Below, piece by piece: positions 1 to 64,000 of a stretch of DNA of 64,000 nt. Below the pieces are notes generated by a model. The model made no database searches. It was not told the DNA's origin and saw only the letters and a program-made list of their open reading frames with translations. Origin of the DNA: Fistulifera solaris (Eukaryota > Bacillariophyta > Bacillariophyceae > Naviculales > Stauroneidaceae); NCBI GenBank assembly GCA_030295235.1, contig AP026139.1:620001-684000 (forward strand), read 5' to 3'. The position numbers and the translations under genes are program-made. The number at the start of each line of letters is the position of its first letter. Position 1 is the stretch's first letter.

Positions 1-283
1 AGGGACTTGATGTCGAAAACGCTAGCTGAAAGTTCCACCAAAATGGAGGGAAAATTGATACTTAAGAGGTCGGACATTCGAAAGACACGAATCACCGATT
101 CGAAATCCGCACATGTGACGTCGACATCTCAATTGATTGCTCGATAGTGGAGGAAATGTGTACTTAAATTCTGCACTGTGCAAAGACGTTGAGGCTTCCT
201 TTCTGAGCCGACAGTTCTAGAAACTTGAAATCGTCTTCGGGTGGTGGAGTATGAGGGTGCGCAATGCGAGCATGAATACTCAC

Positions 284-746
284 CTTAAAATAGAAGCTTC
301 CATGGCGACCATTTGATCAACACTGAAGTATCCGCGGCTCAATCCGATCATTGAAGCCATACTGATCTTTCCGGGCTCGTAGAGCTTGATTGCGAGAAAC
401 AAACTGGTCATAGCAGCCAGCTGAAAAAGCTTCTTGTTGACGGTCCGAGTCGCCAAATATCTATCCAAATAATGAATAGCTACACCGACGACTTCTCGAG
501 AATAGTCGAAGTGATCAATGACTTGGTAAGCCCACTCACATATTTTTTTCTCTCCAGATTTCGTTGATGCTGGATGTCGAGGAGGAGGATTTAGATGAAG
601 AATGACTTCCAGACGATGACAAGAAAAAGGATTCGCAGAAATGGTTAAAGCTGCTGTTGGAAGTGAGGCGCCAAGTAATCTTCTGTTTTATAGAAACAAG
701 CCTCTTGATGGAGCATCACATCCATTCGTTCTTGCAAGTCTACCAT
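284..746 (-). CDS. Diatom-type cyclin, N-terminal box, 3' part unresolved
   Basis: Cyclins bind and activate cyclin-dependent kinases. The visible part is a cyclin box: MDVMLHQEACFYKTEDYL near the start, then CEWAYQVIDHFDYSREVV and YLDRYLATRTVNKKLFQLAA, followed by AMTSLFLAIKLYE and a conserved YFSVDQMVAMEASIL. This order is that of the large cyclin family expanded in diatoms. I chose the ATG at 746 because a stop lies shortly upstream in the same frame. A GT donor (GTGAGT) lies at 283, so a second exon is expected in 1-280, but none of the possible acceptors there gives a convincing C-terminal cyclin fold. The frame shifts by one base near 645-649 (a short run of T on the coding strand), most simply a missing base. 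It could instead be a decaying cyclin copy. Confidence 0.6.
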
Positions 747-1375
747 CGTCTCGAGAACTTGAGAGGATCGAACGTTGGTAGAATTTTATTGTGAAATCCA
801 GGACGGAAATTAAATGGGGGTGTCGAATGTCAAAGCCAAGATCCAAAGTCCACAGCGCCTGCTGGCTGCTGGCACGTGGTGGCAAATGCAAGACATACGA
901 GGTAAACAGAGGAATCCGTAAGTAGAAAACGTACCGTCACGCCTGATAATAGGCTATAAAGTATGTTGTTGACTAAGTACAAAACCCACACCTGCGACAC
1001 AGAAAGGGAGCTGCTATCGGTAAGAGTGTACCTGAGCCAGCCGACCAGTGAAATCAGGTCGAAAGCAGACGGCGGAAGATTTTTTTGTTTGTTGTATCTT
1101 CTTTGCCGCCGAGCGGAATTATCAACAGAGTCGGTACTCAACACATAGGACTAATTGGGCATCGCTACGTAGTAAGTAAAGTGGCAGAAAGAGGTACAGT
1201 AACAAGCGAGCAAAATTCAGAGACAACCATTTCTATTTGCTGGCGTTTAACAAAAATCCCAGGGCCGCTCTCTAACTTGCTAGGATTAAAATGGCAAGTT
1301 CCCTCCAACTAATCAGCATTTTCGCTAAGGGTCTAGCTAAAGCGCCCACACCTTCCGTATTAATAAAATACACTT
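747..1375. other. Intergenic, upstream of cyclin
   Basis: Spacer between the 3' end of the AP-3 delta gene and the cyclin start. Short open frames here have no recognisable protein features. I see nothing else in it; it should hold the cyclin promoter. Confidence 0.6.
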
Positions 1376-4300
1376 TTACAGCGCTAGGCGCTTCAAATCG
1401 GCTGCTAGAGATTCTCCCAGTGCACCACTCGTAGCCTTGATGTCTAGTTTCAGGCTGGACTCTTTTATCTTCACTAGGACTCTTACCCGAGCTCCAGAAC
1501 TAGAGCGACAGGCTAGTGTGCATGTCAAAGGATCATTGCCGTCAACAACAAATGCCCGAAGAGCGTCTACTAACGCCGCTCGTAATAAAGAAGGAGGAAG
1601 AGCGCCTGAATGAGGGATTCTGCACGTGTGTTTTGTCCATCCCGAAGAAGCAAGCTCTGCCGCGACATTTTCAAGAGTAACCCCTGGTTCAGGTCCACAA
1701 TGAAAGAAAGATGGAAGCACAATTTTTACGGAAACGTTTTCATTCTGCGTTTGTAAGTGACCCTTGATTTCCTGGGACTCGTCAAGCGGTGGACCAGGAA
1801 GTGGCCCCATTTTGAATTCGCTATGGCTCCCCGGCACGACATTACCTAACGTTGCAGGTTGTTGACCTTTCATGACCACGACGACGTCACTTAGTGGGGA
1901 CAAGGATTGATTCTCGAGCATCATAATCACCAGTAAACCGTCGGGAGACTGCTCAACCAGATATTTGATTATCACAGCAGACCAGTCAATGCTTGAGCTA
2001 GTTGGTGGTTTCACAGTCGCCCGCATCCAGGTGCGCGTTTCGTTTGTCTGCCAATTATGAGATGGAGAGGACACCATCGACGGAACTTGATTGCCTAATT
2101 GTGTTGGTAAGACGTGCATAGTATTGGAAGAAATCTCTAAGAGATCGTCAAACGCCGTGTTTATCGGATGAGAAGCCGAAGTGAGAGTATCTGAGGGCTG
2201 TGCACTGGCATGAACCTCGTTGCGAGAGTCAAAACTGATGCCGAGGTTCAAAAGATCACCAACCGCATACTTCGTCTCTCGGCTTGACGTTTTCTCCTTC
2301 TTGGTCTTCTTATCTTTTTTCTTCTTATCTTTCGTGCTCTTCGCTGATGTGGTTTGGTCGGCAACATTTTGACGATCCGCCACAACGTGATGCTTCCTTT
2401 CTGGCATAACCTCGTCATCTCGAAGAGGAGTTGTCAGATCAATTTGAGCAAGACTAGCAAACTCTTTCCCGGTTCCGTGTTTTCGGTTCGCCGCAAACGT
2501 TTCATCGTTTTCTTCATCGTCGCTGGTGTAAATTTCAACGGAGGTTTTGGATGGTCCAAGCGTTGATGAAGTCGGCGCATCGAAATAAGCGAGCGGATCT
2601 AGCTGTGCTTCTTTTCTCTCCTTCTTTGCTTTCTTTTTCCTCGCTTTTTTTTCATTCGCGGAATCATCGTCGCTATCGCCAAGCTGGATAGCTCCAAACG
2701 CATTATCCTGATGAAGCTGCTCTCCGCCTGTCGATGGTGCCGAATCGAGGTAAATGGGTCGCCTTGACGTTGTCTCGGCGGGGCTGCACTGGGAATGTTG
2801 TTCGTGGCTTTTTGGAAGCTTGACTGCCCGTCGCTAACGTTTCCAGGGCTCGGTACAATGACCGGCTCGAGACTTGCTGGAGCAGCCCACCTGGAGTCGG
2901 AAAGTATTGGCGTTTGTTGGGTAAAACAAACTGACTCCGGCGAAAGTTTTGTCTGGGCTCGGTAATCTACTTCAGCATTTATCATCTTTTCGAAAACAGC
3001 CAGATCGATCTTCTCGGGAAGACCCAATGATTCATGCTTCTTTCGTTGCACTTTCGAGCCAATTGGTTTCATCGGCGCTGCTTTCAGTATGTAAGACAAA
3101 TAAGACGAAGAATCTCGTATCAAAGTCCCGAGCGAATCATTTTGAGACCCCTTCGCTAGAGTAGCACCTGGCGCGGATTTACTCATACCCAATAGATCGT
3201 CGTCATCGGAATCGTCGTCGACCTCTGTCAAAGCGGGTGCACCTGATGAAACCCTAGATTTTATTCCAAGTCCCTTTAACGTTTCAAGTGCTGTAAATGC
3301 ACGTTCCATAACTTCCACATCGGTGCTTTGAATAAAAACCGACAATCCTTCTTCGAGAGATCGAACACAAGCGTCAAGTTCTTTATTTTGGATGGTTGTG
3401 TCAGCTGAAGCAGCCGCGAAAACTTTCATCGACGCCTGAATGAACACCTTCTGTGTACTATGGACGTATTTCTGAAGCTGAAGTGGACAAGAAAACACTT
3501 GAATTATGGAATGGTATGACCCGGCACTTTCGTCATTAAAGAAGACGGCCAGATCTTCTTGCTGTAGAACGTCAGCGATGCAATCCGAATATTCTCCAAC
3601 AATCCATGCAAGAGCGGGTAATATATCAGGTATAATGCGTTTGCCCCGTCCGTTGTCTCCATGCGGATCATCGGATACATTTCCATCACCTTCCATCAGA
3701 ATCTCAATAGATCTTTTGACAGCAAATGGGCGAACGGGTAACACTCGGAGTGCAACATCCATGATTTGAGCGCGAAGGAGATCACCGTGTTTTTCGATTC
3801 CCCTCATGTGACCAATCTTGAATAGGATATCCAAGTACCACTCGAAGTCGGCCAGCAACGCGTACTTGTCGCTTGAGCACATTTCAACGATTTTTTCGAC
3901 CAGATCTTGCTTGTACGAGCCGCTTGCCAGTTCCACGTGTTTTACTAACTGAGCAACAAGCTCAATAAGGTTTTTCCGAGAAGCCATACCTTTTAGCAGT
4001 TCAAGGGCTCTAGATCGAATTGTAACGTCTTGATCAGACAAACAAGCCAGAATCAGGGGCCGGTAGTCGGGCGCACTTAATACCTTTGGGTGCGACTGCA
4101 TCAACGAAGCGAATCCGACCAATCCAAGATATTTCAAGTTTTGATCGTGCTGCTCAACAAAATCTCTCAGTGTTTGCGCGCACAATACAACAATCTCCGA
4201 CACGATGGCCGGCATAGTTCCATCACTCTTACGACTGTAGGGTAGGCACAAAGTTATAGTGTGAACCGCCTCAAAAAGTAACGACTTTGCCTGTGTGGTT

Positions 4301-5154
4301 CTCACTATCTTTGCCAGCGGTTCCAGCAATTTACGAGCAAGACGAGGTTCTTCTGGTACCAGACTTCCCAACAGTTTCACGACCTTTATAAGCATCCAGT
4401 TGTTGCTCGAATTTGTCAGGAGATCAAAAAATGCCGGAGCTAGATGAAGATAGTTCCTTGGGTTTTTGTCGCTTAACTCAGTGATGACATTTACCGCGCA
4501 GGAGACAACCGATGGGTCGGAATCTTGCAAGCTCTTTTGAATATGTTCAAACGTTAAGCGTAACCCTTGCGGATACTTTACGAACACTTTGAACAAGCAA
4601 AGAATAGCCTTCTTACGCAGATATGGATGTGAGTGTTTCGTGAGGTGAGTTATCTCCGGCAATAGATCCTTAGCTAGTTCTTCCGTGACGATATTTGATA
4701 TGCAATTTACAGCGAGCCCCGCCTCATACACTCCATGCATACCGACACCAACCGCTCCTCGTAATTCTTTCTTGAGCAAGTTAGTTGTAAGTAGAATAAC
4801 GTCAGTGTCTTGAGTGAAACCTTGACTCTATACAAAACGAAAAATAGTGAGTTTGGAGGCGGCCATCAATCCGACATTAATGTGAAAAGTACGTACAGCG
4901 GCTAGATACCCAATGCGTTTGTGAGCAAATCGAGGAGAGCTCATAACTTCGATAGATGGAAAAGAAGCCCAATTCATGCTATAACCCATCATTTGCAGGA
5001 ATGTTAATTTCTGTAAAGCATTCGCTTTGACGTGCATATCACTGGAATTGATTTCTGATTTGATCTCAGCGATGCACTGACTTATGTAAAGCGCGGTATC
5101 GCGTTTGGAGGCGCGTATACCCTTAACAACATCCGTCAACGTCTTTTCGAACAT
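1376..5154 (-). CDS. AP3D1: AP-3 adaptor complex, delta subunit
   Basis: Large subunit of the AP-3 clathrin-type adaptor, which sorts cargo from Golgi/endosomes to the vacuole or lysosome-related organelles. Exon 1 (5154-4897) starts MFEKTLTDVVKGIRASK and contains KANALQKLTFLQMMGY and FAHKRIGYLAA, the conserved delta-adaptin N-terminus. A 69-nt intron (4828-4896) follows, and exon 2 continues SQGFTQDTDVILLTTNLLKK with HEAT/armadillo-like repeats (NPRNYLHLAPAFFDLL, NNWMLIKVVKLLGSL, EPRLARKLLEPLAKI). The C-terminal third has a Lys-rich and acidic hinge and an appendage-like domain. About 1236 aa, normal for the family. The frame shifts by one base between about 2755 and 2830. No convincing intron explains this (a possible 41-nt one is too short), so a missing base is likely. 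Confidence 0.93.
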
Positions 5155-5939
5155 AATTTATTTTAAGCGGATAGCGTGTTAATTCTCAAAACGAAGTTTC
5201 GATCAAGAGAGCTGCAAAGAGCCGCAACCTTGGCAAAATCAAAATGGTCGCAACCGCGAGGTCCGAAATGCGCCGCGAGAGTACCTGGCACCGGTACCAT
5301 GTACCGGTACCGGTTCCGTACCGGTGTAGTATCAAACTCCGTAACGTAACCTTAATGCATCGGAAGTAGGAAATAGGCCGCTAGAACTAGAGAAGTGATT
5401 CATTCCTCCGCAATCTTTAGATTTTTCCCGTTGTTGCTTTCTCCGCCCGCCCCCAGTCCATTTGATGAAGCCATTTTTGTGATAGGTAAACTGGTAGTCT
5501 GAAACGCAGATCTTTTATTTAATCAATGCATTAACTATGTTTAGGACTGCAATGCAGTCGAGCCCCCTGATAGTCCAGGCTATACAAAATCCGGTTCTAG
5601 GTATAGGTATGATCGATCCGCACCACTTCCAGTTCCAGTGAAGTCAGTTACCTTGCTCTTAAATCATTAAACCAACTGCAGTATACGAATCATATCCCTC
5701 TTCACGGTCTAAGATTGTTCCTTGCCTGAATTCTTTGATAGACCCAAGAGAACTGACCACTTGAAACTTTGCTGGTGCTACCTCGCCTTTACAGCTTGTT
5801 GATGTGCGGTAATACTGGCCGTAATAACGTGCTTGCTGGAATAAGATAGCGTATTCAGCTAGGCACTACTGTTTGCACAAAAGGCAACCCACTCAAACGT
5901 CAAACGTGCTCATTGAATTTTTGACTCCTTTGCAACGTC
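5155..5939. other. Intergenic, upstream of AP-3 delta
   Basis: Holds a cluster of ACCGGTAC palindromes at 5281-5326 (listed separately) about 130-170 bp upstream of the AP-3 delta start. Otherwise I see nothing. Confidence 0.6.
5281..5326. repeat. Clustered ACCGGTAC palindromes
   Basis: The stretch repeats ACCGGTAC / GTACCGGT several times. 5290-5297 (ACCGGTAC) and 5301-5308 (GTACCGGT) form a perfect 8-bp hairpin with a CAT loop, followed by further ACCGG and TACCGGT copies. It lies in the presumed promoter of the AP-3 delta gene; function unknown. Confidence 0.7.
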
Positions 5940-8276
<2,337 letters not shown>

Positions 8277-8903
8277 TGTTGCAAAATGATACCTCGGTCT
8301 ACGAGCACAAACAAAGAGTTAAGGGCAAACGACGCGATGCGGACGAGTGTTGCGTGGGTCTGGTTGCAATGCAGCGGTGCAAGGATGCCATGCTCGCTGC
8401 TGGTGTGGGGTGTGGAGCGAGCGGACGAGATCAAGTTCACCGTTCACCTGTTCACTGTTCACCACTCAACAGCCCGGGTACACTTTTTTAGTCTGTAGAA
8501 AAGACCAAAGACATCAATTTACTTAAAAGTTGATAGTTTTTGTTCTTCAGCACATTCTACGCTCAGAAAAATTGTCAAATAATTTGAAAAGTGCCAACTG
8601 GAAAAGTCAATACTGTGACGTAAGAAGTACAAACAGCGAACACAACCGGCAAGCGAGCACAATTTTCCAAATTCCGGATTCCTTTCGCACCAGCTCTAAT
8701 CAACGGGGGAAGGACGTTAAAATTCTGCCTCCCAGTACAAGATTCCACGTAGCGTCTACGACGAGGCAGAATTTTAACGCCCTTCCCTGGGTGTGCCTTG
8801 TGTCTCCCGTAAGTCTAACGGCGGACGCTCCACGAGATCGAAAAGGTCCTTCGTGTTCACACAGTATTTTCATGCTCACAGTTTAAAGGTAACAACAACA
8901 ACC
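8277..8903. other. Divergent promoter region SnRK1 / VPS11
   Basis: Head-to-head spacer. Near the VPS11 side it holds the 25-bp inverted repeat at 8707-8787. I see no gene in it. Confidence 0.6.
8707..8787. repeat. Long inverted repeat (hairpin) upstream of VPS11
   Basis: Two 25-bp arms (8707-8731 and 8763-8787) are reverse complements at 24 of 25 positions, separated by 31 nt. The loop itself holds a smaller hairpin, CGTAG-CGT-CTACG (8749-8761). The structure ends 116 bp before the VPS11 ATG, so it may fall in the 5' UTR. It has no terminal-repeat or target-duplication signs that I can see. Confidence 0.85.
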
Positions 8904-11900
8904 ATGGCGTCCTCTAGATGGAAACGCTTCGCATTCTTCGAGCGCAATCAGCTCAACATGAATGCTGAAGTGCTAGAGGACCTTCTTCCGAGTATCTCGA
9001 ACGTTTCGGGTCAGAAAAACCCATCGTCTGAGACAGATTCTGGCAATGATTTGGTATCTCTTGTAGCAACGACAGCGTCGCTGACGATTGATTCAAAACC
9101 TCCTCCGAGGGAGAACACCCAAGAATCAACAGATGAAAATGCCATGGCTGCAATGTGGGCTTCATTAACCGTTTGTACTTCCCCAGAACCCCCCAAAGAC
9201 GATGAGCAAGAAACGAAAAGTTTTACCATTTCTCGTCAAAACGAAGCCATTTCAGATTATGGCACAAGATCAAAGTCTTTTCTTGATGGGCTTGTTCTCG
9301 CTTTTGTCACGTCAGCACATACCGACTTGATTCATTGTATCGATATTACGATGAGGTGCAATCCGCCGCTGGCGTCGGAAATGGATGTAGATAGTTTTGA
9401 CGGCTGGAGAGGATACTTTTCTCCTTTTTTAAGAACTCCACCTGGGCCGTCTCGGCCGCCAACTCTGGAAAGTTACCATTTAGAAGAAGTCCCTACAGAA
9501 AATATTGTTGCTATTTCTTGTTGCCGCGGCACATCAGGTCACAATCCAGTGATGCTAGCTTGCATTTCGAAAAGTAATGTCACATTGTGGGAGGATCCGC
9601 ATTTGCATTTGTCATGTCGTCTCCCAGTAAAGACCCCGCAACCTCCCATCGAACCCAAAGTCTACTCTCTGCAGAAAGAGTGGAATAACGTGGATGGTGA
9701 CTGCCTTTCTCTCGATGTCATTCCCTCTCTTTTGGCTGTTGGAACCACCGGTGGCGCTGTGATTGTATACGTCATTAAACCGACAGGGCGACTAATTCGC
9801 AGCTACCTTCGGATACCAGCTCCTCCTGCGGGGGATAGCGCTGCTATCGCTGTCAAGCTATATGCGGAGGGCGAGCAGAAAGCATGTGTGTTTGTAGCGT
9901 ACCGACGCAATACGGATGCATCGTCGCAAGCTTCATCGGGAGTTTGCTGTTACGAATTTCCCTTTCCAAATTCTTCGTCTTCGGCAATGCTCTCTGCCCC
10001 ATCAGCTCGACATGATTTGGACGGTCGATCGGTTGGATCCGGGAGCCACACGGATTCTATCATCAGCGCAAGTGGTTTGCAATTCATGGTCGTAAGTGAC
10101 CCCTTTATGTGTTTTTCTGCGGCCCTCTATTCCTTTGTTTCACATAACAGCTTAAACGTTCTCGTCTCATATCCTGCTCAACCCAGGCTCGGCTGGATGG
10201 ACTGTACTCATACTCTAAAACTGAAAGGATTGGGGTAGCTCCTATTGATGGACTAAAGCAATCTTTGTGTTTGATACCCCCTGCGGCTAGTGCTGGTCGA
10301 GAAGATAGCGATCGTGTTGGCAATGGTTACGCTCTTGTCTCGTCGACCGACTCAAAATCTAATCGTGATTCAGTCGATATTTATGACGCCGACAACAAGC
10401 TAGTAGCGTTTCATTTACTCCTTCCACCGGGGCATAGCGTCCTACGATCTGCGGGCATCACCACTAAACCAACAATGTCTTCCGATGGGACACATCGGTC
10501 AGGGAGGTCGTCTGCTGTTGTGTTCACATCGGGTGGTTCACTAGTTACTTTTCGTGAGAAGACGACAGCTGAAAAAATATACCTTCTTGTCCAAAAGAAT
10601 CTATATTCGGCAGCTATCGTCGTCGCTTATGCCGATCCGTCATACGAGGCAGATAATATTACAAACCTGTATCGACAATACGCCGAGCATCTTTACGGCA
10701 AAGGTGATTTTGGAGGCGCCATTGATCAATACATACACACCATCGGATCACTAGAAACATCCCACGTTCTGTACCGATTCCTTGACGCCCCAAAGATTGC
10801 GTACGTTGTCCGTTACTTGGAGCAAGTACGTAGTCGTGGCCTTGCAACTCCAGTACACGTCGAGCTTCTGCGGACTTGTTACTTGAAGCTGAATGACCAA
10901 GCGGCAGCAGATGCACTGGGTAGTACTGGTTCCCGGCTCATTGACAAGAGTTCTTTGGCAAGTATCATTGCAAAGATAGGAACCAATCCAAAAGAGGCAA
11001 TTGCGAATGTTTGTTCGCTCGAGGCAAGTCAAGCAGCCGAGATACTTGTTATCCATGGGCTTTCTCTTGCACGCGTGCTTCCACGAGAAACGGCAGGAGT
11101 GGTTATATCGCTTTGTGTTGGGACATACTCGCCAAAGTCTCTGGCAAATGCTGCTCTTCTTGAATCCATCGATCTGAAAAAGATGATTGATAGAAAGGTG
11201 GACGAAGCGGAACAGATTTCCAAACCTTATCCTATTCACCTCTTCGCCCAGGCTTTTATCGAGAACCCGAAGATTCTTCGACTAATTCTTGCTCACTGCA
11301 ATCGAAACAAATGTCCGCTGACTCCGTCGTTACGGCGAACCCTTCTCGAGCTTTCCCTGGCAGAGTGGAACCAAGCGAAACGCTCAGGCGACACAGAAGC
11401 TGAAAAGCTTCGTCATCGCGACGCAATTGCGGTAGGTAATTTATGTTTGCTACTGCATATCATAATGATATTCTCAAATTTTCTGGTTGGGCACCAGGCC
11501 TTGACCGATTCGCATTGTCGAGATATAGGTGATTATGATGCGTTGGTGATTGTACAGCAGGCAGGATTCGAAGAAGGGGAATTGCTTTTGTACGAGCGGT
11601 TGCAGATGACACCAATGCTGCTCGAAAGATACGCAAACGAGGGTAGTGAGAAGTCTCGGCGACAAATGATTGCGATGTGCAAGGCCGATCCTGAAATTCT
11701 AGCTGATGTGCTAGGCCACCTTGTTTCAATGGCCACGCAGAGATTTACAAGTGTAAGATCATACTCTTGATGGATTTGTGTGCAGCGTTTCGCTTCTAAC
11801 TTTACTTTTTAGCATCCGAGTGGCTTTCACAAGGACGATGGTTTTGAAGACGAAATCATGCATGATATCATGGATGATATTGAAGAAACTTTAGCATTAG

Positions 11901-12355
11901 CTCGTCGCCAGCGCGTGTTGCCTCCTGTTCGTATTACGAGGATACTGGCTGGTGAGTCCAGTTGTCAGTTCAGCACGCAAGACAAAACCCGTACAACGAC
12001 GAAAATGTCGATCCCTTTATCCGTCGCCCTTGATTATGTGGGCAATATACTGGATGAATCGCGAAGAGAAATACAGCGGCTCACATCAGAGGTGGAAGAG
12101 TACAATGTTTTGTGCAATTCGATGGAGCAAGAAATTGAGAGTCTCGCGTCGGATATGCGATCTCCTATCGATGACGGAAAACACTCGCCAAGAATGAACA
12201 TCGAGGACCTCTACGCCCGCGTTCGGGCAGACGAGAGTGAAACGGGTAAACAAAGTAGTACCAAGCCTACGGAAGCTTTCTGGCGAGAGATAAATCAATC
12301 TGAAGACAGTTTTGATGTGATTGCCAGATATTTCGGAAAAGGAATAATACAATAA
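8904..12355 (+). CDS. VPS11: VPS11, core subunit of HOPS/CORVET tethering complexes
   Basis: VPS11 is the shared class-C core protein of the HOPS and CORVET tethers for endosome-vacuole fusion. The start at 8904 has an ACCATGG context and begins MASSRWKRFAFFERNQLN, matching the W+RF.FF start of the family. Four exons (8904-10091, 10187-11431, 11498-11752, 11813-12355) join in phase to 1076 aa. The N-terminal half is a beta-propeller-like region. The alpha-solenoid half has the family signature YLLVQKNLYSAAIVVAYAD, YAEHLYGKGDFGGAIDQYI and TIGSLETSHVLYRFLDA. The C-terminus has the LPPVRITRILAG segment and a coiled coil (VGNILDESRREIQRLTSEVE). The usual C-terminal RING-H2 is not visible: the last 60 residues contain no cysteine. 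No frame break. Confidence 0.95.
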
Positions 12356-12456
12356 CTACTCCGTAGCATCTATTTTGATTTTGCAAGCGAGTCTATCAGG
12401 CATGTCGTCCTCACTGAGTACACTACTGATGATTATCTACACAGTACCAAATTTGT

Positions 12457-14225
12457 TTAAGCTTTAACGCTCATAACTGCATCTACAAGCTCCGCCTTCT
12501 TCAAAGGTTTGCCATCCGAATCGACAGCAGTTGCTCCCTAGCAAAAGTGATTGATGAGAGGAGATGATTGAATGAAGGGCAACCGAAACTAGAATGACGT
12601 GAAACTTACCTTTGCCTCCAGATATTCCATAAGATCTTTGATCGTTTTTCGGTTCAAAGTAGACACAGTCAACGAACTCCAGTCCTCCCCATTATTATTG
12701 ACAATCTCAACTGACGTTGGTTTTGATTTTGCAGCGTCTGCCTTTTTGGGTGCCTTCTTAGTTGTCGTTATCGCTTTTTTCTGAGCAGCAGCCTTTTTCG
12801 GTTTGGTTTCCTCTTCAGTGACTTCTGAGGCCGGTTCTTTTGCTACTTCCTTAAACGCTTGCGCGGTCGATTTTTTCGCTGTAACTGGCGATTTTTTCGG
12901 GGCAGGTGCACTGGGCTGAGAAACGGCAACTTCCATGGGTGCTGCATGCATCGACTCGGAAAGTTCCTCTTTCATACTCGTGATAGCGTCCAAACTTTCT
13001 TTGAGATCCGAAACAGCCACCGTCAGTTGCTTCACTTGTTCTCGCAATAGTTCCTGAAAACGTGAAATTCACAAAGCGCATAAGTTAAGAGGATAAAACG
13101 GCACATCCACAAACCACACACTCACACACGAAAACGTACATTTTCTCCCTGTAAAATCTCAATTTGCTTGGCTTGAGCCGCGTTGGTTTCCTTCGCAAGT
13201 TGCAATTCTTCCGCTAGCTCCGCTTCCAGCGCGCGACCACCTTGCACCGTGTCCAAAAACAGTTTCATTTCCGTGCGAACCTCTTCCAAATCACGGTCAC
13301 GAACTTCTTTCTCGGACTTCATTTCGTTCAATTCTTTGACTAACGAACTCAACTCCGGCGCGGTGGAATCACCAAAGATGCGAAAGTTTTGCAAGGCGGG
13401 AAGATATCCCAAAGCAATGAGAGTAAAGAAAGCGGTCCAATACCAGGTTTTCAATTCTTCCTTGTTGAGAACATCCAGATACTGTTGCATTTGCCAATTC
13501 GGTTGCGTCGACAATTCGCTTAGCTGTTTCATCGTTTCTTGCAAGGCGGCCTGGGGGAAGGTAATAGCTCCTTGCAATGCGGGTTCGAGTTTTGGAATAT
13601 TGACCTTTTGCAGATTGTTGTTGACATATTCCCATAAAAGCGGAGCGTTACCATCGGAAGCACTACTATCGCCCGCCAGCGATTGGAAGCTATCACGAAG
13701 ATTCTGTGCCATTTTCTGGACGGTTTGAGGGGAATATTCGAGCCCGGGATAATCCGAAGCGGCGGTGAATTGGTTTTGCATGCTGTGAAGACTATCGCGG
13801 AAACTCTGCGCCATCTCCTGACTTTGTTTCACGAAGGCCTCCGTATCGATAGACTGCGCTGCTGCCCCGAGGCCACTTTTAAAATCTTCCGTCGCTTGTT
13901 GCACGGCTTCCGTGGTTCTTGCCGCATTTTCGACAGCACTGGTGTAGACAGCATCAGGAATGAGCGAGTCGCTCTCCATATCGGGCAAGGTTTCGGGCTG
14001 AAATTCCGTAATTCCAGGTTGCGAAGAACTCAAGGGATTTGTAACGGGTTCACTGGAGTAGACGGGTGCTTTGGGCTTGGCACCCGTCAAAAAGAATTTT
14101 AAGCTGTCGTTCGATTGCGCATTTAAATGTGTTGCTGGTCGCACTCTGGGATGCAGAGGTTGAAAGGCGTGCGACGAAGACAGAGCTAATGCAAAAGCAA
14201 TTGGTGACAAAAATAGTAAAGTCAT
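12457..14225 (-). CDS. Plastid-targeted coiled-coil membrane protein with C-terminal SAP-like segment
   Basis: I do not recognise a named family. The N-terminus is a signal peptide ending ALSSSHAF followed by QPLHPRVRPATHLNAQ, a diatom plastid presequence with Phe at the cleavage site. The body has amphipathic Gln/Ser-rich helices (EAFVKQSQEMAQSFRDSLHS and similar, repeated), one membrane segment (WYWTAFFTLIALGYLPAL, about residue 265) and a coiled coil. Exon 1 (14225-13140), exon 2 (13053-12610) and exon 3 (12537-12457) join in phase to 536 aa. Exon 2 adds a Lys/Ala/Pro-rich basic linker. Exons 2-3 end in LNRKTIKDLMEYLEAK then GATAVDSDGKPLKKAELVDA, which resembles a SAP helix-turn-helix. A role linking a plastid membrane to nucleic acid is only a guess. 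Confidence 0.8.
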
Positions 14226-14747
14226 GATTCGCTATTTTTTGAAGAATCAATCTTCCAACGCGGAATGAAATGAAGGGGATGTGGTCGACTATTCAACGAA
14301 TGATGATGCGTAAATCATCTGCAAAAGGAGTTCGAAGTTGCGGTGCGTCGAGAAGATATACAAGTACGGACCGCAAATAAGCGGCTTGTCCATGGCGTTG
14401 ACAGGGTGCGCATTGCGCGTGAAAGGTCCACGTTGGAACCAGGCAAACAAACGCCAGCCGAACTTTTGTTATCCCGTGAAATTTTCTTCAGCAATAGCGT
14501 TGTCAAGCGTACTCAAAAACGCATACAAGCCTCTCTTAAATAATGGAGTGGTTGATGTCCGCAGATTTGAATTTAGCTCTAAGTAAGGAATACAAAGATG
14601 AGACTTAGAATTTTACTGTACCGATACGATCTCAGGACTTCAAGGAAGAGAAGCACAACAAGAACCGCCGGAACCCGTTTCGGGACTCTCGATGATTCAC
14701 GAAACAAGAGGGTCATTCAAGTTATCATTCTATAATTCTGCCATTTT
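14226..14747. other. Divergent promoter region
   Basis: Spacer between two divergent genes (plastid coiled-coil protein and sulfotransferase). I see no gene or clear repeat in it. Confidence 0.6.
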
Positions 14748-15676
14748 ATGATTTCGACCATGAGAATCCATGGAGCGCGGAAGCTACGCTTCTTCGTTTT
14801 AGGATTCCTTTTATTAGTCTTGCTCCGATCAGCTCTCTTGTTTCTTCAGGTGAATGATCAAACGGAAAGCGCACTAGCAGAAGCTTGGGAGCCCGATGAT
14901 ATCGTACACAACAACATCAACTCGACATATTCGAACGATGCCGCTCTATCAACAATCAATCGTTACCCATTGGATCAACTGAAAGTGCCCTACCCCATTT
15001 TACATGTTTCTCTCCCAAAAGTGGAACCACGAGCATATCGCGGTATTTCTATTGTGGCAATATTTGGACGGCACATACGTTTGCCAATACCATCGGCAAC
15101 ACACACAAACAGAAACAAATGCGCGTTGGGCACTGCTATCTCAACAATGTACAAGCAGGACGTCCTCCACTACAGGACTGTGGGAATTACAAAGTATGGA
15201 GTGATTTGGGACATCCCCGTGGAACTCCTTGCTACTATCCGTCGGTGCACGGTCTCGATGATTTTGTCCGAGCCTATCCGAATGCGACGATTCTTTTAGT
15301 GACACGGAACAGCACTGCTTGGAGTAACAGTGTATTGAAGTGGAAAAATGGAGACCTACTCCGAAAATGGCGAAGGTGTGACAAATTCCCTCATAAACAA
15401 TCTTCCGAACAGGATCTGGTGAAGTTTTATGAGTGGCATGCTCAAAGCATTCGAGATTTTGTTCAAAAACATCCATCCTTGACTTACGTCGAAGCGTCGC
15501 TAGAGGATGAAGATCTTGCCGATCAATTAGAAGCAAAGATTGGAGTGAACGCATCTTGTCTGGGTCATCATAACAGTCACGAGAAGCGGCTCAAACTAAA
15601 TCCCAAATTTCGTCAACAATACTTGGAGGAGCAAGCTCGTCTCAATCAAACGACTTTGAATGACCCGGAAGGTTGA
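14748..15676 (+). CDS. Sulfotransferase-like type II membrane protein
   Basis: Likely PAPS-dependent carbohydrate sulfotransferase of the secretory pathway. The N-terminus is a signal anchor (RFFVLGFLLLVLLRSALLF) after a short basic tail, the topology of Golgi sulfotransferases. The 5'-phosphosulfate loop is LPKSGTTSISRYF at about residue 90, and the 3'-phosphate-binding segment is LLVTRNSTAWSNSVLKW. About 309 aa. Between these the frame shifts once at the AAAA run at 15017-15020, exactly within the LPKSGTT motif; on either side the sequence is unbroken. Diatoms carry sulfated polysaccharides, which would fit the role, but the substrate cannot be read from the sequence. Confidence 0.8.
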
Positions 15677-15895
15677 ATAAGACCTCGACAGTGCAGGAGA
15701 GTCATACGAAGTTCATGACGACCAATTCTTTCATAATTCATAACATCTCATCACCAGAGAATATATCTCAATTCAGCGGTCTCGTTCAAACCTCTTTCGT
15801 TTTAATAACGAACTCAATACTGCACCAACCAATTACAAAAGACGATGGTTTATATTCGATACGTTAGAGGACTAAATAAAGCCTCAGAAGAATTT

Positions 15896-17628
15896 CTAGT
15901 TGCATGTTTGTATATAGTTTGAGACAGCATTCGTTCCATCAACTCCAATCAACTCATGACCGTGATACTCTTTCGCCTTGGCGGCGGTGTAACTCGTCAT
16001 GTGTCCGTAATATTTGCGAGCTAGGTCTACATTTAAGATGTCCTGACCCGTGATTGTTCCACGGCAATACGAAGTCTTACATCCACAGGTGAAGGGCTTC
16101 ATTTCGGGAAAGTAACCAACAAACGTTGCATAATCCATACAAATCTCTTCTCCGACGGCAATGCGTTTTTTGGCTACCACATTCAAACCAGAAGGAGCTT
16201 CCAACCAGCAGTTCGGATCACAACTATGATTGATAGGACGCCAATCATCCGGTTCGGGCGACCACATCCCGAACAATTCATCGGAAAGAGGCCAGCAATA
16301 CGCCCCGAAGTTGTCCCAGTTGCGCATATCAAAATCACTTTCACTGTCGTCATTGCGCTTTCGCCATTGCTGCAGAACACGCTGCTTGGACACAACATGT
16401 AGAGGCTTCTCCTCCAGATCAAAGATGAGATCTCCGGGCTCCAATTCCTTTGTCGCATAGATTCCCCACGATTCACGGAGCGGATCGTAACGCGCTTCCG
16501 AAACCTGCGCATTGCGCTTTTCCCAGAGACGACGCGCGACTTCGACTTGATTCAAAATGAAAGTCGCGTGGGCTGCAACGGGATCCATTTTATCCAAGAT
16601 AAAGTCCGCCGAACCGTAAAAGCCCTCTGGATAAAAGACTCCGCAATTGGGATTGATCTCTAAAAAGACGAGTTTCTCTCCCGAAAGATCGGATCGAACG
16701 TCCAATCGACCGTATCCCCGTCCTCCGATGGCGGCAAAGACTTTACAAGCCAATGTTTTCAATCGCTCGGCCAAGTCCGGATCGCGCACGTTCGTCCAGG
16801 TAATGTTGTCGTAGTCGACCCACTTCAAGTTGTAATGCTTGAAGTCTTCGCCTTCACCAAAGCGACATTCGACCGGCTCGTACGCCACGACTTCAATCGT
16901 CTCCCTGACTACTGGGTGCTTGTGCCACGAGAACCGTGAATTCCCGCCCGACGATGAATTCTTCCACCAAGCAACCTCCATAGGTTTCCAGCATGCGCTG
17001 ACACTGCTTTTCCAAATCATGGACATTGTGCACTTTTGATTCTTTCGTGAGACCGACACTTGCGTAACTAGAAAAATGTTTCACCAACAATGGGAACGAC
17101 AAAGGCTCCGATGATGCACTGTACTCGGTCACGAGTTGACGCAAATCATCATGATGGTAGACAAACCGCCAGGCGGGAACGCTGACACCACACGCGAGGG
17201 CTACTTGCTTCATCTGCATCCGCGTCGGCTCAAAGAAAGACATGCCGGCTCCCGTGAATGGAACATTGAGTTTATCTTCCAGCAAGCTAAAGAAAAAATG
17301 ACGAGAATTGTTGAGAAAAAAGTTGGCAATGCGCCAGACACGACGACCGCAATACTTACTCGACGACTTGAATTCCTACCGACGGTTCATCCCATGCTCC
17401 ATCGCACAAATTGATGAAGCAATCAATTTCTTTCTCTTGAAAACGCCGCGCCAACGCAATTAGTGTTCGCGCGTAGTTGTGCGGCGTCAACGACACAACT
17501 TGGACGTCAATGTTTTCGTATCCCGCCCGCTGCAAATGCTGCTGAATGTCTGCGGGAGGATCGTTTTCATCATATTCGCATCCTTTCTTGTCGGATGTCA
17601 ATACGCAAAGGCGTTTCGGTAATGACAT
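15896..17628 (-). CDS. ATP-grasp ligase-like / SET-domain fusion protein
   Basis: An unusual two-domain protein of about 552 aa. Residues 1 to about 340 look like a D-Ala-D-Ala-ligase-type ATP-grasp enzyme: MSLPKRLCVLTSDKK, CFINLCDGAWDEPSVG, KLNVPFTGAGMSFFEPTR, FPLLVKHFSSYASVGL, CLVEEFIVGREFTVLVAQAP, GYGRLDVRSDLSG and FLEINPNCGVFYPEG (metal-binding ExN). Residues about 365-500 form a SET domain (WGIYATKELEPGDLIFDLEE, NHSCDPNCWLEA, VGEEICMDYATF) with a Cys-rich post-SET (FTCGCKTSYCRG). Exon 1 is 17628-17360, the intron is 17287-17359, and the rest is one exon. I chose the ATG at 17628 because further upstream the frame runs through a (TC)n repeat. One extra base in CCC near 16915 interrupts the ATP-grasp part. 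SET suggests protein-lysine methylation; the ligase substrate is unknown. Confidence 0.88.
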
Positions 17629-18519
17629 GATTGTTACAAAAGGAGGAGAGGAGATTGAAAGGACAAGAAGAAGAGTCAAAGAGAGAGAGAGAGAGACGAA
17701 TGATGATTGAATTCTTCCGCAGCAGACGGTCAAACGCTGCGCGACACGGCATTGGTGAAAAACAGAGACTGAGAAAATCTGCGCAGTGATTTCGAGCGGA
17801 AGGAAAAGAAAGGGATTCATTCTGTGTTCTTTCGAACCTGGTATTTGTTTTGTTCTTCACGGGAACTCTTTTCCGACGAACGACGACCTCGTGCTTTCGC
17901 GCCAAAATGCAGTCACGGATGGACTTCGTCCGTAATTGTTTGGACGTATATTTTATGCAAATAAGTGAGCGCCCTTTTCGACGCTCAACAGCAACAGGGG
18001 CTTTTCAATAATTCATTCGTCTGCAGTTAGAATAGTTCGCTGTGCAAAGTTAATGGGCACCGGCAGACTTTCGCTGACAGTCGCCGTCGTATGCCTCACT
18101 ACGCCTCGCGCTAATATTCTATTTCATTAAGCCGCATCCACCGAAACAATTCATTTCGAATGTATAAACCAATTTCCTACCCTGGAAAGATCGTGATGCT
18201 TCTCGCGCTGATGCGTTGCGGTTGCCGTATATACTTGTTGCGTTAAAACATATATCGCATTTCATGGTCGACGCGATGAGATGACGGAGACGAACGATCG
18301 TCTTCGGACCGCTGTGACATCAAAACACTTCGGTGCGAATTGCTTGCGTTGCGAGTACCAGGTAAGTGCGTCGACGGAAAAATGATTCTTCGATGAGTAA
18401 CGATATTATTTGATGCAAATAGAAGCCTTTGAATGATAGTTTTGCTGTAAATACATCAATCAATCCCTTTCACTTGTTGTTCAAATTTTATTTTGGCTTC
18501 CGAAACATATCGTCGCAAA
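17629..18519. other. Divergent promoter region ATP-grasp/SET and cytidine deaminase
   Basis: Spacer of about 890 bp with a (GA)8 microsatellite at 17681-17696 close to the ATP-grasp/SET start, read as (TC)8 in its 5' UTR. I see nothing else that can be supported. Confidence 0.6.
17681..17696. repeat. (GA)8 microsatellite
   Basis: Eight GA units in the 5' leader of the ATP-grasp/SET gene. Confidence 0.9.
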
Positions 18520-19545
18520 ATGAATTCGTCTTCTACATCTTCGTCACCATCTTCGACTCTGCTGATTTCATCCGCTCTTTTTGTCTTCTCTTGTCTCTTC
18601 GCACGGCGATCAATCAAGGATGACAGCAACGACGACTCCACCCTGTTGAGAAAGGCTCATTCACTTCGATTGAGTCTCAGTAAGCCGCCTCTTAGTCAGT
18701 TCCGTGTCGTCGCCATCCTGGTCACAGAACGAAAGGAACTCATTTTTGGAACGAATGTGGAATCCTACGGCAGTTTGACCAACACGCTCTGTGCCGAACG
18801 AGCGGCATGTTCGCAATACATCTTACAATACCCCGATCAAGAGACACGCCCCTTCATTTCAACCATTTACATTGTTTCCGACGCCGATGTCCCCATTTCG
18901 CCGGGATGTTTGTGTCGCGAATTCTTGTCGGGACAAAATCTTAGTGCTTCCCAAACGAGAATTGTCATGCAATCCGCGGATACTTCTTCAAAAACGTGGG
19001 TGAGTTGCCTGCAGGAACTGTTCCCTCGACCGTCCCTCTACAATCGCTTAAATATTCAGCAGCAGTTGGAACTCGGAACAGCCTTGTCATTGCAACAACC
19101 ATTCTCGGGTCAATCGGTGGGGAGTCTTTCGCAGCAAGATGTATTGAATTTATGGAATACCGCGTGGGAGGCTGCGAAAAGTGATGTACGTGACAAAGTC
19201 TTTCCGATGCATTACGGTGCCGCCGCACTCATTCGAGTCGATGACGGAATTCATCGTTTGGTAAGTGCGTGTGCCTTAAAGGCCGTAGAATACGGGTCCA
19301 GTCAAGATGCTTTGTGTCAGTTGTGGACTTTGGTATCGAAACAACTGGAGCAGATCACGGCGGTAATTCTGGTCGATCAATTTGGTTTACTGCACACTCC
19401 CGCGGCCGTGGCACGGTCGATCTGGGCCGAGTATGGAGGTGGAAGTGTGCCTATAATTTTGTACAAGTACGACAACACACCCAAGGCCGAATTGGAAGCG
19501 GTTCCGATGGAATCTTTAGCACCGTATGTGCCCAAAATTTGGTAA
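18520..19545 (+). CDS. Cytidine deaminase, two-domain, membrane-anchored
   Basis: Zinc-dependent deamination of cytidine/deoxycytidine to uridine forms, pyrimidine salvage. The zinc and catalytic motif is TLCAERAA (C-A-E) with PGCLCREFL (PxxCxxxL type), about residues 95-150. The C-terminal half (from about 220, FPMHYGAAALIRVDDG ... CALKAVEYGSS) is a second cytidine-deaminase-like domain that has lost the zinc ligands, as in the two-domain E. coli and plant enzymes. The first ATG is at 18520. Residues 10-30 (LLISSALFVFSCLFARRS) form a hydrophobic segment, so the protein may be membrane-anchored or organelle-targeted. Single exon, 341 aa, no frame break. Confidence 0.9.
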   Translation: MNSSSTSSSPSSTLLISSALFVFSCLFARRSIKDDSNDDSTLLRKAHSLRLSLSKPPLSQFRVVAILVTERKELIFGTNVESYGSLTNTLCAERAACSQYILQYPDQETRPFISTIYIVSDADVPISPGCLCREFLSGQNLSASQTRIVMQSADTSSKTWVSCLQELFPRPSLYNRLNIQQQLELGTALSLQQPFSGQSVGSLSQQDVLNLWNTAWEAAKSDVRDKVFPMHYGAAALIRVDDGIHRLVSACALKAVEYGSSQDALCQLWTLVSKQLEQITAVILVDQFGLLHTPAAVARSIWAEYGGGSVPIILYKYDNTPKAELEAVPMESLAPYVPKIW

Positions 19546-20328
19546 TTAGAACGACGATATTGTGATTTTGCGCGCGATTTCATTCAATCCAAGAACTAGA
19601 CTAGATTATAGATAAAGTAATCCTGATACGAATCATGTATCTACTTAATTAGAAGCCACATCAGAGCTCAGCTATTGTTGATTGCCGGCTTGCGTAGCAA
19701 CAGAAAGAAATGCATAATCGACAACTGGGGTGCTTCGCTACCCTGTTTTCTTTTGTTTTGGGGGCGTTGTGGAACCTGTTCTTCTTTCCTTGTCGCTTTT
19801 CGTCATGCGGTGGCTGTGGCATTTTTCCGTGATCGTGAGGACTTCCTCCTTCGGGTGGTTGGCAGTGAACATAGCGCTTTCATCACACTACGAGCAAAGC
19901 ACGCATAAAAGGCACGGCAGTTTCCGAGCGAACAAGTATGTTGTCTTCATTCTGGATCCCGGAAAGGAACACAAAACTTCCAATAGAAATTTTGGTTTTG
20001 GTTTGGATGGAACCTGTATGATAGTGATTTCAAGTTGTTAATCCGCGAGGATTTACGACGTGAAGACTCGAAAAGATATACAAGTAGCTATGATGATTGT
20101 GTTGAGCGTCATGATTTTCATGGACAACTACAAAGTAGTAGTAAATTGTTATTTTTGACGCAGAACGACGTCACCGGTCGTGCGAAGGACGTACCAGAGC
20201 TCAAGCGCAAAACGCCAAAAACAAGAATGAAAGCAATAATGAGCGATCATGAGCAATCATTTAGAATGATACCAGTCGATGATTCATAGAATAAATAATC
20301 AGGATCGAGAGCTGAGTTTTATGAAAGC
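19546..20328. other. Intergenic, upstream of AIM24-like gene
   Basis: About 780 bp. Open frames here have no recognisable domains, and I see no repeat. It should include the promoter of the downstream mitochondrial gene. Confidence 0.55.
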
Positions 20329-21717
20329 ATGATGCCTTCAACTGCACTACGATCTTCCGTTCGAATCGCATCACGATGTCGAAAGCTGCGGTACCTATCG
20401 ACGGTTCCGGCTCCTCGTCCCGAAGCGCCACTTTCCACACAACGAATTGATCTACAAGTGGCCGCCAAAATTGAAGGAGAAGAATCACAGATTGTTACAG
20501 TTGAATTGCGAAAAGGTGAAAAGCTACGGGCGGAGTCGGCGTCGATGATTTATATGACGGAAGGTACGAGCGAATCGTCGTTCTTGATGCGGCCTTGGCG
20601 TGATTCTCTTACAGCAGAAGTACTATTTGCTTCATCCAGGCGTGGAATTTGATACAAACTTGGGAGAAGGCGGAACATTTAGTCGATGGATGACTGGGCA
20701 AAATGTATTTCTTACCGACTTTGTTTACAATGGAGAGAACAAAGGGACAGTTGCTCTCGGAACTGACTTTCCTTCCAAAATAATACGACTTTCACTGGAC
20801 GATTTACCGGAAAACACACTCATCTGTCAGCGTGGCGCGTATTTGGCAAGTAATCCTGGTGTGGCGATCGAAATGGAATTCACCAAAAGCTTGAAAGCTG
20901 GTTTCTTTGGTGGCCAAGGGTTCATATTACAAAAACTATCCGGGGAGGGCGACGTTCTCGTCAAAGGAGGTGGAACGGTTGTTGTGCAAGATCTAAAGCC
21001 AGGAGAGATACTGCGTGTGTCATCTGGTAGTATTGTAGCTTTTGAAAGGACAATCGAGTACGATGTACAAATGATGCCAGGGATTAAGAATGTCATGTTT
21101 GGAGGCGAAGGTCTCTTTATTACCTCATTAAAAGGCCCTGGTCGAGTATGGCTTCAGGGTATGCCACCGGATCGAATGATTGCTGAAATTGCTAGACGAG
21201 TTCCGTCGGGTGGCCCAGGGATTGGTATTCCAATTGGAGTGGGAGGAGGAGGTAGCAGTACGGAAGATGCTGGTGATGCTTCGTCCGGCGATGATAGTGC
21301 CGCAGATGCTGTAGCAGCGACAGACGCTTCGATTCAGTCTGAAAGATTGGCTACAGTTGCTACAAGTGGGCAGTCAGGAGATACAAACTCACCCTCTAGC
21401 TTGTTTGGAGACGCTGCCCTGAAGATACTGTTGCTAAACGAATGGAGAGCGACACCGATACATTTGGTACTGACGACTCGTTCTCGACGTCTTCTACCGA
21501 ACCGACATTCAGCGATTCTGATTTTGCGTCGTCCGAGTATAACGAACCGACATTTGATGAGGTAGAGATGAAGGATGATGGTTTTGCTAATGAAGAACTT
21601 TCCAGCTTTGATGATGAGACGAGCACTGAAGGGCTGGCAGACACAGTGTCCGAAGATAGTGGATCAAGCGTTCTAGGCACTCTCTGGGATCTTTTCATGG
21701 GCGGCCGCGATGATTAG
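20329..21717 (+). CDS. AIM24 / TIGR00266-type mitochondrial protein with acidic tail
   Basis: Member of the AIM24 family, in yeast an inner-membrane protein supporting cristae organisation. An N-terminal basic Arg/Ser-rich presequence (SSVRIASRCRKLRYLSTV) indicates a mitochondrion. Exon 1 (20329-20563) ends ASMIYMTEG; after a 76-nt intron (20564-20639) the protein continues VEFDTNLGEGGTFSRWMTG. The beta-rich AIM24 fold follows: GQNVFLTDFVYNG, QRGAYLASNPGVAIEMEF, GFFGGQGFILQKL, GEILRVSSGSIVAFE and NVMFGGEGLFITSLKGPG. After a Gly-rich linker (GGPGIGIPIGVGGGG) there is a long acidic Ser/Asp/Glu tail, not usual in the family. One missing base near 21421 shifts the frame into this tail, which then runs to 21717. 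About 437 aa. Confidence 0.88.
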
Positions 21718-21761
21718 TTAGATAACAACAACGCAATCGACCAAAATGTAAGGATTTAAGC

Positions 21762-22791
21762 CTATTGAATGATTAACGTCTTATGTTCCCACCCGTACAA
21801 AGCTTTGTGATTATCGAAGAGTTCCTGCATGGCATTGATGAGTTTCTCTTGATACTTTTGAATGAGTTCGGGGGATGGATCGTCGCATTTCTCCGTTGGA
21901 ATGGCTTTTCCCTTGACTCCAAAGATAGGTACACGGTAGGGAATGGGTAAATAGTAACGACCATAAATGAGAATAATGGCAAACCCTAGCTTCCGACTAA
22001 GATTTTCCACTCCACTAAACCACCAAGACAGCAGAACCTGTGTATTTCCAAAGACATAACAAGGAACTAGATCGGCACCGGTCCGCAATGCCAATTTGAT
22101 GAGACCCACGCGCTCTTTCAACAAAATGACTTCTTCATCTCCGTGCACAAAGACTTCCGCGACACCCCCCGTCGAAATTCCAATCGTGTACGGATACTGT
22201 TCGAGTTGTTGTTGCGCCGTATGTCGATCCGCATCGACCACTCCGAGACTGCGCAAAATTTGTTTGAAGAGAGGAGGACGGAGGGCCGCACTACTGGCGA
22301 GTCCAATGAAATGATGACCGGAAAGACTCGGCCACGCGAGCATACTTAGAATATTGCCGTATCTGTCAAGCCGAAAGTAAGCATGGTGAGTGAGTCTACC
22401 GTCTACCAGGTACCTAGTGTCACAATCGAGCGCGCTGACCTTTCAGTACTTACGGAAAGACTCCATGGGGCGGTGCTACTAATATTTGGGGTCGTTGGTT
22501 GAGGTTGACGCCAACGGGGTCGTGTGTCATAATGGGGTCATCGTAGGCAAAGCGGAATGAAAAATACTTGGCAATGAGATGTGCGAGTTGACTGTGCAAT
22601 GTCGCCGGGACGAAGGCTTGCGGCAAGATCGCCAAAGGTAGTAAACCCATCAGAAGATACGCAAACGCGCGTGTGATATTCCCCAACACAAAATATCCCA
22701 CCAGTGCCGTGACAATGGGGATGGTAATGGCACCATTGGGTACACCAAACGCCAGAAAGAGGACACAGATAGCTTCTTCCCACCATTTCAT
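21762..22791 (-). CDS. DGAT2-family diacylglycerol acyltransferase
   Basis: ER enzyme of the DGAT2/MOGAT family: acyl-CoA plus diacylglycerol (or a related acceptor) to triacylglycerol. Exon 1 (22791-22454) has two N-terminal membrane segments and the active-site region ILVAPPHGVFP, where the usual HPHG is PPHG. After a 91-nt intron (22363-22453), exon 2 continues YGNILSMLAWP, GISTGGVAEVFVHGDEEVIL (family block GGxxE), LKERVGLIKLALRTGADLVP and a C-terminal GKAIPTEKCDDPSPELIQKY. The exons join in phase to 312 aa, on the short side for the family. Diatoms have several DGAT2 copies with different acyl preferences; I cannot say which this is. It shares a divergent promoter with the nucleotide-sugar-type transporter. 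Confidence 0.92.
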
Positions 22792-23468
22792 CGGTTCTAC
22801 TTTAAGGACTAGTTCCTTGGTGACTTTGTCGATCGGAATGGATGCTGCTTGACGCTTTTCGGGGCTTTTTCGAGAGAGCGACTTTCTCGGCTAACGAAAG
22901 CCCGCAAAAGTCTAAGAAGCCAGCTTGTGATTTCTTCATGATCTTCATGATCGCTTGGAATAATGACTGAAGTAGAAAACAATACCGGCTATTTATTCAC
23001 CAGAATGCAGTCCAGGATCTCTCTAGAATCTTCACTTTGACTGAACAATAGCGAGGAACGCAAAATATTGCTCCGTACCAGTACTCCGTATCATGACGAA
23101 AAAAGGAAGAAAAACGGATCGCGGAACAACATCGCAAGTACGATGTCTTAGCACAAAACGTGCTGAATTACTTGTTCATATCGCACCAACACTCCTCATT
23201 ATGCCGTTGGCGTTTTACGTTTACGTTAACAAGAGTCTGACGTTGGACAGACGCCAATGCCAGTGGTCGTTCTAGTTGTTGTTCCAACACGCGCAACAAG
23301 TTGCAATGCGCCTTTTTCTTATTGTTGTGTTGTTGTTGTGAGCTTGAGAACGTTTGACGCCTTCATTTCTTGTTTATTTGTCAACGCACTGCTAATTCGA
23401 TAGTTGCACCCGAATCAGTTGATTCGTTCGTTCGGCAGTTTATTTTTGAATACAACATAAAAGCAACA
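22792..23468. other. Divergent promoter region DGAT2 / SLC35B-like
   Basis: Spacer with a 17-bp motif CGTACCAGTACTCCGTA at 23074-23090 that recurs exactly at 37999-38015. Otherwise nothing clear. Confidence 0.55.
23074..23090. promoter_or_regulatory. Repeated upstream motif, copy 1
   Basis: CGTACCAGTACTCCGTA, identical to 37999-38015. This copy lies about 380 bp upstream of the SLC35B-like start. Role unknown. Confidence 0.35.
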
Positions 23469-24858
23469 ATGCCCCCCGTCAAAGTGATCACAGCGGGAGG
23501 AGCCGCCAACTCCTCCAAATCTCGCAAACCGCTCGCACAGACGGTACAAAATGAACTGGATTTTGCTACAAAACTGGAAATGGAACAATCCGACTCGGAC
23601 ACACACGCCGATCCGCTTCATCCACGACACGCGGCGTATCACGATGACCCGCAACAACACATATCATCATCATCATCATCGCAGTATTCCGACAATCTTC
23701 CTCTAATGAAACAAGGACCACCGCCGGATCATCATCATCATACACATACTGAGATTCCGCACGATTATTCTTCGAAACTCGATCTCATTTGGTTAATCGT
23801 ATGCTTTTTTGGGATCATGGCGTCCTTTGTTTGCTACGGTTTGTTGATGGAATACACAACATCGGGCGGACGAGAATTGCACGAACTTTCCTTTTTGTTT
23901 GTCACTTCGGCCCTGTATACCATCACGGCCGCCGCAGGTCGTTATGTACGCGATGAAACACCGACGACCATTCCTCCGGGACGGTTTGCGGTCTTGGGTT
24001 TGACCAGTATGGGGAGTACCTTTTGTTCGGTGCGGTCCTTGCGGTACGTGCGTTAAAGAAGATGATATTACGATTTGTGTCGTCCTTCTCACCCCAATTC
24101 CGGATAGATACGTCATTTATCCCATCCAAGTTTTAGCCAAGAGTTGTAAACCTGTTCCAGTCATGTTAATGGGTACGTTGATGGGCAAACGGTATCCTTT
24201 ACGCAAATACATCAATGTGGTCATGATCGTCCTCGGTGTGGCCATGTTCATGGGTGGTGGTGATTCCAAGCACAAAGGCAGTGATTCCGACGCCTCGCCC
24301 AAGCAAATGATTGGTATCGTCTTGCTGTTCATTTCCTTGTGTTTCGACGGTGGCACCGGCGCGTATGAAGACAAACTCATGAGCGTCCATTCCGTCCAGC
24401 CATTTGATCTCATGTACAATATTCAACTGGGAAAAACGATTCTCGCGGGTATTGGCTTGCTCGTCTTGAATCAATTGCACATCTTCATACAAATGGTGCA
24501 AGAAATGGGTTTTTTGTTGGTGGCATTGGGATTGAGTGGTGCCCTGGGCCAAGTCTTTATCTTTGTGACGATTGCCAAGTTTGGTGCGCTAACGTGCAGT
24601 ATTATCGGATTGGCACGGAAGGTCACCACGTTGGTGGCCAGTATTTACTTTTATGGTCACGCATTGAATGCCGTACAATCCGCCGGTTTGTTTGTCAGCG
24701 TAGCCTCCATGGTCATGAACTTTTGGGGAAAGAAGAGCAAGAAAGAGGGTCACGGCGGTGAGAGCAGTGGCGCGGTTCCGGAAGAAATGGAAAAGATACT
24801 GGTAGAAGAACACGATGACGAAGAAGGAGGAGATGTAGAGCTCCCAACACAGCGGTAA
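23469..24858 (+). CDS. UAA/SLC35B1-type nucleotide(-sugar) transporter
   Basis: Multi-spanning member of the UAA transporter family, closest in motif to SLC35B1, which exchanges nucleotides or nucleotide sugars across ER/Golgi membranes. After a hydrophilic N-terminal extension of about 100 residues (His- and Ser-rich) come about ten membrane helices. The exon junction rebuilds the family hallmark RYVIYPIQVLAKSCKPVPVM followed by LMGTLMGKRYPLRKY. Exon 1 is 23469-24043, the intron 24044-24107 (64 nt) and exon 2 24108-24858, in phase to 441 aa. The ATG at 23469 is the first in frame. Later segments include ISLCFDGGTGAYEDKLM and KFGALTCSIIGLARKVTTLV. No frame break. The transported substrate cannot be decided here. 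Confidence 0.9.
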
Positions 24859-25028
24859 CAGACAATATAAATTAATACCGCCTCGTGTATTACGTGTTGG
24901 GCGTTCAATAATACAAAATGAAACTATGCTAACAGAAACATGCTGGGAACGAAAATGTAGGTCTAGTTTTAGTCGGAGGAAAGAGCATGCGATTATTAGT
25001 CTTTATACATGTCGAAGGGACACTAGCT

Positions 25029-27795
25029 CTATGTCCAAGACCGACGCTCTTTGCCGCATGCATCCTGGAAGGCTCGGACAACAATGCTGAATTCTTCAAA
25101 CGGCAATCCCTTACTCAACGCACTCATGAACTCAGCCTTGGGGCGTTCTGGAATACGCTCAACGCCCTGGAAAGCAGATGCAAGCCATTGTAAGAGTAAC
25201 TGTGAATCAAATAAATTAAGCTTCCACAATGTCTCGGGTATCTGGCGCTCATTGTAGGCCGGAAGATCTCCGATAACCGCCCTTGCCAAGTTATGTACAA
25301 TCATCTGGCCTTCGCGAGAAAGAGCTTTCTCTAAAGCCGCCTTGCTTTCCGGTTTGTTCTGCTCTCGAAGCGAAAGCGCATATGATATTAAATCATCGAG
25401 AAACCGAAGTGTTCCTTTATTCGCCCCTTGATGTTCCAACTGCATTCCTACAACTGCGCACTGCAATAGCGAATGCAGTAAAGGACTGATCATTAACGGG
25501 TCCGGACAGTTATTGGTTACTCTCCCCATAAGATAAAAAGAATTCCTCCACAACGTCCGGATGGTTGGTCATGTCTTCCAAATCTCTTAGAAACGAAAAG
25601 GTCGTGTTCGAGAGTGTAAATACTGTATCAAAAAGCTGCTGGGTGTAGACAGGGTTCTGGCCGTATTCAGCAACGCAAATACTGGCCAAATAAAGAAAAA
25701 GGCGATTGGCGTGATCGTTCGTAGCTGAGAACGATTGTCTGTAACAACGTATTCGCCATCGGAGAATAGGCATTGGATCCTATAGATCGGAGAGCGTGCT
25801 TATGCAAGCGGCATAGTTTCTCGGCCAACATATTGTCATCCGGGAAACGATTAAAGACGGCCTCAAGCAAGCTCCATAACGATTTCATCATTTCCAGCAT
25901 TGGGTTCGGCGTACAACTCGCTACTTTAAGAAATTGCACGACGACGGTAAGGCGGTCAATCTCCGGAATCATGTTCCTCCTTGGCGAAGCGTGCTGATCC
26001 GCCACCGCGGCACCTAAACGCATGAGAATGGGTTGTGTCAATCGCGCAACGTAGGGCGATATGTCGTGTGTCCTTGTATCGAATATTTCCCGTGACACTG
26101 CCGTGCAGGCTCCTTCTAAAACTTGAAGTTCATCAGCAAGTTGCAAGTGCCCGGCAACATCCGAATACAGCTGCAAAACTGGTTCAATTATGGCAAATCT
26201 CTGGTTCGAGCACCCACATAGCTCTTTTATCGCAACAGCCGCAGCCGGTGCACACTCTTTGTCAGATAAGCTTTGTGCTAGGAAAGGTAGCAATGGTTTC
26301 GTTAACTCAGGATGTGCCGCCAACCAAGACGCGAATTTCCCTATTATCTTGTTCGACGTGTATCGCAGTGGCCGAATATTCATTGGTAGATGCGACATCA
26401 TTTCAAAGATAAAAGGAAGAAACTCGTTCTCGTCGCTAGGAACGAATCGATGAATGGCGCATATGCATGCCAAACTCGACTCGATCCCTTGCCATTGTTG
26501 TAGATTTTGTTGAACCTGCTGTCGCAATGCGGTGCCGATTTTTGGAGCACACTGTGGCCACCCAACAAGCGACAACAATCTTCCACCGTTTCTGCCACAT
26601 AAAAACGATGCCGATTGATATCTTCCACGAGATCGTCCGCCAGTTCATCAATGTCGTCAGGAAATTTCATGAGGTGATTGACACAGACGTCAATGAGTTG
26701 CAGCATATGTGGGGTGTAAATGTCGATGAGCTCTTGTCGCCATTCAAAGGGATGAATTGCTTCCAGATCAATGACCAGTCGGTACCAGAAATTTAACGTA
26801 ATACTGGATACCTCTTGATCCGCAACCTGTGAGCACTTCAATACTCCATCCACCATGTTGCTGACCGGTTGTTCCGATAAAATAAGACTCATGTAGGATT
26901 CTCCCATTTCGGTAATGACCCGACAATAGGCTCGCTGAACGTCTTCATCAGCGGACGCCAGTGCCTCATCTAACGGAAGCTGGAACAACAGTGGCAGCAT
27001 CGCTTGCACCAAAGCCTCGTTTCCGTGCTGATGACTCGGATACATCCGCAGCACTTCGACCACAACATCCGCCGCCGCCTCCATCAACTCCGCTTGCGTC
27101 AGTGCTTGTACGGAAGCCGCCAATAGAGCCGTTTCGGCCAAGGTATCTGGTCGAATGGGAACATAATGAATCCACGTATGAAGAATCTGCAGGACATGGG
27201 TGGGTTCTTGTGTTTGCAGGAATTGAAAGAACGTCGACGACGTTGCCACCAGATGATCTCGCATCGCATATCGGTACACATCATCCACATACAGTCGCCG
27301 CGATGCACATTCTTCGGGTAACACTTGCAAGATGGTCAAAGCCAGAGGTGTGGGATTCGACAACAAGTCACTGACAATTGTACACCAATTCATTTGCACG
27401 GCAAATGCGGATACACAGAGAGCGAGTCGGGTCGTCAAGGCGTCCCCTTGTGCATGCTTTTGTAAGTGTTGCAGCAAAGAATCACGCAACGACGGTAGCG
27501 ACTCTACGGGCAGCTGATGAATATCGGTGCGGCATTTGGTGTGCAGCGTTTGTGCCGCAAAGAAGCGTTTTTGTACATCGGAGGATTCATCGTGCAACAA
27601 TTTATCACACACCATCCACGAAATTGGTCTTGACTGAAAGCTAATGAGATACCGGTCCGCTAATTGTCGTTGCGACCACCATTCTTGAGAAGATTGAGTC
27701 GAATCGGTCGAAAAAACAGCATTCAAGGCCAACTGAACGCGGCTCAGTTCTTCGTCTGCATTGTCGCTGTGAGCCGGCAGTTGCGCATGCGACAT
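25029..27795 (-). CDS. TNPO3: Transportin-3 / importin-13-like karyopherin
   Basis: Nuclear import receptor of the importin-beta superfamily; transportin-3 carries SR splicing factors. Start at 27795 (MSHAQLPAHSDNADEEL). The N-terminal importin-beta fold includes SSDVQKRFFAAQTLHTKCR; the middle has STFFQFLQTQEPTHVLQILH, MGESYMSLIL and FWYRLVIDLEAIHPFEWRQE. The C-terminal half has CSNQRFAIIEPVLQLYSDVA, RLFLYLASICVAEYG and LEDMTNHPDVVEEFF, matching transportin-3 closely in order. About 921 aa, the usual length. Three single-base breaks (near 26558-26563, 25700-25760 and 25534-25538, mostly at short homopolymers) move the reading among frames, but the protein continues without a gap. It shares a divergent promoter with the STI1 gene. 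Confidence 0.9.
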
Positions 27796-27872
27796 TCTAT
27801 TTCTCTCAATGTAGTTTGCTTCCTTCGCTCTCGCTTCTCTTGAGAGTGAATCGGAACACTGACTGATCAGGT

Positions 27873-27890
27873 GAATGAATGAATGAATGA
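27873..27890. repeat. (GAAT)4 microsatellite
   Basis: Four and a half GAAT units just upstream of the TNPO3 start. Confidence 0.9.
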
Positions 27891-28048
27891 AATGCGCATG
27901 ATGTGGTGGTGTACAAATACGATGATCGGATCTGCGCTGCCTTTTGCGAGCTTTGCATTAACTAAATGTGCGTGACAATCTGTTTACTGTTTGATCGATA
28001 ATGGAAGATTGAGTCGAGTCCTAGCGGTACGGATAAGTCCTTCTACGT

Positions 28049-28060
28049 TTCCACGTGGAA
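28049..28060. promoter_or_regulatory. G-box/E-box palindrome
   Basis: TTCCACGTGGAA, a perfect 12-bp palindrome with the bHLH/bZIP core CACGTG, about 130 bp upstream of the STI1 start within the divergent promoter. Binding is inference. Confidence 0.4.
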
Positions 28061-28186
28061 TGACCTAGGCCGCGCACCGCATCGCGCAACTTTCACGAGG
28101 ATCGATCTTCCCTCCGTCGCCGCGGCGCTTGCTTCTCATTTTCATCAAGAAGACTTTTTTTTATTATTACAAGTACAGACGCGACC

Positions 28187-29927
28187 ATGACGACCGCGGA
28201 AGAGGTAAGGAACGCATTTGCATTCGATCCAGATAACCGTTTACACACACACACACACATAAACTCACTGTACTCTCATATTAGCACAAAGCGCTAGGCA
28301 ATACGGCCCTACAGGCAGGCAACTTTACGAAAGCCATTGAGGAATACTCGGCCGCGATTCGACTCGACGGTACCAATCACGTTTACTACAGCAACCGCAG
28401 CGCTGCTTATCTTTCAAAGGATGATGCTCCCAATGCTTTGGAGGACGCGAATGCATGTATTGCTTTGAATCCGACCTTTGTCAAAGGATATTCTCGGAAA
28501 GGAGCGGCTCTGCATGCTTTGAAGCGTTACAATGATGCGATTGCGGCATTCGAGGAAGGGTTGAAGATAGCCCCGGGTGATGCAGCATTAATCAAAGGAC
28601 TCGAATCGGTCAAGCAAGAACAGAAAGGAGGACCCGGGCCTGTTTCGGGTTTATTCGGCCCGGAAATGATGTCAAACATGGCTCGTGATCCTCGATTGGC
28701 GGTCATGTTGCAAGATCCGGACATCCAAGCCAAAATTCGTCTCGTTCAGTCCAATCCGGAAATGTTGCAGAGTATTTTGCAGGATCCCAAAATGATGAAA
28801 CTCTTTTCACTCATGATGGTGGCTCCAGAAGAGGAGGAAGAAAAACCAGCCGCACGTGCTCCGGCTCCAGCACCGGTCCCGGAACCCGAACCGGAAGAAG
28901 ATTGGTCTCAGCTTTCCCCGGAGGAACGCGCCGAGAAAGAGAAACAAAAGGCAGCGAATGAAATGAAAAAGAAAGGAAATGACTTGTACAAAGACAAGAA
29001 ATTTGACGAGGCCTTGGCGGCGTATGATCAAGCCATTGCGATTGACCCAACGAACATGGCGTTTCATTCTAACAAGGCGGCGGTGTATTTGACCAGTAAG
29101 CAATACGACGAATGCATCGAGGCGTGCATGAAAGCGGTCGAAGTGGGAAAAGAAAATCGTGCGTCCTTTGAGGATCGCGCAAAGCTTACGCTCGGGCGGC
29201 CAAGGCGTATCAGAAGAAGGGAGATTTGGAGAAAGCGATTGAAATGTGCAATGAAGCCCAGTTAGAGTCGTACGATTCAGCTACACAGCGACTGTTGAAA
29301 ACGTTGGAATTGGAGAAGAAAAAGGCAGACACATTGGCGTACCAAGATGACGCGAAGGCCGAAGAAGCCAAACAAAAAGGAAACGATTTCTTTCGCGCGC
29401 AGCAGTGGCCCCAAGCCGTGGAGCAGTACGAAGAGGCTGTTAAACGAGCTCCCAAAAATGCAGCCATCCGTAACAACTTGGCGGCAGCCCTTTGTAAAAT
29501 CATGGATTTCAATGGAGCCATCCGACAAATTGAAGAGGCTCTGGCGCTTGATCCAAAGTACGTCAAAGCCTATGCTCGCAAGGGCGATATTGAGATGTAT
29601 CGGAAGGAATTCCACAAAGCAATGGACTCGTACAACAAGGGACTTTCTATAGAACCCGACAACAAAGCCTGCTTGGAAGGACTCAGCAAATGTAGAACAG
29701 CCATTCAAATGGGCCGACGCAATATGACGGCGGAAGAGAAGCAAGAGCAAGCGGCGCACGCCATGGCGGATCCAGAGATCCAATCCATTGTTTCAGATCC
29801 TATTGTGCAGCAAGTACTGCGAGACCTGCAGGAAAACCCGGCGTCCATACAACAAGTCATGCAGGATGCCAATATGAGAAGCAAGATCGAGAAGCTTATC
29901 GCGTCTGGTATCATCGAGACTGCTTAG
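28187..29927 (+). CDS. STI1: STI1 / HOP, Hsp70-Hsp90 organising co-chaperone
   Basis: Bridges Hsp70 and Hsp90 during client transfer in the cytosol. Exon 1 is only 18 nt (28187-28204, MTTAEE); an 80-nt intron carries an (AC)8 run; exon 2 starts HKALGNTALQAGNFTKAIEE. Domain order is canonical: TPR1 (YYSNRSAAYLSKDDAPNALE), a DP/STI1 motif block (DPRLAVMLQDPDIQAKI, NPEMLQSILQDPKMMKLF), a charged linker, TPR2A (KGNDLYKDKKFDEALAAYDQ), TPR2B (AKQKGNDFFRAQQWPQAVEQ) and a second DP block (VLRDLQENPASIQQVMQDAN). 553 aa, as usual for the family. One missing base near 29181-29184 lies inside TPR2A, where the other frame continues YARAAKAYQKKGDLEKAIEM. Confidence 0.96.
28243..28258. repeat. (AC)8 microsatellite
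   Basis: Eight AC units inside intron 1 of the STI1 gene. Confidence 0.9.
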
Positions 29928-31020
29928 GAGAGTAGACAACGCACGAACATGCGCACAAAAAGTAGAGATAGTAGCATCAACATACCTGGTAGTAATGTGA
30001 ATTGGTCAGCCATTCCAAACTTACTTTATCAATCTGTGCAAAGGAAAAGATACCGGAAAGCAATCTACCATAGACTCCGTTTCGCGCGTCGGGCAAAGAA
30101 AGCGACACAAATCAATAGCATAGACTACCTCGCAACCTCCAATAAACTCATTGTGTGGGTCTCTAGAATGTGGACGCTCGCTCAAAGCTTACGGAATGAT
30201 GCAATGTACACGAATGAAGGAAGAAAGGATAGGGAATATGTGCTATCTCTTAACTGTGCGATGCTAGTTTAGGTCACAAACGTAAGGCGAAAGTCAAAGT
30301 ACACTATAATTATTCCTCAGCGCCGAAGAGTGACGCCAGTCATTCCGCAAGTGAAAGATTCTTGTTCACATCATCCTAGACGTAGAGATCCTAGAGAGTC
30401 TACTATTTCAAGCAGCTGCAAGTATTTTAACCTTGGACTAGAACATTTCCTCCTCGGAGCATTTCATAAGAGATTTTATTGGTAGTCAGTAGTCAGCTTT
30501 GATCAAGAAATCAGGACGCGTCGTCTTCCTGTTGAATGTTTGTGAAAGCCGCCTTAGAAAGTGACGTCACTTTTACTGTACAGCAATGACAAAGAGAACT
30601 TGAGTACCGGTTTGGACCATAGGGGAAATGGGAACTCGAAAGAACGTCAAGAGTCAAGAGTTCTAATCACGCCGTTAAGAAGAGGATGTGACGTAGGTCT
30701 GGTTTCTGTAGAAGATACCATTTTCATATGCGTACGTATGTACTCAATTTAGACAGTCGCTGCATGACATCTGACAACGTGTGACACCGCACACTACAAT
30801 GCGGCTGATACTGCTTTGCTATGGGTCCTCCGAAAAACAACAAGCAAACGACTGGCTTGGGCCGGGCGATATTTGCACGTGTTCAAAGGACCCCCATTTT
30901 GCTCCTTTACTTGTATTTTTGAGAACATGCTTTCTATTCGAGGGAGAGAGGCAACAAGGATGATAGCTATTTCGTGGTTTCCAGCATAAACTAAAAAATA
31001 TCAGATGCTACCTTTTTAAA
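29928..31020. other. Intergenic, upstream of ankyrin-like gene
   Basis: Longest spacer in the window, about 1.1 kb. Holds the 16-bp CRE palindrome at 30558-30573. I see no coding sequence that I can support. Confidence 0.55.
30558..30573. promoter_or_regulatory. 16-bp CRE palindrome
   Basis: AAAGTGACGTCACTTT is perfectly palindromic and contains the full CRE octamer TGACGTCA. It lies about 450 bp upstream of the ankyrin-like gene. CRE-type bZIP regulation is known in diatoms for CO2/cAMP response; its use here is inference. Confidence 0.5.
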
Positions 31021-33070
31021 ATGAAGCGACCCAGTGAAGAGGATTCGAATGACAGCTGCTCACGAAAAGAGGAAAAAACGGAGTCTCTTGTTGACTTGTT
31101 GAGTCAAGGCAGATGGGATGATGCATTACAAAATATTCGATCCAACCCATCTTCCCTCGAGAATACCCCGGATCCAACGCCTTTGGCACTAGCATGTCGA
31201 TCGGGAGCTCCTTACGAATGTATTTCTGCTTTGCTGGAAGCTTGTCCGAAACATCTTCGACGAGTGTTAGACTCGAGAGGAACTCCTTTGCACGAAGCAA
31301 TAGTTTGCGAAAATACCGAGACGTCCGTGATCGAGCTTTTACTCCGAAAGGACGAAGAAATGGAAGGTGATCGATCAACTTTGCTGCAAGATGTTGACGG
31401 ATTTACTCCTCTTCACTTGCTGATTCGGAGGCGTTTTCAGACACACATACTGCAAGAGGGTACCAATTTATTGCAGATCTTGGAGTTGTTAGTTCGCTCA
31501 TGCCCGGACGCTGTCATCGTTCCTGACAGAGGAGAGTATGAAGAGCCTCCTCTTGTTTATGCGATCAAAGCGAACGTTTACGCTCCAGTTTTGGGTTTCG
31601 AGGATGATAATCGCGTTGAACGACAAATTTACGAGATGGTTGACTGTATGTTGCGATACAACCCAGCTGCCGCTGGCCGTGTGTTTACAGGCTTTCGTGG
31701 ACAGGTGAGTTTCGAGAAAGCTCTTGAGGACTTCCTTTGGTCGTCAATCTAAACAATTTTGTCTGCTCTCCAGTACACTGCTCTTCACTCGGCTGTCTTT
31801 CACGGGCGCTGCACTGATACGATAGAGCTCATACTACGTGCTGAAGCTGCTTCTCTCACTTCACCCAATCAACGAAGGGCTGCTTTGTTGCAAAACACTC
31901 AAGGAGAAATCCCCTTACACTTTTGCGCGATGCGCAGCGAGCGGCCAAGAACGGTTGCAGTTATAGCCGATGCTGCTCCGGAAGGCGTACTCAAAAAGGA
32001 TTCCTCTGGTCTGACGCCACTTCATTGGCTGTGGATTCGATTTGTCAGCACTTTGCTGACCTTGGAAAACGGAGGTCGCGGTACGAATGTTACGATTGCA
32101 TTACCTTCGAGGCGTCCGCTGCCGCTTGTAGAGATCAGCCGTTACGCGGAGTTTGCAACCCTTGAGCAAGGAAATTTCGATGCGGACTCGCAGCTCATCA
32201 AGCGAATGGACCCATCAATTGATTTTTCTTCGCATGCGCCACATTCCGATAGAAATACTGGCTGATTCGGACTGCCTGAGGAGGGCTAGCCGTTCGGTTG
32301 AATTGCTACGCCGAATACGTGAACAACACCTTGAAGCTATCCGTACAAATAGTGATGAAATGAAAGAGTGGACAAGAGAGGAAGTTGTAACGGCATTCTT
32401 CTGGTCGAAGGTTATATCGCTTTTACAAAGTGCCAACAAGGCTGCTGGTGTCCCTTTCGTCGGAGAGAGAAATCTTCTGCATATTGCTCTTAGTAGCAAG
32501 TGCTGCCCATCGTGGATATGCTACATGGTGGCGCAAATGTATCCTGAAGAGTGGATGCTGAAGGATGGCAAAGGGAGGCTTCCTTTGCATTGTGCTGCTG
32601 GTCGGTCATGGGATCGCTGGGACTGGCCATGTCCAGAGCCGTTGGGCGATGCCACTGCCACGAAATTGTTGTTGTACGACTCACTCCGCATAATGAAATG
32701 GGCACTCGATTTGACACCGCCAGAAGTATTGCACATTGTCGACAATGATAGCAGATTAGTGCTTCACCACGTAATCAACACGTTTGTCACTGCGAGCGCA
32801 CTGATAAGTAGACCAATGCAAGATGATCCCTTTGACGATATGCTATTGCTGATCAGAAACATTGTACGCTTGAATCCTGATGCACTTCACTGCCGGGACG
32901 GAGTGACAATGCTGTATCCATTTCAACAAGCAGCAACAAGAACAACAGCAGCGGTATCCCATCATTCTCAGCACGCGAGCATACTTCGTTCCGATCTCCT
33001 TTCGGTCAGCTTAGCGTACGAGTTACTCAGAGAAAGCCCCACTATCCTTGAAATTGCTCGGGGACATTAG
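31021..33070 (+). CDS. Ankyrin-repeat-like protein
   Basis: Divergent ankyrin-type repeats of the kind common in diatom genomes: DPTPLALACRSGAPYECISA, SRGTPLHEAIVCEN, VDGFTPLHLLIRR, YTALHSAVFHGRCTDTI, GEIPLHFCAMRSERPRT, SSGLTPLHWLWIRFV and, further on, GRLPLHCAAGRSWDR. Exon 1 (31021-31704) and exon 2 (31774-33070) flank a 69-nt intron. The frame changes at a T run at 32222-32228 (one extra T), after which the protein continues LRMRHIPIEILADSD. Total about 659 aa. No enzymatic domain, signal peptide or membrane helix is evident. Ankyrin repeats bind protein partners; the partner is unknown. Confidence 0.8.
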
Positions 33071-33264
33071 ACATTAACTCATTGCTTTTCCCAAGAGCTG
33101 AATTACATTTGACTGTAAAACTTTGAGATGAAGCATGAAAGCCTGTACATTATCACATGAAAGATCTCGATTCGTTGCGGCTAATAGGGTAACCCCACTT
33201 CATATACATATAGACAACCTTTTGATCGGTTTGGAAAGAAATGTCTGTGGTAGCATTGTATCTA

Positions 33265-34547
33265 TCAAAACCGTTCCGGGGAACAAAACTCGAACTGCCA
33301 TGCATCCAGGTTGTTATCAAGAGCAAAGTCGGCCATCATTGCTCCAAGAGCCGGGGTCATTTTGAAGCTACAAAAAGTGAGCAATCGTTTGATGCGAGAT
33401 CCGTTGGACTACACACATTGCATCTGCTTACCCATGGCCCGATAATCCAGCAACGCCAAACACTCTCGAACTTTCTCGGAGAGGTCCAATCAGATAGTTA
33501 GAGTCAGGTGTCATCGTATACAAGCATGGTAGTATTTTTCTGAACACTGTCCCTCGATAGCCCAAGAGAGACTGGTTGTATGATAACAAAGAAGCCGACA
33601 CCATTTCTTGCATTTCTAAGCCAGACACGTCGATGGGATTATTACTAGCGCCCTGCAAAATATCTTCTCTGCCGTGTACTCCAACTTTGAGCCACTGTTT
33701 GTGCTTTGTGGTCGTCCGAGTCGCAAGGCAACCCGTAAAGTGGAAAAGGCCATGCCGGCGTATCCATCACCCACGTTGGCATGTTTTGATATCCATAAAG
33801 ATTAGGGTCAGTTGCGCTCGATACGTCAATCCATGCGGATAGCTGTCGAAGAACTCTTAGATATGGAGACCATGATGGCAAAAGTTGCCCAGCCCAGCCA
33901 CCCGCGCTTATCAGCAAAGCCTTTGTCTGAATAACTTCGTTCTCTCCGTCACCCAATCTCAGCACGATCTCCACGTAGGATCCCAGTTCTTGATACGAAA
34001 CAACAGTGGTTTCTTCTCTGATCGTTGTTTGACTGTGCTGTTCGGCCTCTTTCAATGCTGCATCGATTATGAGTTCTGGCCTCAAGATGCCACCTCCGGG
34101 CTCATACAAGCCGACCAAAGGATGATGACTTAAGGTTGTATCATCGAAATTGAATTGCGGAAAACGATCTCGGAGGTTTGGGTTGCTCATGTATTCAACT
34201 GGTATTCCGTACTTTTCTGCAGAATCGCAAGACGCTTGCAGCCGCGGAGGCAGCGATCCATCGAAATTTCCTGGTGCCATTAACAGGGTTCCACACTCCT
34301 GCATAAGGGAAGTACTGCAAAACTTTTCCAGTTGCTGAAACTGCTGGATGGAATACTCAATCCATGGTACGTAGCTAGGATGTTCATAATAAGCGCGTCG
34401 GTAGATCCTTGTGTTGCCGTGTGAGCTGCCCCGAGTATGGCCTCTTGAGAATCTTTCGATTCCCAACGATCGCGCTCCACCTTTAGCAAGTGCCCGCAAG
34501 GCGAAGGAGCCTACTCCTCCCAGTCCGACAACCACTGCATCATACAT
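33265..34547 (-). CDS. Monomeric sarcosine-oxidase-like FAD oxidoreductase
   Basis: FAD-dependent amine oxidase of the DAO/MSOX family (sarcosine, pipecolate or fructosyl-amino acids as possible substrates). Start at 34547: MYDAVVVGLGGVGSFALRAL has the dinucleotide-binding GxGxxG. Then come RGSSHGNTRIYRRAYYEHPS (flavin contact block), LYEPGGGILRPELIIDAAL and KALLISAGGWAGQLLPSW. The C-terminal part has CLYTMTPDSNYLIGP and GVAGLSGHG, then a 64-nt intron (33368-33431) and the last exon FKMTPALGAMMADFALDNNL. GLSGHGFKM across the junction is the family end signature. One extra base in the region 33690-33720 (probably an A run) shifts the frame once. About 405 aa, normal length. Confidence 0.88.
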
Positions 34548-34742
34548 TGCTTCTTCTTGCGTTCTGTTTTTGCTTTTCAAGAAGAATGAGCCACGAAAGA
34601 CAAGCCAACACAGAACGCGCGAAATGTGTGACACGCACCAGGCTCCAGAACCGAGTCATTTTCGTCTATGCATCCGGTTTTGAAAAGTCATTTTACCGTA
34701 TCTACGAAACAACGTGACCGGGCAGTTTAAGATATCTCAGAC

Positions 34743-35984
34743 TCAGAATGGCAAACCCTTTTGGGCGCAACTATATTTATTATTGGTTAAAAGACTTCGT
34801 TGCTTCGTGCTAGCATCGTGTAGCTTGATAAGAGCCTCTTTGATTTCTTTCATGTGAGGTCTATCGGCTAGTGATTCTGCCCAGCCACGTTTGAGGACAC
34901 GGCGCAAAATCGTTGGCCATGACCTCGGGATCGTAGGTCGTTCCCCCAGTACAGCCACACATTCTTTCACTTGTGGACCCGCTAAGCCGTCATAAGGCTT
35001 GCATAAAGCCATTAGCTCCCACAAAACGACGGCGTAAGAGAAAACATCGCACTTAACATTGTAGGGATGCTTGCGAATCACCTCCACCGCCATATACCTC
35101 GCAGTCCCTGTATTTCCGGCTAAATTGAATGTCGAGTCAAGATTGCTCCCTGCCGGAAGTTCGACCGCTAAGCCGAAATCGAAGATCTTCAAAGTTCCGT
35201 GGCAATCGTAGCCGACGTTGCCAGGCTTCAAATCGCGGTAAATGATCCTGTTTTCGTGGAGATATTCCAGTGCGGCAGCAATGTCGATTGCGCTTTGTAA
35301 GCGTTCTGAAAATAATTGCATTCGAACGGTAGCACGATTTGCTTTTAACATGGAACCTTTGCTCTCCTTGGACCGTTCTCGCCATGAGGCTATCTTTTTG
35401 CTCAAGGTCTCTTGTAGTTTATCAAAGACCAAAAAGAAACCGTCGGCCCGTCCGGTCTCGGCAAATCCGGCTACTCCCGCAGCAGACCATCCTCTTAATT
35501 CAATGACGTGTTCATGCTTGAGTGCCGACAGAAAATGAGCTTCCATTACTAAATCCTTGGCACCCACAACTAGTTTCTTAGGCTCCAAGGCCAACTTTGG
35601 GTTGAGATGTTTGATAATGTACGTCCTGTCTTTGTTGTCTCCGGCAGTTAACTCATTATCGTTGCGAAATGCCATGATCTCAAAGACATGCGAAAAACCT
35701 CCGTAGGCAATCATTTCACCCACGTGAAGTTCCTCTCGTTCAAAGCGAGGCAAGTCATAGAGTCTACAGTTCGTCTGAACAAAGTGCGATTGTGCTAAAA
35801 CCTGCCCCACTCGCATTTCTGTTCGTTGTACTAAGCGTTCCGCAACATCGTCCGGTAGGCATAGCTCATCGTAGCTATCGTCGACACCTGACATTCCCTT
35901 GCTATCTTGTGAATGTGCCGTAAGTGTCTCAAGTTGATTTACATTTAACTGTGACCGTCTAACAAGAACAGGTGACAAGGGCAT
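34743..35984 (-). CDS. Protein kinase, TKL-like, tandem copy A
   Basis: Single-exon kinase of 413 aa. An N-terminal region of about 80 residues (ending LPRFEREELHVGEMI) precedes the kinase domain. Visible motifs are a G-loop AYGGFSHVFEI, TYIIKHL (candidate catalytic Lys), EHVIELRGWSAAGV, the catalytic loop IIYRDLKPGNVGYD (Tyr in place of His of HRD), IFDFGLAVEL (DFG), TGTARYMAVEVIRKHPY (activation/APE region with VEV) and DVFSYAVVLWELMAL. Asp, Lys and Asn of the catalytic loop are kept, so it may be active. It is clearly related to the next gene upstream (36577-37894), which has the same order and many identical blocks, i.e. a tandem duplication. Substrates unknown. Confidence 0.9.
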   Translation of the reverse strand: MPLSPVLVRRSQLNVNQLETLTAHSQDSKGMSGVDDSYDELCLPDDVAERLVQRTEMRVGQVLAQSHFVQTNCRLYDLPRFEREELHVGEMIAYGGFSHVFEIMAFRNDNELTAGDNKDRTYIIKHLNPKLALEPKKLVVGAKDLVMEAHFLSALKHEHVIELRGWSAAGVAGFAETGRADGFFLVFDKLQETLSKKIASWRERSKESKGSMLKANRATVRMQLFSERLQSAIDIAAALEYLHENRIIYRDLKPGNVGYDCHGTLKIFDFGLAVELPAGSNLDSTFNLAGNTGTARYMAVEVIRKHPYNVKCDVFSYAVVLWELMALCKPYDGLAGPQVKECVAVLGERPTIPRSWPTILRRVLKRGWAESLADRPHMKEIKEALIKLHDASTKQRSLLTNNKYSCAQKGLPF

Positions 35985-36576
35985 GCTGAATACAACACGC
36001 TGGTAAGATTGCGCTAAGAAATACTTTGAAGGAATGAATTAACGAACGTCTCTGTTGGTTAGTAAAGTCTCTTGAAGCTGTTTGCTTTACGTGAAGATGG
36101 AGTTGCCCCTCGTTATATCGGTCACCGTCAAATTGGCACCCCGAAGCCTGCATGCATGCCGGCATGCGGGTACCAGGTATACGGCGTTTTACCACAGAAA
36201 ATTTTTGCCCAAAAATCAGAGTGACTATTTTTGGCATCGAAACGCGTACTCAATGTACATCAACTTCTACAGTATTGATCCCAACGCGGTCACAATTCTT
36301 ACAAAGGCTCACAATTGTTCGACCGCTTCTTTCAAACTCCACGCAGAAACCCCGTCGCTTCTATAGATATTATAGTACAGCAAAAGCTCCGCCTCTTTAG
36401 TCCCAATTTTCGGTCCCGAATTCCTTTCCTAATCACCTGTAAAACATAGCTCCGAGTTAAGAAGGTCGTTTGCAACCTACCGGGCACCGAAAGTAAAAAT
36501 GACGAACATATGGCGAGCAAATCAAACGAATTTACAATCCTAACTCGTCGAAAAGAGTCCTTTAAACATAGCTACT
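35985..36576. other. Intergenic between the tandem kinases
   Basis: Promoter side of copy A. Contains the 14-bp perfect palindrome GCATGCCGGCATGC at 36154-36167. No gene. Confidence 0.6.
36154..36167. repeat. 14-bp perfect palindrome
   Basis: GCATGCCGGCATGC, preceded by another CATGCATG, about 170 bp upstream of kinase copy A. Possible dimeric-factor site; unproven. Confidence 0.5.
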
Positions 36577-37894
36577 TTATGTTAGATTAGTTTCAAAGCA
36601 AAAACTCTGACTCGAATCGCGGAACGTTGGCATCCGGAACTTCTTTCCAGGTGAGACGTCATCGCGTATCTTTTCTAAAGTCGTTTTGATTTTCATCAAA
36701 TCTGGTCGTTCGTGTAAATTCTGGCTCCAGCCTCGTTTGAGTAATTTTCGGAGAGCAAAGGGCCACGACCATGGAATAATGGGCCGCGCACCTTCTAGAG
36801 AAACCATTTCTTTCACCTGAGTACCAGGAAGGCCGTTGTAGGGCTTAAGCATCGCAACGACTTCCCAAAGAAGTATGGAGAATGAAAACACATCGGCTTT
36901 TAAATTATACGGCTCTCTTCGAATGACTTCTACTGCCATGTATCGTGGAGTTCCGGTGTTGCCACCAAGGTAGAAAGTTGCATCAGGGTTCTTTCTAGCC
37001 GGAAGCTCAACTGCCAAGCCAAAGTCGAAAATCTTTAATGTCCCTTCGCCGTCATAGCCAACGTTGCCTGATGAAAGAAGTGAGTCCGGTGCTCACGTCA
37101 TTGATTAGCGGGAAATCATTCTACCTACCAGGCTTTAAGTCACGAAACAGTATTCTCTTGTCGTGCATATATTCAAGTGCAGATGCTACATCGATTGCCG
37201 CATTTAGACGTTCGACAAGCATCTCTGGGCTGCCAATGCATGCAGGTTTTGGTATCGACAAGAGACCTTTTGATTTTGGAGCTTTGCTAGATTCTTCTCG
37301 CCATTGGTTGATTCGTTGCCCAAGGGTTATTGTTAACTTGTCGTAGACCAAGAAGAAGCCGTCCGGTCGGCATGTTTCGGCAAAGCCAGAAACTCCAGCC
37401 GCCGAACATCCCCGTAACTCAATGATGTTTTTGTGCGCCAAGGCGGAAACATAGTAGGCTTCCATCACCAGATCCCGGGCACCTGTCGTGAGCTTTTTAG
37501 TCTCATGGGCAAGTCTTGGTGTCAGACTTTTTACAACGTACTTCCTTCCTCCTTTGACAGGAAGTTGGTGCTGGTTGTGAAACGAGGAGATATCGCAAAT
37601 TGTTGAGAAGCCGCCTAGCCCAACAACATCACCAATTTCAAAATCGCTTCGCTCAAACAGAGGAAGATTCTGTAGTCTATGATTTCGTTTGAGATAAGTC
37701 GTCTGGTTAAGTAGCTCCGATACTCTAAACTCCGTCTTTCGGACCAATTCTTCCGCCTGTTCTGAGGGTATCGTATAATCATCCTCGGTGCTAAAGCCAA
37801 CCGTTGAATGTGCCGATGTCCCTTCGAGTGCCTTGCACTTCGTGAACATTCTATCATCTAAGCTTGCTGTTGTCGGGGGTTGCAGATTTGTCAT
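36577..37894 (-). CDS. Protein kinase, TKL-like, tandem copy B
   Basis: Paralogue of the neighbouring kinase. Exon 1 (37894-37129) and exon 2 (37067-36577) flank a 61-nt intron inside the catalytic-loop segment; they join in phase to 418 aa. Motifs are VVGLGGFSTICDI (G-loop), KYVVKSLTPRLAHE, KNIIELRGCSAAGVSGFAE, RILFRDLKPG then NVGYDGEGTLKIFDFGLA, NTGTPRYMAVEVIRREPY and DVFSFSILLWEVVAM. HRD reads FRD here. The N-terminal region has a matching pattern (SEQAEELVRKTEFRVSELL). Copy A lacks the intron, so either copy B gained one or copy A lost it after duplication. No frame break. Confidence 0.9.
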
Positions 37895-38707
37895 GGTGTA
37901 TTAAAACTGGTTCTCTCTATCGAAAAGATTGCAAATGGATCTAAAACGGTATCAATAGGAAAAATGGGTTGGTTTTCTACGTCCTTTACTCGTCAACGCG
38001 TACCAGTACTCCGTAAATCGGAGAAGTTGCGGGAGGAAAGTGTCTATATTGTAGGGAACGCAGACATTATTTTAGCTCCACGATTGTTCAATTTAGTTTA
38101 CCAGGTAGTGTAGGGTGTAAGGGGTAGGCCAAAGGCAAAGAGCCAAGAGATAAAAGATCGAACGCCAAACGCTTAACGCCCAAATGCCACATGCCACAAG
38201 GCACAGTCAAAGGGCATCGCAGAGGGCCTTTTGCCTGCTAAGCCCTAGGAAATCCTTGGTTGTCAGTTGTCCGTCGTCAGTCGTCAGACGTAATATTTGT
38301 TCTTCGATGCCGAGTATGACATGTATTGTAGGGAACTTGTGATTTAAAGTCTGAAGTTCTAGAGGCTCGAGACTCTAATGACCATAATGACATCATGAAA
38401 TGACTCCATCGTAGGACGACTACGTATTTGGTATTTGATGCAAACTTCGTTACGGAAGTCATACCTACTAAGATGAACAGTGAGCAATGGGCTACGTTAA
38501 TGTTAACGCTTGCAATCTTGAATCACGACAAGAATACTCAAACTCGAATCGACTATGGCGTCTGGTTTGAAATTAATCAAAAAGCCCAGAGTCTGTAATA
38601 GTATCTTTGGTTTGGTTCTTATCCAAGCAAAGACGGCCAGCGGCTAGGCAAGAACATCGCCAGTGTCCATGATAAGCTTCTCACTAACCAATGACTTCAT
38701 CCACTAA
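37895..38707. other. Intergenic, upstream of kinase copy B
   Basis: Contains the second copy of the 17-bp motif at 37999-38015, then a purine/ACGCC-rich stretch with loose short repeats at about 38110-38230 (GCCAAA, ACGCC, GCCACA). No gene that I can support. Confidence 0.55.
37999..38015. promoter_or_regulatory. Repeated upstream motif, copy 2
   Basis: CGTACCAGTACTCCGTA, identical to 23074-23090, about 105 bp upstream of kinase copy B. Role unknown. Confidence 0.35.
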
Positions 38708-39414
38708 TCATGGCGAATGCTTGGGGAACATTCCCAGCTCAGCGAGGATTTCTTCCTCTTTGCCACCATTAACTCGTAGTCATCGTCATCTTCGTGATCG
38801 TATCCTACCAAGTGGAGCATGCCATGAACTAGCAGCATATGAATGCGTTCTTCCGCGTCGTAGATTCGTGCCATGGCACCTGAAACACCCCGTTCATCCT
38901 CCTCTTCTTCGTCGTCACTTTCATCTAGTTGTTCATAATACTCCTTGTCTTCCTGGCATCGACGCATCACGTACGGGACATCCACCAGTAAATCACCTAG
39001 TTGATAGTAGTCCGGTATATCAAACTGAGGCGGCTCTAAGGTTCCCGGCTCGATGTAATCAGAAAAAGGGAACGAAAGAATATCCGATGGAGCATCGACA
39101 CCTCGTGATTCTAAATTGACTGCTTGCATCTCCTCGTCTCCAATCAGTTCTAAGGAAACTCCGTACGTTTCGTAGCCGATGTGTCTTCGAATTCGGCTCA
39201 ATGTTTCCAGTAAGCGAGCCTCGTCTATCTGAAGAACATCGGATAGGTCGTTTTGAAACAGTATCTTGCCTGGAGTAGAAGAGCCCGGCTTGGATCCGTA
39301 ACAACGAATTTGTGTTCGTCCCCGGTGGATGCAAGAGTGCACGGTATAACCGGTTGACGTTCGAAATAAGGCCGAAAGGAAAAGCTTATTCAACATGAAG
39401 AGTGCTTTATTCAT
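38708..39414 (-). CDS. ybeY: Endoribonuclease YbeY, organellar
   Basis: Metal-dependent RNase of the YbeY/UPF0054 family, used in rRNA maturation and ribosome quality control in bacteria and organelles. The metal-site signature is LLVHGMLHLVGYDHED (HGxLHLxGYDH), preceded by DAPSDILSFPFSDY and YQLGDLLVDVPYVMRRC. About 40 N-terminal residues, with Arg/Ser and hydrophobic stretches, look like an organelle presequence (mitochondrion or plastid). An acidic insert (residues about 155-175) sits between the two conserved blocks. The frame breaks once near 38755-38760; in the other frame the protein ends KEEEILAELGMFPKHSP at 38708, matching the usual YbeY C-terminus. About 235 aa. Confidence 0.93.
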
Positions 39415-40036
39415 GAGTATTTTAACATTAGATTAGAAATGAATCGAGGGATCTTTTCGTCGAAGGATTATTGCAGCGAATGAATTTTCTCTAACAATTG
39501 TTTTGTCGTTCCAAAGAAAAGCGGATGGCTGGGAAAGACTCGCGACTCGACACAAGACTGAATTCTATGTCTGACCAGTTTCGACCTCTAGAACTATACT
39601 GCGGACACCTGCACAAAGGGATGTCCTTTGATCACAAATGATTGGTGAAATTTTGTTCCTAACTTGGACCAGAATGACATTGTCGGCTCTGAGAATATGG
39701 CTGTACTTTAACCTAGAATAGAATGAGAGAGATGCCTAAAAAATGCGGCAAAATCGGTTGCGACAACTTTACAATTTGAAGTTATTAATAGTTTAATATT
39801 TCTGCGTCGTGTTGCCGATTTCCTTTCAAGTACCGCGCTTCGGAAGCAACATAAGTGAGAGGTCGATAGGCAGAGAAGCCCGATAAACGGTCGACAAATT
39901 ACGTAGCCCGCTAGTTGCGACAAGTTGTTGAATGCTTCCTGTGAAACAAAAGAAAAAGTATCAAGTAGCCACACGTAGCCACACGGAGCCACACAAGGGC
40001 TACACTTGACGTGTGGCCATGGAAATCATCTCACTC
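39415..40036. other. Intergenic
   Basis: Promoter side of ybeY and 3' flank of the SGNH hydrolase. Contains three tandem 10-mers at 39965-39994. No gene. Confidence 0.55.
39965..39994. repeat. Three tandem GTAGCCACAC units
   Basis: GTAGCCACAC GTAGCCACAC GGAGCCACAC in direct tandem, with an inverted partner GTGTGGC at 40011-40017. Together they can form a stem next to the 3' end of the SGNH hydrolase gene. Confidence 0.8.
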
Positions 40037-41032
40037 TCATTCGCGACTTTTTTTCAACAGCAGCTCCAAGCGTCCAGCGATCCGTGGAACCCACATTTTG
40101 TAGCCTTCCAGACTGGGATGCATAGAATCGACCATTCGATCATCTTGTATTTTCCCATCGGGAGTTAAGAACACATCACCACTGTCCATGTAGGCACAAA
40201 ATCTCATCAAATCACAAGTCTTTTTCAGTTCGGCATTGATCCAGAGCGAATTTTTCCATTGTCTCCCCAATGTAAAACGATTTTCCAGTTCATTGTAATC
40301 GGGACCGCGGAAAGGCTTTTGGTCACTGCACGGCAACAAACCGTGAACGAGTATCATGGCATCGGGTTTTTGTCGATGCACCACGTGAATGACTTGAAGA
40401 ATACCGGCCAGTGTCGTTCGCTTATTACAACCATCTCGTCCCATATTGTTAGTACCCAGCAGTATCACAAAAGCTTTCGGTTGCAACGACTCGGGCAGCA
40501 ATCCATTTTGTAAATGCCACAAAAAATGTCCGGTAGTATCTCCCGAAGACCCCAAGATCAAACCTTTCATCCGCTCCGTTTGAAAGTACTGATCAAAGAC
40601 GACTCGTTTATTGGCGAAATACGCCGGCTGATGACCATTCATCCGCGTTCCATTGAGACGTTCCAAGATGGAATCACCCAAAAAAACGACATCGAGTTGA
40701 CTCGGTGCAGCGGCGGCGACTTGTTTCATCCGCTGATGATGCGCTCGCCACAGTTGTCGTTTGTACATGTAAGCGACTGTCGGATCCCGACACGAGCAGT
40801 GTGTTACAACAAAGTCATCGTCATCGTCATCGTCGTCTTGACAGAACAACGGATTGGGAGCCGCGATGAGGAGCGGGTCGGTGGATCGTTCTGGGTCTCG
40901 TATTGGCGTGAGCGGATTGTCACGGGGGTGCTGGCCCAGTATGTAAACAACTACTACAAAGAGAACAGCAAATATATGTCGTTTTCCAAAACTGTTAGAC
41001 GGTGTTGGTAAAGAAGGGCTTATGATTGTCAT
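40037..41032 (-). CDS. SGNH/GDSL hydrolase, type II membrane or secreted
   Basis: Lipase/esterase-type SGNH hydrolase of 331 aa, single exon. The N-terminus has a signal anchor (FAVLFVVVVYILG) followed by an acidic run of eight Asp. Catalytic blocks are VVFLGDSILERLNG (nucleophile Ser of GDS), LILGSSGDTTGHFLWHLQNG (block II Gly), FVILLGTNNMG (block III Asn) and VDSMHPSLEGYKMW (block V DxxH). This is the full SGNH set, similar to PAF-acetylhydrolase beta/gamma-like and fungal/plant acyl esterases. Substrate unknown; the location is probably the secretory pathway or cell surface. It lies divergently from the annexin gene. No frame break. Confidence 0.88.
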   Translation of the reverse strand: MTIISPSLPTPSNSFGKRHIFAVLFVVVVYILGQHPRDNPLTPIRDPERSTDPLLIAAPNPLFCQDDDDDDDDFVVTHCSCRDPTVAYMYKRQLWRAHHQRMKQVAAAAPSQLDVVFLGDSILERLNGTRMNGHQPAYFANKRVVFDQYFQTERMKGLILGSSGDTTGHFLWHLQNGLLPESLQPKAFVILLGTNNMGRDGCNKRTTLAGILQVIHVVHRQKPDAMILVHGLLPCSDQKPFRGPDYNELENRFTLGRQWKNSLWINAELKKTCDLMRFCAYMDSGDVFLTPDGKIQDDRMVDSMHPSLEGYKMWVPRIAGRLELLLKKSRE

Positions 41033-41530
41033 GGTGCCAGATAATGGAGAATGAAAAGGACGGACTATATGGAAGCTGCTACCGGTACTACGTACCTGGT
41101 AAGTCTACTAGTAGGCACGGACCTGCAAAAAGTGAAAAAGACCGTCAAAACAGTTATTTCATGTCTTACATGTCTTACCGGCTTTATTTAACTTTGTCCC
41201 TTTTGTCTTACCGTTGCACCTCCTTTTCCACGAGTGAAACCGCGGAACCATCGTCTTGGGTCTTGGGTGTGATGAAGCGTTCCGAGTAGACTGTGTGCCG
41301 TTGTGTACACTGTTACTCTTTCGCGGTATTGGACAAGACCAGCAAACCGCAAACGGAAGCTGGCCCGTTTTCATTCGTCGCCAAACGACGAACAAGATCC
41401 ATTTTCTTTCACACCTCACAATAATTATTAATCACACACTCATCGTGACAAACAAATCATCATTATTTGATTTTACCTGTTTCTCTTCGTGAAGCATTCA
41501 TCTTAACCCTTTCTCTCTCTTCTTCTCAAC
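41033..41530. other. Divergent promoter region SGNH hydrolase / annexin
   Basis: About 500 bp with a CTACCGGTACTACGTACC segment near 41080-41100, similar in wording to the ACCGGTAC cluster at 5.3 kb. No gene. Confidence 0.5.
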
Positions 41531-42674
41531 ATGACGATTCCTATTTATCCTGATATTGTAATGCAACAAAATCTTTCACCGGATCATTTCGGTTCCGAAA
41601 TTGATGATCTATGTCAACAGATTCGTGATGCGACGAAAGGCTGGTACGTTCGTTTTTTTGGGTTGTCTTGATACTTTGTATTGATAATAGACAAGCATTC
41701 TTCTTTATTTTGACGAAATTTCCGCTTGTTCTATGGTTTTTTCTTCGTTTCTCACACACATGTATTGAAATTGTAACACTCACAGGGGCGCCAACAAACA
41801 AAAAGTAATTGATGCACTCGCGACGCAAGATTCGACGAAACGTTACATGATCTCCTTGCGTTATCCGGAATTATTCAAAACACCGCTCGATGAATTGATG
41901 AAGAAAGAATTCAGTGGCGATTTTGGTCTAGCTCTCAAATTCCTTTCTCTGCCCATGCATCAAGCGGAAGCCGCCATGATTCGGAAAGCCACCAAAGGCA
42001 TCGGAGCCAATGTCAACATTGTCTGGAGTATCATGGTCGGACGAACCAACGCCGAAATCGAACTGCTCAAAAGACATACTACAAAAAGTACGACAAGGAT
42101 TTGGGAAAATTGCTGGCTTCCGAATTGCACGGCGACATGGAACGTTTGATCTTCAATTGTCTGCAGGCTGCGGAAGAAGAATACGATCCCAAATATCACA
42201 ATATCGATAAAGCGAAGGAAGATGCCGACATTATTCACAAAAAGGACAGGGAAAATTCTTTGGGACCGACGAAAAGACTATTTTCAAAGTATTGTGTGCC
42301 GCGCCGCCTCAACACATTGAAAACATTTCCAAAGAATACGCCGACAAGTACGGATACACATTGATGAAAGCCATGGAAAAGAACTGGGCGGAGAAGTACG
42401 CAGCGCGTGTCTGCATATGCTCGGAATGAAGCTAAAGCCGTTCGAGACTATGGCCAAACTCATCAAAGAAGCCTGTGCCGGATTTGGTACCGACGAACTG
42501 TTGTTGGCGTGTACGATCATTCGTTGTCAAGCCATTTTGGGACAAGTCCAATCCGCGCACATTGAGTTGTACGGCAAGACCATTCACGATCGTGTGCGCA
42601 AAGAAGTGGGTGGCAAATTCAAGACATTGCTATTGCAAGTTTTGAACGCCTCTTGGCCGGAAGAGGGTGCTTAA
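41531..42674 (+). CDS. Annexin
   Basis: Calcium-dependent phospholipid-binding protein. Exon 1 (41531-41643) begins MTIPIYPDIVMQQNL; after a 142-nt intron the first annexin repeat continues with GWGANKQKVIDAL (split at the Trp codon) and RYPELFKTPLDELMKKEFSG. Repeat 2 has MIRKATKGIGANVNIVWSIM; repeat 3 has GTDEKTIFKVLCAAPP and EYADKYGYTLMKAMEKELGG; repeat 4 has LIKEACAGFGTDELLLACTI. About 334 aa, the usual four-repeat length. Three missing single bases (near 42069-42072, 42237-42245 and 42380) interrupt the reading, all in A or G runs. The calcium-binding GxGT-type loops are partly degenerate, so calcium dependence is uncertain. Confidence 0.92.
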
Positions 42675-42779
42675 TGAGATGCGGATGGTTGTGATACTGG
42701 TGATGCTGTCGGAATTCTCGTTGTATTCGTAACAAATATTGAAAAAATCGCTCTTTAAAGAAACATGGTTCTGCTTTTC

Positions 42780-43529
42780 TTATTGTGAAAAGTAAAGGTG
42801 TATATTGTACATGGCGAGAATGCAAACGGTAGACACCAATCCGTACCGTTTGATTCCAATCGGTGTTGCCTCCATGGGATCCTTTGTTGAAATAGGAAAA
42901 ACTTCACCCTCTCGCTTGTGCATATTCGTTCGACCAAAGAATCTACCTTTTCTGGATGGTATATTTCGTTTCTTTTCCGAAGATTCAGTACATCGCCTCA
43001 ATGATTGTAAAGAGTGGGATAAAAGCGAAGGAACCCAAGAGGAATGAATCGACATTTTCGAGGGCATCCACGTCGAACGAGTCTGATCTACCACCAAAGA
43101 GACACGTGTCGACGTGTCGAACGACTGCACACTCCAGACTCCGATCCATTCATCGTTGTTGTCTTTCGTTTGCAACGACAGTGTTTGTTGTTGGGGATCG
43201 TACGTATATTGCACCAGTCCCCGCCACGTACGAAACCACCACGAATGTAACGTCATGGGCACATCATAAACTTGGACAGCTTTCTTGCGGTGAGTACTGG
43301 AGGATCGATCCAACAAACAATCCCACACGATCGAGGAAGGAAGGGGAATGTCCTGCACGACGACACCCCGTACCGTATGGTCCAAGGCACGGTAGCTTTG
43401 ATAAAATCCTGTTCGAGATAATTGTTGCAAGACTTCCTGATCGAGTAGTTCGAAAGGTTGCAACATTGACGATTCGAAGGAGTGCGTTTGAGACAAGAGA
43501 ATAAGGAGAAGGAGAAAAAGATGTTTCAT
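42780..43529 (-). CDS. Secreted/organellar START-like (SRPBCC, polyketide-cyclase-like) protein
   Basis: 249 aa from the ATG at 43529. MKHLFLLLLILLSQTHSF is a signal peptide ending HSF, which could also be a plastid-type cleavage site. The body looks like a SRPBCC/START-related lipid- or polyketide-binding fold: HTVRGVVVQDIPLPSSIVWD, QVYDVPMTLHSWWFRTWRGL, YDPQQQTLSLQTKDNNDEW, VWSVQSFDTSTRVSLVVD. A C-terminal hydrophobic helix (YGLVSTVCILAMYNIHLYF) may anchor it to a membrane. No catalytic residues can be assigned; the ligand is unknown. Convergent with the annexin gene and divergent from the amine oxidase. Confidence 0.75.
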   Translation of the reverse strand: MKHLFLLLLILLSQTHSFESSMLQPFELLDQEVLQQLSRTGFYQSYRALDHTVRGVVVQDIPLPSSIVWDCLLDRSSSTHRKKAVQVYDVPMTLHSWWFRTWRGLVQYTYDPQQQTLSLQTKDNNDEWIGVWSVQSFDTSTRVSLVVDQTRSTWMPSKMSIHSSWVPSLLSHSLQSLRRCTESSEKKRNIPSRKGRFFGRTNMHKREGEVFPISTKDPMEATPIGIKRYGLVSTVCILAMYNIHLYFSQ

Positions 43530-44419
43530 GGTTGATATTATTTGTTGTAATGAATGTTTGACAGGGAACGCAAACGCAATGCAAAAAAAAGGCGGGATGG
43601 GTGTTGGGTTGCGTTGATCCATGCTTCGTGATTTATTCAAAAACAATTCAGTCACGAACGAATCATCATCGATACATCAAAAAATCGCAATATCAATAAT
43701 CTTGCGCATCGTTTTCAGCTTTTACTTCATTGGACAAAAGTGTTGACCTGGCAATTTGGTTCGGTGGATATTCGTCCACTGGATCGGTTTGTGATTCGCT
43801 AACTTGTCTTTAAATCGTTTTGGTTCTCTTGTAGGGATAAGACGTAAGTTCAATAAATCCTAGCCATTTGTTGGTTCTCCGTAGCCCTGACCCCCCTGAC
43901 TACATTTTCGTCATGAGTCAGAGTTTCGTCGAGCTCGACTACTGGTATTGGTCAATCACATTATTTGTTTTAATATTAACATGATGTGTTGATCTTCAGC
44001 ATCGTTGGATTTGATCTGCATGTGGAGAATCCTTGCGTGTCTTTCGTACAAAGTATCTAGTATAGGCTCGACGTGTAAGCGACCTTTTTCGTCACAACTG
44101 CAATTCAGTCATGAAGTACACTTTTGTTGGCTGTAGAATTCGTCACCTCGTTTTCCGCCTCCAAAACGCGACGCGGCGAAAGACGATATATATTTATTAA
44201 GCCGCGAGCCCATTTTTCTTCTTGTCATTCCTGGCATCATCCCATGTATGTTTGTATGTATTCATTCCTTTTCATTACCATTAACTTGACAAGACTGCAC
44301 TCGCTTTTTTCATTCGTTCAATATCCCTCTGATTGATTCAATTCTTTGTTGCGAGATCGATCCTGCGACGCACCTTCATTTCTTTCTTCACAACTCGGAA
44401 AGCATTTCCCACCACACAA
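43530..44419. other. Divergent promoter region START-like / amine oxidase
   Basis: About 890 bp. Open frames here show no domain. I see no clear repeat. Confidence 0.55.
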
Positions 44420-46026
44420 ATGCGCGTTGCTATTGTTGGAGCTGGAGCCTCCGGCTTGCAATGCGCACATTCTCTCTTGTCGTCCAAAGCGATTACGCCT
44501 GAACAATTGACTATTTTAGAAGCCCGTGATCGGATTGGTGGACGAGTACACACGCATGAGGGATACGATTTGGGGGCGGCGTGGGTGCACGGGACGGGAG
44601 CCGATTGGGGACGCCGCAACAACAACAATAAGAAGAACGACTACTATCACAACAATCCCATGATGAAATTGTTACAGAAAACAACACCGGTCGGTGCTCT
44701 CGCCGATCAGCATCATTTGCGTTGTGTCTGTAACGGCAATCCCTGGATGCGTCCGCAATCGGTTTTGCATCAAGCCTCGCAGATTCAATTGTATCAGAAT
44801 GGCGATCCCATCGATCCTGCTGATCCAGTCATACCGGCCTCGTTGCGTGAACACTATACTCGCTTGGAAAAAGTCACCAAGTACGGGAATCAATTGTATG
44901 CCCAGGGACGTGGCTTGGAGACAGCGCATGTGTCCTTGCAAGAGGCGCTGCAGCAAGAGGGCGGTCCCGTGCAGCACTCCTTGACACTCTTTTATCAGCA
45001 TTTGCTAGAATGCTGGTACGGCGCAGCAGCATCGGAATTGCAGTTGTGTGAGTTTATTGACGAGCTGAACGACGAAGAAGAACACAGCAATGACGTTGAT
45101 GACGATCATCAATGGGATACGACTTACAGTCCCGAAGGAGACTTTTACGGACCGCACTGCACACTCCAGCGCGGTATGATCAGTGTACTGGAGCCACTGT
45201 TGTGTGATGGTGTACAAGAACGCGTGCATTTGGGAGAACCAGTCATACGCATGTCTCACACGGAGAATGACACGATTTTGCTGGAAACGCAACGGGGAAG
45301 TCTGTTCGAAGCCGATTGCTGTGTCTTGACCATGCCAGCAGGATGCCTCCGCGACGCCCTGCGACAGGGCAACTTTTTATGACCCCCTTGTCTTCAGAGA
45401 AACAAGAAGCTATTGAATTCTTGCAAATGGGAACCTACAAGAAAGTCATGATGACGTTTGATCACATCTTTTGGCCGACGGAACCCGCTTTCCTCGGTAT
45501 GGTGCGTTCCCTCGAGGCGTCTGAGAGCAGCAAAAATTTGGGACCATCGTTGCTGTTGGACAATTTGTGGGCTAGCCAAGGCAAGCCTTGCATTGAAGCG
45601 GTTCTTTTCGGTCACGACGGAACATGGGCCACCGGAAAACCCGATGAAGTGATTCGTGATGCTGTGCTTGACTTTATGGAAGAAGCCATGGGAAAATCCG
45701 ATCTGCGTCCTCATTGTATCGACTGTCATATCACGCGGTGGGAAGAAGATCCTTACAGTCGAGGTGCCTACTCGTCGATGAAACTGGGTTGCTTGTTGCG
45801 TCACGCCGAAGACTTGCGACAACCGGAATGGAACGGGCGATTGATTTTCAGTGGAGAAGCGACCATAACCGAGTTTGAAGGCAGCGTCCACGCTGCATTG
45901 TTCAGCGGTATGAATGCCAAGGACAACGTACTCCGGCTTCTGGAACGAGAAGAGGGAGCCGCATCTGCCAAGGTCGCCGACCAGCCGTCGAACTCCTCTG
46001 ACCCTAAAATTTTGTCGATTGCTTGA
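44420..46026 (+). CDS. FAD amine oxidase, polyamine-oxidase-like
   Basis: Flavin monoamine/polyamine oxidase family. From the ATG at 44420: MRVAIVGAGASGLQCAHSLL (Rossmann GxGxxG), EARDRIGGRVHTHEGYDLGA and AAWVHGTGADWG, the classic FAD and substrate blocks. In the middle are GDFYGPHCTLQRGMISVLEP and CVLTMPAGCLRDAL. After a one-base shift at the T run at 45373-45378, the protein continues TPLSSEKQEAIEFLQMGTYK, YSRGAYSSMKLGCLLRHAED and LIFSGEATITEFEGSVHAAL (C-terminal FAD site). About 535 aa. LSD1-type SWIRM or tower domains are absent, so a soluble polyamine oxidase fits best. An Asn-rich stretch at residues 65-80 is a local insert. Confidence 0.9.
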
Positions 46027-46505
46027 ACTATGGACATGTACTCTCCCATGAACTCAACTTGACGTTGGGACAATGAGAGGAATCTGTATACATATTGTCG
46101 CAGATATAATAAAGATAGAGAAGACCCTTAGTTTTTTTTGCTCCATTGGTCCTAGACTCTCGTGCAAAGTCGAAGGGGTACTTTTTGTGAACGAAAATGG
46201 AACGCAGTCCTGGAAGATTGCGGCGTTATTCATCAGTTCGCCGCGCTTATTTTGTGAAGAATAATTTCGAACAAAGAATCATTCATTTGCATCATGTAAA
46301 TCAGCTTGTTGCACCGAAAGAGCAAGAGCCAACCAAGAACTCTCTTTCATTCGATCCTTAAGAAACCTCATAGAACGAACGTAGCCTTATCTTGCGGCTT
46401 TTAGCATCAACAACACTCAACATTTTGTTCCTTCGAAATCTTTCCGCATTCGGCGTTGCTGCAGAGTTTATCTCTCCTAAAAGGCGATCCTTTCTGACAT
46501 CAACC
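46027..46505. other. Intergenic, upstream of pirin
   Basis: About 480 bp with no gene or repeat that I can support. The frame just upstream of the pirin start is open but has no ATG. Confidence 0.55.
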
Positions 46506-47355
46506 ATGACTACCGGTACTCCATCTACGACGTTCTCCAACATTCGCGTCGTTCCGAATGAGAAATTGTACGTGAGTGAACCACCTCCTTACATGTTTGG
46601 GAATCCAGGCAACCCAGGTTTCAACCCCACGTGGACGAACGATAATTGGTTGAAGTCTCGCTTTCATTTTTCGTTCGCCGAATATCACAATCCACGCAAC
46701 ACGAACTTTGGAGTCCTTCGTGTCATGAACGATGACTTGGTGCAACCGCAACGCATGTTTGGGACTCATCCGCATCGTGATATGGAAATCATCACCTACA
46801 TTGTCGATGGAGAATTGACGCATGAAGATAGTATGGGAACGAAAGAAAGTTTGGGACGTGGGAGCATTCAATTCATGACGGCCGGAACGGGAGTGATGCA
46901 TTCGGAAGCGAATGATGGTGAGAAGCCGTTGCGCTTTATACAAACTTGGATTGTTCCTTCGGAAGAGGATTGACTCCGAATTACGGATCGTTTCGTGGTG
47001 ATCCGGATCTTCGTCGGAACCAGTTACATCACTTGGTTTCGAATGTTAAAGATACATCGGTCACGACGCCAGTGCAAATCAATCAAGATTTAGATGGCTT
47101 TGCGTCAGAGTTAGAACAGGGCGAGAAACTCACGTACGATTTGGCTCCGGGTCGTCAAGCTTACATGCTTTGCATTGAAGGTGGAGTTACCGTGAACGGC
47201 AAAAGCTGCGCAAATACGATGCCTGCGAGATTACGGGTAGTGGGTCGGTAGATATAGAAGCCGCCGAAACGGAGGAAACGGAGCATGGACCTTTGGCGCA
47301 CATTCTCTTGTTTGTCATGGCGGCCGTTCCTGGATCTGGGCGTTCCGATTTGTAA
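46506..47355 (+). CDS. Pirin (bicupin)
   Basis: Iron-binding bicupin of the pirin family (redox-sensitive nuclear cofactor or quercetinase in other organisms). From the ATG at 46506 the N-terminal cupin has NFGVLRVMNDDLVQPQRMFG, then GTHPHRDMEIITYIVDGELT, with the metal ligands H-x-H and, further on, GTGVMHSE. The C-terminal cupin follows (GLTPNYGSFRGDPDLRRNQ, LTYDLAPGRQAYMLCIEGG, NGKKLRKYDACEITGS). Two missing bases (near 46967-46969 and in the AAAA at 47201-47204) shift the frame, and the protein ends SGRSDL at 47355. About 283 aa, normal for pirin. Function in diatoms is unknown. Confidence 0.93.
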
Positions 47356-47448
47356 TATATGTATGCATATTTAATTATCATTTGGCATTTTGAACTTGTT
47401 AGTTTTGTATTCGTTTATGCCATCACTTTATACTCATCATCTATACAT

Positions 47449-48565
47449 CTATACTTTATGATCAATGAGTAGTTGTTGAAATAGATCAGCAACCACATCC
47501 AATGGCCCAGGTATGCACATGTGTAGACAATCTTCAAAGGGATTAGTGTGAGCATCCGGGCGATTGTACAGCATTCGTAAATCGAAAATCGGCATAGAGC
47601 GTTCACGCAAATACTGCATGGCAAACATGTCCCGATCATAGAATTCTCGATAATTGTAGTTCCAAGTTAAGTTGCGTTTGATCATTTCCTGAGCTGCTTC
47701 ATCAGGCGACATGTCCAGTAAGGGCTCGTCTGAACAACCTCCGGGTTGTTGCGTCTTGTAAATGAATTGCAAATGGGGATACCGTTCCAACAGGAGAGGA
47801 ACGACGGTTTGCAAAGTTTCTGGAAAGTTGCCGTACACGTGCGGCCCCACGCCCTAAAGGACAATTTCCGTAGCATCTTGATATCGATCTAAAATGGTGG
47901 TTATATTGTATCCGCGTTCTTTTTCCGAGGCAATAGAAAATCAGATTGAACAAATCGAAATTGGGCGACACAGGACGTATGAAACAAGGAATTCATGAGA
48001 GTCGAGGCCAGTTGTTGGCCTGTTGAATCTCCAACAATCAATACACGACGTTTTCCCAGTAATTCACAAGTATAGGTAGCATTGAAGGGCTGTACTAGGG
48101 ATGGTGACATCCACGTATAGTCGTCGGTAAAGTTTCGTCGATCGTGACAAATGCAACCGTGTCCTCCGCTTTGGGCGAGAAAACTCGTGTTTCCTGTATA
48201 ATGCTGCGCCGCATTCTGTTCGAGATCCGTGGCACTTTGTGGCCAATTTTCGGTTCCGCATAAGTCGAAGAGTAATTCATCGTTTCGATCCGATTTGTCC
48301 CAAGGACAGCAAATTGGATTGTGAAATGTCTTTTCGGTGTCCGTACCCAGACTCCTTCTAGAGGAGTATTGCAATATTGTTGCGTCGAGTCGCACACAAG
48401 TGTAGCATTTGTCGAAATCTGTAAGGGAGACCGTTCGTGATCGTTTTCATCGAATATGATTATTTCTTCTTCGACGTGGGGCGCCTTGAAGCGCAAAATA
48501 AGATAATTCAACGATACTCCGAACACGACTGCCACTAATGCGGCGTGTCGAAAGGTCAAGTTCAT
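47449..48565 (-). CDS. TBL/PMR5/CAS1-type PC-esterase, polysaccharide O-acyltransferase-like
   Basis: SGNH-fold protein of the trichome-birefringence-like/CAS1 group, which O-acetylate glycans in the Golgi. The N-terminus (48565) has a signal anchor (HAALVAVVFGVSLNYLIL). The catalytic GDS block is VLIVGDSTGQQLASTLMNSL, and the C-terminal DxxH block is FEDCLHMCIPGPLDVVADLF, as in plant TBL proteins. Between them are FHNPICCPWDKSDRNDELLF and ERSMPIFDLRMLYNRPDAHT. Two missing bases (near 48331 and 47931-47936) shift the frame, and an in-frame TAG stands at 47854-47856 just before GVGPHVYGNF. The last is either a base error or a real truncation. About 372 aa if read through. Confidence 0.8.
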
Positions 48566-49323
48566 GTGGAGCAATCAAATGAATGATTTGCTATTGTTAT
48601 TATATCGCTTCGCCCAAAATATTAATGAACATCAGATGAATGAGCGGGTCATAATTATTCTTTCCCTCACATGGTTGCCATAAAGTGGAAGGGCGGAGGG
48701 AGAAACTGCACTTAAGACCCTATATTCGTACGGGTACTGGAAAAGAGTGCCGTTCACGACTAAAACAGTAGGCTTAATTGTTGTATTTAAAAATCATACG
48801 TCTATCTTTACAATGCCGCACGGCCTGTCTTGGTCTATGTGTTCGAAAAGTTTAGTTGCGTTTATTTAGACGATTTTGACACCGCTTGTTCTTTCTTCCC
48901 GTGATTTGCTATGAAAATTGGGTCGCTGATTGTCCGTTCAAATGACCCAACGCCACTGAAAACAAAGAGACATGTGGTTTCGAGCGTTCGACGCCGAACG
49001 AAAGGCCACGAATGCCGCGGCACCCGTCCTCACGTTGAATTGCTACGGACCGGCACTGGATGGCTTTGAAATTCGCCTCGTGCTTTTGTTTTCAAATCAA
49101 GATCATTGAATTGGATCAACAAAACAAAGTCATATTTCCAACATCCTTGTTTCCTCCTCAAGAGCAATCACTACTTTCTTCTCACCATCAAAAGTTGGCA
49201 TCTCTGGAGTTTGAACACAGGATAAGTTGAAACGTCTCATAAATATCCACACAGTCGTGCCCGCTTGTACGATTTGATTTTATACCAACCTTGTTGACCA
49301 AACTAACATTGAGGGAACAAAAA
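48566..49323. other. Divergent promoter region PC-esterase / DUF6824-type gene
   Basis: About 760 bp. A 45-codon open frame at 48973-49109 has a coding-like look but no known motif. I see no other feature. Confidence 0.5.
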
Positions 49324-50300
49324 ATGGCGAGAGGAAAAGCCAACACTGATGAAGAGCCTGTTTCTACAGATGAAACACCCAAGATAGACAGCACAGAAGA
49401 GGTAAAGCGAAAGGCCGACGACGAGGACGAGGACGCTCCCGATGCGAAGAAAACAAAGACGGAGGAATCGAACGAAGAAACGGAGACGCCTGGTTTGGAT
49501 CTCAACCCCACCACTGAGCCAGAGCCTATTGCAGCCAGCACCGAAGGCACTACAATTTTCAATGATGCAGATGTGCTGAGCGGAAGAGGCGGCGGCACCA
49601 ATGTTCATCCGGGCAATCGAACATTCCGTGACTTGATCAACCTTCACCGTCGCGCCTATTTGAAAGCACGCAAGAACGATAAGCCGGCGATCTCGCGTGC
49701 TATTGTACGCTCCATTCGCGAAACGAACGGGCGTTTCCTCAAGAAAGACGAAAAGTCCGGTCTTTGGTACGAGATTGGCGATGACGCCGCCCGTGAAAAG
49801 ACGAGTCAAGCCTTGCGCCAGCGTGCTCCGGAAATGAGAAAGCTGCTTTTTGATACGGAACGAGAGGAAGCCCGAGCGGCTGCGGAAGAGCACATGCGAC
49901 ATCGCATGATGATGATGCCGCCGGGTATGACTCCGGAGATGATGGCGAACATGCCCCAAATGCCCATGGGTCCAAATGGTATGCCTATGATGCCCAACCC
50001 GTTCTTTGCACAAATGCAAGGCAAGCAAGGAAACGGAAAGAATGAAGGTGGCGAAAATGGTCAGCATCCCCCCATGCCTCCGTTCCCCATGTTCCCTTTT
50101 ATGCCATTCCCTCCACCGCCGGGTTTTGCTATTCCTGGTGGTAAGATTTCTCGTTTGAGCACAAAATTGTTGTTTGTCGTTGAAGCATCATTCTCACATT
50201 TCGTTGTTTCTGAAAAATGTATTTAGCCCCACAACCTCCTACACAGGACGAAGAAAAGTCGGAGGAGAAGGAAGAAGTCAAAGAAGAATCTGAGGTTTAG
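49324..50300 (+). CDS. Diatom-expanded VLSGRGGGTNVHPGN-domain (DUF6824-type) protein
   Basis: Protein of 296 aa of a family very numerous in diatoms. The central domain (about residues 85-180) has DADVLSGRGGGTNVHPGNRT, FRDLINLHRRAYLKARKNDK, SRAIVRSIRETNGRFLKKDE, GLWYEIGDDAAREKTSQALR. The N-terminus is acidic with a basic cluster (PDAKKTKTEE), which may be nuclear localisation. After the domain comes a Met/Pro/Gly-rich low-complexity region (MMMMPPGMTPEMMANMPQMP and similar). An 86-nt intron (50141-50226) precedes a short acidic C-terminus ending EVKEESEV at 50300. A DNA- or protein-binding role in the nucleus is plausible but unproven. Confidence 0.88.
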
Positions 50301-51085
50301 GCTTCCATCTGAAAGCCACGTGAGGTAGCATGTATCTTCCTGTGATCAATTGATGAAAGTACTTTAGTGTGTCGTCAAAGTCGAATCGACAAATATATAG
50401 CTCTAGGAAACAGTTTATACGTGATGGCGTAACATCTTTTGTTAGTCAGCTCTTGTTCTAGCTGTGCTTCACCTATGATATTCGCGTTACAGAGCTTGTG
50501 TGTATTTAGCGATGAATAACCAAAAAAAGTCTTTGGCTCAAAGGTGAAACTGAGAGAATTGCTCCGGAGTAGACTAAAGCTAGAGATATGTAGATTGGGA
50601 ACTGGGAAGGTCTCCCGAAGAAATAATGAATCATCTATCATCCCGACTCAGAGCCAGAGTGGTTTACTTGGTTGAGCTGTTGCGTTGAGATCTGACGTCA
50701 CAGCATACAGGGTTGTAGGACTCAATTTTTTAAATTTTGAATCCGTATAGAATACAGCCCCCTACAATAAATTAGGCATTCGCCACCTCAAGTATGTGTT
50801 TATGGATGGAGCTTGAATAGTACCTTCAAATCACCAGGCGCGCATAACCGTTATTAAGGAGCTAATTGAAAAATGTCACGCATTAGATTTATGCACAATT
50901 TCTCATTGTGAAACATGGATAGATAGCAGATGGCGATGCAAGAAAAGCCGCTAAACATCGTCTCCATTTTCCATCTTGTGGGGAGAAAACAATATCCAGG
51001 TGCAGCCTGCCGTTCATCGAAAAGAAACAAGAATGCAGACAAAATAACAGGCGCTTTACCCAATCGGCCTGAATATCAATTTACC
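50301..51085. other. Intergenic, upstream of the 5-TM gene
   Basis: About 785 bp; contains TGACGTCA at 50693-50700. No gene. Confidence 0.55.
50693..50700. promoter_or_regulatory. CRE octamer
   Basis: TGACGTCA about 390 bp upstream of the 5-TM protein gene. Third full CRE core in non-coding sequence of this window. Weak evidence alone. Confidence 0.25.
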
Positions 51086-53505
51086 ATGATGTCGGAATCA
51101 GAACCCGATTACCAAGCCGTAAGTTCCTCTTTTGAATAATAACAGACACCCCGATTCGGTTGCTCACAAGCGCTCTTGTCATGGCAACACAGTCTGATTT
51201 TTGCTTCGCATTCATTCATTCCTTTCTATCGTGCGGAAAGAGTATTCAACTGATTTTGCGGACCTGTTCAAGGACGAAACCGCTAGTGAATCATATCGTG
51301 ACGGCCTCGTTTATCTCTCTTGCCTTTTAGGATGTATAATCTTTGTTTGGACGGTTGTATTGATAACTTTAAAATGCAAGGGGCATGCTGTTGGATGTGC
51401 ATCGGGAGCTTTTGGACCTAAATACGAAATGAAGAAAGAAGATCTCCCCGTTGGGAATACGGATTCGCACAACTCAAACACCAGTTTCGATCACGATTCG
51501 ATTTATGAGATAGCTTTCCGGCGATCACACATACCGTCAGGCGCTGCTGACACGACTTGCGACAGAAATACGGAGGAATCCGTTGGAAAAGGCAGTTTGG
51601 ATACATCGATTCTTCTTCAACCTTCGAGGCGCGAACGAAGGACGCAAGTTGTGTTTTTGATATTTGCTTTGTTGACAATACTTTGCGTTCCGTTGGCCCA
51701 CGTCTTCTTTTTTCTTACCTCTTAAGCAATCTTCAAGTGAAACAACGGTGTATGTCGTTGAAGCTCGCGAAATTGTTGCAGAAGTTCAGCAATCGATCAA
51801 TGCTATATCAACAGGCATGGTCAACTCCTTGGGTATGTTAGAAGATCTTCCTCGATCTGAAAATGATATCTGCCCCGCAAATGATCCAGCCGCAATCGAA
51901 CAATTACTCGGTTTTAATTTGGCGGTAATGATCGACGTCTACGAGGACGGCTCTCTATACCTTGGTGTCAAAGAGAAAATTGGCAATACTACCAAAGACG
52001 TTGGTACCTTCGTGGAATACATGCATGACGCCTTGATTCTCACCGAAACTACTGCTCATACGTTGGACGTTTATTTGTGGCTCATTCCCGGAGCCCTACT
52101 AAGCACAATCGGTGCGACTGTGGCCGTTACTATTGGCGCGGTATTTTCATGGAGGCGTAAATCGAGTCAGAGAATGCAGAATTTTCTGTCATACTTAGTG
52201 CTTCCATGCCTACTGATTGCGTCGCTGGTTTGTTGGTCCATCGCCATTGCCTCAGCAATGGGATCAGCTGTTGCAGCGGATGCATGTACGGCCGGAGATT
52301 GGAATGGTTCACCAGCTGCTACAATACAAGATATACTCTCGGCAGAAGGTGTCGACACGTCGAGCTTCTTGTCTCAGTTGGTTCGCACTTACACCATGTC
52401 TTGTACCGGTAGTGATCCGACGGATATACTTGCTACTCATGGCATGAACACAACAGCCCTCACTGAGGAAATATGGCAATATCTCGTTGCCGTTGATTCT
52501 ATTGGACGCGACGAACTGAATGCCATGTGTGGTGGTGGCAATAGCTTCACCACATTTCTTCAAACCTTCCAGGATCTGGTCCAGCAGCTAGAGAATGTGA
52601 GTCGTTCTCTTGAGAGCGCAAGTCTCTCGCTCTCTTGCCCACGTATCAACGCAATCTACGAAGAAGCCGTCAACCAGACATTATGTATGCAATCCGCAGA
52701 TTCTCTCGCGTACGGCTTCATTCTCTTTCTCACTCTGGGCGTAACGACAATGGTTTTGATTTCCCTTCGAGCTTCTTGGGGACAAGTCATTCTCGAAGAC
52801 AAGATTTACGAGGAACACGAAGTTGCTGAAAACATGATTGTTGATGAACACGAAGAATATCTTCTGTACATCAGCCGATACAAACATGAATGGGAGACTT
52901 ATGATCAAGCCAATTGGCGCCCGCAGCTTCCGATTAGTCCGTCCGTGACGTCTTCCGCCACCCAGTCGGCGTCAGACCCAAGCGCCGACAACGAACAAAA
53001 TGTAGTGGGTCAGAAAAGCAAGTGTGTTTTGTCACCCATTAGTGGGTTCAACCCCTACGAAATGGATCAGTGCTCCGTTTCTTCTCTGGGCTCTGGGAAA
53101 ATATCGTTTCTTTCTTTGCAAGAGTCGCCCACGCAAGAAAACCACTTATCTTCACGGGAGTCGCGTAACCCAGACAATGATAGACACTACGATGATGGAC
53201 GGGGCGACGAGGAACGTATTATAAACAGTACGGGCGAATCCATGGAACTACGACTTCCTTCCGCTCGTTACCTGTTTCGTCCGAGACCACGACCGGAACC
53301 GGATTATTACATCGAGTCTACACCTGGAGTGGTGAAGTTCGTTCTCGAAGTAGAAGATACTTCACTGGTGCACGAGCGCGTGGATCAATTGTCAAGATCC
53401 CACCACAATCGTCCCTTGACTCCAACACGATCCAGAGATCAGAAAGTGAAAGAGCTTGCTATGTTATACGAATCGCCAGCAAACGGAGACTTTAATGAAT
53501 GTTGA
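51086..53505 (+). CDS. Five-TM membrane protein, tweety/prominin-like topology
   Basis: I do not recognise a named family. Exon 1 (51086-51118, 11 codons) is followed by a 124-nt intron (51119-51242) and a long exon; about 764 aa. Predicted membrane segments are LVYLSCLLGCIIFVWTVVLI, VVFLIFALLTILCVPLAHVF, WLIPGALLSTIGATVAVTIG, FLSYLVLPCLLIASLVCWSI and AYGFILFLTLGVTTMVLISL. Two large loops separate TM2-3 and TM4-5. The second has several Cys and Asn-glycosylation sites (NTT, NVS, NQT), as in tweety-type and prominin-type 5-TM proteins. The C-terminal 230 residues are cytosolic and Ser/acidic-rich. One extra T in a T6 run at 51711-51716, at the end of TM2, shifts the frame. Homology to tweety or prominin is inferred from topology only. 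Confidence 0.7.
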
Positions 53506-53927
53506 TGAAATCAAAAACCATCTCATCGCCTCTTGTTTGTATTTATATATTCAATAGATTAAAAAAATATCCTTTTTACTGCAGAATTGGGAGGTGATCG
53601 AAAATCTAAATGGATACGACCCTCGCGTAGCACACCGTTAGCTAAACGAATGAGATGGCGGTCAAAAAAAGACACTGCGCGAAAATTTTGCGAACCAATC
53701 AAATCGTGAGAAAGACACACGGTACGTTGTTGCTCCGCTGCCTGGTTGGTTCTTCGTTTCTTCGCTCTCACGATTTTGCTGCCGCAGTAATGATTAACCG
53801 TTTGTCATAGATGACATTGATTTTTTTGTAAAGTTAGATAGCAAGTCAAGTCGATCGCTCTTATAAAGGATTTGCTCCTATAAATATCCTTTCGAGTGTG
53901 TGTTGGTCGCAAAGGCGGTAACCAACA
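53506..53927. other. Intergenic, upstream of nuclease-helicase
   Basis: About 420 bp, AT-rich near 53540-53580 and 53810-53840. Nothing that I can support. Confidence 0.55.
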
Positions 53928-56900
53928 ATGGGCGTTCACGGATGGACATCCTTTCTCGTCGACTCGGAAATTCTTCCTCAAGTGCCGAAAAATCCGATCG
54001 ACTTGTTTGCGCTCGGCAACGCGGCAACGGCAGCCAGTCCTGTCATTCCTTCGAATGTCGTCTTACATGTTGATGGGAGTGGGTTGGTGTACCAGCTGTT
54101 TCTGGTAGCTTCCGCACGTTATCAGCAGGGACCGTCGAAGGATGCTTTGCCGGATACCTTCATGCCGCTAACGTATTTGGAGAAAGTTACGCAAGAATTC
54201 ATTACTAAAATGCAACAAGGAAAGTACACCTTCAAGATCTATTGGGATGGAGATCTTCGTCCGAAGTACAAGGCGAGAGAATCCAAACGAAGAAAGCAGA
54301 AGCGAGATGAGGAGTGGTCGAACTTGTACGACTTTATTCAAACGGGACGAGTGCTCAACAACGATCAACGGAGCTATCCTCTCCCCGTCTAGCCTTTACG
54401 CAAGTGAAGTGCGCACTTAGGGAGTACTCCATCTTTTGTAAAGGAGAAGCTGATTATGAAATAGCCAAAGCTGCGCTGCAGGCGGAACCACATTCGTTGC
54501 AAGTCGTGGTGGGAAATGATTCCGACTTTTCGTTTTTCCGAGAGATAACGTACTTGCCCTTTAGTACAATGGCTTGGAATTCATCCACGCATACTTTACA
54601 CGGGACATGCATTCGGCGATCCGAGTTAGTCAAAAAGCTAGATCTACCGGATGAAGCTGCATTAGTGGAAGTTGCTCTTGCTTTGGGGAATGATTTCGTT
54701 CCACCGGTTCTTTCCATCAATGAAGGAAAGCAAATTGAAAATAAGATTGCTTTCTTGCGTTCAAAGTCTGTTGGATATCAACTGCCCGCTAATCTGAAGA
54801 AGGCCATTCCGCGCCAAGATAATGATGAGCCTTGGACACAGGCCGAACTGGAAAATGCGATGGGGTTTTGTCGTCGATGGTACGACTTGGGTAATATTGA
54901 TGCTAACGACTGGTATGCACCCGAGCCAGAAGATACACTGATCCAAGTGATTGATGAAGAAGTGGGAGATGTGATGTTTATACGACCTCAAGATGATCGC
55001 GTGTTACCCGTCTTGCCTTTCAAGGTAGATACGAAGACAGTGAAATTCCGTCCTATCAAGGACAAATCTATGATCACTCCTGTTGCAAGATGTTTGAATG
55101 AAGCTCTGGTGGACCGTAAAAAGAACGGAGAGAGCAGCGATCCATTTTTATTACAGCAGCGGCACATTCAACTCTTGTCTACACTAACTGTCAGCACAAA
55201 ACGAAAGGCCATAGCCGAACGTCCAACATGGGACGATGTGACGCTGACCTATTGGATAGAAACCATTTTATCAAAAGCGTTCGATGCCAGCATGGGTCTG
55301 AAAATGGCTCGCATCTTCAAACCAAGCAATACATTTGACGCGGGCTCCTATTTCTTACTTTTGCAAAAGTCACGTGAGAAGCTAGGTGGAAAATCAAAGA
55401 CGACTACGAGCAAGAAAGATCATGATAGCGAAGAGAAGAAAGCAGAGGATGAAGCGTATGTACCGCAACGATTACCGATTGACGATCACGAACAGGTCAT
55501 TATAGACACTGTCAGAAAACACCGGGTTTCGATTATTCAAGGGGAAACTGGTTGCGGTAAATCATCTCGCCTCCCTATAATGCTTCTAAAAGCTCCTCCA
55601 CCCGACCCAGCACTTTCGGAAGTAGAAATGTTTGTTTCACAGCCTCGGCGGATCGCAGCGAAGGCTCTGGTTGAGCGTGTTCGGAGTATTGAACCGGAAC
55701 TTGGATCGAAAATCGCTCTTCGAATGGGACAAGGAGTCCGAGAATATGAAAGTAAGCAAACCAAAGCTTGGTTCGTTACCACCGGCTATTTGGTTAGGGT
55801 ACTGGCGAACGATCTGGGTCGTTTTAATACGGTCAGTCATTTGATAGTCGACGAGGTCCATGAACGGTCGGTTGATACGGACCTGCTATGCTGGTTGTGC
55901 CGTCGCTTGTTGGCCTACAACCCCCACATTCGCCTTGTTCTCATGTCGGCAACATTAGCAGCATCGCTATATCAAGTTTATTTCGATGTGCGACATCCTG
56001 TTATTCATGTTGGGGCCAAACGATTCCCGCTGAAAGAATATTACTTAGAAGATTTTTTGGATTCAAAACAGTTCAAGCTGCCCCCGAGAGAGAAGAAGAC
56101 TGTGGACGCACTGATCGCGAATTGTAAGACTACACAATGCCGTGCTGCTCCATCTAATAATGTCATGGAAAAGATATTTTCGTTCGTTACTTACCTGGCA
56201 ACATCACTCGGTCAGCCTGGCTCATCGGTTCTTATATTTGTTCCCGGTATGAACGAAATTGTATCGATCACGGAGTTGGTTGAGCAAGTTTATGTACCAG
56301 ACGTCGTGTTCACTTGCTTTCCCATTCACTCCGACATTCCGTTCGAAGATCAGATGGAAGTTTTCGCACCACCCAAGCTGGGGGAAATCAAAATTATGAT
56401 TGCTACCAATGCAGCCGAATCAAGTGTTACGCTTCCCGACTGCGACCACGTTATCTGCCTGGGATTGTGCAAGCAGATTGTTTACAATCAGCTCAGTCAC
56501 AGGCAAATGCTTCTTCCTACGTGGATTTCTCGAGCGTCAGCTACACAGCGTGCTGGTCGAACCTCGAGAGTTCGACCAGGTACTGTGTATCGCATGTATA
56601 CTCGTGATATTTTTGAAAAACACATGGATGAGTTTGAGCCAGGAGAAATGCGACGCATTCCATTGGACTCCGTCATTCTGATGTTGAAACAAATTGTCGA
56701 ATCAGAAGAGTCGGTCAGTAAGATACTAAGTGAATGCTTGGAGCCACCTGATTTGTCGACAATCGAAAGATCCTATGAAAGTTTACACAAGTCTCACTTC
56801 TTGACGCAGCCGGATGACGAAGGCAGCATAACCAATCTGGGAAATTTTGTAGCGGCGCTGGGAATAGATTTGACCCTTGGATCGCTGATAGGTCAGTATA

Positions 56901-58894
56901 ATGTCGATTTATCATGAAACTTTACCCGAATGATCTTACCGTCGCTTTTCACGTAGGTTTGGGTATTCAATTCGGCTGTGGCCCAGAAGCAATTCAGCTT
57001 GCTGGAGTCTTATCATTTACACAGGCTCCTTGGATTATGAGTAATCCTTTGATTCATGAACCCAGCAACTTCAATGACCAAGTCGCCAAAGCCTACGTGT
57101 CGCGTTGTCACTTCGACGCAAACTTGTTCTCAGAGCCACTCGCTGTCATGAATCTTATGTGGGAGTATTCCAATTCGCCCAAAAAAGGTAGTTTCTGTCG
57201 GCAATACTCTCTGTATGAACCTCGACTTCGACGCATGGTCAACATATGCGAAAATTTGCAGAGGCGTGTTGCCGATTTCATACAGCTTCCCTCAACAGCT
57301 CTCGACGTGGAAGCACCTCCGATTTTTATGCCCCATGCTAAGATCTGCTTGTTGCGAATCTTACAGGCATGGGTGTTTCACGACAGTGTTATTCAAAGTA
57401 GCCCTCGTGAACAATCCGGCGGTGCAACGGAAGATGCTTATGCCATAGAAATACTCAAGAAGAGTGATCCAATCGAAAATAAACACCTTCAGAAGTTACT
57501 CCACCCCAAGAGACACCCTTATCAGCTACAAAAGGCGAAGAAAACAGAACAGGTGGGGACGTTCTCACTGGGCGATAAAGGCTTCGATGTTGAGGCTTTC
57601 CACGAGCGAATGCTGTCATATGGCACCGAAAAGAATCACGATGTCATATGGTGGGAGAGTAGCGACCAACGCACCTTGTGCATTCAACGAGAAGCTAGTG
57701 CCAAGTTTTCAAACCTGAGCGACAACACAACTTCTGCCTTGTCAGCAAGTCTGCAAACTGAAATCGTGATGCGGATGACCACCAAAACCAAAGGTCGCTC
57801 CGAAAGACCTAGTGGGCTCTGGGTTATCAGTAAGAGTGGCATAGAGAAGAAGAAGAGTGGACTGAAAATTTGGACATGCTATGTTTTTGAGTGTGGTACC
57901 ATTAACAGCAAACGTTGGAACAACATATGCTTTCATTTGGAGGAGCGAATAAAGGCGAATTCGTCGAGTGGGCTTCACATGAAGGTTTCTCACACAGAAA
58001 AACGATCGAGTAAGGGAAGCTTTTCTTTAGAGGCCTTCGGTGGCCCTATCTCAACTGTGGATCTACAAGATATGTTTGCTTCGGCGAGCGTGCTGATTAC
58101 TCGTCACAAGTCGCAAGATTCGGAGCAGAGAATTGTTTTTATCAAACCGAAAGTAAGCCTCTTGGTTCTTCGGGCGATATCTCAAACACAAGCTGGGCCC
58201 GTCCTCCTGTGCAATCAAATGCGCCAGAAGGTGCTCGATTGCTCAGCGTTCTAGCATCAGGAAGGCGAAAGGCTCACATGGTCCGGATGGACTCGGACGT
58301 GAAGAAAAATGATGGTAATGAGCAAGTGTATGTGGATATGCTCTTGAATCGCGAAAAAACGAGTCTAGCAGTTCGATGGAAACGTGCCGGCAATAATGTT
58401 TACGTTAATGAAAATTCTGTACCAGCAACCACACTTCCTCTTGGGGGTGCCAACAGCTTATTTTGCGTCTGTGCCAATGCTCTTGAAGTCAAAGGTGGAG
58501 GAGTTCGGGTTGAAGGTTTAACGCTTCTTCCTCAAGGCCGATTCTTTTCATGTTGTGTAGACTTACGTTTGGTTTATTCCAAGAGGCTAACCTTTTGGAT
58601 GGGAGTCTGATTGACAAGAGCGTTACTTGGATCTCTCAGGCGAACCAAAACGAAACAGCTGATAAAAATCTTGTTCGTGAACGTGTGACAAAGGCTGTCA
58701 AGTTTCATGAGGGAGCCACTGCAATGGGCGAGGATTTAGTGTGTTATCCTGATAAAGTCGTCGAATTGTTACAGATTTTCGATAAGGTGGATGGCCATAA
58801 AACGAAAGCCTGGGAGTCACTGTACTCCAATCCATTCACGAAGAAGAACATCAAAAACGCGAAATATGTTAGAAAAGCTACACCGGAATACTAA
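53928..58894 (+). CDS. Asteroid/FEN1-like nuclease fused to DEAH-box (RHA-type) helicase
   Basis: About 1634 aa. Residues 1-330 look like an XPG/FEN1-type nuclease of the asteroid group: MGVHGWTSFLVDSEI, VVLHVDGSGLVYQLFLVAS (Asp of the N-region), FKIYWDGDLRPKYKARESKR, SIFCKGEADYEIAKAALQ (GEAD of the I-region), LQVVVGNDSDFSFF (NDSDF) and VEVALALGNDFVPP. From about residue 520 there is a DEAH/RHA helicase: IIQGETGCGKSSRLP (Walker A), LIVDEVHERSVDTDLL, LVLMSATL, SVLIFVPGMNEIVS, MIATNAAESSVTL and TQRAGRTSRVRPGTVY (motif VI). HA2/OB-like and C-terminal regions follow. A 65-nt intron (56892-56956) joins SLI to GLGIQFGCGPEAIQLAGVLS. Three missing bases (near 54369-54372, 58162-58166 and 58558-58562) are bridged. 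Convergent with the Tudor/PHD gene. Confidence 0.85.
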
Positions 58895-58961
58895 CCTTAT
58901 TCAACAAGTTAAAGTGACTTTCATTAACAAATTTAGATCAGTTTGTTCGTAACCCGTACCA

Positions 58962-60623
58962 TTAAGATAGATTAAAGAAGGATTCTAATTGCCGGCAAGG
59001 AGGGCAAATAAAATTGCGCTCATCGTAGTCGTTGGCATCACCTGCGATTTCTAAACAACCAGTACAGCAGAAGTGGTTGCACAGATCGCAATAGTAACCG
59101 TGATCTGGATCCTTCCCATAACACGAAAAACAATCTACAGCAATAGCTGACTTCTCACCGGGTCGATAGGTGTGCATCCCATTGGAGATATTGTATTTGC
59201 TGTACTCGCAAAGCGTATGCTCAATTTCCTTTAAGGCGAGTCGTTTTCCGCCAAAGTACGGAAACTCGAGCCCGAGAATCTGAAATGCATTTTCTTGCAG
59301 TGCGGTCAAAATACGCGCGAGCTGCAGGTGTTTCTCAACTCCTTTCAACACCTCCAGTGAGTTTTTACTTGTGCGAAATACGAGCTTGAGACCTTCTGTT
59401 GTCGGTCGATTGTTAGAGAGTGATGCACCATTGGAGCACAGGGACAATCGTTGATCACTTACCCTTAGCCCCCGGCCCAAGTACGCAAAAATTGTAGTCG
59501 ATTTTGAGGCAACCACAGGTTTCCATGTCACATAAAATTTGCCACGCATAAAAGTCTCCCACTAACTTCATACCCCGGAGAACGTCCAATTTGTCTTTCG
59601 ATGTAGATGCCGCATAAAAGTCGTCAACGATCGTGTCCAAGTTGTTCAAAGTAAGATTTAGTGCCTTCATATACGGCTCAAATCCACTCACATTATGGGC
59701 ACCTGTGAAAATGCGGATTTCGCTTGATCACGATAAACCTGTGCTCTCCGACTGTAAGCTTGCAAAGACGCGTCAGTCGGTTCTGCGAATCCAATGTTTT
59801 CAAACGTCTCAACACGGTTCACGAGCCGATACATGTACGACCGCCAAAGAACTTGTTTCGTCCATTCCTTATGACTCCAGGGTCGCGGGATACAACGTGG
59901 ATTGTCATGTTGTTTGTCGTCCGACGAATAAAATAACTCCAAAATGGATGCTTTGAGAAATATGGTTCCACGATCAAGTTCCCGATAGATATTGCAAAAC
60001 GAGTGACGGGACATTCGTTCGTTCAATGAATATGGAAAATTTTCGGGATGTTGCATCTTCCGTTCCCACATTCGTTGTCGTTCGTACGCAAAAGATAAAA
60101 CTCCAAAATGTGCCATGACACGTGAGAGGATGAAATTCCCGGAATGAACGATGTCTTGTGTTGAAAGTTTTTTTGTTCAAGTCCCTGTAAGCTAAACAAA
60201 CAGTTGGTACATCGTATGTGCTGTGCCTCTGTTGCATACTTGATTTTCTTTGACAATGAAATATCGATCATCTCCATCACGAGGAGTTCGTCATCATCCA
60301 ACTGTATTGCTGATTCCTCATCGCCGTCATCATAAATGATACTAACATAGGAGCCTTCGACAAACTCCACCGTTCCATAGAAGTATACGCCATCGAATTT
60401 CTTGTATTTTGAGGTTGCGTAAGGGTCTGTTTCGAATGCAAGTAGTGCGCAAAAACTCGCTGGGAAGATATAAAAAAAACTCGCGTACCTTTTTGATTCT
60501 TTGACCGAAATGAAACGTAGGACAAGGTACTTTACGTTTGACATCGACTATGGGACGAGACAATACTTCGTCTACGTGTACAAGCGGAAGTGGAGCATCG
60601 GAAGGATGCTTCGTTGTTGACAT
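58962..60623 (-). CDS. Tudor-like / aGPT-PPlase (ADDT, amino-acid:DNA-transferase-like) / PHD protein
   Basis: About 512 aa. Residues 75-115 are Tudor-like (FDGVYFYGTVEFVEGSYVSI then YDDGDEE). Residues about 140-430 match the alpha-glutamyl/putrescinyl-thymine pyrophosphorylase (ADDT/AADT) clade known from phage DNA hypermodification: RVMAHFGVLSFAYERQRMWE, SFCNIYRELDRGTIFLKASI, AFFTGAHNVSGFEPYMKALN, GMKLVGDFYAWQILCDM (helix-hairpin-helix-like) and CVLGPGAKEGLKLVFRTS. Residues 455-505 are a PHD/ZZ-like zinc finger (CFSCYGKDPDHGYYCDLC, HFCCTGCLE, FICPPC). Start ATG at 60623. Introns 60185-60239 (55 nt) and 59396-59462 (67 nt). Breaks: extra T in the T8 run (60472-60479), extra A in the A7 run (60168-60174), one missing base at 59708-59711. 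Chemistry in eukaryotes is unproven; a DNA-base-modification or reader role is inferred. Confidence 0.78.
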
Positions 60624-61217
60624 GTTTTGGTAAACAATGGCAATAATGATAAAAGTACTAGTAATGCAAGGGAAACATCGCACCGATCGCGATCGTCGTC
60701 GGATTTTTTTTCGGCTTCCAACTCCCGTTCAACGAACAAACCGCATTGAGGTACGGGATACTATTATGGCCTGCCGTACTAAGTCTACGAGGATTTCCCG
60801 TGGATATTCGAAGCGTTGCAACGATTGACGACGACTCCTCTTTCATCTCTACTTCTGGTACAGTTCGAATTGGTTCTGATTATTGTTACATGATAAGACG
60901 AGCTATACCAGGTATACTGGGTGAAACAAAAAAAAACGCTGGTGGCAAAGCGGACACAAGAAACAGGCCTACGTGATTTTCTCTTGTAAGACATTCGATT
61001 GATTTGTATTTCTTTTTTGATTTTCATAGCCAATATTAATATTGTACTTGTAAATTGATATGAATCATCATCCATGTTCGGGCAGGATACATTTGTGGTA
61101 ATGGATCAAGTCAACTTATTAGGATGGCCACTATCGAGCCATAACAGAGATGAGACGGCTCGCGACTGGTTTCGCTTTGAGTCTTGAGTTAACGTCGGCA
61201 TCATTATTTACAGCTTG
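60624..61217. other. Divergent promoter region Tudor/PHD gene and 2OG oxygenase
   Basis: About 590 bp shared by two head-to-head genes. I see no gene or clear repeat in it. Confidence 0.6.
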
Positions 61218-62195
61218 ATGCTCGATCGCGATGCCTTTTACACAACGAAAACGTCTCGCCTTGTTGACATCACAACAAAACCAATGTCGTCTCCAGTGCC
61301 ATCCTTTGTTCGTCCTACAATACTAAATGAAATCAATAAACAGGTAGTTCGTCGAAAACTAGCGCGGCAACGTCACTGTCTTATTGAACAAGGCATCCAA
61401 CCGGAATATTTGGACTCTCTCTTTCCTCCACTCTTAGAATTGTTTGCCCCTCAGTCCGTACAATACAATGGAGGCATTGCGGGTGTCAAAGATTGGAAAA
61501 TATCATGTTATTTAGAAGTCATGCCAGGCGGTGTTCCTACGACGGAACCCAATGTAGATTTACTGCAATTATTTTTGCCCCTGTTGGAGGCATGTAATGT
61601 ACTGTTCTGTCACTGGTATCGACAACAACATGCCTGTAATCACAACAGCAACGTGAAGACTTCCGCTGTGCAATGCGAACGTCTCATGACGTTTATAACT
61701 CGATACACTCCTGCTCCGGGAGAACAAGCTCTGCTGAAAGTGCGTACATAGCCGAATACTCGCTAATATACTCCTCATCAGCCTCTCATCCAATGCCATC
61801 TTTGTTTCTTTCCTCTTTATTATTTATTCTGCAGCACGTCGATGGAGCAGGCAAAGTAGATGGGTCTATTGTAGTGGCCTTGCCCATTGATCGATGGTCA
61901 CCGGGAGGTGATCATTTGTTTGAAGGAGGTGGGTTAACCTTTTGGGATGGCAAGGGAAGTGATGGTTCACCACTCGAGACACATTATGATACAAGATCTG
62001 GCGATATTGCCTTTATCGATCGGTACGTAAACAAAAGTGCGTTTTTTCATCAATTTAGTGGCCTGTAAAAACCTGTCACGAACGAATGGCTTACGTGTTG
62101 TTGTTCTTCGTAATTACAGCGCGGTATGGCATCAAGCCGATCCAATTACGAAAGGAACGCGCTGGGCGCTAGTGATTTTCTACAGAGTGCTTTGA
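61218..62195 (+). CDS. 2-oxoglutarate/Fe(II)-dependent oxygenase (P4H-like)
   Basis: Non-heme iron oxygenase, 261 aa over three exons (61218-61739, 61835-62022, 62120-62195; introns 95 and 97 nt), all in phase with no frame break. ITRYTPAPGEQALLK is followed across the first junction by HVDGAGKVDGSIVVALP, giving the HxD metal ligands. EGGGLTFWDGKGSD and YDTRSGDIAFIDR follow, then across the second junction AVWHQADPITKGTRWALVIF, with the distal His and the Arg that binds 2-oxoglutarate. This is the prolyl-4-hydroxylase-like double-stranded beta-helix. The substrate (protein, small molecule or nucleic acid) cannot be read. It does not carry the features I would expect of TET/JBP base hydroxylases. 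A later ATG at 61284 is also possible. Confidence 0.88.
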
Positions 62196-62435
62196 TGGAT
62201 GATGCCACGGAAATAGACTATATACAGATTATAATTCTGGAAAGAGAGAGCAGCTTGAATCAAGGACTTTAAGTGAGACTTGAATTGCTTTTGTATTAAC
62301 TGACCATCGGCTAGAGCTATCATACCATTCGTTAGGGAAAACCAGAAATAATTTAGATCAATGTAGGAGGAATAGCAACGAACTTGTCTATAAATTTAGC
62401 ACAAGTTTATGCTACGCAGTTGTATAATAATTTGT

Positions 62436-63094
62436 TTATTCCCATCCGGCCTCCGAGGAACTGATCACATAAGCGGCAACATTGGCAATCTCATCATCAG
62501 CTAGACGTCCGCCGAAAGCAGGCATGGCGTTCTTTCCGTTGGTGACTTGGCTGATGACGGCCTTCTCGTTTCGGCCACCAGCCAAGTATTGCTCCAAGGC
62601 CTCCTTCTCCAAGGTCTTTTCGGGCATGATCACGTTTTGTCCTCCAGCGTGGCAAGCGGCGCAGTTGGCGTTGAAGACTTGTTCTCCGGCGGCAACATCG
62701 GCGGCGAAGACGGGTTGACTGGCGATGACCGCAGCAGCACCAATGGTGGCGGCACCTTGGGCAGCCTGATGAGAACAGCGATCATAGAACGTGAGAGATA
62801 TCGAGACATTCAACATAAAAACGAAAGAATATTTGTAATGTCAAGATGTTGTTGAAGAGAGACAGCAAGTTATTGATTCACAGTTCGTGTTGGCACGAGC
62901 CAAGCACGAGGTAACGGACGGAGAAAGCGTGCCTACGTTTTTCCCTGGCGCTCCTTTTTGCAGCGACGCAACCTGTTGCGGAAGGATCGGCTTTCTGCTT
63001 TCTGGGGAACGATTTATAACATTTGCAAACGTACCTGCTTAATAGAGAAAGCCGAAGCACTGGCGAGAAGGGAGGCAACAATAGCGATCTTCAT
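62436..63094 (-). CDS. petJ: Cytochrome c6 precursor
   Basis: Soluble thylakoid-lumen electron carrier from cytochrome b6f to photosystem I, nucleus-encoded. Exon 1 (63094-63035) encodes exactly [20 protein letters not shown], a signal peptide ending in the diatom plastid ASAF motif. A 269-nt intron (62766-63034) separates it from the rest. Exon 2 begins [20 protein letters not shown], the lumenal (thylakoid) signal with an AFAAD-like site (VFAADVAAG), then the mature protein of about 87 aa. The heme site is [11 protein letters not shown] (CxxCH); the sixth ligand Met is in [20 protein letters not shown]. It ends SSSEAGWE at 62436. 129 aa in total, no frame break. Convergent with the 2OG oxygenase. 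Confidence 0.97.
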
Positions 63095-63754
63095 TTTATT
63101 GATTATTGTATTGTATTGGTGTTTATTACGGTCGTTTTTGACAAAAGTGTGTCTTTTTTATCTCGACGTCTGTGTTGAGAAAGCACGGTCAAGAGAGAAG
63201 GTCCAACGTAAGGGACGGCGAACGGCGACTGACGAAAGTTGAATGTATCTTTTGGATTTGGTGTTCCGACGGAATCTTGCCATCTTTTGGTGAAGAGCTA
63301 TGGTCTCTCGGCAAGTAAAAGGTAAATCTGGGAGTGTGGACTATCTTGGAGTGTACCAAACGCGCCCGTCACGCGCAGACTACGTCCACTGTTTCTACGA
63401 ACACCACCGCCGCTCGGAGACGTCAACAAGTTGTCAAACTTGGATCTTGCAATCGGAAGAGGAGGACGAACGCCAGATTCCAGATTCCATGATGACGCCG
63501 TTGTTACAAGAACTCGGTTGATGACAGACGATCGGAAATCGGAACTACTGTCCGTCATCCGTCCGCGAAACGACGTGGCAGGGTCGCACGTCTCGCTGTT
63601 TCAAACACGCGCAGAACAGAAATCAAAACCTCGCCCGTACTCGCAAACCTGCACCGTAAATTGTTGTGAGCAATATACTTGTAGCATTCCATTGTCGATC
63701 TTTCTCCTTTCCCTCTTTTGTGCAAGAAAGATTCATTACAATCATTAATCAACC
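63095..63754. other. Divergent promoter region petJ / BTB gene
   Basis: About 660 bp, no gene that I can support. It should carry the promoter of the highly expressed petJ gene. Confidence 0.6.
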
Positions 63755-64000
63755 ATGAAACAAGTAGATTTACCGAAATGGCGTGACGACCCCTTCGAGT
63801 CGTTCAGTGACTGGAAAATAGAAATCGCATGCGACGACGACGATGACGACGACCGTCATCAATGGAAAGTCTATCCTGTACACAAGACATTTCTGGCACA
63901 CGGATCCCGACGTAGTGAATACTTTTCACGATTGTTTCACAGTGAAACAAGATTTAAAGAAAATGCAGTAAATACGAGTCATATCGTGCTCCATCTGATC
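63755..64000 (+). CDS. BTB/POZ-domain protein, 5' part only
   Basis: Starts at the ATG at 63755 and runs off the window end. The first 82 residues are MKQVDLPKWRDDPFESF ..., an acidic run of seven Asp, then WKVYPVHKTFLAHGSRRSEY followed by FSRLFHSETRFKEN and SHIVLHLI. The VHKTFLAHGSRRSEYFSRLF pattern is the core of a BTB/POZ domain (V.+hK..L...S.yF..lF). BTB proteins are dimerisation modules and often adaptors of cullin-3 ubiquitin ligases. Many diatom BTB proteins carry a C-terminal helical or TAZ-like part, which cannot be seen here. Confidence 0.8.
   Translation, partial: MKQVDLPKWRDDPFESFSDWKIEIACDDDDDDDRHQWKVYPVHKTFLAHGSRRSEYFSRLFHSETRFKENAVNTSHIVLHLI

What the first reader, a model, noticed from the sequence alone, without database searches (positions are those of the whole stretch)
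58962..60623. Eukaryotic thymine-hypermodification-like domain between a Tudor and a PHD finger
The core (SFCNIYRELDRGTIF, AFFTGAHNVSGFE, GMKLVGDFYAWQILCDM) matches the aGPT-PPlase/ADDT clade that Iyer, Aravind and colleagues (2013) predicted in DNA base hypermodification; in phages, relatives act on pyrophosphorylated 5-hydroxymethyl-dU in DNA. Here it is flanked by a Tudor-like and a zinc PHD-like domain, i.e. chromatin readers. This suggests a nuclear protein that recognises or modifies DNA (or reads histones while acting on DNA). Whether the domain is still catalytic is unknown.
Basis: partly seen in the sequence, partly recalled or inferred. Interest (0 to 1): 0.88.

Follow-up and report, generated by a model that had tools for sequence, protein, structure and literature searches.

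The report
Diatom chromatin protein with phage base-modifying domain
A diatom gene joins two probable chromatin-reading domains to a domain that phages use when they chemically modify thymine in their DNA; its conserved residues are intact, so it may bind or alter an unusual DNA base in a nucleus, but no modified base has been shown.

The parts
58962..60623 (-). whole gene: exon 1 60623-60489, exon 2 60400-59463, exon 3 59395-58962; encodes a Tudor - HMUDK_hel - PHD-like finger protein (P0001, FisN_24Lh077, 502 aa)
60401..60488 (-). intron 1, 88 nt, GT-AG
   Evidence: agrees with public protein P0001
59396..59462 (-). intron 2, 67 nt, GT-AG; 62 of 67 bases identical to the homeolog
   Evidence: agrees with P0001
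60266..60524 (-). Tudor-like domain (about aa 34-90, interrupted by intron 1)
59178..60121 (-). HMUDK_hel / aGPT-PPlase clade 1 domain (about aa 139-431, interrupted by intron 2), predicted HhH DNA-glycosylase-like fold
   Evidence: family; fold; invariant residues
58995..59132 (-). PHD-like zinc finger with Cys in all eight ligand positions (aa 447-492)
   Evidence: Pfam gives only zf-RING_5 below cut-off

Best explanation
A nuclear chromatin protein (localisation inferred from domains only) whose middle domain is a DNA-base-handling module of phage type. Shown: homology to HMUDK_hel; a predicted DNA-glycosylase-like fold; family-invariant residues kept; purifying selection; no kinase domain. 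Inferred: the domain extrudes a thymine-type base from the duplex into its pocket, as other proteins of this fold do, and recognises it (T, 5-hydroxymethyl-U or a derivative); the Tudor and the PHD-like finger place it on particular nucleosomes; the chemistry, if any, is done by a separate partner enzyme. In phages the same module would present 5-hmdU to whichever enzyme modifies its hydroxyl group (kinase or, apparently, glycosyltransferase). In eukaryotes it serves as reader or adaptor.
Confidence: 0.45

Rival explanations
1. It is itself a DNA-modifying enzyme: the HMUDK_hel pocket catalyses a transfer or related reaction on a 5-substituted thymine in chromatin, as its sister family ADDT does in phage DNA.
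For: Predicted common fold and alignable profile with the solved transferase PUGT/ADDT, including an E..LC motif near the C-terminus (E417/C421 here); polar residues invariant across phage and eukaryotic-type relatives; HMUDK_hel present in phage records without detectable kinase or ADDT.
Against: No member matched the ADDT profile at E 1e-3 (0 of 52); where a kinase is present the P-loop protein can account for the kinase chemistry; no known source of the hydroxymethyl group found in the diatom genome.
Confidence: 0.3
2. It is a DNA glycosylase-like repair or surveillance protein that removes or guards oxidised thymine (for example 5-hmU that arises from oxidative damage), guided by histone marks.
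For: Predicted HhH-glycosylase-like fold; OGG, EndoIII, AlkA and MutY entries are among the matches.
Against: No DNA glycosylase family among Pfam matches at E 1; the position where HhH glycosylases carry their catalytic Asp appears as D, N or S in my alignment (read by eye, uncertain); phage relatives sit in modification cassettes.
Confidence: 0.12
3. It is a domesticated phage domain whose pocket function has been lost, kept only as a structural or DNA-binding part of a chromatin protein.
For: No pathway partner found in the genome.
Against: Residues invariant in the phage relatives are kept in P0001, and dN/dS is 0.167.
Confidence: 0.08

Closest known systems
HMUDK_hel (PF18723, aGPT-PPlase clade 1), e.g. 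Pseudomonas phage M6 gp055, SN1_020
   Same: same family by profile; 24 columns invariant in an alignment with M6 gp055 and PaMx11 gp50
   Different: the phage proteins seen here are about 280-345 aa when standalone, or fused to a P-loop kinase (Goe26), in or near modification cassettes; the diatom protein has a Tudor-like domain and a PHD-like finger and no kinase
ADDT, amino acid:DNA transferase (PF18724, aGPT-PPlase clade 2): M6 gp051, PaMx11 gp46/PUGT (PDB 8z2m, 8z2n)
   Different: no direct profile match; different conserved residues outside the aligned stretch
5-hmdU DNA kinase P-loop subunit HMUDK_HMUD1 (PF18748): M6 gp054; fused in Goe26
   Same: partner of HMUDK_hel in phages (neighbour or same chain)
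   Different: absent from the diatom protein and not detected in its genome
Queuosine salvage enzyme DUF2419 (QNG1, name recalled) and HhH-GPD DNA glycosylases (OGG, EndoIII, AlkA)
   Same: fold, by structure comparison of predicted models only
   Different: no sequence family match

Membership tests
HMUDK_hel / aGPT-PPlase clade 1 (PF18723) | profile match above the curated cut-off | tested here: met
   122.1 bits against 25; three unmended pieces also pass
HMUDK_hel / aGPT-PPlase clade 1 (PF18723) | conserved motif residues (N..RE.D..T, R..N, T.A, G.F, D337, GPG, EH.LCE..K) | tested here: met
   24 invariant columns in 14 rows with M6 gp055 and PaMx11 gp50; 9 in 52 rows
5-hmdU DNA kinase holoenzyme | P-loop kinase domain, fused or as a partner gene | tested here: not met
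   no PF18748 in the protein and no match in the 51.7-Mb genome, exon-wise six-frame search; the same search finds it in phage M6
ADDT amino acid:DNA transferase (PF18724) | profile match | tested here: not met
   not among the hits of P0001 at E 0.1; 0 of 52 relatives at E 1e-3
ADDT amino acid:DNA transferase (PF18724) | fold | tested here: met
ADDT amino acid:DNA transferase (PF18724) | transfer of an amino acid to phosphomethyl-U in DNA | not testable with these tools
   needs an enzyme assay
HhH-GPD DNA glycosylase superfamily | sequence profile match | tested here: not met
   no such family among Pfam matches at E 1
HhH-GPD DNA glycosylase superfamily | fold | tested here: met
HhH-GPD DNA glycosylase superfamily | catalytic Asp after the hairpin | tested here: inconclusive
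   D, N or S by eye; alignment uncertain there
Tudor domain (PF21743 PTM_DIR17_Tudor) | profile match above cut-off | tested here: inconclusive
PHD finger | C4HC3 zinc ligands | tested here: not met
   Cys in place of His5; of 26 relatives with the finger 12 have His and 14, P0001 included, have Cys
thymine hypermodification pathway | source of 5-hmU (TET/JBP) | tested here: inconclusive
   no PF12851 match in own genome, but exon-wise and without a true positive control; a hydroxymethylase route was not tested

The most novel reading that the evidence does not exclude
Diatoms and other eukaryotes carry an undescribed chromatin-linked system that reads or writes a modified thymine in nuclear DNA, built on a base-flipping module captured from a phage or archaeal virus and tied to histone marks by Tudor and PHD-like domains. 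In phages the same module would be a general 5-hmdU presenter serving kinases or glycosyltransferases, not merely a kinase part.
Probability: 0.3. Interest if true: 0.9.

Novelty: new variant of a known kind. Interest (0 to 1): 0.62.

Why it matters
Thymine modification in nuclear DNA is established in few eukaryotes; base J of kinetoplastids is the best-known case (recalled; abstracts in the listing). A eukaryotic-type clade that keeps the conserved residues of a phage DNA-base-modification module, coupled to probable chromatin readers, makes it testable whether diatoms mark thymine. F. solaris is a good place: Cas9-RNP editing of both homeologs at once is published (PMC13276009; abstract and outline seen). 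It also suggests that the Pfam name '5-hmdU DNA kinase, helical domain' hides a glycosylase-fold, ADDT-related module with wider use.

Tried and rejected
Treating every frame break as a homopolymer error (my first read-through) was wrong: two of the breaks are introns. A third intron of about 47 nt was considered and put into the queries; it was dropped when P0001 showed no intron there.

TET/JBP, 5-hmdU kinase, ADDT and TAGT searches of the own genome found nothing. Rfam found no RNA family in 58900-60900 at gathering thresholds, so the conserved intron 2 remains unexplained. Foldseek alone gave no match below E 0.001; the fold statement rests on VIA-align 2 re-alignment and on the uniformity of its list for the standalone domain. 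Sequence search of the PDB with the family profile gave only chance-level hits (best E 0.058), and M6 gp055 gave none at E 1. Neighbours of the domain in kinase-less viral contigs were searched in Pfam and PHROGs: apart from thymidylate synthase, a dNMP kinase and a weak zinc-ribbon-like match, most had no family, and TAGT was not found in the 7 viral contigs searched.

Literature: Iyer et al. 2013 (10.1093/nar/gkt573), Lee et al. 2018 (PMC5889632), Lee et al. 2022 (10.1093/nar/gkab781) and the review PMC11163837 are not held; what I know of them is recalled or comes from other papers. I recall that Iyer 2013 already named stramenopile algae among eukaryotes with such systems. Searches of the open library listed no paper on a eukaryotic HMUDK_hel protein; most listings were capped (for example 20 of 405, 12 of 45, 12 of 236, 10 of 153) and the key papers are not held, so this does not show absence from print. 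Passages only were seen of PMC6449724 (5hmdU in M6, ViI and phi-W14 is phosphorylated by a 5hmdU DNA kinase and then modified further), PMC5977210, PMC6457204, PMC11550810, PMC11955845 and PMC10458263.

Limits of counts: the whole-record kinase search in viral contigs covered 13 of the 20 loci, 12 of them chosen because no kinase was seen nearby; two of those (L009, L010) carry identical copies of the domain. The eight complete phage genomes were hand-picked from 480 and 23 matching records. In one search the 79 rows had been chosen by motifs that include some of the residues counted, so the invariance claims rest. The tree used 79 of 128 domain-bearing rows: 46 were removed as incomplete and 3 for missing motifs; its root is the midpoint, for drawing only. 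Of the 28-row clade five are named or from a eukaryote source (P0001, P0013, P0016, P0022, P0073). One archaeal-bin row with that motif (L041) lies in the M6-side clade, and one row without the motif also has a finger (1 of 33).

Full report
Identity and gene structure. The protein P0001 found by the whole-database search is FisN_24Lh077 of Fistulifera solaris, 502 aa, a diatom. The window lies in a 51.7-Mb assembly with a second copy of the gene on contig C28, about 88% identical in DNA over the same neighbours. This fits the published allopolyploid genome with two homeologous subgenomes (PMC5935921, passages seen). The window gene runs from ATG 60623 to the stop ending at 58962 and encodes P0001 residue for residue in five exact segments. 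Two GT-AG introns (88 and 67 nt) explain two of the breaks; the other two are single-base steps in homopolymer runs. Between homeologs dS is 0.423 and dN 0.071, ratio 0.167, over 434 codons (one codon skipped, the linker between Tudor and core left out because of the frame).

Family. P0001 matches PF18723, HMUDK_hel (E 3.8e-35), with a sub-threshold Tudor match. Pfam keeps ADDT (PF18724) apart: M6 gp051 is ADDT (E 1.4e-46), M6 gp055 is HMUDK_hel (8.1e-56), M6 gp054 is the kinase PF18748 (7.7e-18). The record of the related phage SN1 names the same genes aGPT-Pplase2, aGPT-Pplase1 and P-loop kinase (PMC9476957 read whole). Thus the finding belongs to clade 1, the kinase-associated clade, not to the amino-acid transferase clade.

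Conservation. Nine columns are invariant in 52 of the 67 hits. In 14 rows with M6 gp055 and PaMx11 gp50, P0001 among them, 24 are.

What the module does in phages. Kinase and HMUDK_hel are fused in Goe26 (kinase at aa 35-193, HMUDK_hel at 312-597) and are neighbours in M6. But a kinase lay near the domain in only 6 of 20 viral-contig loci; of 12 records without one nearby that were searched whole, 11 had none anywhere (many are fragments). Of eight hand-picked complete phage genomes five had a kinase match (PaMx11 below cut-off) and four an ADDT match (LysYB1 below cut-off); LuckyBarnes, Montesquieu and Chepli had neither, while all three have a thymidylate-synthase-like gene nearby. LuckyBarnes has two TAGT glycosyltransferase genes overlapping and just upstream, and Chepli has one near its thymidylate synthase. 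The common factor is a probable hydroxymethyl-pyrimidine context with a kinase or a glycosyltransferase as partner. This favours a substrate-presenting module over a kinase part, but own catalysis is not excluded. In Montesquieu, and in the 7 viral contigs searched for TAGT, no partner was identified.

Eukaryotic forms. In the tree 28 rows form one clade (100/98). With the midpoint root they lie in a class with many viral-contig and some archaeal-bin sequences, separated by a long branch (0.88, 100/100) from the M6 clade. Named members are diatoms (Fistulifera, Amphora, Cyclotella, Epithemia) and one eukaryote transcriptome entry without an organism name in the output (P0022). Of 54 rows with the AWQ motif 32 reach the C-terminal motif, and 26 of these have an eight-ligand finger directly after it: 12 with His in position five as in PHD, 14 with Cys, including P0001. 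Pfam finds the Tudor in 10 and PHD in 3 of 52 mixed rows; no kinase and no ADDT.

Pathway partners in the diatom. No match for PF18748, PF18724, PF20691 or PF12851 in the genome. The first two searches work on M6 and the third on LuckyBarnes, but a six-frame search by exon can miss genes split by introns, and PF12851 had no true positive control. HMUDK_hel matches in the genome lie only in the two homeologs; a second query found besides these only short finger matches elsewhere.

Verdict. A nuclear thymine mark in diatoms is a testable possibility, not a result.

Noticed in passing
window 59396-59462 (intron 2): The 67-nt intron differs from its homeolog at only 5 bases, although synonymous sites of the gene differ at 32% (binomial probability 1.3e-6 at that rate, 4e-4 at 0.24, 0.17 at 0.12). 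Possible constraint or local gene conversion; no Rfam hit.
   Followed up: partly
window about 61284-62194, + strand: Head-to-head neighbour is a 2OG-Fe(II) oxygenase gene (PF13640, E 7.9e-6, 27.2 bits at a cut-off of 27, on a hand-spliced reading), present beside the homeolog too. It did not match TET/JBP; whether the pairing means anything is unknown.
   Followed up: partly
window 56902-58894, + strand: A neighbouring gene (continuation of a DEAH-helicase-like frame, recognised by eye) is split over several frames in the window, while the homeolog L006 has a 673-aa open frame there: another sign of small length differences in this assembly.
   Followed up: no
window 62436-63096, - strand: Cytochrome c-like gene (heme motif CAACH) interrupted by an intron; recognised by eye, no family search done.
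   Followed up: no
L007 5186-5749; L029 7159-7728; phrog_800: Phage 5-hmdU DNA kinases are annotated as 'terminase small subunit' in the M6 and PaMx11 records and in PHROGs.
   Followed up: yes
L049, L050, L052: M6-like hypermodification cassettes (kinase, HMUDK_hel, ADDT, PLP, radical SAM and thymidylate synthase homologs) lie on contigs binned as Anaerolinea and Thermogutta genomes, perhaps phage contigs in those bins.
   Followed up: no
L037-L040: HMUDK_hel genes without a kinase or ADDT match within the fetched flanks on contigs of Nanoarchaeota, Aenigmatarchaeota, Woesearchaeota and Patescibacteria bins, one on a 576-kb contig.
   Followed up: partly
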